From the NCBI GenBank assembly GCA_903915155.1, contig CAIWRU010000023.1, forward strand, positions 1 through 37,123: a stretch of DNA of 37,123 nt, read 5' to 3'. Source of the DNA: an uncultured Mucilaginibacter sp. GTDB taxonomy: Bacteria > Bacteroidota > Bacteroidia > Sphingobacteriales > Sphingobacteriaceae. Made by a program: the position numbers and the translations under genes. This document shows, one piece after another, positions 1-37,123 of the stretch (the first letter of the stretch is position 1; each line of letters begins with the position of its first letter). A model generated the notes under the pieces. It searched no databases. It saw only the letters and a list, made by a program, of their open reading frames with translations, and was not told the origin of the DNA.

Positions 1-188
1 ACCGCGCCAACTCCAAAGCCAAGTGCCTTTAAAAAGTCGCGGCGTGGTGTTTTGCCTAATAAACCACCGCTTTCCAAAACCTCTTCAATAGGAATAGGCT
101 CGGCAAACTCATGTTTATTCTTCTCAACAAATTCCGGTGTGTTGTTCAGTTCTTCTAAACCTTTCCAGTATTTTTTATTGCTGTCCAT
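1..188 (-). CDS. actB: ActB, TAT-variant-translocated molybdopterin oxidoreductase-like subunit of alternative complex III (N-terminus only)
   Basis: Partial gene: only the first 62 codons lie in the window and the gene continues past position 1. The start is the ATG whose complement is at 186-188. The peptide begins MDSNKKYWKGLEELNNTPEF and has a twin-arginine motif, TPRRDFLKALGFG, near residues 47-59. Placing the TAT motif about 50 residues in from the start is characteristic of the Bacteroidota ActB family, which has molybdopterin-oxidoreductase and iron-sulfur domains further on (not visible here). ActB is the periplasm-facing iron-sulfur subunit of the quinol-oxidising alternative complex III. 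It lies 51 bp downstream of actA on the same strand, so the two are almost certainly co-transcribed. The identification rests on the N-terminal motif plus this context. Confidence 0.85.
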   Translation of the reverse strand, partial: MDSNKKYWKGLEELNNTPEFVEKNKHEFAEPIPIEEVLESGGLLGKTPRRDFLKALGFGVGA

Positions 189-239
189 TTAAGCTATATA
201 AACTGTAATTGCTAAGTTCTAAAATCTCTTTTTTTGTTA

Positions 240-1547
240 TTAATAGTGGCATTTACCGCACTCAATACCACCTAACGATGCTTCGGTAACTTTTTCGCCG
301 CGTTTAATGCGATCATGTACCGCTATCATGTTATCATAGTAAGCGTTCCCTTTGTGGCCGCCTTTGCTAAAGTCAACCTCGGTACGTTTGTGGCACTGTA
401 TACACCATTTCATGGTAAGCGGCGAGTATTGCCTTACTTCGCGCATGGTTTGGATAGGGCCGTGGCAAGTTTGGCATTTGATACCGCCAACTTTCACGTG
501 CTGTGAGTGGTTGAAGTAAGCAAAATCAGGAAGGTTGTGTATCCTTACCCATTGTACCGGCCTTGCTTTGGTACTATCATATTTCATGGTCTTCGGATCG
601 TAACCCAAAGCATCATAAATTTTTTGTATTTCAGCTGATGCTTCTTTACTACCCACTGTCCTGTCAATTGTCTTGTGGCAGTTCATACATATATTTAATG
701 ACGGGATGGTAGCGTTCTTTGATTTGTAAGCACCTGAGTGACAGTACTGGCAATCAATTTTCATTACGCCGGCATGCAGATCATGCGGGAAATGGATAGG
801 CTGCTCAGGCTGGTAGCCCTGGTGAACGTTGGTATTCCAAAGGGTAACCCAGGTCCAGCTACCTAAAGCGACGGTACCGCATAGAATGATAAAGAATACT
901 AATTTTTTGTTTTTAGCCAGCTTTTTAACAGTGGCCATACGGTCAACCGGTGCTTTCGCTTCTTCTTCCTCCTCTTCAACGATTGGCAAACCTTTGTTTT
1001 TTAACAATAAGCGCTCAAGCGTTGCAACTACTTTGTTTAATACCAGTATAACTATGAAAGCGATTACGATAACACCTATCAAACCCCAGATAACCAAGTT
1101 GCTCGGGCCCGATTCGGCGACAGCGGCACCACCACCGGCGGCAGGTGCTGCAGCGGCAGCCTGTTGTTTTTTCCAGTCATCGCGTATGTAAGCTATGATG
1201 TTGCTTACATCGGCATCGGTAAGGTTACCGAAAACCGTCATGCCCTGCTGGTTAAACTTATTGTAAATGGTTAAGGCTTTTGAGTCCTTAGCCGCAATAA
1301 GTGCCTGGTTATTCTGTATCCATTTGGTTAACCACTTGTCGTCGGTTTCGCCTGCAACCAATGGGCCAAGCGCCGGACCAACTAACTGCGATTCGATTTT
1401 ATGACATGTGGTACAATTGGCTTTAAAAAGGGCTTCGCCTTTTGTAGCATCCCCTTGTGCACGGGCAGAAAATCCCAAAATTGCAAACCCGGCAACCAGT
1501 AAAACCGTTTTTGAAAATTGCTTGAAAATCAATGAGATATTTCTCAT
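240..1547 (-). CDS. actA: ActA-type multiheme cytochrome c of alternative complex III, with fused N-terminal monoheme domain
   Basis: 435 residues with six CXXCH haem-binding motifs: CTTCH at 45-49, then CQYCH 266-270, CMNCH 287-291, CQTCH 358-362, CIQCH 382-386 and CGKCH 430-434. The first belongs to a class I cytochrome c domain (residues about 31-128; Met103 is a likely axial ligand) after a signal peptide (residues 1-30). An Ala/Pro/Gly linker, two membrane helices (about 150-171 and 216-236) with a Glu run (191-196) between them, and a pentahaem domain follow. The pentahaem part matches ActA, the periplasmic electron-transfer subunit that passes electrons from quinol oxidation towards cytochrome oxidase. 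The gene precedes actB, so it probably opens the act operon. There is no Shine-Dalgarno site before the ATG, which is normal in this phylum. The monoheme domain may correspond to the separate ActE subunit of other lineages. Confidence 0.9.
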   Translation of the reverse strand: MRNISLIFKQFSKTVLLVAGFAILGFSARAQGDATKGEALFKANCTTCHKIESQLVGPALGPLVAGETDDKWLTKWIQNNQALIAAKDSKALTIYNKFNQQGMTVFGNLTDADVSNIIAYIRDDWKKQQAAAAAPAAGGGAAVAESGPSNLVIWGLIGVIVIAFIVILVLNKVVATLERLLLKNKGLPIVEEEEEEAKAPVDRMATVKKLAKNKKLVFFIILCGTVALGSWTWVTLWNTNVHQGYQPEQPIHFPHDLHAGVMKIDCQYCHSGAYKSKNATIPSLNICMNCHKTIDRTVGSKEASAEIQKIYDALGYDPKTMKYDSTKARPVQWVRIHNLPDFAYFNHSQHVKVGGIKCQTCHGPIQTMREVRQYSPLTMKWCIQCHKRTEVDFSKGGHKGNAYYDNMIAVHDRIKRGEKVTEASLGGIECGKCHY

Positions 1548-1631
1548 AAAGTGTATTTATGCTGAATAATTCGTAATATTAATTGTATAAAGCAAAAGGC
1601 GGAAGCATTATTAGTCCCACTTTTTCAGCCA

Positions 1632-1665
1632 CAAAAGTATAATTTATTGCACAATGGCTTACAAA
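1632..1665 (-). promoter_or_regulatory. Bacteroidota-type promoter for the actA-actB operon
   Basis: On the minus strand the -7 box reads TACTTTTG (complement at 1632-1639), a full match to TAnnTTTG. A TTTG (-33-like) lies at 1662-1665, 22 bp upstream, at the long end of the usual spacing. Transcription would start roughly 75-80 nt before the actA ATG. Inferred from motif and position only. Confidence 0.5.
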
Positions 1666-1755
1666 TAAATGACACTTAAACATAATTTATAATCTTTCTA
1701 AATAAACATTTTTTAATGCTTAAAATGCTAAAAAAACAGGTTATAATGTGAAAAA

Positions 1756-1863
1756 TTGGCAATTTGAAGATTTGAAAATGTATTGTATTCAAATTTAATG
1801 ATTTATATCATTGTAAATCTGAAAGCTGATAATATTATAATTTTCAAATCTTCAAATTGCCAA
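1756..1863. repeat. Intergenic inverted repeat, 24-bp perfect arms
   Basis: Arms at 1756-1779 and 1840-1863 are exact reverse complements (core AATTTGAAGATTTGAAAAT) separated by 60 bp of AT-rich sequence. The repeat ends 16 bp from the stop codon of the deoxyhypusine-synthase-like gene. The arms are built from repeated TTTGAA words. It could form a long hairpin in the 3' end of the mRNA. Apart from the promoter at 1632-1665, nothing else is visible in the 1548-1879 gap. Confidence 0.75.
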
Positions 1864-1879
1864 ATTCGTAAATTGGGTT

Positions 1880-2860
1880 TTATTGTTTTAGCAACCATGC
1901 AAATATAAGCGGCACCACAATGGTAGCGTCAGATTCTACAATAAACTTAGGAGTATGGATATCCAGCTTTCCCCAGGTTATTTTTTCGTTTGGTACTGCC
2001 CCTGAGTACGAGCCATATGATGTTGTTGAGTCGGATATCTGGCAAAAATAGCTCCAGAAAGGTATCTCGGGCATTTCCATATCCTGGTAAAGCATAGGTA
2101 CTACGCATATCGGGAAATCGCCGGCAATACCACCACCGATCTGGAAAAAGCCAATGCCTTTACCACCTGAATTTTTTACATACCAATCGGCCAGCCAAGC
2201 CATATATTCGATACCGCTTTTCATGGTTGATGCTTTCAGTTCGCTTTTTATTACGTATGAAGCGAAGATGTTGCCCATGGTTGAATCTTCCCAGCCGGGT
2301 ACCACAATGGGTAAATTCGCTTCGGCAGCGGCAAGCATCCACGAGTTCTTAGGGTCTATCTCATAATATTGTTCCAGGTCGCCGCTCAGCAGCATTTTGT
2401 ACATGTATTCATGCGGAAAATAGCGTTCGCCGCTGTTATCGGCATCTTTCCATATTTTATGGATGTGCTTTTGCAGGCGACGAAAAGCCTCCTCTTCGGG
2501 TATGCAAGTATCGGTTACACGGTTGTAGTGGTTCTCTATCAAATCCCATTCGTCCTGCGGACTAAGGTCGCGGTAATGCGGCACGCGTTTGTAGTGAGAG
2601 TGTGCCACCAGGTTCATGATGTCTTCTTCCAGGTTAGCGCCGGTACATGAAATGATGTCGATCTTACCCTGGCGGATCATTTCGGCAAGCGATATGCCGA
2701 GTTCGGCGGTGCTCATGGCGCCGGCCAGTGTCACCATCATTTTGCCACCTTCGAGCAAATGGGTTTCATAGCCTTTCGCAGCATCCATTAATGCGGCGGC
2801 GTTAAAATGCAGGTAATTTTTTTCGATAAATTGCGATATAGGGCCTCTTGTAGTGCTCAT
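1880..2860 (-). CDS. Deoxyhypusine-synthase-like protein (bacterial branch)
   Basis: 326 residues from the ATG at 2858-2860. The reading frame stays open upstream to 3004, but that stretch is the promoter and repeat DNA, and family similarity begins at MSTTRGPISQF. NAD-site-like motifs SCTGANLEED (71-80) and IGGGIAGDF (241-249) are present. The C-terminal motif GSYSGAVPNEKITWGK (283-298) lines up with the human enzyme's GSDSGARPDEAVSWGK, keeping the nucleophilic lysine (Lys298, human Lys329), the Trp and one Glu. The human KHHIANAN segment with catalytic His288 is replaced by AGDFPICV, and human Asp316 by Tyr. Bacteria have no eIF5A, so true deoxyhypusine synthesis is unlikely; an NAD-dependent aminobutyl transfer in polyamine metabolism, such as homospermidine formation, is a reasonable inference but unproven. 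Monocistronic by layout. Confidence 0.85.
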   Translation of the reverse strand: MSTTRGPISQFIEKNYLHFNAAALMDAAKGYETHLLEGGKMMVTLAGAMSTAELGISLAEMIRQGKIDIISCTGANLEEDIMNLVAHSHYKRVPHYRDLSPQDEWDLIENHYNRVTDTCIPEEEAFRRLQKHIHKIWKDADNSGERYFPHEYMYKMLLSGDLEQYYEIDPKNSWMLAAAEANLPIVVPGWEDSTMGNIFASYVIKSELKASTMKSGIEYMAWLADWYVKNSGGKGIGFFQIGGGIAGDFPICVVPMLYQDMEMPEIPFWSYFCQISDSTTSYGSYSGAVPNEKITWGKLDIHTPKFIVESDATIVVPLIFAWLLKQ

Positions 2861-2885
2861 GGTGAGTGTGTATTGTTTGCGAGGG

Positions 2886-2893
2886 CAAAAGTA
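2886..2893 (-). promoter_or_regulatory. -7 promoter box (TACTTTTG) of the deoxyhypusine-synthase-like gene
   Basis: The minus strand reads TACTTTTG, matching TAnnTTTG, 26 bp before the ATG at 2860. No TTTG is found at the -33 position, where a C-rich palindromic repeat (2903-2936) lies instead. The box falls inside the longer open frame, which supports the start at 2860. Confidence 0.5.
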
Positions 2894-2902
2894 GAAAAAT
2901 TT

Positions 2903-3180
2903 TACCCCCCTCCGCCCCCTAAAGGGGGAACTTTTTTTTGCGCGGCATTTTTTCACGCTCCGTCTACTCACCCGACTTCGCTGCGCTCGCCACCGTATCT
3001 TCACCTGCGGCGGAAAGAGGGCTTTTTATGGAAGTTGGCATGCTAAGCTCAAACTGCGTCGAAACATTTTACTCATTATTTGTTTTGCGTTAGTGATAGA
3101 AGTGGATACCGGCAAGCCGGGTATCGGGCGGAGGGGCGGATAAGGCCTGCAGGCAGATAGCACTCCCGCAGGGGAACTCC
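2903..3180. repeat. Intergenic repeat cluster between divergent genes
   Basis: This fills most of the 356-bp gap 2861-3216. It holds a C/G-rich hairpin (GCCCCCTAAAGGGGG at 2915-2929), related to the stop-codon-linked elements elsewhere in the window; a GC-rich stretch of CTTCGCTGCGCTCGCC type (about 2970-3025); and a segment at about 3105-3180 with GATACCGGCAAGCCGGGTATC (inverted repeat) and CCTGCAGGCA, resembling repeats at 29925-29998 and 36950-37010. No gene is seen. TATCTTTA at 3199-3206 is a weak -7-like box for the outer-membrane gene at 3217. Confidence 0.55.
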
Positions 3181-3216
3181 CAAGAAGCAAAAATTTTCTA
3201 TCTTTAAAAACTCACT

Positions 3217-4368
3217 ATGAAGAAATTTTTTATACTGGCAGCTATACTTGTTTTTGCCACATGCCAGTCGGTTTTTGCGCAGGTTGACTTTGTGAAGCGC
3301 TTTATAAAGCGCATGTATTTTGATAAGGACAGCAGCAGAAAAAGCAATTTTGTGCTGATACCCGCCCTCGCATCATCGCCGGAAACAGGTGTTGAATTTG
3401 GCGGGGCATCGTTATTTTCATTTTATACCGATACTGCCCGGCACAGCATTACGCGTGTATCAAACCTGTATGGTTATGCCAGCATTACTACAAAAGGCCA
3501 GGAAAAAGTAAGCCTGAACGCATCGTATTGGACACCGCAGAACAAATGGCATTTCATATCGACCATCAGTTATTATAATTTCCCATTTGATTTTTTCGGC
3601 ATTGGCAACAATACACTATTGGCAAACAAAGAAGCAATAGAAGAAAAACGCACAAAATTTAGTTTCGGCGCGCAAACCCTGGTTGCTAAAGATCTTTACG
3701 CGGGCGTTGTAGGCGGCATATTTAAATACTATTACTACTCGGGTAATTTTAATCAAAATTTGGCATTTAAAAATAACCCTGATATACAGAACCACGGAGG
3801 GGGCTCGGCCGTTTACCTTGGCCCCTCTTTAACCTATGATACCCGCAACAATAATACCTATACTACAAAGGGGATAATTATTGATGCCTATTTGAATTTG
3901 ATGCAGGGTATATTTGGAAATAACAGTTATAACGGCGGTTTTTTCAATATTGAATACTCGCAATATTTTGCTTTGAGCAAAGCTTTGGTGCTGGGCTTTG
4001 ACATACAGGAACAAAGTTTAATAGGGGGCCGTTCGCCGTTTTACCTGCTGCCGCAACTGGGTAGTGACGAAATGATGCGCGGTTATTACAATGGCCGTTA
4101 CCGCGACAGGAACTTTATAGGCAGCCAAACAGAATTGAGATACCGTGTAAGTGACCGTTTTGGCTTAGATGCTTTTTTAGGCACAGGCGAGGTGGCACAT
4201 AAAGCCTTTAGCGCCGCGCAATTAAAACCCGACTACGGCGGCGGAGTACGTTACTTTTTTGATACCGAAAAGGGCCTTAGCATAAGGGCGGATTATGGGA
4301 TTGGGCAGAAGCCTGCGGGTGAGAAAAGGGAAAGCGGGTTTTATATTGCGCTGGGAGAGGCTTTTTAA
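3217..4368 (+). CDS. BamA/TamA-family (Omp85-like) outer-membrane beta-barrel protein
   Basis: 383 residues. A signal peptide (about 1-21, cleavage after SVFA) is followed directly by a C-terminal-type 16-strand barrel rich in alternating aromatic and polar residues; there are no POTRA repeats, so the protein is much shorter than BamA. The motif MMRGYYNGRYRDRN (about 287-300) is the (V/I)RG(F/Y) signature of Omp85 loop 6. Near the C-terminus the barrel ends in FYIALGEAF, a typical terminal strand with a final Phe. It sits in the outer membrane; its role could be protein insertion, lipid handling or simple transport, and the sequence does not decide. The start is the ATG at 3217 with no Shine-Dalgarno site. 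The GxxExxY cassette begins immediately after its TAA stop. Confidence 0.85.
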   Translation: MKKFFILAAILVFATCQSVFAQVDFVKRFIKRMYFDKDSSRKSNFVLIPALASSPETGVEFGGASLFSFYTDTARHSITRVSNLYGYASITTKGQEKVSLNASYWTPQNKWHFISTISYYNFPFDFFGIGNNTLLANKEAIEEKRTKFSFGAQTLVAKDLYAGVVGGIFKYYYYSGNFNQNLAFKNNPDIQNHGGGSAVYLGPSLTYDTRNNNTYTTKGIIIDAYLNLMQGIFGNNSYNGGFFNIEYSQYFALSKALVLGFDIQEQSLIGGRSPFYLLPQLGSDEMMRGYYNGRYRDRNFIGSQTELRYRVSDRFGLDAFLGTGEVAHKAFSAAQLKPDYGGGVRYFFDTEKGLSIRADYGIGQKPAGEKRESGFYIALGEAF

Positions 4369-4888
4369 GAACCAGGATTAAACAGATTTTTTGGATTTAC
4401 AGGATGTATTAATAGTTGGTCATCCTAATTTATTATATAGGCTTAAATTTTTTGTTAAAGAGGCGTTTGAATGTTAGTGATTTACTTCCAAAATTAATCA
4501 GTAACCCAATTTGGGTGTTGTACGCTTCCAGATAATTTATAGCTTGTGCTAAATGTACGTCTTCAAGATTTGCTGTTGCTTTTAGTTCAACCATGATTGA
4601 ACCTTCTACAAAAAAATCGACCCTACGTGTCCCTATTTACACTTGTCGATAGTAAATGGGCATTTCCCGTTCCCTGCTAAATGAAAGTTTTTGATGAGCA
4701 AATTCCAACTCAAGTGCATTTTGATATATCACTTCCTGAAACCCACTACCAAGTGAAGAATGCACTTTCATCGCACAACCAATAATCTTATGTGTCAGAT
4801 CATCATTAATTAATCCTTCTGCCATATATTTAGTAAACTATCTTTTTAAATATCCGGTAAATCAAAAAAATCCGTTTAATCCTAGTTC
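4369..4888. mobile_element. GxxExxY cassette bounded by 30-bp imperfect inverted repeats
   Basis: Arms at 4369-4398 (GAACCAGGATTAAACAGATT...) and 4859-4888 (complement GAACTAGGATTAAACGGATT...) match at 27 of 30 positions as inverted repeats and enclose the GxxExxY pseudogene. The left arm starts on the base after the TAA stop of the outer-membrane gene (4368). The right arm runs through the TAG stop of the methyltransferase gene (4882-4884) and supplies it. No transposase is encoded and no target-site duplication is evident. Whether this unit moves, or is a repeat pair that has gathered around a gene, is inference. Confidence 0.55.
4433..4825 (-). pseudogene. GxxExxY family protein, interrupted by one in-frame stop
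   Basis: Reading from ATG (4823-4825) gives MAEGLINDDLTHKIIGCAMK..., with the family motif GFQEVIY (GxxExxY). An in-frame TAA at 4637-4639 ends it after 62 codons. The same frame then continues with IGTRRVDFFVEGSIMVELKA, LEDVHLAQAINYLEAY and LLINFGSKSLTFKRLF to a TAA at 4433-4435, which together give the usual family length of about 125-130 residues. The stop stands where the family normally has a basic residue (YKxVKIGxRRVDF), so AAA to TAA is the simplest change. The family has a PD-(D/E)XK-nuclease-like fold (the DFFVEG...VELKA segment fits) and no settled function; it is often multicopy. Either a true pseudogene or a read-through product. Confidence 0.85.
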
Positions 4889-5670
4889 ATTCTTATTTTG
4901 AAATCCTCCTTCACCTGGCCCTTTCTAAAGTACACCAACCCAATCCAAAACAAATCAACCGTTACGGTTACCTGCGGATGGGCCTTTATTTGTGCCCAGG
5001 CTTCTTTCATGCCTTCGCTCCAGTAGATGTCGTCGAAAATGAGGAGGGTGTTTTCGTGCACTTTGGGTAGGCACCATTCGAAGTATTTGAGGGTGGCATC
5101 TTTTTGGTGGTTGCCATCTACAAACATCAAATCCACTTTATCCAGACTATTAATTATCGTCGGCAGGGTATCGTCGAAATTGCCGGTCACTAAATCAATA
5201 TTATTTAAACCGGCTTTGCTGAATTCGTTTTTTGCTACAGCGGCGGTTTCGGGCGAGCCTTCGAGGGTGTACACTTTGGCGTCGGGCGCGGCTTTTTGAA
5301 GATAGATGGTGGTTACTCCAAGGCAGGTGCCCAATTCAATGATGTTTTTTGGTTGCAGATCGGCGGCGATGCGGTAAAGTAATTGCGCCAGTTTGGGCGG
5401 CTTTAGGGCATGGGCTGCTATGTCGCTTATCTTTTTTTGGCGGTTGTTGTTTACGTGCGAGCCGGCACCAAGGTCGATAATGGTTATGGTTTGGTCATTG
5501 GCCAGTAATTTTTTACGGATTGCCTCAACTTCGGTGTATACTTTTTTTGTGTTCTTATCGTAAATAACAGTACCAACCAGGCGGTAAACAAAGGGTGAAT
5601 GAATGCCGTGGCGGGTTTTTGCGTTAAGCCTGTGTAAAAAAAAATCTTTGGCGAACCTTAAGTTAAACAT
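4882..5670 (-). CDS. Class I SAM-dependent methyltransferase (O-methyltransferase-like)
   Basis: 262 residues. The SAM-binding motif I reads NIIELGTCLGVTTIYL, with the acidic motif II VYTLEGSPE, then LVTGNFDDTLP and VDLMFVDGNHQKDAT, the pattern of the Methyltransf_24/O-methyltransferase group. FDDIYWSEGMKEAW follows and is also typical. No membrane segments or signal peptide, so it is cytoplasmic. The substrate cannot be told. It is convergent with the outer-membrane gene, and its TAG stop lies inside the right inverted repeat of the GxxExxY cassette, which also encodes the last two residues (Met-Asn). The start is the ATG at 5668-5670; homology begins close to it. Confidence 0.85.
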   Translation of the reverse strand: MFNLRFAKDFFLHRLNAKTRHGIHSPFVYRLVGTVIYDKNTKKVYTEVEAIRKKLLANDQTITIIDLGAGSHVNNNRQKKISDIAAHALKPPKLAQLLYRIAADLQPKNIIELGTCLGVTTIYLQKAAPDAKVYTLEGSPETAAVAKNEFSKAGLNNIDLVTGNFDDTLPTIINSLDKVDLMFVDGNHQKDATLKYFEWCLPKVHENTLLIFDDIYWSEGMKEAWAQIKAHPQVTVTVDLFWIGLVYFRKGQVKEDFKIRMN

Positions 5671-5684
5671 GGTTGTAAGTATTT

Positions 5685-5805
5685 AGAAGCAGAATCAAGA
5701 GTCAAGAAGCAGGATTTGAAGCGGCAAACTTCTGATAATCTGCCACAAATCTGTTATTTTGTTTTTTCTGTCTTGATTCCTGACCCTTGGCTCCTGATGC
5801 TAACC
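5685..5805. repeat. Intergenic palindromic repeat of AAGAATC/AAGAGTC words
   Basis: The left part (about 5689-5714) reads AATCAAGAGTCAAGAAGCAG and the right part (about 5769-5802) is its approximate complement (CTTGATTCCTGACCCTTGG...). Together they form a long imperfect hairpin between divergent genes. The same word family recurs at 20818-20910. A weak promoter (TATTTTAG, with TTG 20 bp upstream) lies between it and the gene at 5848. Confidence 0.55.
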
Positions 5806-5847
5806 GCTTGTAAAAGTATATAAAGTTTGTTATTTTAGCAGTAGCGC

Positions 5848-6708
5848 ATGATAAACGAAACCGTAGTAAATTCATTAATACGCCTTTTGGACGACCCCGA
5901 TAAGGAAGTATACAGCCATGTGCATGAGAAACTGCTGTCGTACGGCAGCGAGGCTGTTGGTTACCTGGAGTCGGCTTTTGAACAGGCTTTTGAACCTGTA
6001 CAACAGGAACGCATTGCCGACCTGGTACACGAGATACAGTTTGGTACTTTAAAGAACGACCTGCGCCTATGGGTGCATGGCGGCGCATTCGACCTTTTTT
6101 TGCAGGGCATATTGATCATCAACCGCTACCAATACCCCGACCTTGACGAGCAAAAGGTAATAAACCAGGTGGAGGCCATAAAGCGCGACATTTGGATACA
6201 GATGATGAACGAGGCTAGTCCGCCTGAGCAGATAAAACTGATAAACCATGTGTTTTACAACATATATGGCTTTAGCGGCAATACTACCAATCACCTCGAC
6301 CCGCAGAACAGCTTTTTGAGCCAGGTTTTAGAAACCAAAAAGGGCAACCAAATATCGCTGGCTATTATTTATTCCATCATAGCCCAAAAACTAGATATAC
6401 CGGTTTATGGCGTAAACCTGCCGCAGCATTTTATTTTGGCTTATATGGACGAAAGCCAACAAAGCGAATTTGAAGGCGGCGTATTGTTTTATATAAATGC
6501 CTTTAACAAGGGTTTTATTTTTGGGCGCAGGGACGTGGATATGTTTTTGAAACAGCTTAACCTGAAATACGACAAGCAGTTTTATGAACCCTGCTCAAAT
6601 ACCGATATTATAAAACGGGTATTGCGCAATTTAGTGAGCGCCTACGAGCATGCCGGCGCAATGGAGAAGGTGGATGAGTTGAATGGGTTGATGAAGATAT
6701 TGGAGTGA
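5848..6708 (+). CDS. SirB1-like protein with transglutaminase-like (Transglut_core2) domain
   Basis: 286 residues, cytoplasmic. The N-terminal part (1-70) is helical and HEAT-like (LIRLLDDPDKEVYSHVHEKL). The central and C-terminal part carries the Transglut_core2/SirB1 signature: FYNIYGFSGNTTNHLDPQNS, KKGNQISLAIIYSIIAQKLD and IPVYGVNLPQHFILAY. The family core has GxP(I/S)SLxxxYxxxAxRxGxxxxGVxxPGHF; here the Cys of true transglutaminases is absent, so a peptidase-like or binding role is more likely than cross-linking. The biochemical function of SirB1 proteins is not firmly established. A palindromic element begins directly after the TGA stop. Start ATG 5848, no Shine-Dalgarno. Confidence 0.85.
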   Translation: MINETVVNSLIRLLDDPDKEVYSHVHEKLLSYGSEAVGYLESAFEQAFEPVQQERIADLVHEIQFGTLKNDLRLWVHGGAFDLFLQGILIINRYQYPDLDEQKVINQVEAIKRDIWIQMMNEASPPEQIKLINHVFYNIYGFSGNTTNHLDPQNSFLSQVLETKKGNQISLAIIYSIIAQKLDIPVYGVNLPQHFILAYMDESQQSEFEGGVLFYINAFNKGFIFGRRDVDMFLKQLNLKYDKQFYEPCSNTDIIKRVLRNLVSAYEHAGAMEKVDELNGLMKILE

Positions 6709-6740
6709 CCTCACCCTGCCCTCTCCAAAGGAGAGGGTTC
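6706..6740. repeat. Stop-codon-linked C/G-rich hairpin element (half copy)
   Basis: Directly after the TGA at 6706-6708 comes CCTCACCCTGCCCTCTCC, AAA, GGAGAGGG. The stem CCCTCTCC/GGAGAGGG (6720-6727 and 6731-6738) has a 3-nt loop. The layout (stop codon, C-rich run, hairpin) matches the elements at 14685, 16641, 32518 and 34917. It lies between convergent genes and could act as a 3' end or terminator for either. Confidence 0.65.
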
Positions 6741-6772
6741 TAAAAAATTAATATCTGATCGCTACTCTATGT

Positions 6773-7273
6773 CTACGGTCGCTTATTATTTATCTTAACT
6801 GATTCCAGCATTTCGGCATCCATACCATCGTCATAATTAAAGCGGTATAGTTCCCAATCGTTATGCGGTTTGTAGAACATAAAGATGAACCGGATGGGTT
6901 GGTTTTCGTGTTTTACGATGTAGCTGTATATAACCAGGCTGTTGGTAGCGCTTTTTTCGGCAATAAGTTCACGACCGATGAAGGGGCCAAGCGAAAGTTG
7001 CAATGAATCAAGCTTTGCCTTTAACAGGTTTATCTGGCTTAGGTTGGTAAACAATTTATTGGTGCTGAAGATATAATCAATAGCCGAATCGGAACTGGTT
7101 TTGTACTTTTTAAAAAAAGTTTCGATATAACTTACAACGCCTTTTGCTGCCGGCGCGGCTGTTTTAGCTGCGGGCTTTGTTGTGGTACTTTCGGTTGTTT
7201 GCGCTTTTGCTGCAAATGTGCCGCATAACAAAAACGCGGCTATTAAAAAGTGCTTCAGGCTTAATGATTTCAT
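6773..7273 (-). CDS. Small secreted protein of unknown function
   Basis: 166 residues. A clear signal peptide (1-25, cleavage after AAKAQ-like site) is followed by a Thr/Ala/Lys/Pro linker (about 26-45) and a folded domain of about 120 residues (YIETFFKKYKTSSDSAIDYI ... RFIFMFYKPHNDWELYRFNY). The WELYRFNYDD part resembles small periplasmic proteins conserved in Sphingobacteria, but I do not recognise a named family. It probably acts in the periplasm or outside the cell. Convergent with the SirB1-like gene. The start is the ATG at 7271-7273. Confidence 0.7.
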   Translation of the reverse strand: MKSLSLKHFLIAAFLLCGTFAAKAQTTESTTTKPAAKTAAPAAKGVVSYIETFFKKYKTSSDSAIDYIFSTNKLFTNLSQINLLKAKLDSLQLSLGPFIGRELIAEKSATNSLVIYSYIVKHENQPIRFIFMFYKPHNDWELYRFNYDDGMDAEMLESVKINNKRP

Positions 7274-7444
7274 TTGACCGGTTGATTTTATAATGGCTAA
7301 AAATAAATAAAAAGGCGGGAGTTAGGTAATAAAAAATTTGACGGGGTCGTAAGTTGAAAACTTACAACATTTTGGGTCGAAGTTACGCTACGCTAAACTT
7401 AGACCAGCGTTGAGGCTGTTTGTGGGACACAAACAACGGGGAAT

Positions 7445-7482
7445 AAAAAAGCCCCGCCAATTTTGTTTAGCGGGGCTTTATA
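7445..7482 (-). terminator. Rho-independent terminator of pdhB
   Basis: A 10-bp stem AAAGCCCCGC (7448-7457) / GCGGGGCTTT (7470-7479) has a 12-nt loop. Read on the minus strand, it is followed by a T tract (complement of 7441-7447) about 50 nt beyond the pdhB stop. A strong candidate. Confidence 0.8.
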
Positions 7483-7528
7483 TCATGTAGCAACTAATCT
7501 CTAATCACTAACCTCTGGTCTCTATAAA

Positions 7529-8512
7529 CTATTTCACCAAATACATCACTTCCTTAACGGCTTTGATAACACGTTCAGGGTTTGGCAGGTATTCCTGTAT
7601 CAGGGTTGGTGCGTATGGCAATGGCACATCACCACCCATTATGCGCAGGATAGGTGAATCCAAATAATCAAACGCGTCTTTTTGCACTTTGAAGGCAATT
7701 TCGGTGGCTATTGAGCCTAAAGGCCAGCTTTCTTCAACCAAAACTAAACGGTTGGTTTTTTTAACTGAGTTGATAACAGTTTCGTAATCGATAGGGCGCA
7801 CGGTGCGCAGGTCGATCACCTCGGCATGGATGCCTTCTTTTTCCAATTCAGCTGCGGCAGCGTTAACTACCTTCATTATCTTGCCAAAACCTACCAAAGT
7901 TACATCGGTACCTTGCTTGGTTACGGCAGCTTTGCCTAATTCAATATAATAAGTTTCTTCGGGCACTTCGCCTTTATCACCATACATTAATTCCGATTCC
8001 ATAAAAATAACCGGATCGGGATCAATAATTGCCGATTTTAACAAGCCTTTGGCATCAGCCGGGTTTGATGGCACTACCACCTTTAAACCCGGGCAGTTGG
8101 CATACCAGCTTTCAAAACACTGGCTGTGCTGCGAGCTTAGCATACCTGCGTTACCGGTAGGGCCGCGAAATACGATAGGCACCGAGAACTGGCCACCGCT
8201 CATAGACATGATCTTGGCAGCGCCGTTTATCACTTGGTCGATGGCTACGAGCGAGAAATTGAACGTCATGAACTCTATTATCGGGCGCAGGCCGTTCATG
8301 GCCGAGCCGATGCCTATACCGGCAAAGCCCAATTCAGAAATGGGGGTATCAATAACACGTTTAGCGCCAAATTCATCAAGCATACCCTGGCTCACTTTAT
8401 AGGCACCATTGTATTCGGCAACTTCTTCGCCCATTAGGTATATTTTATCGTCGTTGCGCATTTCTTCAACCATTGCTTCGCGAAGCGCTTCCCTGAATTG
8501 TATTGCTCTCAT
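7529..8512 (-). CDS. pdhB: Pyruvate dehydrogenase E1 component, beta subunit
   Basis: 327 residues from the ATG at 8510-8512 (MRAIQFREALREAM). The frame is open to 8566, but that extension overlaps the promoter, and E1-beta proteins of this family have about 325-328 residues. It has the transketolase pyrimidine-binding domain (MGEEVAEYNGAYKVSQGML, DTPISELGFAGIGIG with the Glu that activates thiamine diphosphate), the HSQCFESWYANCPGLKVVVPS segment, and the transketolase C-terminal domain (VTLVGFGKI, EVIDLRTVRPID, LVLVEESWPLG). With the alpha subunit (not in the window) it decarboxylates pyruvate and acetylates lipoamide on E2. It stands alone here, with its own promoter and terminator. A branched-chain E1-beta is the alternative, but the PDH reading fits better. 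Confidence 0.9.
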   Translation of the reverse strand: MRAIQFREALREAMVEEMRNDDKIYLMGEEVAEYNGAYKVSQGMLDEFGAKRVIDTPISELGFAGIGIGSAMNGLRPIIEFMTFNFSLVAIDQVINGAAKIMSMSGGQFSVPIVFRGPTGNAGMLSSQHSQCFESWYANCPGLKVVVPSNPADAKGLLKSAIIDPDPVIFMESELMYGDKGEVPEETYYIELGKAAVTKQGTDVTLVGFGKIMKVVNAAAAELEKEGIHAEVIDLRTVRPIDYETVINSVKKTNRLVLVEESWPLGSIATEIAFKVQKDAFDYLDSPILRIMGGDVPLPYAPTLIQEYLPNPERVIKAVKEVMYLVK

Positions 8513-8536
8513 TTTAATCCGAAAAATTTTATGGCG

Positions 8537-8566
8537 CAAATATAGGGATTGATGCGTTAAAAACAA
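8537..8566 (-). promoter_or_regulatory. Bacteroidota-type promoter of pdhB
   Basis: On the minus strand TTG (complement 8564-8566), a 19-bp spacer, then TATATTTG (complement 8537-8544), matching the -33/-7 consensus TTG-N19-TAnnTTTG. It is the best promoter match in the window. Its position 25 bp before the ATG at 8512 settles that start. Confidence 0.7.
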
Positions 8567-8642
8567 CCCGTGTAATTTTAAAGCGGAATTTTTATTGCTT
8601 GTGTGTATATGTTTTTTACATTTATCTGTAAATCCTTATCAC

Positions 8643-10526
8643 ATGAAATTCCCATCAATAAAAACACTGGCCGAAAGCGCGGGTAAAACCATTAAGCGTT
8701 TCCCCTTTGAAATACTGTTTGCCTTAGCGGGTACTATAGCGGCAACAATTAAAATTGAGCTATCGGACGTAAACCGTGTGGGCGAAAACTGGTGCCTGCG
8801 TGTAATGATAATTGGGAACCTTGGCCTGCTATTAAATTTGGCAGCTACGCTATATGCTGAAAGTGATGATTTAAAATTAAGCCGTAAATTGCTGTTGCAC
8901 ATGATAACTACTGTTGTGGCCTTATCGTTATTATTTGTTATAAACCCGGGCATACGTGAGGCCGATTTTGTTCGTTTCTTTTTGCTTAGCCTGGGATTAC
9001 ACTTGCTTGTAGCCTTTGCCGCTTTTACAAAAGGATATAATATACAGGGGTTCTGGCAATTTAATAAAACGCTTTTTCTGCGGTTTTTAACGTCAGCTTT
9101 ATATGGTATTGTTCTTTTTCTGGGTTTGTCGGCTGCTATTGGAGCGATGAACTACCTGTTTAACTTTAAATTTGAATGGGATACGTTTTCCATTTTATTT
9201 ACATGGATAGTAGGCATATTCAGCACCACTTTTTTCCTGGCGGGCGTACCGTCCAATTTCATGGCGCTTAATGATGACACCAGCTATCCTAAAGGGTTAA
9301 AAGTTTTTACTCAATATGTACTTATTCCGCTGGCCAGTGTATATGTATTAATATTACTGGCCTATGAAATTAAAATATTGATAGAGTGGAACCTGCCAAA
9401 AGGCTCGGTATCTTATTTAATATTGAGCTATGCCGTGTTTGGTATATTATCGCTGTTGCTTGTTTATCCTGTACGCGATCAGGCCGAGAACAAATGGTTG
9501 AAAACCTATACCCGTAGTTTCTATTTTTTATTGATCCCGCTACTGGGCTTATTATTTGTAGCCGTAGCCCAACGATTGTCGAGCTATGGTATAACGGAAC
9601 CCAGGTACTTTTTAATAGCGCTTGCCTGCTGGCTGCTATTTATTACCTGCTATTTCCTGTTCTCCAAAAAACAGAATATTAAGACCATTCCTGTATCATT
9701 ATGCATCGTAACGCTTTTATCGGTATACGGCCCGCAAAGTGCGTTCTCAGTTTCGATGTATTCGCAAAGAAGTATTTTGGTTAATATTTTAAAAAGGAAC
9801 AATGCTTATAAAAATGGCAAATTATTGCCAGTGAAAAAAATAAGTACAAAGGATGGCGGCCGTGCCTCTGATGTATTGTATTACCTGGTTAACCACCACG
9901 ACCTTACATCGCTACAGCCATATTTTACTACTGACCTAAGTGCAGTAAGTGATTCGCTAAGCAAGCAGAAAAGCCAATGGAATGGTAATTTTATTGTTGA
10001 AAATTATGAGCTGCGCGAAAGAAAACTAAACTGGGCAAGCAAGCAGCTTGGTTTAAATAAATATCCCGGTTATTTTGGTTCAAGATACGCTGTGGATTCT
10101 GCCACGGCGATGACTAACTACATTTTTAGAAAGGACGGCGATATAGATAATATAAAAGACTACGATTATTTTGTAAATGCAAAAGGTTATAACGACACTA
10201 CCACCCAATTATTTGGCGGGATAAAATTCATTGAACAAAAAAAGTCGTATAGCGACTATTCCCTCGAAATAAATAATGAAAAAGTATCGTTTGATGTGAC
10301 GGACCTTGCTAAAAAATTAATAGCGGCTAAAAAAAGCTACAATAGAGTAAAAAGCGATACCAGCGATAACCAATATGTAGTTGCCGATGATCAGCTCCTG
10401 CTTATTAAAGAAACCGCGCATTATAAAGTAGCGCTTATGGTGCGGACATTAAATGCAAATCAAGCCGGGAAAGGAGAGGTTCGTGTAGTTTATGCAGATG
10501 CTAATTACCTCATCAAGATAAAATAA
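8643..10526 (+). CDS. DUF4153 family multi-pass membrane protein
   Basis: 627 residues from the ATG at 8643 (MKFPSIKTLAESAGKTI); an upstream TTG at 8595 is less likely. The N-terminal two-thirds (about 20-400) contain about eleven to twelve hydrophobic segments. The remainder (about 410-627) is a soluble, probably periplasmic tail rich in Lys and Tyr (NPLNWASKQLGL-like helices, ending in ANYLIKIK). FPFEILFALAGTIAATIKIE at the N-terminus is typical of DUF4153 proteins, whose function is unknown. It is divergent from pdhB. A glycosyltransferase gene follows after 7 bp, so the two may share a transcript. Confidence 0.8.
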   Translation: MKFPSIKTLAESAGKTIKRFPFEILFALAGTIAATIKIELSDVNRVGENWCLRVMIIGNLGLLLNLAATLYAESDDLKLSRKLLLHMITTVVALSLLFVINPGIREADFVRFFLLSLGLHLLVAFAAFTKGYNIQGFWQFNKTLFLRFLTSALYGIVLFLGLSAAIGAMNYLFNFKFEWDTFSILFTWIVGIFSTTFFLAGVPSNFMALNDDTSYPKGLKVFTQYVLIPLASVYVLILLAYEIKILIEWNLPKGSVSYLILSYAVFGILSLLLVYPVRDQAENKWLKTYTRSFYFLLIPLLGLLFVAVAQRLSSYGITEPRYFLIALACWLLFITCYFLFSKKQNIKTIPVSLCIVTLLSVYGPQSAFSVSMYSQRSILVNILKRNNAYKNGKLLPVKKISTKDGGRASDVLYYLVNHHDLTSLQPYFTTDLSAVSDSLSKQKSQWNGNFIVENYELRERKLNWASKQLGLNKYPGYFGSRYAVDSATAMTNYIFRKDGDIDNIKDYDYFVNAKGYNDTTTQLFGGIKFIEQKKSYSDYSLEINNEKVSFDVTDLAKKLIAAKKSYNRVKSDTSDNQYVVADDQLLLIKETAHYKVALMVRTLNANQAGKGEVRVVYADANYLIKIK

Positions 10527-10533
10527 GTAGAAC

Positions 10534-11349
10534 TTGGATAACACCCTGCCTAAAAAAATATGGTTCCTGTGGTTGCAAGGGCTTGAAAATGCGCCGCTGC
10601 TGGTGCGTAAATGCTATGAATCGTGGGTGATGCATAACCCGGGCTGGGTGGTTATTTTGCTCGATGAAAATAATATTAATAGTTATATGCCACCGGTGCA
10701 AAAACGTGTCTCAAGCCAGGCATTGTCGGATATATTACGCATAAACTTATTGGCAAAACATGGCGGTGTTTGGGTGGATGCCACGTGTTTTTGTATGAGA
10801 CCACTGGATGAATGGCTGTTTGATAACTTATCCTCGGGCTTTTTTGCTTTTGAACGGCCCGGTCCCGACCGAATGCTCTCGAGCTGGTTTATTGCTACAG
10901 AGAAATACAATTACATTGCAAGTACCTATTGTAATAAGGTAAACCTGTATTGGGCCGATAACCCGGATTTACAACATATTGAAAACTCAGGGTGGAAAAA
11001 GCTGAACAAGCCGCTGCTGCGAATGAAAAGGCAAATATGGTTCAGCAAGCTTGCCACTGGTATATTAAAGGTACATCCATATTTCTGGTTCCATTATTTG
11101 TTTGAGCAGATCTATTTGCATGATGATAACTTTAAAGCGATGTGGGATGCTACGCCGCGAATAAGTGCCGATATACCTCACGCCCTTTTGTTTGCAGGTA
11201 TTTACAGCCCGTTAACCCCCGAAATAAAAGCGCATATTGATAATAAAGTGTCGCCTCTTTATAAGCTTACGTGGAAGTATGATGCGCCAGCTGATTTGGA
11301 TGGGACGATTATGGATTATTTGTATGGAGCAACCGATCAGGTCATTTAA
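10534..11349 (+). CDS. Capsular-polysaccharide-type glycosyltransferase (Caps_synth/DXD sugar transferase family)
   Basis: 271 residues. The start is a TTG at 10534: an in-frame stop stands two codons upstream, and the conserved LPKKIWFLWLQGLENAP begins within five residues, so no later start fits. The family core is present: ILRINLLAKHGGVWVDATCF, where the GGVWVDAT segment supplies the nucleotide-sugar/metal-binding acidic residues. WSWFIA-like and YWADNPDLQH segments follow. Cytoplasmic; it would transfer a sugar in capsule, exopolysaccharide or glycan synthesis, with donor and acceptor unknown. It has no capsule neighbours. It lies 7 bp after the DUF4153 gene and overlaps the convergent lipoprotein gene by 8 bp. 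Confidence 0.8.
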   Translation: MDNTLPKKIWFLWLQGLENAPLLVRKCYESWVMHNPGWVVILLDENNINSYMPPVQKRVSSQALSDILRINLLAKHGGVWVDATCFCMRPLDEWLFDNLSSGFFAFERPGPDRMLSSWFIATEKYNYIASTYCNKVNLYWADNPDLQHIENSGWKKLNKPLLRMKRQIWFSKLATGILKVHPYFWFHYLFEQIYLHDDNFKAMWDATPRISADIPHALLFAGIYSPLTPEIKAHIDNKVSPLYKLTWKYDAPADLDGTIMDYLYGATDQVI

Positions 11350-12037
11350 TCATCGTAGTATCAATTTCGAACATTTTAGGGTCGACAGCTTCTTCTTTTA
11401 CAGATATGACATCATAAGTTTTACTAGACAAAATATTTTTGTGTGAACTATCAAAATGGACAGTTTTAAATTTTAGATAGAATGCTCCCGATTCATTTAT
11501 AGTTTTGTTAAAAAAGCCGAGATTCCAGTTTGCAAAGTGTTGTTTATCTACTTTTAAATATCCCCTTGAAAATACAAAATTTATGTCTGTGTAAGTGGTA
11601 GAATCTTTCCCCGGGTAGCTGATATTAACCTCTATATCTTCGCATTTCTTTGAAAGTACCTGATCATTTAATTTTTTTACTTTAAAGCCTTCAAGCTTCT
11701 GAAGGGGGAAATTTAAATCCAGATGATGCAAGGTGTCCGAAGTATTAAAAAGAAATAATCGTAAAGTTTTATCTGCAAAATAATAATCTTTAACTACATG
11801 AAATTTGGGGGATGTTCGAGAGTGCACGCCTACATAATTTCCATTAGCATAAAAAAGCTGTACTGTATCATCTGTATTTATAATGCCATTACTGGCTTTT
11901 TCTATTTCATGATAAGTGATTACACCCTCAAATTCATTTTTGTCTACTTTATTTTTAGAGCTTTTTGCAGGATTACAACTATAACTTAAGATACAAAATA
12001 TTGTCGGGGAAAATAAAATGAGGATTTTTTTAAACAT
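11342..12037 (-). CDS. Predicted lipoprotein of unknown function, GC-poor
   Basis: 231 residues. The signal peptide ends in the lipobox LSYSC (Cys21). The mature part (EFEGVITYHEIEKAS, VKDYYFADKTLRLFLF, YFKxxKTVHFDSSHK-like strands) is beta-rich and looks like small Bacteroidota lipoproteins that resemble DUF4412-type or outer-membrane lipid carrier folds, but I do not recognise a family with confidence. Two sampled 60-base lines of this gene have about 28% G+C, against about 50% in a sampled line of the ABC gene downstream, which suggests transfer or relaxed selection. Its last 8 bp overlap the convergent glycosyltransferase gene. Start ATG at 12035-12037. Confidence 0.75.
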   Translation of the reverse strand: MFKKILILFSPTIFCILSYSCNPAKSSKNKVDKNEFEGVITYHEIEKASNGIINTDDTVQLFYANGNYVGVHSRTSPKFHVVKDYYFADKTLRLFLFNTSDTLHHLDLNFPLQKLEGFKVKKLNDQVLSKKCEDIEVNISYPGKDSTTYTDINFVFSRGYLKVDKQHFANWNLGFFNKTINESGAFYLKFKTVHFDSSHKNILSSKTYDVISVKEEAVDPKMFEIDTTMIK

Positions 12038-12201
12038 GCGCTTATTACAGGTTTAGGCTTTGAGATAAATCACACTTTTACTCTTAAAAAAATTAAAAAG
12101 CAAATTTAAAGGTAGGAAAAGAATATTTTGTGAAAGCATTATTTTTAATTTCACTATTCAAATATTTTTTAACTTACGGCCATAGAACTTAAACACAACA
12201 T

Positions 12202-12975
12202 ATGAGCGAGACCCCTATTATCCAAATTCGCAATTTATCAAAATCATACGATACAAAACTGGTGCTTAAAGGCCTAACCTTGGACATTTATCCCGGGCAG
12301 GTATTGGGCTATATCGGGCCTAACGGCGCGGGCAAATCAACCACGGTAAAAATATTGACGGGGCTTATCCCCGATTTCCAGGGGCAGGTGATCATAAACG
12401 GCATCAGTATGGCCGATGATCCTCAAGAAATAAAAAAGCTGATTGGCTATGTGCCTGAGAATGCTGAAATATATGATGTGCTTACGCCAATGGAATACCT
12501 TGATTTTATTGGCAAACTATATGGCATGGAAGAGGCAACACTGCATGACAGGGCGCGAAAATTACTGGCCGCCTTTGGACTGGCCGCTAATGTTGATGAC
12601 CGGATGGATACCTTCTCGAAAGGGATGAAGCAAAAAGTACTGCTGACGGCCGGTATCATCCATAACCCAAAGATAATTATACTGGACGAGCCTTTGTCGG
12701 GCCTGGATGCTAACGCGGTGATATTGGTGAAGGAATTGATCATGCGTTTGTCGAAAGAGGGAAAGACCATATTTTACTGCTCGCATATGATGGATATTGT
12801 GGAAAAAGTGGCCGACCGGATACTACTGATAGATAAGGGGGCGATAATTGCCGACGGTACTTTTGAATCGTTAAAACAAAATCATAGCGATACACTGGAG
12901 AGCATATTTTCGAAATTAACGGGGCATGGTGATTCAACAACTGAAACCGATGCCATTATCAACGCCCTGGATTAA
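12202..12975 (+). CDS. ABC transporter ATP-binding protein
   Basis: 257 residues. Walker A GPNGAGKST (39-47), a Q-loop region YVPENAEIYD with Glu in place of Gln (86), signature FSKGMKQK (138-145), Walker B IIILDEP (158-164), D-loop SGLD and H-loop SH (194-195) are all in order. The signature FSKGM instead of LSGGQ is normal for ABC-2-type exporters. The protein would energise the permease encoded 5 bp downstream on the same strand. The cargo is not evident. The start is the ATG at 12202; no Shine-Dalgarno is seen. Confidence 0.92.
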   Translation: MSETPIIQIRNLSKSYDTKLVLKGLTLDIYPGQVLGYIGPNGAGKSTTVKILTGLIPDFQGQVIINGISMADDPQEIKKLIGYVPENAEIYDVLTPMEYLDFIGKLYGMEEATLHDRARKLLAAFGLAANVDDRMDTFSKGMKQKVLLTAGIIHNPKIIILDEPLSGLDANAVILVKELIMRLSKEGKTIFYCSHMMDIVEKVADRILLIDKGAIIADGTFESLKQNHSDTLESIFSKLTGHGDSTTETDAIINALD

Positions 12976-12980
12976 CCGTT

Positions 12981-14687
12981 ATGGATAAAATATTTTTACG
13001 TTTCGTAGCGCTGCTGAACCCCATTTTGAAAAAAACAGGCGTTGACACCGATCAGCTACAGATCATACTAAAAACAAAACTGCTGATTGATGAACGCAGG
13101 CCAAAAGCCACGTTCGCGGCTAAGCGGAATGCCACTCCGAAAAATCCCGGCAAGGTGCAGAACCCGATATTTATCAGCATAATGACAATAGTTCTGGGGT
13201 TTATATTAAGCATATTTCTGTTTTTAGGTAAGGCAACGCCCTATGTTGCCCAAACGCTGTATTTCATTGCTTTTATGGTGATGATGTCGATAACGCTGAT
13301 ATCGGACTTTACCTCTGTACTGGTCGACCCACGCGACCAGTTCATTCTGTTACCCCGGCCGGTTAATGACCGTACGGTTGCCGTAGCCCGCATATTACAC
13401 ATCAGCATTTATATTACACGCCTGGCTTTATTGCAGGGCATTGGTGGTATAATTGTTATAGGCTTTATTGATGGCCCCTGGGCTGCGCCGTTATTTTTTA
13501 TACAGATACTGGAGGCTACCTTCCTGAGCATATTTACGGTGAATATTATTTACCTGGTGCTGATGCGGTTTGTGAGCCCGCAAAAATTTAAGGACATTAT
13601 CAGCTATTTCCAGATAGGTTTTTCGGTATTGATATTCGCCACCTATTATTTGCTGCCGAAGCTGATCAATGTTTCGGCACTGGCCGATATCAGCCTGCTG
13701 AGCCATTGGTGGGCATATGTTATACCCCCGGTTTGGATAGCTGCTTTAAACGAATTGCTGCTGCATCCCGGTCGTGCGGACGTTATTACGGCTGTACTTG
13801 CCGTAATAGGGCTGGTGATGCCGGTTATAGGCTTGTGGCTGGTTGCAAAAGTATTGGCGCCGGGCTTTAACAGGCGATTATCGATCATTGCTACATCCGA
13901 CGGGAACAGTAATTCGGCGGCGAATATTAAGAAAGCGGGTAAATTTAGTTTGATAGACAAAATAGGTTCAATAATCACCTCTGACCCGGTGGAGAACGCG
14001 GGCTTTAACATCACCCGTAAACTGGCGGCGCGTACCCGCGAATTTAAGCTGAAGGTTTACCCATCGTTTGCTTACGTGCCTATTTACTTTTTATATTTTA
14101 CGCTGAATGGCAGCAACGGCACAAGTGTTTCGCAACGCATTGGTAAAATGCAAACCGGGCATAGCTATGTTTTCCTGATATACCTGTGCACGTTTATATT
14201 GATGACGGTGCTATCCAACGTCTCCATGTCGTCCAAATATAAATCGGCCTGGGTTTATTATGCTTTGCCGGTTGATCAGCCGGGTAAGATATTATCGGGC
14301 ATGTACAAGGCCATTATTACCCTTTATTTTTTGCCCTATTGTTTGGTGATAGGCATAACCAGCGTTTTTATATGGGGGCCGCAAACCATAAACGATAGCA
14401 TTGTGGCCTTTTTATTTTGTACCATTTACGGCATGATAGTGGCGATTTTTACGGTGAAGGGCTTGCCTTTTTCTAAACCGGTTATTGCCAAGCAAGGCGG
14501 TGGCAAATTCATCACTTCCATGTTGATGCTGGCATTTATAGCCGCAGTAGGGTTTGGCCATTATTACATCATGCAATGGGAAATGGTGATATGGATAGCG
14601 ATAATCCCGTTATTGTTTATTAACTGGATCATGTTTTATTATTATAAGAGGCAGACGTGGGATAATATTGAGTTTGTGGATGTGTAG
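12981..14687 (+). CDS. ABC transporter permease, multi-pass membrane protein
   Basis: 568 residues with about twelve hydrophobic segments (the first pair near 62-115, the last group near 480-560). An N-terminal cytoplasmic region (1-60) contains RRPKATFAAKRNA. A central soluble stretch (about 300-350) separates two membrane halves. It follows the ATPase gene by 5 bp and must be its partner, forming an ABC-2-like export or membrane-remodelling complex. The substrate is unknown. The TAG stop runs straight into a C/G-rich hairpin element. Start ATG 12981. Confidence 0.85.
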   Translation: MDKIFLRFVALLNPILKKTGVDTDQLQIILKTKLLIDERRPKATFAAKRNATPKNPGKVQNPIFISIMTIVLGFILSIFLFLGKATPYVAQTLYFIAFMVMMSITLISDFTSVLVDPRDQFILLPRPVNDRTVAVARILHISIYITRLALLQGIGGIIVIGFIDGPWAAPLFFIQILEATFLSIFTVNIIYLVLMRFVSPQKFKDIISYFQIGFSVLIFATYYLLPKLINVSALADISLLSHWWAYVIPPVWIAALNELLLHPGRADVITAVLAVIGLVMPVIGLWLVAKVLAPGFNRRLSIIATSDGNSNSAANIKKAGKFSLIDKIGSIITSDPVENAGFNITRKLAARTREFKLKVYPSFAYVPIYFLYFTLNGSNGTSVSQRIGKMQTGHSYVFLIYLCTFILMTVLSNVSMSSKYKSAWVYYALPVDQPGKILSGMYKAIITLYFLPYCLVIGITSVFIWGPQTINDSIVAFLFCTIYGMIVAIFTVKGLPFSKPVIAKQGGGKFITSMLMLAFIAAVGFGHYYIMQWEMVIWIAIIPLLFINWIMFYYYKRQTWDNIEFVDV

Positions 14688-14716
14688 CCCCCCACCCCCC
14701 TGAAGGGGGAGCTTAA
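14685..14716. repeat. Stop-codon-linked C/G-rich hairpin element (half copy)
   Basis: The stop TAG (14685-14687) is followed with no gap by CCCCCCACCCCCCTGAAGGG, then GGAGCTTAAG. The stem CCCCC/GGGGG surrounds TGAA (loop). The complement closely matches the element at 32490-32520. It may act as the terminator or 3' end of the ABC operon. Confidence 0.65.
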
Positions 14717-14776
14717 GAATTTGGTTTGATTTAAAAGCGCGTCGCTCACTCTTAAACCAGTTGCGGTATAATGGCG

Positions 14777-14867
14777 TTTGTCATTCTGACGAACGAAGAA
14801 TCTTCTACGATTGACTTGTGGCGAATTTGCATGGCGTAGAAGATGCTTCCTTCGTCAGCATGACAAA
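14777..14867. repeat. Intergenic inverted repeat, about 33-bp imperfect arms
   Basis: The left arm 14777-14809 contains GTCATTCTGACGAACGAAGA; the right arm 14835-14867 is its near complement (ATGCTTCCTTCGTCAGCATG...). They are separated by 25 bp and sit between convergent genes. Similar TGTCATxCTGAxGAACGAAG repeats are common in Bacteroidota genomes. Confidence 0.65.
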
Positions 14868-14924
14868 TTGGGAATTTTCGCTTCCCCAACTCATTTTCAA
14901 ATCATCAATTTTCAAATGAAATAT

Positions 14925-16550
14925 TTACCGCTCCCCCTTCATCTTCGAGGCTACTTCGAGCGCTTTATAGGCGTTGACTATGCCGCCGCTTTTACAAAGG
15001 GTGCTAAAATCAACTTTTTGATGGGTGCCGGGTTTGTTTACCATAAAGCCGGTTAACGGTGTGGCCGATTGCATAATGGCCTGCTTTAATTGCGCCGCGC
15101 TTAGTTTGGGATAATATTCGAGTATAAGCGCTGCAATGCCTGATACTATGGGGGCCGAGAAGCTGGTGCCATCGGCAGTGTTAAACTCAGCGCCGGAATT
15201 AATACTGGTTACTTTTTCGCCGGGGGCAAATACATCTACCGTATTTTTGCCGTAGTTACTAAAGCCTGTGGCCAATGTAGTATCTGCCCAGGGAGCTGAT
15301 GCGCCTACTTCTATTACATTTTCATCGTGTAAAGTTCCGTCTAAAAATGTGGTATTGGGGTATTCGGTTACCGAGTCGTTATTGAGGTTGTCATTACCGC
15401 AGGCTATTACCAGCAGCACATCTTTGGATGCCGCGTATTTAAAGGCGGCATCAACCCAATCCTTATGCGGCGATAGCTTTTTGCCAAAACTCATATTGAT
15501 AATCTTAGCGCCGTTATTAACCGCGTAACGTATGGCATTGGCAACGTCCTTATCATACTCATCGCCATTATCAAGGGCCTTTATCACCATTATGTTTACA
15601 TTGTCGGCAATGCCATCAATACCGTAGCCATTATCGCGTTTAGCGCCTATTAAACCGGCTACGCCTGTGCCGTGGTCGGCATCGCTGTATTTCAAAATAT
15701 TATTGCCGTAGGGTTTGCCATCATTCACATCGGGGTCATCGCCTACTATCTCGCCGCGCGCTTTTAGGTCGGGATTCAGATCATTATTTAGCTTTTTTAT
15801 ATAGTCGCTTACATCCTTTATTACCGCAACGTTGGTACTGCTTGTTCCCTCCTGCTGAAAAACCTGCGTCCATACCATTTTGCTGTCGATAATGGTGTCG
15901 TTCTTGCTTTGCAGTTTTTCCAGGTCGGACATTGAAAAGCTACCTCCGGGCGGCAGGTTAAGGGCCTTTTTTATAAAGCCGTTGCTTATCATCAGCGCGC
16001 TTAATTCGGGCCGCAGGTATTGCAGGTCGCTGGTTGAACGCGCAACGGTTGAATCGTGCATTACCTTCACCTTTAACCAGTAGACGTATTCCTTATCATC
16101 GCCATTTATTGGCGCTTTAACGTTGGCGTACTTACCCTGAAGCTTATAAAAGCTGCGGGTTTCTTCGCTGGTTTCATCAATATCAGCCCTGCCGTTTTTC
16201 CCGCCTAAAAAATTCCATCCATGCTTGTCGTCCACATAACCGTTATGGTCGTCGTCCTTGTTGTTACCCGGTTTTTCATTGGGGTTTACCCAAAGCACAC
16301 CTTGCAAATCCTGCTGCAGCGTGTCGACACCACTATCAATGATGGACACCAATACCGTTTTGCTCTTTTTCCCTTTTAAAAACTGGTAGGCATCATTCAG
16401 GCTGACACCAAAATAGCCATCAGTTTTCAGATCGAGCGTGTGCCAGTTTTTGGGCGGATCGGGGCGTAATGACGGCGTTTGTGCAACGGCAAATATTGCC
16501 GGCAGTAAAAATATCAATCCTAAGAAAAAACCGCGAGTATTAATGTTCAT
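14925..16550 (-). CDS. Secreted subtilisin-family (S8) serine protease
   Basis: 541 residues with a signal peptide (1-24, AVAQ). The catalytic triad is visible: Asp72 in SIIDSGVDT, His293 in DADHGTGVAGLIGA and Ser463 in DGTSFSAPIVSG; the oxyanion-hole Asn386 is in IACGNDN. The Ca-binding-like GNNKDDDHNGYVDDKHGWNF (about 95-114) follows Asp72, as in many Bacteroidota subtilases. About 220 residues separate Asp and His, far more than the roughly 30 of subtilisin, through a helical insert (about 125-260). It probably acts in the periplasm or outside; there is no propeptide of usual size and no type IX C-terminal domain. Start ATG at 16548-16550; a repeat element ends just upstream. Confidence 0.9.
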   Translation of the reverse strand: MNINTRGFFLGLIFLLPAIFAVAQTPSLRPDPPKNWHTLDLKTDGYFGVSLNDAYQFLKGKKSKTVLVSIIDSGVDTLQQDLQGVLWVNPNEKPGNNKDDDHNGYVDDKHGWNFLGGKNGRADIDETSEETRSFYKLQGKYANVKAPINGDDKEYVYWLKVKVMHDSTVARSTSDLQYLRPELSALMISNGFIKKALNLPPGGSFSMSDLEKLQSKNDTIIDSKMVWTQVFQQEGTSSTNVAVIKDVSDYIKKLNNDLNPDLKARGEIVGDDPDVNDGKPYGNNILKYSDADHGTGVAGLIGAKRDNGYGIDGIADNVNIMVIKALDNGDEYDKDVANAIRYAVNNGAKIINMSFGKKLSPHKDWVDAAFKYAASKDVLLVIACGNDNLNNDSVTEYPNTTFLDGTLHDENVIEVGASAPWADTTLATGFSNYGKNTVDVFAPGEKVTSINSGAEFNTADGTSFSAPIVSGIAALILEYYPKLSAAQLKQAIMQSATPLTGFMVNKPGTHQKVDFSTLCKSGGIVNAYKALEVASKMKGER

Positions 16551-16643
16551 TGGTAGCCCTCTCTTAACCTCCCCCGGTAGGGGAGACTTAAAAATAATAT
16601 TTCTTTAAAGCCCTCCCTACCGGGGAGGGTTGGGTGGGGCCTA
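16551..16643. repeat. Stop-codon-linked C/G-rich element, composite two-hairpin copy
   Basis: It fills the whole spacer between the aldehyde dehydrogenase stop (TAG at 16641-16643) and the protease start (16550). On the minus strand: TAG, GCCCCACCCAACCCTCCCCG, GTAGGGAGGGCTTTAAAG, an AT-rich centre, then AAGTCTCCCCTACCGGGGGA and GGTTAAGAGAGGGCTACC before ATG. Each half forms its own hairpin (CCCTCCC/GGGAGGG; TCCCC/GGGGA), and the halves are inverted copies of each other. A nearly identical unit is at 34812-34919. The G-rich end might serve as the ribosome-binding region of the protease gene. Confidence 0.7.
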
Positions 16644-18182
16644 CAAATCAAATTTTATGCCTTGTGCCAAAGGCGCTTTTGTTGAATAGTTTATAGTGTT
16701 GGTTTGCCGGCGCATGTACACTTTCCAGGCGTCGGAGCCAGATTCCCGGCCGCCGCCGGTTTCTTTTTCGCCACCAAATGCGCCGCCTATTTCAGCACCT
16801 GACGTACCGATGTTTACATTGGCAATACCGCAATCGGAACCTCCTGACGATAAAAACTGTTCCGCTTCGCGCAGATTAAGCGTCATGATGGATGATGAAA
16901 GGCCCTGCGGCACGCCGTTTTGCAAGGCGATGGCTTCATCGAGCGTTTTGTATTTGATAAGGTATAATATCGGCGCAAATGTTTCGTGCTGAACTATTTT
17001 GTAGCTATTCTCCACCTCGGCAATGCAAGGTTTAACATAACAGCCCGAGGCATATTTATCCCCTTCAAGCTTTCCGCCTTCAACCACAAACTTACCGCCT
17101 TCGGCTTTGCACTTTTGAATGGAATCAAGGTAAAGCGCCACTGCGTCCTGATCGATCAGCGGGCCCATGTGGTTGTTTTCGTCGAGCGGGTCGCCTATGC
17201 GGATTTGTTTATAGGCATTTACCATTTTTTGTTTGAAGGCATCATAAACACTCTCGTGGATAATCAGCCTGCGTGTTGAGGTGCAGCGCTGCCCGGCGGT
17301 ACCTACAGCGCCAAATACCGCGCCAACCAGCGAGGTATCCAAATCGGCATGTTCGCTGATGATGATAGCGTTATTGCCACCAAGTTCAAGCAGACTTTTG
17401 CCTAATCTTGCCCCTACCGCGGCACCTACGGCTTTGCCCATGCGGGTTGAACCGGTAGCCGATATTAATGGCAGGCGGGTATCGTTAGCCATTAGTTCGC
17501 CTATGTTGCGGTCGCCGATAACGAGGCATGATACGCCTTCTTCGATATTATGCTTTTTAAATATCTCCTGTGCAATGTGCTGACAAGCAATAGCAGTCAG
17601 CGGTGTTTTTTCGGATGGTTTCCAAATGCAAACGTCGCCGCAAACCCAGGCCAGCATGGCATTCCAGCTCCAAACCGCTACCGGGAAGTTAAAGGCCGAT
17701 ATGATGCCCACTATCCCCAGCGGGTGGTACTGCTCATACATGCGGTGCTCGGGGCGCTCGGAATGCATGGTGAGTCCGTACATCTGTCGGCTGAGGCCAA
17801 CTGCAAAGTCGGCAATGTCAATCATTTCCTGTACTTCGCCGTAGCCTTCCTGCAGGCTCTTGCCCATTTCATATGATACCAGTGCGCCTAATTGTTGTTT
17901 GTTTGCGCGCAGTGCCTCGCCTATTTCGCGTACTATTTCGCCGCGCTTGGGGCCGGGTATGGTGCGCCACGTTTTAAATGCTTTAGCGGCGGTTTCAACC
18001 ACTTTGTTATAATCACTATCTGTAGCAAATTTTACGGCTGCTATTTTTTTACCATCAACCGGCGAAAGGATGTTTTTTACAGCGGCATTGCTGCTGCTTC
18101 CCCATTTACTGCCTGTACTAAACGCCTCGTTTGTGTCGTTTATATGTAAATGATTCAGAACTTTGCTTATATCTATGCTCAT
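16641..18182 (-). CDS. Aldehyde dehydrogenase, ALDH7/antiquitin type (probable L-aminoadipate-semialdehyde dehydrogenase)
   Basis: 513 residues from the ATG at 18180-18182 ([16 protein letters not shown]). The frame extends to a TTG at 18200, but the promoter box lies there. NAD-binding and catalytic parts: [12 protein letters not shown] (about 163-174), [18 protein letters not shown], the general base Glu266 in [10 protein letters not shown], and the nucleophile Cys300 in [11 protein letters not shown]. The C-terminal [18 protein letters not shown] and [20 protein letters not shown] are diagnostic of the ALDH7A1 (antiquitin) group, which oxidises alpha-aminoadipic semialdehyde in lysine breakdown and related aldehydes. 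Cytoplasmic. No other lysine-degradation gene is in the window, so the substrate is inferred from the family only. Confidence 0.92.
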
Positions 18183-18197
18183 AATGGTTACTTTTGT

Positions 18198-18205
18198 CAA
18201 AGGTA
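18198..18205 (-). promoter_or_regulatory. -7 promoter box (TACCTTTG) of the aldehyde dehydrogenase gene
   Basis: The minus strand reads TACCTTTG 15 bp before the ATG at 18182, a full match to TAnnTTTG. A TTG lies only about 13 bp further upstream, shorter than the usual spacing, so the -33 part is uncertain. The position implies a very short leader and argues against the TTG start at 18200. Confidence 0.5.
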
Positions 18206-18417
18206 AAAATCTTTAAGGCAATTTATTATCCACCCACCGTTTGCCGCAAAATGGTTTACATTTATTATCAGGTAGTTGTAAAAAATCCATGTTGATAATG
18301 TGCGAATGTTGAAAACTTAATTGCCTTTTAGGTTCTTATAATTGTAATTTAATCTCGGTTAAGCATAAAACACGACGTTGATTTGCTTAGTTGAGTATTG
18401 TTCCCAAACCTAATTGA

Positions 18418-19821
18418 ATGGAAGAAGATTTTGAATTTGGTTTTAACGAGGACCCAAAATTCTCGGTAGAACGGTACGAAGAAATGATTCGCAATCATGA
18501 CCAGTACTTTTTTGATGCCCAGGCTTTTGAGAACATTATCGACTACTACATCGAAAAGAATGATCCGGCCAAAGCCTTACAGGTATCTGAGTATGCGCGC
18601 AATCAACACCCTTTTGCCGCCGTATTTTTAATAAAGCAAGCCCAGCTGTTAGTTGTCACCAACCGTTCTGACGAAGCGTTTGCCGCTTTGGACAAGGCCG
18701 CCATGCTTGAAGCATCGGACGCGGATATCTATATTATCCGTGGTAACCTTTACGAAAGCATGGAGCGCTTTGATGAGGCACTGGAAAACTATGAAAAAGC
18801 ACTGGGCCTTGCCGAAGAAACGGATGAGGTATTGTTGCATATAGCCTACGTGCACCAAAACATGGGCGACTACAACACGGCAATAAATTATTTAAAGCTG
18901 TGCCTGAAACAGAACATGGAAAACCAGGATGCCTTGTATGAACTAGCGTTTTGCTATGATGTGCTCGACAACCAGGAAGAAAGCGTACAGTTTTATCAGC
19001 AATATATCGATACCGAACCCTACAGCTATGCCGCGTGGTATAATTTAGGCAACGCCTTTACCAAGTTAGGCCTGTTTGAAAAAGCGATAGATGCTTACGA
19101 CTATGCTATATTAATAAAAGACAGCTTTGCATCGGCCTACTTTAATAAGGGCAATGCATTGGTGAATTTAGAGAAATATGCCGAGGCCATTGAGGTTTAC
19201 CGCCATACTTTTGAGTACGAGCAGCCTAATGCCGATACCTATTGCGCCATTGGCGAATGCTATGAAAAGCTGGAGCAAATGGATGATGCGCGGGCCTTTT
19301 ATAAGAAATCGGTAAAGATGGATTCGAAATTGGCCGATGCGTGGTTTGGAATAGGCGTAACACTTGATTTTGAGGAGCGCTATTTTGAGGCGTTGCATTT
19401 TTATAAGAAAGCATTGGACCTTGATATAGCCAACGCCGATTACTGGTTTGCCATTGCCGATGCTGAATACAAGTTAAAACACATGGCCGAAGCTGAACAG
19501 GCTTATGAAAAAGTGGTAGAGTTAAACCCGCTTGATGTGGATGCCTGGCTGGATTACTCATCGATATTATATGAGCAGGACAGGCTGGTTGATGCTATTG
19601 GTGTAATATCAGACGCTATAAAAAACAATCCTGAGGCTGCTGAATTGTATTACCGCATGGTGGCCTATTTATTTGCCAAGGGCGATTACAACGAAGCGCT
19701 GAACTATTTGGAGCTGGCGTTGGCATCTGACCCGGAGAAGCACTATATTTTGTTTGATTACCTGCCACAGTTACAGAAGAATAAAGTGATTGTGGATATA
19801 ATTAACAGGTATACGAAATAG
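18418..19821 (+). CDS. Tetratricopeptide-repeat protein
   Basis: 467 residues, almost entirely TPR units of 34 residues with the usual W/L/G/Y/A/F/A/P pattern, for example YAAWYNLGNAFTKLGLFEKA, SAYFNKGNALVNLEKYAEAI and DAWFGIGVTLDFEERYFEAL; at least ten units can be counted. The N-terminus (MEEDFEFGFNEDPKFS) is acidic and there is no signal peptide, so it is a cytoplasmic scaffold. Its partners are unknown. It is the first gene of a plus-strand group with phosphosulfolactate synthase and aroE; TPR, phosphosulfolactate synthase and aroE are, as I recall, neighbours in other Bacteroidota too. A terminator at 19959-19994 separates it from the next gene. Confidence 0.9.
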   Translation: MEEDFEFGFNEDPKFSVERYEEMIRNHDQYFFDAQAFENIIDYYIEKNDPAKALQVSEYARNQHPFAAVFLIKQAQLLVVTNRSDEAFAALDKAAMLEASDADIYIIRGNLYESMERFDEALENYEKALGLAEETDEVLLHIAYVHQNMGDYNTAINYLKLCLKQNMENQDALYELAFCYDVLDNQEESVQFYQQYIDTEPYSYAAWYNLGNAFTKLGLFEKAIDAYDYAILIKDSFASAYFNKGNALVNLEKYAEAIEVYRHTFEYEQPNADTYCAIGECYEKLEQMDDARAFYKKSVKMDSKLADAWFGIGVTLDFEERYFEALHFYKKALDLDIANADYWFAIADAEYKLKHMAEAEQAYEKVVELNPLDVDAWLDYSSILYEQDRLVDAIGVISDAIKNNPEAAELYYRMVAYLFAKGDYNEALNYLELALASDPEKHYILFDYLPQLQKNKVIVDIINRYTK

Positions 19822-19822
19822 T

Positions 19823-19905
19823 TACTGAATTAGTGATTGAGTGAATTAGTGATTTGAAAATTGATAATAATATTCAGTCAATCGGAAATTCACTCAATCA
19901 CTCAA
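19823..19905. repeat. Intergenic inverted repeat of GTGATTGAGT words
   Basis: It starts within 3 bp of the TPR gene stop. The left part contains GAATTAGTGATTGAGTGAAT (about 19827-19846); the right part at about 19887-19905 has the complement CACTCAATCACTCAAT. Together they form an imperfect hairpin. A short inverted repeat GTAAC-N7-GTTAC follows at 19936-19952. Confidence 0.6.
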
Positions 19906-19958
19906 TGTTTTCCCTTAACAATATCTTCATAAACAGTAACTAATATTGTTACTTATTT

Positions 19959-19994
19959 AAAACCAAAACCTGTTTATGTTTTGGTTTTTTTTTT
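19959..19994 (+). terminator. Rho-independent terminator after the TPR gene
   Basis: An 11-bp stem AAAACCAAAAC (19959-19969) / GTTTTGGTTTT (19978-19988) with an 8-nt loop is followed by a T run to 19994. The stem is AT-rich but the U tract is long. It separates the TPR gene from the phosphosulfolactate synthase gene. Confidence 0.7.
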
Positions 19995-20055
19995 GAACTT
20001 TGCCGCGGGTTTAGTGTTAAATCCGTTGATGCTATTTTCAACCTAATTACTTTGT

Positions 20056-20811
20056 ATGAACTATCATATTAATAACCTGCCCGAGCGTACCGCCAAACCG
20101 CGTAACAGCGGCATAACAATGGTAATGGATAAGGGCCTTAGTGTAAGGCAGGCCGAAGATTTTATCGAAGTTGCAGGTGTGCACAGCGATATTATAAAAT
20201 TAGGTTGGGCAACCTCGTTTGTTACCCCTAAACTTAGCGAAAAGTTGGATCTGTACCGCGACGCCGGTCTGCCGGTTTATTTTGGAGGGACGCTATTCGA
20301 GGCATTTATAATACGTAACCAGTTTGACGACTACTGCCGCACGCTTGATAAATACAAAATGGAGTATGTGGAAGTTTCGGATGGTTCGATAACCATTGAG
20401 CATGATATTAAATGCGAATACATACGCAAACTGAGCGAGAACTATACGGTAATATCAGAAGTGGGATCGAAGGACATACAGAAAATATTTGCGCCTTACA
20501 AATGGATACAGCTGATGAAGGCGGAGATTGAAGCAGGATCGTGGAAAGTGATAGCTGAAGCGCGCGAAAGCGGCAATGTTGGTATTTACCGTGATTCGGG
20601 CGAAGTTAGGCAGGGTTTGGTGGATGAGATACTTACGCAAATACCCGAAGAAACCATTATATGGGAGGCCCCGCAAAAAGCGCAGCAAGTGTGGTTTATA
20701 AAACTTATTGGCGCTAACGTTAGTTTAGGTAATATAGCGCCTGCTGAGGTTATCCCGCTGGAAACATTGCGCTTAGGGATACGTAGCGATACATTCGATC
20801 ATTTTTTATAG
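20056..20811 (+). CDS. comA: Phosphosulfolactate synthase (ComA family)
   Basis: 251 residues, the usual length of the family. The (beta/alpha)8-barrel motifs are visible: GITMVMDKGLS, DIIKLGWATSFVTP, PVYFGGTLFEAF, YVEVSDGSITIE, VISEVGSKD, IIAEARESGNVGIYR-like and WEAPQKAQQVWFIKLIGANV, ending in the conserved GLRSDTFDHF-like GIRSDTFDHF. ComA joins sulfite to phosphoenolpyruvate to give (R)-2-phospho-3-sulfolactate. In methanogens this starts coenzyme M synthesis; Bacteroidota make no coenzyme M as far as I know, so the product may feed sulfolactate or cysteate-type sulfonates, for example sulfonolipid precursors (inference). ComB and ComC are not in the window. Start ATG 20056; TTACTTTG just before it is a near promoter match. 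Confidence 0.85.
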   Translation: MNYHINNLPERTAKPRNSGITMVMDKGLSVRQAEDFIEVAGVHSDIIKLGWATSFVTPKLSEKLDLYRDAGLPVYFGGTLFEAFIIRNQFDDYCRTLDKYKMEYVEVSDGSITIEHDIKCEYIRKLSENYTVISEVGSKDIQKIFAPYKWIQLMKAEIEAGSWKVIAEARESGNVGIYRDSGEVRQGLVDEILTQIPEETIIWEAPQKAQQVWFIKLIGANVSLGNIAPAEVIPLETLRLGIRSDTFDHFL

Positions 20812-20817
20812 TGGGGA

Positions 20818-20910
20818 AAGAAGCAAGAGTCAAGATGCAAGAATCAAGATATAGAAACTATCAGCCTAATTCTTGCTTCCTGCATCTTGTTTCTTGCTTC
20901 TATTTTTTCC
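20818..20910. repeat. Intergenic palindromic repeat of CAAGAATC words
   Basis: The left part (about 20818-20852) has AAGAAGCAAGAGTCAAGATG, the right part (about 20871-20901) TTCTTGCTTCCTGCATCTTG and TTCTTGCTTC. They pair as a long imperfect hairpin starting 7 bp after the ComA stop. Same word family as 5685-5805. Confidence 0.6.
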
Positions 20911-20942
20911 CTATATTTATATGCTGAAATGTTGGTATCAAA

Positions 20943-21434
20943 ATGAAAAGGATATTACTTGTTTGTGTATTTGCTTTCGTTGCGTGCAATGTGTTTGCCC
21001 AAAGCCTGCCGCAGTTTGACGAAATAAAGCTGCAAAAAAGCAAGGACTATAAATTAGCTGAACCTGCGGTGGTGCAAACTGCTGACTTCATTATTTCGAC
21101 CCCCATTGATAAAAACACCGATACCAAAACAATAGCCGCACAGTTTTTAATGAAGTGGATGGACGGTACACCCGATTTCACTTTTACGCTGGATGAAAAT
21201 TCGACCCGCTCTTTCCTGCAAAATAATGAGCTGATGATGGTTTATGTGGCCTCGATGGCTAAATATGCCATAGAAACAAAACAGCACAATAGCAAAACCA
21301 TCACGATAAATGCTATAAAAAGCCTGCTAGCTTATATTAACGACCCGGCCAATAACGTTAAAAAAACCGGTGACCTTAAAGAGCTTTCGCAAGCCAATGA
21401 CAGCGGTCGGCTGGAAAGTTTTTTAAACCTTTAG
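20943..21434 (+). CDS. Small secreted protein of unknown function
   Basis: 163 residues with a signal peptide (1-20, CNVFAQ) and a helical mature domain (DEIKLQKSKDYKLAEPAVVQ, TIAAQFLMKWMDGTPDFTFT, YVASMAKYAIETKQHNSKTI, IKSLLAYINDPANNVKKTGD). No cysteine pair or enzyme motif is visible. I do not recognise a named family; it appears conserved-looking and periplasmic. It lies between comA and aroE on the same strand, 50 bp before aroE. Start ATG at 20943. Confidence 0.7.
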   Translation: MKRILLVCVFAFVACNVFAQSLPQFDEIKLQKSKDYKLAEPAVVQTADFIISTPIDKNTDTKTIAAQFLMKWMDGTPDFTFTLDENSTRSFLQNNELMMVYVASMAKYAIETKQHNSKTITINAIKSLLAYINDPANNVKKTGDLKELSQANDSGRLESFLNL

Positions 21435-21456
21435 GGCGTAAGAGCATTTAAATAGA

Positions 21457-21464
21457 TAGATTTG
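21457..21464 (+). promoter_or_regulatory. -7 promoter box (TAGATTTG) before aroE
   Basis: A full match to TAnnTTTG, 19 bp before the aroE ATG. No clear TTTG at -33 (the sequence there is around the preceding gene's stop). It suggests aroE-gldD can be transcribed on its own. Confidence 0.4.
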
Positions 21465-21483
21465 TGATCTATAATATTACCCC

Positions 21484-22284
21484 ATGAAGAAATACGGGCT
21501 TATTGGCTTCCCGCTAACACATTCCTTTTCGAAAAAATATTTTACCGAAAAATTCGAGAGAGAAAAGATAAAAGATGCAGAGTATGAACTTTTCCCGCTC
21601 GAACACATAAAGGACCTGCAGGATATGCTCGACATGCATCCCGATATACGCGGGCTTAATGTGACCATCCCGCATAAAGTGAATGTATTAAAGTACCTTG
21701 ACTGGATAGAGCATGACGCCAGGACAGCAGGGGCGGTAAACTGCATCAGAGTGATTGCTGAAAGCCCTATCCTCGCCTCGTTCTTAGGCGAGGTTGGCGT
21801 AAGTGGTCACGATTTTAGGCTGGAAGGCTTTAACACTGATATTTATGGTTTTGAAACATCGTTAAAACCGCTGATAACCGACGAACACGAAACAGCGTTG
21901 GTGTTGGGCGACGGCGGGGCGGCACGGGCCGTAAAGTGCGCGCTTGACAACCTGGGCATAAACATGACGGTAGTTACCCGCAAACCTACGCCAAAAGGAA
22001 TTTTGTTTAAGGACCTGAAACCCTACCATATTAAACGGCATAAGCTGATCATAAATACCACGCCGCTGGGTACCGCGCCAAACTTTGATGAATGCCCGCC
22101 TATACCTTACGAGGCCCTTACCCCCGGGCATTTGTTATATGACCTGGTGTATAACCCCGAAAAAACACTATTTTTAAAAAAAGGCGAAGAACAGGGCGCC
22201 AAAATTAAAAACGGCTATGAAATGCTTACACTGCAGGCCGAAAAATCATGGGATATATGGAACTCGACAGCAATGAACGTATGA
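21484..22284 (+). CDS. aroE: Shikimate dehydrogenase
   Basis: 266 residues. It reduces 3-dehydroshikimate to shikimate with NADPH (aromatic amino acid pathway, cytoplasm). The shikimate-binding site PLTHSFSKKYF (10-20), catalytic Lys65 in LNVTIPHKVNVL, GAVNC (83-87), the catalytic Asp119 in GFNTD, the NADP-binding GDGGAARAVKCAL and the C-terminal YNPEKTLFL, GYEMLTLQAEKSW are present. An extra stretch (about residues 91-113, SPILASFLGEVGVSGHDFR) lies between NC and GFNTD: Lys to Asp spacing is 54 here against 37 in E. coli AroE (65 to 102). The DNA of the insert has a 7-bp hairpin. It overlaps gldD by ATGA at 22281-22284. Confidence 0.93.
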   Translation: MKKYGLIGFPLTHSFSKKYFTEKFEREKIKDAEYELFPLEHIKDLQDMLDMHPDIRGLNVTIPHKVNVLKYLDWIEHDARTAGAVNCIRVIAESPILASFLGEVGVSGHDFRLEGFNTDIYGFETSLKPLITDEHETALVLGDGGAARAVKCALDNLGINMTVVTRKPTPKGILFKDLKPYHIKRHKLIINTTPLGTAPNFDECPPIPYEALTPGHLLYDLVYNPEKTLFLKKGEEQGAKIKNGYEMLTLQAEKSWDIWNSTAMNV

Positions 22285-22880
22285 GGATATTTGGCTTACT
22301 AGTTACCGGGTTATTGTTATTTGCAGGTTGTACTGGTGGTAATCATGATTATTCGCCTAAACCGAGAGGCTATTACCGCATTGTTTTCCCTAAAAAGGAA
22401 TATCAACAATATAACGGGCTGTATCCCTTTACTTTTCAATACCCCAAATACGCGGTGATTACACCCGACACCAGTATTACGCGCGATAAGAAGCTTATCA
22501 ACATGAAATACCTGATGAATATGCAATTCCCGCAGTTCAACGGCACTTTGCATTTGAGCTATGAAACCATCACTTCGAAGCAGGTATTTGACAGGTTGAT
22601 AGAGGATTCGCATTCGTTCGCGTTTAAGCATACGGTAAAATCAACCGGGATAAACCAGGCGCTGATCTATTATCCGCAGAATAAGATATTCGGCATATAC
22701 TATACTATCAATGGCAATGCGGCTTCGTCGGCACAGTTCTTTTTGACCGACAGCACACACAATTACATCCGCGGTGCGCTGTATTTTAATGCCGAGCCCA
22801 AGCTCGATTCGATACAGCCAGTGCTTGATTTTGTGAAGAAGGATATGGATGTGATGATAAAAAGTTTTAGGTGGAAGTAG
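22281..22880 (+). CDS. gldD: Gliding motility lipoprotein GldD
   Basis: 199 residues from the ATG at 22281, which overlaps the aroE TGA (ATGA), a normal coupling signal; the frame stays open further upstream but inside aroE. Signal peptide with lipobox LFAGC (Cys17). The family pattern YSPKPRGYYRIVFPKKEYQQ, YPFTFQYPKYAVITPD, the MKYLMNMQFPQFNGTLHLSY block and the C-terminal LDSIQPVLDFVKKDMDVMIK are as in GldD. GldD is needed for gliding and for type IX secretion-linked functions in Flavobacterium; non-gliding Sphingobacteria also keep it. It would be anchored in the periplasmic face of a membrane. Confidence 0.92.
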   Translation: MRIFGLLVTGLLLFAGCTGGNHDYSPKPRGYYRIVFPKKEYQQYNGLYPFTFQYPKYAVITPDTSITRDKKLINMKYLMNMQFPQFNGTLHLSYETITSKQVFDRLIEDSHSFAFKHTVKSTGINQALIYYPQNKIFGIYYTINGNAASSAQFFLTDSTHNYIRGALYFNAEPKLDSIQPVLDFVKKDMDVMIKSFRWK

Positions 22881-22885
22881 GGATG

Positions 22886-22918
22886 ATTTCGGATGTCGGA
22901 TGTTCAATTTCGAATTTA
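22886..22918. repeat. Single copy of the TTTCGGAT/TTCGAATTT repeat after gldD
   Basis: The sequence GATTTCGGATGTCGGATGTT then CAATTTCGAATTT begins 6 bp after the gldD TAG. It is an imperfect copy, in the same orientation, of the left arm of the inverted repeat at 24568-24730. Confidence 0.5.
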
Positions 22919-22924
22919 TTTTTT

Positions 22925-23002
22925 TGTAGAGACGCAATACTTTGCGTCTCTTGAATAACACCCGAGATTTTTACAAAAGACGCAAAGTATTGCGTCTCTA
23001 CA
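22925..23002. repeat. 25-bp perfect inverted repeat between gldD and gltX
   Basis: Arms 22925-22949 and 22978-23002 are exact reverse complements (core AGACGCAATACTTTGCGTCT) separated by 28 bp. Each arm is itself partly palindromic. GAGACGCAATACTTTGCGTC is a word I recognise as recurrent in Bacteroidota intergenic DNA. It ends 10 bp from the gltX stop, between convergent genes, and could act as a bidirectional 3' end. Confidence 0.75.
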
Positions 23003-23012
23003 GGGGGAATAT

Positions 23013-24536
23013 TTATCCGTTAAACACCATCAGCGCCTTTTCCACCCGGCAAATAGTTTCATCCTTACCTAACAACGCGGCGATATCAAACACATGAGGG
23101 CCGAATTTTCCGCCTACGAGCATGATGCGGAACGGGAGCATTACATCGCCCGCTTTGAGGGATTTTTCTTCCATCAGGGCTTTGAATTGTTCTTCGAAAA
23201 TATGGGCGTCGATAGTTTCGTCGACTTTATTAAGTATCACCAGCAGAGTTTTGAAAAACTCATTTTTGGCTTCGTTCCATTTGAGTTTTACGGCGTTTTC
23301 GTCGTATGCTTTTGGTGCCTCGAAAAAGTAGGCCGATTGCTGGTAAAAATCGCCTAGCAGAACGCAGCGTTCCTTAACGGCATCAATTACCTTTAACAGG
23401 TAACTTTCATCGGTTATAGTTATCCCGTTCTGCGCTAATACTTCAACAACTTTTGGCTTTAAGCTTTCTGCTTTAAGCTTCTTTATCCATTCGGCGTTAT
23501 ACCATTTGGCTTTTTCGAAATCAAATTTTGCGACTGCTTTGCTAACGCGATCGATAGAGAATTTCTCCTTCAGTTCATCCAACGAAAAGATTTCGTTGTC
23601 GGTGCCATCGTTCCAGCCCAGCATCGCTAGTAGGTTATCAAATGCTTCGGGTAAAAAGCCAAGCTCGCGGAAACCGGGGGTCAACTCCCCTGTTTTGGCA
23701 TCGAACCAGTTCATGGCGTATACCGGGAAACCTAAGCGCGCTCCATCGCGTTTGCTTAGCTTGCCGTGACCGTCTGGCTTTAATATGAGTGGTAAATGTG
23801 CCCATTGCGGCATGTCGGCCTTCCAGCCTAAATAGTCCCACAACAATAAATGCACCGGGGCGGATGGCAGCCATTCCTCGCCCCTGAAGGCGTGGGATAT
23901 TTTCATCAGGTAATCATCAACCACTACAGCCAAATGATACGTAGGCATGCCATCGGCCTTTAAAAGCACTTTGTCATCAACCTGGTTGGTATCAAAACTT
24001 ACATGGCCGCGTATCATATCGTTAAAGCTCACGGTTTCGCCCACGGGTACTTTTATGCGTATCACGTGCGGTTCGCCGGCATCGAGCAGCTTATCGGTAT
24101 CGTGCTGCGATAATGAAAGCGAGTTGCGCAGGGTATCGCGGTAAGCATGGCCGTATTGAAAGTTTGGTATCTCCTTGCGGTTACGGTCGAGCTCTTCGGG
24201 TGTATCGAACGCGTAATAGGCATGGCCCTCGCGCACCAGCTTTTCGGCGTATTCCCGGTATAGCGATTTACGCTCGCTTTGGCGGTACGGGGCGAATGGG
24301 CCACAGACTGCGGGGCTTTCATCGGGTGTTATGCCGCACCAGTCGAGGCACTCCATTATATATTTTTCCGCGCCATCTACATAGCGGGTTTGGTCGGTAT
24401 CTTCAATACGTAAAATAAAATCGCCGCCATGGTTTTTGGCGAACAGGTAATTGAACAACGCGGTGCGCACACCGCCTAAATGTAAACCGCCGGTAGGGCT
24501 CGGCGCGAAACGTAATCTAACTTTTTTATCTGACAT
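23013..24536 (-). CDS. gltX: Glutamate--tRNA ligase
   Basis: 507 residues from the ATG at 24534-24536 (MSDKKVRLRFAPSPTGGLHL). The open frame begins 11 codons earlier, but that segment contains the promoter. Class I aminoacyl-tRNA synthetase signatures: HLGG (19-22, the HIGH motif) and KLSKRDG (259-265, the KMSKS motif). RFAPSPTG, LRIEDTDQTRYVDGAE, IRGHVSFDTN-like, HLAVVVDDYLMKISHAFRGE and the C-terminal anticodon-binding domain (FDIAALLGKDETICRVEKAL) complete it. It charges tRNA-Glu (and possibly tRNA-Gln, if the organism uses the GatCAB route; not decidable here). Cytoplasmic, monocistronic. Confidence 0.95.
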   Translation of the reverse strand: MSDKKVRLRFAPSPTGGLHLGGVRTALFNYLFAKNHGGDFILRIEDTDQTRYVDGAEKYIMECLDWCGITPDESPAVCGPFAPYRQSERKSLYREYAEKLVREGHAYYAFDTPEELDRNRKEIPNFQYGHAYRDTLRNSLSLSQHDTDKLLDAGEPHVIRIKVPVGETVSFNDMIRGHVSFDTNQVDDKVLLKADGMPTYHLAVVVDDYLMKISHAFRGEEWLPSAPVHLLLWDYLGWKADMPQWAHLPLILKPDGHGKLSKRDGARLGFPVYAMNWFDAKTGELTPGFRELGFLPEAFDNLLAMLGWNDGTDNEIFSLDELKEKFSIDRVSKAVAKFDFEKAKWYNAEWIKKLKAESLKPKVVEVLAQNGITITDESYLLKVIDAVKERCVLLGDFYQQSAYFFEAPKAYDENAVKLKWNEAKNEFFKTLLVILNKVDETIDAHIFEEQFKALMEEKSLKAGDVMLPFRIMLVGGKFGPHVFDIAALLGKDETICRVEKALMVFNG

Positions 24537-24544
24537 TGCGGGGG

Positions 24545-24552
24545 CAAAGATA
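24545..24552 (-). promoter_or_regulatory. -7 promoter box (TATCTTTG) of gltX
   Basis: The minus strand reads TATCTTTG, a full match to TAnnTTTG, ending 9 bp before the ATG. Transcription would start 3-5 nt before the ATG, so the mRNA would be almost leaderless. No -33 TTTG; that region is taken up by TTCGAAT repeat DNA. Confidence 0.5.
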
Positions 24553-24567
24553 GCGAAGCGAAGCTTC

Positions 24568-24730
24568 ATTTCGGATTTCGAATGTTCGATTTCGAATTTA
24601 TTTACAAATAACGGAGGTATATCTCGGCTTTATTTAAAAATATAGTTCGATTAATTCGGACTTATTTGGATAATTCAGCTACTATTCCAACAAATTAAAA
24701 ATTCGAAATCGAACATTCGAAATCCGAAAT
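24568..24730. repeat. 32-bp perfect inverted repeat between the MacB-like gene and gltX
   Basis: Arms at 24568-24599 and 24699-24730 are exact reverse complements (ATTTCGGATTTCGAATGTTC..., GATTTCGAATTT at the inner end) separated by 99 bp. The outer end of the right arm is 8 bp from the stop codon of the downstream-encoded permease gene (24736), the outer end of the left arm 15 bp from the gltX -7 box. Nothing coding lies between the arms. Confidence 0.8.
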
Positions 24731-24735
24731 TACTA

Positions 24736-27102
24736 TCATTCCGTTCTCAAACTCTTTATGGGGTTTACGATAGCCGCTTTGACCGATTCATAGCTAACCG
24801 TAATCCAGGCGATGCTTAATGCTGCCACCGAGGCTATGAAGAATATGACCCAGCTAACAGTGATATGATAGGCAAAACCTGCTAACCAACTGTTTACTGC
24901 GTACCATGAAAGTGGTATGGCGATAACTATAGCGATCAGTATCAACCTGGTGATACCGGAGGATAATAGATAGACGAGGTTTAACACGGATGCACCTAAT
25001 ACTTTCCTCACGCCAATTTCCTTGGTACGCTGCTCGGCCATAAAAGCGGATAAACCATATAAGCCCAGGCAGGATATAAAAATACCCAGGATGGCAAACA
25101 GGTTAAAAATGTTGCCCATCTGTTGTTCGCCTTTATAAAGGTTAGCCAGATCCTGGTCAAGAAAATCAAATTTGAAGGGGTAAGCCGGGTTAAGCTCCTG
25201 GCTAATTGCTGTTAAAGCTTGTATAGTAGCGTTGGTTTTGCCGGGCAATGTTCTTACTACCGTATAACCACCTATCCTATTAAAATTCATCACCAATGGC
25301 TCTATAGCCTGCTGAACCGGTTTAAAGTTAAAGTCTTTTACAACCCCAATGATAGTGCCCTTGTTACCCCAAAGCGTTAATGATTTACCTACTGCGGTTT
25401 TAGCATTTAAACCCATAATTCCCGCCATTTTTTCATTTATCATATAGCTGGATGAATCGGTTTTAAATTCTCTTGAAAAACTGCGCCCTGCTGCCAACTT
25501 CATCCTGAATGTATGGGTAAAATCCTCGTTTACACCCATAACCGGGAAAGGCATTTGCGAATGGGGATCTTTGCCATCCCAGTTTACACTAACGGTCCAG
25601 CCCCCCAGGTTGTCGGGCACGTCGGTAATTATCGTAAAGTCACTGGTGAGCGGGTTTTGTTTCAATTCATTTTTAAATGCTTGCTGCTTGCCCCAGATGT
25701 CGCCTGTCATCGGCATATACAACAGGTTGGCCTTTTCGAAACCGGGGTTTCTGTCCCTGATAAATTTAAGCTGATTATAAATAACAACTGTTCCTACGAG
25801 CAATACAATAGATACCATGAATTGGGTTACGACCAAAGCGTTGCGGAACAACAGGTTACCACCCATTGATTTTACATTTCCCTTGAGCACTTTAACAGGA
25901 TTAAAGCCGGAAAGAAACAATGCAGGATAGCTGCCGGAGATAAGCCCGGTAAACAATGCAATGCAAAAAAGGCTTAACCAAAGCTGCACGTTGGAAAAAT
26001 CGAGGGTAAGTTTACGTGTTGCAAGCTCGTTAAACACCGGCAGGAACAGGCGGACCAATAAAACTGCAAGCAATAAGGCCAGGAAAGAAATAAATACTGA
26101 TTCGCTTAAAAACTGGATGATCAACTGCCCCCGTACAGCGCCCGCCACTTTGCGTAAGCCAATTTCTTTAGCCCTCCGGGCCGAACGCGCAGTTGCCAGG
26201 TTCATAAAATTGATACAAGCTACAACAAGTATCAAAATAGCTACTATAAAAAATATACTTACATATTGCGCATTACCGTGCCCCGGCTCATCACCCTGTT
26301 CTTGCGGGGAGAGGTGAATTTTGGTTAAAGGCTGCAATTGGAATGTGGCCTTCATATCGGGAGAATGCTTATGAAATATTTGGTTCATTTGCTTCTCCAG
26401 GCTTAATAAATTGGCGGCAGAAGGGTTAAAACTCTTGTCTAATTGTAAATAGTCGTAAAAATTAAAATTAGTCCATACGCTATTTTTTAAATCATCATTA
26501 GTCCTGGCTAATGAGGCCATTGGAAGAACAAAGTCAAACTGAAGATCGGAATTACCAGGTACGTTTGCCAAAACGCCTGTTACAACAGTATTTTCCTTAT
26601 TGTCTTTTCTTATTACCTTGCCAATAGGGTCTTCATTTCCAAAGTATTTGGTTGCCATTTCCTGTGTTATTAAAATGGCATCTACCTGTTTTAAAGCCGT
26701 GGCGCGGTCGCCCTTTACCAACGGATATGAAAAAACATCCATAAAACTCGCATCTGCATAAAACACACGTTCTTCTTCAAACTTTTTGTTCCCCGTTTCC
26801 AGTAATGTAGTATTGGCCGGTTGTATGCGGACCGTGTTTGTAATAACCGGTAATTCCGACTGTAATCCTCCAGGCATACCTGCAGGGGTTCCCACTGTTT
26901 TAGAATCGACCAGGTTGCAGCTTATCCGATATATCTGGCCCGCATTTTTATGGAATTTGTCGTAACTTAATTCATTTTGTACCCAAAGAAAAATCAGGAT
27001 ACTTGATGCCAGGCCTATGGCTAAACCGGTTATATTAATAATAGAGTAAGCTTTATCCTTTATGATATTCCTGTAAGCCAGTTTAAAATAAGTTTTGAAC
27101 AT
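24736..27102 (-). CDS. MacB/FtsX-family ABC transporter permease
   Basis: 788 residues. FKTYFKLAYRNIIKDKAYSI and a first membrane helix (about 21-42) start the family's two-half layout. The first half has a periplasmic MacB core domain (about 45-275, with EERVFYADASFMDVFSYPLV) and a three-helix FtsX block (about 280-420, ARSARRAKEIGLRKVAGAVR). A second half repeats this: a helix at about 433-455, a periplasmic part, then EQRTKEIGVRKVLGASVLNL and helices to about 770. No ATPase is fused or adjacent, so it must borrow one in trans. Such proteins are abundant in Bacteroidota and often near two-component genes. Cargo unknown. Start ATG at 27100-27102. Convergent with nothing: gltX lies downstream on the same strand. 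Confidence 0.9.
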   Translation of the reverse strand: MFKTYFKLAYRNIIKDKAYSIINITGLAIGLASSILIFLWVQNELSYDKFHKNAGQIYRISCNLVDSKTVGTPAGMPGGLQSELPVITNTVRIQPANTTLLETGNKKFEEERVFYADASFMDVFSYPLVKGDRATALKQVDAILITQEMATKYFGNEDPIGKVIRKDNKENTVVTGVLANVPGNSDLQFDFVLPMASLARTNDDLKNSVWTNFNFYDYLQLDKSFNPSAANLLSLEKQMNQIFHKHSPDMKATFQLQPLTKIHLSPQEQGDEPGHGNAQYVSIFFIVAILILVVACINFMNLATARSARRAKEIGLRKVAGAVRGQLIIQFLSESVFISFLALLLAVLLVRLFLPVFNELATRKLTLDFSNVQLWLSLFCIALFTGLISGSYPALFLSGFNPVKVLKGNVKSMGGNLLFRNALVVTQFMVSIVLLVGTVVIYNQLKFIRDRNPGFEKANLLYMPMTGDIWGKQQAFKNELKQNPLTSDFTIITDVPDNLGGWTVSVNWDGKDPHSQMPFPVMGVNEDFTHTFRMKLAAGRSFSREFKTDSSSYMINEKMAGIMGLNAKTAVGKSLTLWGNKGTIIGVVKDFNFKPVQQAIEPLVMNFNRIGGYTVVRTLPGKTNATIQALTAISQELNPAYPFKFDFLDQDLANLYKGEQQMGNIFNLFAILGIFISCLGLYGLSAFMAEQRTKEIGVRKVLGASVLNLVYLLSSGITRLILIAIVIAIPLSWYAVNSWLAGFAYHITVSWVIFFIASVAALSIAWITVSYESVKAAIVNPIKSLRTE

Positions 27103-27402
27103 GGTGGTGCTATTTTAATGTAAATATCAACATAGTATTTAAAATCCATGCCATATAATTAACTTACTGATAGTGAAAAACTTACGAGTATAACTTTATA
27201 AATACCGTACGGAAACGTTACAGCGGGTGTGCGGTTTCATGAATGCTGCTATACGGAACCTCACCCAACTTCCTTCTTTAAAATATCGAACCCCGAATAA
27301 AGAATGATAAATATCGAAGTACTTGTTTTACTTCATCATTCGTTATTGGACATTCAGCGTTCGATATTCAAATTAAAAAATTCGTAATTTACGGCCTCAT
27401 TT
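27103..27402. other. Divergent intergenic region between the MacB-like permease and the histidine kinase
   Basis: 300 bp. The part nearest the permease (27103-27200) is AT-rich with no TAnnTTTG box. The middle has ACCGTACGGA (palindrome CCGTACGG, 27209-27216) followed by GGAAAC-N16-GGTTTC, a possible operator. The right part holds the 85-bp repeat 27283-27367. No gene is seen. Confidence 0.4.
27283..27367. repeat. 85-bp palindromic repeat, copy 1 (left of the kinase-DinB pair)
   Basis: Ends ATATCGAAC / GTTCGATAT are inverted, with degenerate complementarity along the arms. The inner part TTTTACTTCATCATTCGTTA (then TTGGA) is shared base for base with copy 2 at 29122-29203. A third-party family of ATATCGAACxxxGAATxTC repeats is common in this phylum. 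Confidence 0.75.
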
Positions 27403-28626
27403 ATGAACCCATACCAACAGAAAAAACGCTGGAAATACATACTGATAGCTTTTGCAGTAATAATTGCAAGCGGATCGCTGTTATACACCAGTTACCTTGT
27501 TAAAAATATTGCCAGATCAGAACGTACCCGGGCGCAGGTATGGGCATTGAGCATGAGGCAGATCACCATTGCCGATGATAACGACTTTTTACAATATGTT
27601 TTCTCGGTGCGCGATAGTTTATTGGTGCCGGCTATTATGGTTGATGAAAAGGGCGATATAAAATATTTCCGTGGCTTGGATCCTACCAAAACCAACATCA
27701 ATATGCCCGGGGCCGACAAAATCAAGGGTTCGCCAAAATACGACCCGGGTTATTTTGCATCGGAACTGGCGTATATGAAAAAGCAGCATGCGCCTATTGA
27801 GCTTACCATGCTGAATACCAAATACCTGGTTTATTACAAGGATTCGGCGCTGTTGCAACAGTTAAAGATATTCCCTTATATACAGCTTACTGTTATCGCT
27901 ATATTTTTGGTGGTGGCTTATACGGCGTTCAACTCATCGCGCAAATCAGAGCAGAACCAGGTTTGGGTGGGGCTGGCGAAGGAAACGGCTCACCAGTTGG
28001 GCACGCCCATATCATCGTTAATGGCGTGGATAGAGCTGATAAAAGATAAGTTCAATGCCGAAAAGGACCCGCTGATGGCCGAAATGGAAAACGATGTAAA
28101 ACGACTGGAGATTATAGCCGACCGTTTTTCGAAAATAGGCTCGAAACCCAAGCTGGAGGAGCATTCGGTTTATGAGGTGATCAAAGATTTTGTTGATTAT
28201 TTTAGCGTGCGGGTAAGTAACAACATCAGCTTTGAAATTACTGGCAACCCTTATTTAAAAGCCGGACTGAATGTGCCTTTATTTGACTGGGTGCTGGAAA
28301 ACCTGCTTAAAAACGCGGTGAACGCCATTGAAGGTCGTGGTAAAATAAAGGTGGAGATAAGCGCAAATAAGGCCAAAAAGAACCAGATACTGATAGACGT
28401 TACCGATACCGGCAAGGGTATACCGCGCTCAAAGTTTGATACGGTATTTCAGCCGGGATATACTACGCGCAAACGTGGCTGGGGATTGGGGCTTTCATTA
28501 ACCAAACGCATTGTGAAAAATTACCACAATGGCGATGTTTTTGTGCGCGACTCGGAACTGGGTAAAGGCACAACGTTCAGGATAACATTAAAAAACATAC
28601 AAAATGATAAAAAAACCGCAGCCTGA
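27403..28626 (+). CDS. Membrane-bound sensor histidine kinase
   Basis: 407 residues. Two membrane helices (about 12-32 and 157-176) enclose a periplasmic sensor of about 120 residues (33-156) with no recognised domain; there is no obvious HAMP domain. The H-box has the phosphoacceptor His197 in KETAHQLGTPISSLMAWIEL. The ATPase domain has the N-box ENLLKNAVNAIEG (299-311), G1 DTGKGI (335-340) and G2 GWGLGLSLTKRIV (359-371). It autophosphorylates and passes phosphate to a response regulator, but none is encoded nearby, so it is an orphan kinase. The DinB gene starts inside its 3' end (23-bp overlap), which implies co-translation. Start ATG 27403; GTAATTTACGG upstream is only a weak promoter match. 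Confidence 0.92.
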   Translation: MNPYQQKKRWKYILIAFAVIIASGSLLYTSYLVKNIARSERTRAQVWALSMRQITIADDNDFLQYVFSVRDSLLVPAIMVDEKGDIKYFRGLDPTKTNINMPGADKIKGSPKYDPGYFASELAYMKKQHAPIELTMLNTKYLVYYKDSALLQQLKIFPYIQLTVIAIFLVVAYTAFNSSRKSEQNQVWVGLAKETAHQLGTPISSLMAWIELIKDKFNAEKDPLMAEMENDVKRLEIIADRFSKIGSKPKLEEHSVYEVIKDFVDYFSVRVSNNISFEITGNPYLKAGLNVPLFDWVLENLLKNAVNAIEGRGKIKVEISANKAKKNQILIDVTDTGKGIPRSKFDTVFQPGYTTRKRGWGLGLSLTKRIVKNYHNGDVFVRDSELGKGTTFRITLKNIQNDKKTAA

Positions 28627-29116
28627 TGAATACCCGGCATACGCGGCCGCTTATGTAGCCAAAGTGCCCGGCGGACCGGTAATGGAAGTACTGGAATATT
28701 TAAAGGAAAGCACTTATAACTTTTTTTCGCGGATGACGGATGAGCAGGGCGATTATGCTTATGCCGAAGGAAAATGGACGCTGAAACAGGTTTTGGGGCA
28801 CATGATAGATACGGAAAGGTTATTCTCGTTCAGGGCGCTGTGTTTTTCGCGCAGGGAACAGCAGGAAATGCCGGGCTTTGAACAGGATGATTATGTAAAC
28901 AATTCGACCTACGATAACCGGAGCATACAAAGCCTGGCTATGGAATTTAAAGCTGTGCGCGAATCGAATTTATTCCTATACCACTCGTTTACCGAAGAGC
29001 AAAGCCTGCTGACTGGTATTGCCAATAAAAATCCTGTTTCGGTCCGCGCGCTGGTGTATATGACCGCCGGGCATGAGCTGTATCATTTGGATCTTATAAA
29101 GGATAAGTATATTTAA
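28604..29116 (+). CDS. DinB-superfamily protein
   Basis: 170 residues, a four-helix-bundle metalloprotein. The metal-binding histidines are at the expected places: His66 in VLGHMIDTERLF, and His157 and His161 in TAGHELYHLDLI. The start of the fold, MEVLEYLKESTYNFFSRM, fits too. Bacteroidota members of this group (DinB_2/YfiT-like) often act as thiol-dependent transferases or dehalogenase-like enzymes with bacillithiol-type cofactors; the reaction here is unknown. It begins inside the kinase gene (overlap 28604-28626), so the two are coupled. Cytoplasmic. Confidence 0.88.
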   Translation: MIKKPQPDEYPAYAAAYVAKVPGGPVMEVLEYLKESTYNFFSRMTDEQGDYAYAEGKWTLKQVLGHMIDTERLFSFRALCFSRREQQEMPGFEQDDYVNNSTYDNRSIQSLAMEFKAVRESNLFLYHSFTEEQSLLTGIANKNPVSVRALVYMTAGHELYHLDLIKDKYI

Positions 29117-29121
29117 AAAGA

Positions 29122-29203
29122 ATATCGAACACTGAATGTCGAACATTGAACATCGAAGTGTTTTTACTTCATCATTCGTTATTGGATATTCGGTGTTCGA
29201 TAT
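29122..29203. repeat. 82-bp palindromic repeat, copy 2 (right of the kinase-DinB pair)
   Basis: ATATCGAAC / GTTCGATAT ends as in copy 1, and the same inner block at 29162-29186 (TTTTACTTCATCATTCGTTA then TTGGA). It begins 6 bp after the DinB stop. Same orientation as copy 1. Confidence 0.75.
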
Positions 29204-29212
29204 TAATTGTAT

Positions 29213-29252
29213 AAAAAAGGCTAAAGGTGTTGAAACATCTTTAGCCTTTTAC
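29213..29252. terminator. Bidirectional rho-independent terminator between DinB and DUF6249 genes
   Basis: Stem AAAAGGCTAAAGGTGT (about 29215-29230) pairs with ACATCTTTAGCCTTTT (about 29235-29250), with A and T tracts on the outer sides. Lying between convergent genes, it can end both transcripts. Confidence 0.75.
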
Positions 29253-29267
29253 CTTTAAGCCTTTACC

Positions 29268-29633
29268 TTATTTTTCCTCTTTATCCAGTATATGCTTTTT
29301 CTCAACAAGGAAGGACGTGAGTAAGCCTAATCCGCCGAAGATGGCTATGAGTGAGAAGAATATCGCGGGTTTGCTGTCGTCGTCGTATCCTGCGAAGCAG
29401 GTGTTCACTAAAACAAACGACAGGAATAAGCCGATACCTGCACCAAGCAGCAACAAGCCCCATTTAAGGTTTTGATAAGGCGCTGAGCGTGGTTTATAGG
29501 TGCGGGGATCCATGCCGCGTTCAATCATTGCCATGCGTTCGCGTTTATGTAAATAAACTATACCAAATATCATTGCAAACATTGAAATTGGAACCAATAT
29601 TGGTATTAAAACGCCTAAACTTTCTGAGTCCAT
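29268..29633 (-). CDS. Small DUF6249-like membrane protein
   Basis: 121 residues. Three hydrophobic segments (about 6-28, 57-78 and 92-112), with a cytoplasmic loop HKRERMAMIERGMDPRTYKP between the first two. This MIERGMDP motif and layout fit the DUF6249 family common in Bacteroidota, whose function is unknown. Inner membrane. The start is the ATG at 29631-29633. Monocistronic. The upstream 530 bp hold no other gene. Confidence 0.75.
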   Translation of the reverse strand: MDSESLGVLIPILVPISMFAMIFGIVYLHKRERMAMIERGMDPRTYKPRSAPYQNLKWGLLLLGAGIGLFLSFVLVNTCFAGYDDDSKPAIFFSLIAIFGGLGLLTSFLVEKKHILDKEEK

Positions 29634-29745
29634 AATATTTTATTTTTTAAAAGTTGATAATTTTTTGTGTGTCAATCACCCTTATTGGTGTATATGTAAG
29701 CTATGACTACGTGGTTTTTGATGAGGTTACAGGGTGGGTGAAAAA

Positions 29746-29894
29746 AATTGTCTGAACCATGATTTAATAGATTTGAGGATTGCCCTGATTATAGTTGCCG
29801 TTATCATGTTAATCTTTTAATCTGTTAAACGGCGTAGCCCTCTTTAACACCTATAAAAACAATTTATTTGTTAAAAATCATGGTTCAGACAATT
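29746..29894. repeat. 20-bp perfect inverted repeat (TGAACCATGATT family)
   Basis: Arms 29746-29765 (AATTGTCTGAACCATGATTT) and 29875-29894 are exact complements, 109 bp apart. The outer arms resemble the GAACCAGGATT arms of the GxxExxY cassette at 4369-4888; here the inner DNA carries no gene. This is the left part of the gene-free stretch 29634-30163. Confidence 0.75.
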
Positions 29895-29924
29895 GCGTTA
29901 GGGACAGCAGTGTATACCGGCCTT

Positions 29925-29998
29925 GCGCCAAATGCCTGCAGGCGTATGAACGGATGGCCCGACCGCTTCTATCAGCGGGGAACGCCCAAGTTTAAAAA
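29925..29998. repeat. GC-rich dispersed repeat (CCTGCAGGCGTATGAACGGA type)
   Basis: Contains TGCCTGCAGGCGTATGAACG, GGATGGCCCGACCGC and GGGGAACGCCC. Its complement shares GGGCGTTCCC, a (T/C)CATACGCC block and CAGGC with 36950-37010, and similar pieces with 3105-3180. Non-coding, though an open frame of 76 codons crosses it. Confidence 0.5.
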
Positions 29999-30098
29999 AG
30001 TTTGCAGTGGGCGGTTGCCGGTTTGCAGTTTGCATCGTACTCATTCACTATTATATATGTATCTAACCGCCCACTGCAAACTGGTAACTGCAAACTGA
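29999..30098. repeat. Inverted repeat with 18-bp perfect ends (GCAGTGGGCGGTT)
   Basis: AGTTTGCAGTGGGCGGTT (29999-30016) and AACCGCCCACTGCAAACT (30065-30082) are exact complements; further GTTTGCAGTTTGC and AACTGCAAACT words surround them. It precedes a weak -7-like box TATCTTTA (30107-30114) for the sigma gene. Confidence 0.7.
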
Positions 30099-30163
30099 AT
30101 AAAGACTATCTTTACAAAAAGGTGTAACCTCAATTAAGGCCGGGTAGTCATAAGCTATATAAT

Positions 30164-30742
30164 ATGCAGAGCAAGCTTTCGGATATTGAGTTAATTGAAC
30201 AAACTTTGGCGGGCGACCAATCGGCATATGCCGACCTGGTTAAACGGCACCAGCGTTTTGTGTTTACCCTGGCCATGCGGTTTATGAAAACCCGTGAGGA
30301 TGCCGAGGAGGTTGCGCAGGATTGCTTTATAAAGGCATATAGGTCGCTTGAATCGTTCCAGGGTGGGTCGAAATTCAGCACATGGCTGTATAGCATTGTT
30401 TATACTACCGCCATGACGGCCCTGCGGAAGAAACGGGTGGATACGGACTCGATTGATGATGAGAATACCTATATCCAAATTGAAAATACGGGCGGGTATG
30501 ATGTTAATAATGTGGAGAATAAATCAAGGTCATTTTATGTGAACCAGGCGATAGCGCAGCTATTGCCCGACGATGCGACCATTATAACCTTGTTTTATAA
30601 AGGCGAGCAATCGCTTGAAGAGATTGCCCAGACTATGGGCATGGAGGCCAATACCGTGAAGGTAAAACTATTCAGGGCGCGCCAGCGTTTGAAAGAGAAG
30701 CTGGAGCGCAATTTAAAGGATGAAGTAAAAGAACTGATATGA
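30164..30742 (+). CDS. ECF-type RNA polymerase sigma factor
   Basis: 192 residues. Region 2 (about 22-88) reads YADLVKRHQRFVFTLAMRFM, DAEEVAQDCFIKAYRSLESF and FSTWLYSIVYTTAMTALRKK; region 4 (about 125-180) is LPDDATIITLFYKGEQSLEE, IAQTMGMEANTVKVKLFRAR and QRLKEKLE. This is the ordinary sigma-70 family ECF layout with no extra domain. It overlaps the next gene by ATGA (30739-30742), the typical coupling of a sigma factor and its anti-sigma partner. The regulon is unknown. Start ATG 30164. Confidence 0.93.
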   Translation: MQSKLSDIELIEQTLAGDQSAYADLVKRHQRFVFTLAMRFMKTREDAEEVAQDCFIKAYRSLESFQGGSKFSTWLYSIVYTTAMTALRKKRVDTDSIDDENTYIQIENTGGYDVNNVENKSRSFYVNQAIAQLLPDDATIITLFYKGEQSLEEIAQTMGMEANTVKVKLFRARQRLKEKLERNLKDEVKELI

Positions 30743-31272
30743 ACACAGTAGAAGAAAAACTCTGGAATTACATAGATGGCAGCTGCCCCGCTGAGGAGCA
30801 GGAGGCCATTCGCCGGTTGATAGAGCAGGATGAGGTGTACCGGCGTAAATACGATGAGCTTTTGGCACTGAACAATGAGTTTGCAGCCATGGAGCTTGAT
30901 GAACCGCCGATGGCGTTCACTTATCATGTAATGGAAGGCATACGCAATGAAGCCGCGCTTAACCCGCTGAAAGCGCGGGTTGATAAACGCATTATACGGG
31001 GGATAGGGCTGTTTTTTGTGCTCAGTATTTCGGTGATGCTGATAATTGCGCTGTCGAGTATACATTGGTCGGCTGCAGCAGCGGCGGGTTCAACGCCTGT
31101 CAAATTTACACTGCCTAATTTTAGCCATTACCTGACGGGCCCTGCCATGCAGATATCTTTATTTTTCGATGTGGTTTTAGCACTGTATTTAGGAGATAGC
31201 TACCTGCGTAAAAAACGTATGCAAAAAGAGGACATGAGTGTTCTGCCTGGTGGACAACAAGGTAAAAACTGA
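30739..31272 (+). CDS. Probable anti-sigma factor (single-gene partner of the ECF sigma factor)
   Basis: 177 residues. The N-terminal cytoplasmic part (1-80: MNTVEEKLWNYIDGSCPAEE ... VYRRKYDELLALNNEFAAME) resembles the anti-sigma helical domain, but has no Zn-binding HXXXCXXC, only one Cys (Cys16). Two hydrophobic segments follow (about 91-113 and 133-152), ending in a short basic tail. It would hold the sigma factor at the inner membrane; this is inferred from the ATGA overlap with the sigma gene and the topology, not from a recognised family. Confidence 0.7.
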   Translation: MNTVEEKLWNYIDGSCPAEEQEAIRRLIEQDEVYRRKYDELLALNNEFAAMELDEPPMAFTYHVMEGIRNEAALNPLKARVDKRIIRGIGLFFVLSISVMLIIALSSIHWSAAAAAGSTPVKFTLPNFSHYLTGPAMQISLFFDVVLALYLGDSYLRKKRMQKEDMSVLPGGQQGKN

Positions 31273-31575
31273 CAGTTTTTGCAGCTTGATGTTCGACTAC
31301 CACAGGGTGGTTAGTGTATATGCAATACTTTTAAAGTACTATATTTCAATCGATTACAAAATATGACAAACAAAATTGGTTTTTGGTACAATAATTGATT
31401 AATGATACGTGAACTGGCATCCTTGCCGGTTTAATTGTGATAAGGTTTAGGTTGAAAGTCTCCCGACGCAAGGTTGGGAGGCTTTTTATTTTTACGGGTA
31501 TTGCGTAACAAATGTTTAACTTCACCGTCATAACAGTTAATAACCACCATCATACACCGTTAAACCCTTATTGTT
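31273..31575. other. Gene-free stretch after the sigma operon, with two adjacent hairpins
   Basis: 303 bp. It holds a hairpin AACTGGCA/TGCCGGTT (31412-31419 and 31424-31431) and the terminator 31456-31493. TATATTTC at about 31339 is a weak -7-like box. No gene and no convincing promoter for the DUF2911 gene are seen. Confidence 0.4.
31456..31493 (+). terminator. Rho-independent terminator after the sigma/anti-sigma operon
   Basis: Stem AAGTCTCCC (31456-31464) / GGGAGGCTT (31476-31484), 11-nt loop, then TTTTTATTTTT. It lies 180 bp after the anti-sigma stop and 80 bp before the DUF2911 gene. Confidence 0.75.
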
Positions 31576-32418
31576 ATGAAAAAACTTTTTTACTTTACAG
31601 TAATGCTAATGGCATGTGCTGTTTTTAACGCCAGCGGGCAGGCCCACATTCCCGGTGCCAGTACCACACAAACTATTTCGCAGGATTTTGGATTGGGCAA
31701 GATCATCGTTACTTATTCGCGGCCGAATGTTAAGGGCCGTAAAATATTTGGCGGTCTGCAACCTTACGGCGAGGTATGGCGCACAGGAGCTAATGCCGCT
31801 ACTACCATTACGTTTACCGAGAATGTACTAATTGAAGGCAACAAAGTACCGGCAGGCGAATATGGCCTGTTTACCATCCCAGGACCTGATGAATGGACCA
31901 TAATACTGAATAAAACATGGAAACAGTGGGGCGCGTACGCCTACAAACAGAGTGACGACCTGTTGCGCTTTAAAGTAAAACCTATGACCATGAGCTGGCC
32001 GATTGAAAGTTTTACCATACAATTTGCCAACTCGGGCACACAAGCTACCGACATGATAATAATGTGGGATAAAACGGTTGTACCTATACACTTTGCAACT
32101 GACGATGACGCGCAGGTAATGCTGAACATTGATACCCTGATGCAGAAAGACCCAAAACAAAATGCATTTGGCTCGATACAGTATTATTATGATAATAATA
32201 AAGATATGAAAAAGGCGCTGGCCTGGGCAATTGATGCCGAAAAAGGCGATCCTAACGCCCCCTATTATGTATTATGGGAAGCCCGTGTACGCCTGAAAAT
32301 GGGTGATAAGCAAGGTGCCATTGCTGCCGCGCAACGTGGTGTGGATTTGGCTAAAGCGGGTAAGGATGATGAATATGTGCGTTTAAACCAAATGGTTTTG
32401 GATAAGGCGAAGGAATAA
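31576..32418 (+). CDS. DUF2911 domain protein, secreted
   Basis: 280 residues with a signal peptide (1-22, NASGQ). The DUF2911 pattern is clear: QDFGLGKIIVTYSRPNVKGR, KIFGGLQPYGEVWRTGANAA, TTITFTENVLIEGNKVPAGE, YGLFTIPGPDEWTIILNKTW. A C-terminal part (about 185-280) has a TPR-like helical pair (NAPYYVLWEARVRLKMGDKQ, GAIAAAQRGVDLAKAGKDDE). The function is unknown; periplasmic or outer-surface. Start ATG 31576. Monocistronic. Confidence 0.88.
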   Translation: MKKLFYFTVMLMACAVFNASGQAHIPGASTTQTISQDFGLGKIIVTYSRPNVKGRKIFGGLQPYGEVWRTGANAATTITFTENVLIEGNKVPAGEYGLFTIPGPDEWTIILNKTWKQWGAYAYKQSDDLLRFKVKPMTMSWPIESFTIQFANSGTQATDMIIMWDKTVVPIHFATDDDAQVMLNIDTLMQKDPKQNAFGSIQYYYDNNKDMKKALAWAIDAEKGDPNAPYYVLWEARVRLKMGDKQGAIAAAQRGVDLAKAGKDDEYVRLNQMVLDKAKE

Positions 32419-32489
32419 GCTAAAAAATAGGTGAAAGGAGAAAGGTAAAAGCTGAAAGGTTTTTACCTTTTTTATACTATCAGCGCGAT

Positions 32490-32520
32490 TTTGTTCCCCC
32501 TTCAGGGGGTTAGGGGGCTA
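32490..32520. repeat. Stop-codon-linked C/G-rich hairpin element (half copy)
   Basis: On the minus strand the reductase stop TAG (32518-32520) is followed with no gap by CCCCCTAACCCCCTGAAGGG, then GGAAC. It pairs CCCCC/GGGGG around TGAA. It is nearly the same as the element at 14685-14716. Confidence 0.65.
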
Positions 32521-33525
32521 ATAACCTATCACCACATCATCCGTAACCGGGTGGCTGGTGCAGGTTAGGATGAGGCCGGCGGCGAGGTCGGTGTTGGTGA
32601 GTACGTCGTTTTTTGCCATTTGGATGGTGCCGCTTTTACAAATGGCTGTGCAGGCAGAGCAGATGCCATCGCGGCAGCTATAAGGCAGTTTGATATTGTT
32701 TTGCAGGGCAGCCTGTAATATGGATTGGTTCTCGCCTACTGTGAGATCATAGGTTTCGTTATTGAAATTTATTTTGATGTTTTTTGGGGGATACGTTATT
32801 CGTGCAGCGGATACCGCTATAGTTTCAGTCACAAAGTTTTCCTTGCGTATTTGGTCTCGTTCTGCGCCCATGTATAACAGTGTGAGCCTGACCATGCGCA
32901 TATAATCAAATGGGCCGCAGAGGTAAAATTCGGCTTCGGTTATGTCCGTCCGTATCACCTGGTTAACTAATTGTTCTACCTTAATATTTGTTAGGCGGTT
33001 GGCTTCGCTGCTGAGCAGGTTGATGATGGTGAGCCTTGCGGGATGCTGTGTCGCCAGTGCTTTTAGTTCTTCATCAAACAAAATTGACTTATTATCGCGG
33101 CTGCTGTAAATGAGTGTGAGTTTGCTTTGACCTTTGTGGCTAAGTACATATTTCAGTTGTGAGAATATGGGTGCTATCCCACTGCCTGCGGCGAAGAATA
33201 GTTTGTCTTTATATTCATCATTACTAAGCGTGAACCTGCCAGCTGGTTCGGCGGCGTGGATGATGTCGCCTACCTTCATTTTGCTTAGCATAAAGCGGGA
33301 TATTTCGCCGTTGGCGATGCGTTGGATGGTGATGGCTAAGTGGTGTTCGTCCGGGGAAGAAGTGAGTGAATAAGAACGACGTATTTCTTCGCGGTGATGG
33401 TCGAATATGAGGGTGATGAATTGCCCGGCTTTATAGTTTACTTTTCTGCCCGATGTTTCGCTGAAGATAAAGGTGGCTGTATCTGGCAGTTCCCATTTTA
33501 TTGTTTCGACCTTTAGTTGCAGCAT
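32518..33525 (-). CDS. Ferredoxin-NAD(P)H oxidoreductase with C-terminal 2Fe-2S ferredoxin domain (PaaE-like)
   Basis: 335 residues in three domains. The FAD domain has RRSYS (49-53) and GEISRFML; the NAD(P) domain has AAGSGIAPIFSQLKYVL and FYLCGPFDYM; the plant-type ferredoxin domain has Cys284, Cys289 and Cys292 in SCRDGICSAC and Cys322. This order (reductase then ferredoxin) is that of PaaE and related oxygenase reductases, which pass electrons from NAD(P)H to an oxygenase or other acceptor. No paaABCD or oxygenase gene is nearby, so its partner is unknown. Cytoplasmic. Start ATG at 33523-33525. The TAG stop runs into a hairpin element. Confidence 0.9.
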   Translation of the reverse strand: MLQLKVETIKWELPDTATFIFSETSGRKVNYKAGQFITLIFDHHREEIRRSYSLTSSPDEHHLAITIQRIANGEISRFMLSKMKVGDIIHAAEPAGRFTLSNDEYKDKLFFAAGSGIAPIFSQLKYVLSHKGQSKLTLIYSSRDNKSILFDEELKALATQHPARLTIINLLSSEANRLTNIKVEQLVNQVIRTDITEAEFYLCGPFDYMRMVRLTLLYMGAERDQIRKENFVTETIAVSAARITYPPKNIKINFNNETYDLTVGENQSILQAALQNNIKLPYSCRDGICSACTAICKSGTIQMAKNDVLTNTDLAAGLILTCTSHPVTDDVVIGY

Positions 33526-33559
33526 GGTGATGTGGCGTACTTATGTAAATATAAAAGTG

Positions 33560-33815
33560 TCTGGACAAGAATCATCTTAATCAATTATTTCTGCTTAAAA
33601 ATAATGACCGTCCCGCTCATTGCCGCGGGGGCTACTTGTTTTTCGCGGTTGTTTGTTTTTAACGGTGCTCAAGAAGGCTTCGCCGTTTTCTCTTGATACA
33701 AAAGAAGCAAAAAATCAAGAAAGAGGGGATGCTTCCGCCCGCAGGCCATACTCCCGGCCCGCCCCCTCTTTCGGGAAGGCCTTTGCGCTTTTTTTTGCTT
33801 GCGAGTTTATTGAGT
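33560..33815. repeat. Intergenic repeat region between two oxidoreductase genes
   Basis: Most of this gap (33526-33815) is repeat DNA: GGGGGCTACTTGTTTTTCGC, CTCTTGATACAAAAGAAGC and AAAATCAAGAAAGAGGGG, with a later CCCCCTCTTTCGGG that pairs with AAAGAGGGG. This is a known-looking type in which tails like TTGATACAAAAGAAGCAAAA recur. An open frame of 111 codons on the plus strand (33620-33955) reads FSLDTKEAKNQE, a translation typical of such repeats, and is not a gene. Confidence 0.55.
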
Positions 33816-34811
33816 TTACACCTTCAGTACTATCTTCCCAAACTGCGATGAATTTTCCATCTTTTTTACTGCGGCATCGCCATCTTTTAGGGGGAATACT
33901 TCATCAACTACAGGTACTATCTTGTGTTCGTTCACCAGATTCAGCATCGCCTTAAAATCATCGGGGCTACCCATCATGGTGCCGATGATCTGTAATTGTC
34001 GCCAGAATATTTTGCGACCGTTGAGCGAGGGGATATTGCCTGCTGTACCGCCGAATATCACAATGCGACCGCCTAGGCTGCAAATATCGGGCAGTTTGGC
34101 GAAGCCGTCGCCGAGGGCGCTGTCGATGATGACATCAAAACCGCCGGTTAGCTGCTCCAGTTGTTCGGCCCAATCCTGCGCTTTGTAGTTTACGCCTGCG
34201 GATGCGCCGAGGTGCCTTGCCTTATCTATCTTATCGCCCGAGCCTGAGGTTACGAATACCTGGCAGCCTGCGGCCAGCGCAAATTGTAGCGCGAATGTGC
34301 CCGTTCCGCCGCCTACGCCTGTTACCAATACTTTGTCGCCTTTTTTGGCTTTGCCTTTGGTGAATAAAGCACGGTAAGTTGTCAACCCACCTAAGGGGAT
34401 GGCTGCTGCCTGTTCCCATGTTAAATGCTTGGGTTTTGGATGCAGGTTCTGCGCCTGTACCTTTACATATTCGGCGAAGGTGCCGTCGGCGGGTAGGCCT
34501 AATATCTTGAAATCATCAGACTGGAAATCCGGGTTATCGCCCCAGCCAGAACCGGGATTGATGATCACTTCCTGCCCAATCAAATGCTTGTCGGCGTCGC
34601 TGCCTACCTCGGTAACAATGCCCGCGCCGTCGGAGCCTAAGATGGTGGGATATTTAATGCCGGCGTATTTGCCAATGGTTATCCAGTAATCGCGGCGGTT
34701 TAGCGCGGCGGCCTTTACCTGCACCAAAGCTTCACCGGGGCCAATGGTGGGCTTGTCGACTTCTTTATAAGCAAGCGGTGTATCTGCCGCTTCAAGGATT
34801 ATTGCTTTCAT
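33816..34811 (-). CDS. MDR-family (zinc-independent) quinone oxidoreductase-like protein
   Basis: 331 residues. The alcohol-dehydrogenase-like N-terminal domain has YKEVDKPTIGPGEALVQVKA and GSDGAGIVTEVGSD; the Rossmann domain has VLVTGVGGGTGTFALQFALA (about 160-180) and KIDKARHLGASAGVNYK. The structural-zinc cysteines are missing, so it belongs to the quinone-reductase/enoyl-reductase branch, which uses NADPH. Substrate unknown, cytoplasmic. Start ATG at 34809-34811. It follows the superoxide dismutase gene on the same strand and the spacer between them is the composite repeat 34812-34919. Confidence 0.88.
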   Translation of the reverse strand: MKAIILEAADTPLAYKEVDKPTIGPGEALVQVKAAALNRRDYWITIGKYAGIKYPTILGSDGAGIVTEVGSDADKHLIGQEVIINPGSGWGDNPDFQSDDFKILGLPADGTFAEYVKVQAQNLHPKPKHLTWEQAAAIPLGGLTTYRALFTKGKAKKGDKVLVTGVGGGTGTFALQFALAAGCQVFVTSGSGDKIDKARHLGASAGVNYKAQDWAEQLEQLTGGFDVIIDSALGDGFAKLPDICSLGGRIVIFGGTAGNIPSLNGRKIFWRQLQIIGTMMGSPDDFKAMLNLVNEHKIVPVVDEVFPLKDGDAAVKKMENSSQFGKIVLKV

Positions 34812-34919
34812 AAGCCAGCCCCCTCTAAATCTCCCCCGGTAGGGGAGACTTTTAGGAGAAAAATTATATTTTGAATATTTTTTAAAGCCCTCCCTATCGG
34901 GGAGGGTTGGGTGGGGCTA
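34812..34919. repeat. Stop-codon-linked C/G-rich element, composite two-hairpin copy
   Basis: Minus strand: SOD stop TAG (34917-34919), CCCCACCCAACCCTCCCCGA, TAGGGAGGGCTTTAAA, an AT-rich centre, then AAAAGTCTCCCCTACCGGGG, GAGATTTAGAGGGGGCTGG, and the oxidoreductase ATG. It has the same order and almost the same outer sequence as 16551-16643, with a different AT-rich centre. The G-rich end (AGAGGGGG) lies 8-15 nt before the ATG and could help ribosome binding. Confidence 0.7.
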
Positions 34920-35522
34920 CGCTTTGCTATACAGCTCAGCAACCTTATTCCAATCTACCACGTTCCATATAGCCGCTAAGTAATCGGGGCGGCGGTTTTG
35001 GTATTTCAGGTAGTAGGCGTGCTCCCAAACGTCGATGCCGAATATCGGGGTCCCTTTTACTTCGGCAATATCCATTAATGGGTTATCCTGGTTAGGGGTT
35101 GAGGTTACGGCCAGTTTTTTATCAGGTGTAACAATAAGCCATGACCAGCCTGAACCGAAACGGGTAGCACCGGCTTCTGATAGTTTGGTTTTCAGATCGT
35201 CGAATGAACCGAAAGTACTGTTGATAGCGTCGGCTAATGCACCGGTTGGCGCGCCACCGGCGTTGGGGCCAAGCACTGTCCAAAACAGGCTGTGGTTATA
35301 GTGGCCGCCACCGTTATTGCGTACCGCAGGCGGGAAGCTCGAAATATGCGTAATTATATCTTCAATACGGCTGTCGGCCTCAGGCTTGCCTTCAAGCGCT
35401 TTGTTTAAGTTGGTAACGTAGGCCTGGTGATGCTTGCCATGGTGAATTTCCATGGTCAATTTATCAATGTGCGGTTCTAACGCATCGGTAGCGTAAGGTA
35501 ACGCCGGTAGTGTGAATGTCAT
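34917..35522 (-). CDS. sodA: Superoxide dismutase, Fe/Mn family (Mn-type signature)
   Basis: 201 residues. Metal ligands at the expected positions: His27 ([11 protein letters not shown]), His77 ([11 protein letters not shown]), Asp164 and His168 ([11 protein letters not shown]). The second-sphere residues GG(H)YNHSLFW and Gln145 in [11 protein letters not shown] are those of the Mn or cambialistic type, not the Fe type. It dismutates superoxide to hydrogen peroxide and oxygen. No signal peptide, so cytoplasmic. Start ATG at 35520-35522. A complete composite repeat follows the stop. Confidence 0.95.
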
Positions 35523-35557
35523 AATAGTAAGTTTTTAAGTTTTATGATAGTACGTAG

Positions 35558-35565
35558 CAAATATA
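35558..35565 (-). promoter_or_regulatory. -7 promoter box (TATATTTG) of the superoxide dismutase gene
   Basis: The minus strand reads TATATTTG, a full match to TAnnTTTG, 35 bp before the ATG. No clear TTTG at -33. Confidence 0.55.
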
Positions 35566-35750
35566 ATGGTTGAAGTGTGGTTTTTGTTCTAAAATAATGT
35601 CATGTTTTTTTGTTGGTTCATGGTTGATGGTTCATAGTTCATGGTGGTGGGTTGGGCGGGTATGTTAATAAATTACTTAGCGCAATTATTGTAAAAAACC
35701 GTTGCTATATTTAAATGCCGATACTGTGTACATAAAATCAACCACAATTA

Positions 35751-36887
35751 ATGCCCGATAATAAAAACGACCTGAAGGAGCTGGCCAAAGTTTTTTTAAA
35801 ACTGGGCTTCACGGCCTTTGGCGGCCCGGCGGCGCATATTGCCATGATGCGGCAGGAAGTGGTTGTAAAAAGAGACTGGCTCAGCGAGCAGCACTTCCTC
35901 GACCTTATTGGCGCTACCAACCTTATCCCCGGCCCCAACAGTACCGAGATGGCTATACACATAGGCCAGGAACGCGGCGGCTGGCGGGGCCTGCTGATAG
36001 CCGGGCTGTGTTTTATTATGCCCGCCGTACTCATAACCGGGTGCGTTGCCGCCTTGTATAAAACATACGGGCAGTTGCCGCAGGTGCAGCCGTTTATATA
36101 TGGCATTAAACCCGCCATTATAGCGGTTGTTATTGCCGCTATTTATCCGCTGGCTAAGAAGTCGCTGCAAACGGTGGAGTTGGGTATTATTGGCGTGGCG
36201 GCATTGGTGCTGGCGCTGATGGGTTATTCCGAGGTGATTATTTTGTTTGGGGCGGGTTTTGTGGCCATGGGGCTGGCGGCTGTGCGCATAAATAAGGGGA
36301 AAACATTTACGTCGCTGTTGCCCATGATGATGCCTGCGGGTGCCGGTCAGGGGGTTTTTGGTGCTGTTAATATGCGGTTGTTCCTTTCGTTTTTAAAGAT
36401 AGGCGCCATACTGTACGGCAGCGGCTATGTGCTGTTTGCTTTCCTCGATTCGGAGCTGGTGGCTAAGGGCATCATCACCCGGCAGCAATTGGTTGATGCT
36501 ATTGCCGTGGGGCAGTTCACCCCGGGACCAGTGTTTTCGTCGGTTACGTTTATTGGGTACCAGGTGAACGGTATCGGCGGAGCGGCTATTTCAACCCTGG
36601 GCATATTTCTGCCCTCGTTTTTGTTCGTGGCGCTGCTTAACCCGCTGGTGCGTAAAATGCGCGGCTCCAAATTATTCGCCGCCTTTTTAAACGCTGTAAA
36701 CGTAGCATCGATAGCGTTGATATTGGTGGTTTGTTACCAGCTGGGTAAAGATAGCCTAACCAACTGGCGCCAAATTACCATTGCCGTTTGCAGTGTGCTG
36801 GTGCTTTTTAGGTTTAAGGATATTAATAGTGCCTTTATTATTTTAGGTGGTGCGGTTGCGGGGTATTTGTTGTTGTTGTTACTTTAA
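35751..36887 (+). CDS. chrA: Chromate transporter (CHR family), two-domain
   Basis: 378 residues with two CHR domains in tandem. Domain 1 (about 5-170): FLKLGFTAFGGPAAHIAMMR, QHFLDLIGATNLIPGPNSTE and the GGWRGLLIAGLCFIMPAVLI helix. Domain 2 (about 200-375): FLKIGAILYGSGYVLFAFLD, QLVDAIAVGQFTPGPVFSSV and LGIFLPSFLFVALL. The PGP motif occurs once in each. About ten helices; inner membrane. It exports chromate, or related oxyanions, from the cell. Two-domain length (about 380-400) is the common long type. Divergent from the superoxide dismutase gene. Start ATG 35751; TATATTTA upstream is a weak -7 box. Confidence 0.9.
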   Translation: MPDNKNDLKELAKVFLKLGFTAFGGPAAHIAMMRQEVVVKRDWLSEQHFLDLIGATNLIPGPNSTEMAIHIGQERGGWRGLLIAGLCFIMPAVLITGCVAALYKTYGQLPQVQPFIYGIKPAIIAVVIAAIYPLAKKSLQTVELGIIGVAALVLALMGYSEVIILFGAGFVAMGLAAVRINKGKTFTSLLPMMMPAGAGQGVFGAVNMRLFLSFLKIGAILYGSGYVLFAFLDSELVAKGIITRQQLVDAIAVGQFTPGPVFSSVTFIGYQVNGIGGAAISTLGIFLPSFLFVALLNPLVRKMRGSKLFAAFLNAVNVASIALILVVCYQLGKDSLTNWRQITIAVCSVLVLFRFKDINSAFIILGGAVAGYLLLLLL

Positions 36888-36949
36888 TGATGGTCGGGTA
36901 GCGGGGTTCGGGTGTGATGGTGGGTTTTTGACTTTAAACTTTTGACTTA

Positions 36950-37123
36950 ACAAGGGCGTTCCCTACGGATCAGGCTTTCCGCTCATACGCCAGCAGGCCT
37001 TAAGCCAATGTCATTAAGTTAAGGGTGCAAACCCCGTAGGGGTTATATATTGGTAGAAAAATAAATCGAAATAAATACCGTGCCGTAGGTACGGAACCCC
37101 GCTATGTTGCGTACCTATGGCAC
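36950..37123. repeat. Dispersed repeat DNA at the window's right end
   Basis: GGGCGTTCCCTACGGATCAG, TCATACGCCAGCAGGCC (about 36953-37000) is related to the complement of 29925-29998. Then CCCCGTAGGGG (palindromic, 37031-37041) and, at 37080-37123, GTGCCGTAGGTACG / CGTACCTATGGCAC, an inverted repeat with one mismatch. No gene is seen in 36888-37123. Confidence 0.6.

Follow-up and report, generated by a model that had tools for sequence, protein, structure and literature searches.

A small gene of the GxxExxY family that lies, together with a pair of inverted repeats, between the stop codons of two convergent genes raises the question of what kind of genetic unit it forms, and whether that unit can spread. 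Such a locus is present in a stretch of 37,123 nucleotides (hereafter, the window) that corresponds to contig CAIWRU010000023.1 of assembly GCA_903915155.1, derived from an uncultured Mucilaginibacter sp. The coordinates of its features are given in Table 1. We know of no settled role for GxxExxY genes.

Table 1. Features of the window that are relevant to the GxxExxY cassette and to the gene-less arm pair.
Feature	Position	Strand	Remarks
Left arm	4369..4405	+	GAACC anchor followed by four GGATT-class words with a 9-nt period
Right arm	4852..4888	-	Inverted copy of the left arm; contains the TAG of the methyltransferase gene in GAACTAGG
GxxExxY (PDDEXK_3, PF13366 / TIGR04256) nuclease pseudogene	4433..4825	-	130 codons plus stop
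In-frame TAA breaking the nuclease gene	4637..4639	-	
Outer-membrane protein gene, ORF (name from the first-pass annotation)	3217..4368	+	Stop codon abuts the left arm
Convergent methyltransferase gene, ORF (name from the first-pass annotation)	4882..5670	-	Stop codon inside the right arm
Gene-less inverted pair, TGATT word class (TTGTCTGAACCATGATT...)	29746..29894		Anchor as at gene-bearing elements elsewhere

The first-pass annotation, made from the sequence of the window, had described two inverted 30-bp arms around a GxxExxY gene, with the TAA of the outer-membrane gene immediately in front of the left one and the TAG of the methyltransferase gene, which runs convergently, inside the right one, and this layout was confirmed. 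The arms share 27 of these 30 positions and 33 of 37 over their core, the pair runs to 65 nt at 75% identity, and the left arm has 0 mismatches to the arm pattern used in our searches. The family assignment also holds, the gene being a direct member of the GxxExxY / PDDEXK_3 family by profile: in a profile search it matched PF13366 with an E value of 2e-37 over positions 2-116 (129.7 bits, curated cut-off 22), and both halves of the broken gene matched TIGR04256. The break itself, a single in-frame TAA, was absent from the first-pass annotation, and the matches in most relatives are free of stops. The pseudogene retains the E, D, ExK and QxxxY residues, so that the break is probably recent. 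It is the sole PF13366 match in the assembly (3.73 Mb, 222 contigs). Searched against Pfam at E 0.001, the window ORF matched PF13366 only, with no match to a Y1 (HuH) tyrosine transposase. The cassette lies between two protein-coding ORFs, outside rRNA, and its ORF is PF13366 and not S23p / PF05635; a known RNA family was excluded for positions 4300-4950, where Rfam gave no match up to E 1. It is predicted to form a hairpin (fold z -5.5). With a tolerance of 3 mismatches, the assembly yields 13 copies of the arm pattern, 11 of them outside the cassette, and 0 of its reversed control, which places the arms beyond chance; a chance inverted repeat was excluded by the reversed, shuffled and control-gene comparisons.

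The combination of gene and arms is not particular to the window. In a sample of 61 Mucilaginibacter genomes (the window genome and 60 others, taken from a larger group), GxxExxY genes are common: PF13366 was found in 48 of them, with 1 to 9 matches per carrier genome, fragments included. For each locus, 350 bp on each side of the gene were compared, and an inverted match had to exceed the best of 60 shuffles. By this test, 97 of the 104 genus loci obtained among the matches listed, after merging split fragments, are flanked by inverted arms. Six of the seven failing loci (L100, L125, L161, L162, L163 and L167) show word-like arrays by eye, and the seventh (L170) is a fragment in which no such array was seen by eye. 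The methyltransferase gene, subjected to the same test as a control, scored 0 in 27 genomes. In a wider scan of species genomes, in which the best 80 loci among the matches listed were taken and 79 were testable, arms were found at 68 loci and 11 failed; without the nine loci that repeat genus ones, arms were present at 59 of 70 among the matches listed. According to the labels as deposited, the passing loci include metagenome-assembled genomes (MAGs) of Poribacteria (1 of 3), Thiomargarita, Methylomonas, Desulfobulbus, KSB1 and Calditrichaceae, and those labelled Planctomycetota and Spirochaetia fail. Gene and inverted arms thus form a unit, as the first-pass annotation had proposed, and its reservation that other GxxExxY genes might lack arms is not borne out in the genus. 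The observation in the window exemplifies a more general pattern.

The arms had initially been taken for one 30-bp sequence. They are instead arrays of a word that differs between nuclease lineages: an anchor, commonly [TTGTC]TGAAC, is followed by about four copies of a 4-5-bp word, which is GGATT in the window and TGATT, GAATT, CGAATT or a CRAG type such as CAGAG/CAAAG at other loci. A single fixed arm for all GxxExxY genes is ruled out by these differences in word class. The words recur with a period of 9 nt, which accounts for 41% of 641 spacings in the genus and 49% of 468 in the wider set of matches listed; a spacing of 8 nt is second commonest (13% and, in the same wider set of matches listed, 17%). 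The flanks of the control gene and shuffled flanks showed no peak in word spacing. When the words identified in one arm were used to score the other arm of the same element, agreement was 0.81-0.92 for word letters and 0.52-0.62 for spacer letters, a contrast that is somewhat inflated because the alignment itself is anchored by the words.

The word is paired with the protein. A word class could be assigned to 171 of 183 elements, the other 12 being without class. Mapped on the protein tree, it requires 24 changes over 158 labelled rows, against at least 85 in 200 shuffles; removal of repeated loci left 149 rows, with 24 changes observed and at least 84 in the shuffles. Permuting the labels within genomes, a set of 86 genus rows in which 22 genomes hold two or more word classes, gave at least 35 changes, against 15 observed. 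Hence, word class tracks the lineage of the nuclease, not the genome in which the gene resides. It should be noted that descent of the whole gene-arm unit would also make the word follow the lineage. What speaks for recognition of the word by the nuclease is that the words are retained in distant loci while the spacers are lost: loci whose labels span several phyla still show recognisable words and anchor, although their proteins are only about 61-74% identical to the reference. Residues 8, 10 and 12 in the N-terminal helix of the GGATT-class protein L211 differ among the GAATT, TGATT and GGATT lineages and are candidate specificity residues, confounded by descent. A set of possible word-setting residues in the TGAAC-anchored clade (8, 10, 12, 72 and 122) was left unused as evidence for the same reason.

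The protein has the features of a nuclease. In an alignment of 101 stop-free, hand-chosen sequences, G28, E31, Y34, D70, E80, K82, Q94 and Y98 are invariant, a residue pattern typical of RecB/Cas4-type PD-(D/E)XK nucleases. A structure model of L211 (mean pLDDT 93.8) adopts the PD-(D/E)XK fold, and its best fold match is SSO0001 (4ic1; Foldseek E 1.6e-4; Z 9.6, rmsd 5.0 over 105 residues), which we take to be a Cas4 protein; 4r5q, titled Cas4, also matched (E 3.8e-3, Z 6.6). Other PD-(D/E)XK nucleases, with restriction enzymes among them, reach Z 8.0, within a few units of the best match, and we therefore make no finer family claim; nor does the lack of a family among these matches count as evidence. 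A search by sequence for a solved homologue returned a single match, at E 0.09. GxxExxY proteins thus share with Cas4 and RecB-like nucleases the fold and the D, ExK and QxxxY residues, but consist of a 130-residue core only, and the L211 model is predicted to contain no DNA-binding domain beyond this nuclease core. Cas4 carries a four-cysteine iron-sulphur cluster; the GxxExxY consensus has one cysteine and, therefore, no such site.

Arms also occur without a gene. The pair at 29746-29894 had been regarded as an empty version of the cassette, and it is indeed a real gene-less inverted pair, predicted to form a hairpin (29740-29905, fold z -6.7), but it belongs to the TGATT class and not to the cassette's GGATT class; its anchor is also found at gene-bearing elements in other genomes. 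A gene-less GGATT pair does exist in the same assembly, on contig C80 (15904 on the plus and 16016 on the minus strand). Since the window nuclease has a premature stop and a second PF13366 match is absent, the 13 GGATT arms of this genome are probably an orphaned population. The genome also holds 34 TGATT-pattern arms and no TGATT gene, and many other genomes likewise carry arms without a cognate gene. Copy numbers can be considerable: 36 GGATT arms in G034, which has one gene; up to 97 GAATT arms (in G031); up to 36 CRAG arms; and up to 94 TGATT-pattern arms, a pattern that at three mismatches also catches GGATT-type arms. For 65 of the 97 GAATT places in G031, neighbouring arms within 250 bp form 19 pairs, all of them head-in (+/-), with no reverse or same-direction pair; the gene-less pairs in this genome mostly have 46-106 bp between the two pattern matches. 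The arms are dispersed between genes: 74 of 76 GAATT or CRAG arms in 40 stretches of three genomes lie outside ORFs of at least 100 aa.

Arm populations are larger where the cognate gene is present. In comparisons whose p values ignore kinship among the genomes, and after subtraction of each gene's own arms, the median number of GAATT copies was 26 in the 19 genomes with the gene and 4.5 in the 42 others (p 4e-4), the corresponding figures for one hand-picked TGATT clade were 27 in 10 genomes and 7 in 51 (p 5e-4), other TGATT-class genes being kept in the comparison group, and CRAG arms were present in 7 of 16 genomes with the gene and in 8 of 45 without it (p 0.05). Before removal of the two arms of each gene, the first of these CRAG figures was 12 of 16.

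The unit is absent from, or replaced at, sites where relatives carry it. The window's site was read in seven relatives, all of which lack the GxxExxY gene there. Four of them (G026, G029, G009 and G018) have other gene-less palindromes, as judged by eye, two (G019 and G053) have short stretches, and G047, a 63% complete genome with no PF13366 match, carries a left arm of the GGATT class behind the corresponding stop codon. With regard to the suggestion that arms might be fixed at this locus irrespective of the gene, an arm can therefore exist without the gene. Beyond the arm of G047 (L035, 157-194), which lies directly at the stop of the outer-membrane gene, about 1.3 kb of unrelated sequence with another gene takes the place of GxxExxY. 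At a second site, represented by L019 of G017, 149 genomes were searched and 20 element-absent ones were read. Five of these (G025, G088, G006, G076 and G146) have 2-10 bp between the matching flanks, and in the other 15 the gap is filled by palindromes of other families, by a different gene, or by both; G112, whose flanks are 93-94% identical to those of G017, is among the genomes read. Palindromes of the form GTCATTGCGAG...CTCGCAATGAC were seen by eye at this site (L318-L320, L322-L327 and L329) in several species, the window's own included, in the gap that holds the GxxExxY element in others. A third site is occupied by a GGATT element in G026 and by a CRAG element in G029; the flanking proteins agree at 97% (264 residues) and 91% (248 residues), and everything from stop to start codon differs. 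Visual inspection of the L019 site (flanks about 78-94% identical) and of G026 against G029 revealed no target duplication, in sequences from separate species that are too diverged for short ones to be noticed; no excision product was observed either. The 104 genus loci correspond to 37 sites, and 17 of the 19 GAATT-class genes lie at one shared site; the genes thus look sedentary, and the gene-less copies dispersed. Of the proposal that the cassette is a mobile element, the part that stands is a unit with gene-less versions and with sites that lack the gene in relatives; mobility of the gene-bearing unit itself is indicated indirectly.

The cassette had also been proposed to target gene ends. 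This is true for its own class: in a set of 36 GGATT arms (those with loci out of 81 pattern places, both window arms and some paired arms included), the outer neighbour is a gene 3' end in 25 cases, and 20 arms start within 8 bp of a stop codon, as compared with 4.1% of the intergenic positions of the same loci. By eye, the stop codon in G043 is part of the anchor. Placement at stop codons as a general rule is rejected for the GAATT class (3 of 39 within 8 bp; 18 of 39 at gene 3' ends, showing no lean) and for CRAG arms (2 of 35 within 8 bp, 16 of 35 within 30 bp, and 23 of 35 at gene 3' ends). Thus, lying "between two stop codons" characterises the GGATT class.

A similar arrangement surrounds the four-helix-bundle genes of PF05635, a family named for the 23S intervening-sequence protein. 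PF05635 has 12 matches in the window genome and is present in 60 of the 61 genomes. Among 30 loci (L171-L200; the best-scoring matches of 30 genomes), 27 lie within inverted word arrays by the arm test, and the period here is 7 nt, with 70% of 167 spacings at this value and 13% at 14. Word labels assigned by eye require 7 changes, for 8 states, on a tree of 29, as compared with at least 14 in 500 shuffles. The PF05635 arms have the same design as those of GxxExxY, with an unrelated protein and a different pitch.

The arrays and gene-less copies suggest a kind of repeat-spreading system that has gone unrecognised, and the known system that it resembles most in layout and population pattern is that of the REPINs and RAYTs (REPtrons). 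RAYT proteins are held to copy or move REPINs, acting on the repeat as a single-stranded hairpin. As described in the relevant passages of two papers, RAYTs are single-copy, vertically inherited genes in whose presence REPINs are more numerous (PMC8049555), and RAYT genes have on their flanks either the repeats or unrelated inverted ones (PMC3733652). The combination of a low-copy gene between inverted short repeats with dispersed gene-less inverted pairs, more abundant where the gene is present, recurs here: the window arms are two of 13 dispersed copies, the gene-less pairs of G031 are head-in, and the GAATT, TGATT and CRAG arms are more frequent in genomes with the gene. The differences lie in the enzyme, which is a Y1/HuH tyrosine transposase in the case of RAYT and a PD-(D/E)XK nuclease in that of GxxExxY, and in the repeat, a REPIN being a tagged 20-40-bp palindrome and a GxxExxY arm an array of about four words with a 9-nt period. 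The layout and the population pattern match, but the defining enzyme is absent, and the system would hence be REPIN-like in its working without being a member. We lean, with modest confidence, towards such a reading, that is, a two-component, REPIN/RAYT-like system in which a Cas4-like PD-(D/E)XK nuclease takes the place of the Y1 transposase. One component would be a gene of low copy number, sedentary for the most part, that lies between inverted arms and encodes a minimal Cas4/RecB-like nuclease, and the other a population of gene-less inverted arm pairs dispersed between genes. The nuclease, or an oligomer of it, would read its own word array, probably as a hairpin that an inverted pair may extrude in single-stranded DNA during replication, and would cut near the outer anchor; by analogy with RAYTs and REPINs, this cutting could copy or move cognate pairs to new intergenic places.

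Several of these observations can be read in other ways. The strong hairpins predicted in the window, the stop-abutting GGATT arms, the lean of CRAG arms to gene 3' ends and the arm design shared with PF05635 also suit an element that acts at the RNA level, as in 23S rRNA intervening sequences, in which the arms would be mRNA 3'-end hairpins involved in termination, protection or processing and the gene a passenger or an RNA processing factor. We consider this unlikely, since a stem needs complementarity throughout, whereas the spacers have drifted (52-62% agreement) and the words have been kept (81-92%); moreover, a hairpin requires neither an iterated word nor one that differs by nuclease lineage, and the GAATT arms do not lean to gene 3' ends. 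The 23S rRNA intervening sequences themselves have a small ORF inside complementary ends, according to the part of PMC4990558 that deals with them, and PF05635 arms share the word-array design; they differ from the GxxExxY cassette in protein fold, in period (7 instead of 9 nt) and in their location in rRNA. The inverted ends around the gene, seen in the window cassette and its relatives, together with the gene-less versions and the element-free sites, are likewise what a cut-and-paste element would leave, with the arms as terminal inverted repeats, the nuclease as a stand-alone transposase and the gene-less pairs as MITE-like deletion derivatives. This is distinctly improbable in our view: no target duplication was seen, albeit between diverged flanks, G026 and G029 differ over the entire stretch from stop to start codon, carrier genomes have few PF13366 matches (1 to 9), many of them at shared sites, and the model shows a nuclease core with no DNA-binding domain. 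MITEs resemble the gene-less pairs in that they are short, non-coding and intergenic and have inverted ends, but the ends of the GxxExxY system are lineage-specific word arrays.

That the word follows the protein lineage even within genomes, and that arms stand on both sides of the gene, would also be expected of an autoregulatory or addiction cassette, whose arrays would be operators or decoys for the encoded nuclease and whose gene-less arrays would be leftover or protective; dozens of gene-less arms in many genomes, often head-in in G031, are unexpected for operators, and we see only a slight chance for this explanation. Finally, the concentration of GAATT genes at one shared site fits with word and protein having no functional tie and simply being co-inherited as a block, with the periodic arms as decaying sequence. 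This we find hardly credible, given that words and anchor are recognisable across phylum labels, that words are kept between arms where spacers are lost, and that the period differs between two protein families unrelated to each other.

The literature covered, largely outside subscription journals and screened by titles and opening abstract lines, contained no description of such arms for the GxxExxY family or similar systems; the passage on the family in PMC8934634 is unrelated to them, and the literature matches listed for the arm strings were apparently primer lists. The pairing of a nuclease lineage with an iterated word offers a testable substrate for GxxExxY, since a predicted array accompanies each protein and mismatched combinations of word and protein are built-in controls. 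It also provides a hypothesis for the origin of many intergenic palindromes of Bacteroidota, and ties the family of the 23S intervening-sequence protein to a system that follows the same logic at a different pitch. A more tentative extension, which we would entertain without relying on it, is that GxxExxY and, independently, PF05635 proteins are readers of word codes with a pitch of 9 and 7 nt, respectively, each lineage reading a 4-5-bp word of its own in inverted arrays, and that they maintain cognate gene-less palindromes and spread them between genes. In that case, several phyla would harbour a class of repeat-spreading system without known transposase chemistry, which could account for a large share of the intergenic palindromes of Bacteroidota.

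Palindromes of other pitches were noted along the way. The window has a further gene-less one at 30000-30034 and about 30065-30097, some 100 bp from the TGATT pair, composed of heptad words (GTTTGCA GTGGGCG GTTGCCG GTTTGCA GTTTGCA) with, by eye, the 7-nt pitch of the four-helix-bundle genes. In G010 (L330), a heptad palindrome, AGATTTGAGATGTTAGATATGAGATTTGAG, is present in two head-to-tail copies, as would result from duplication in situ. Judged by eye, the gene-less palindrome at the orthologous site of the window cassette in G026 (L032) has a period of 8 nt (GATGTGCA GATGCGTG GATATGCA GATGTGCG) and perhaps represents a third pitch class with a protein of its own.
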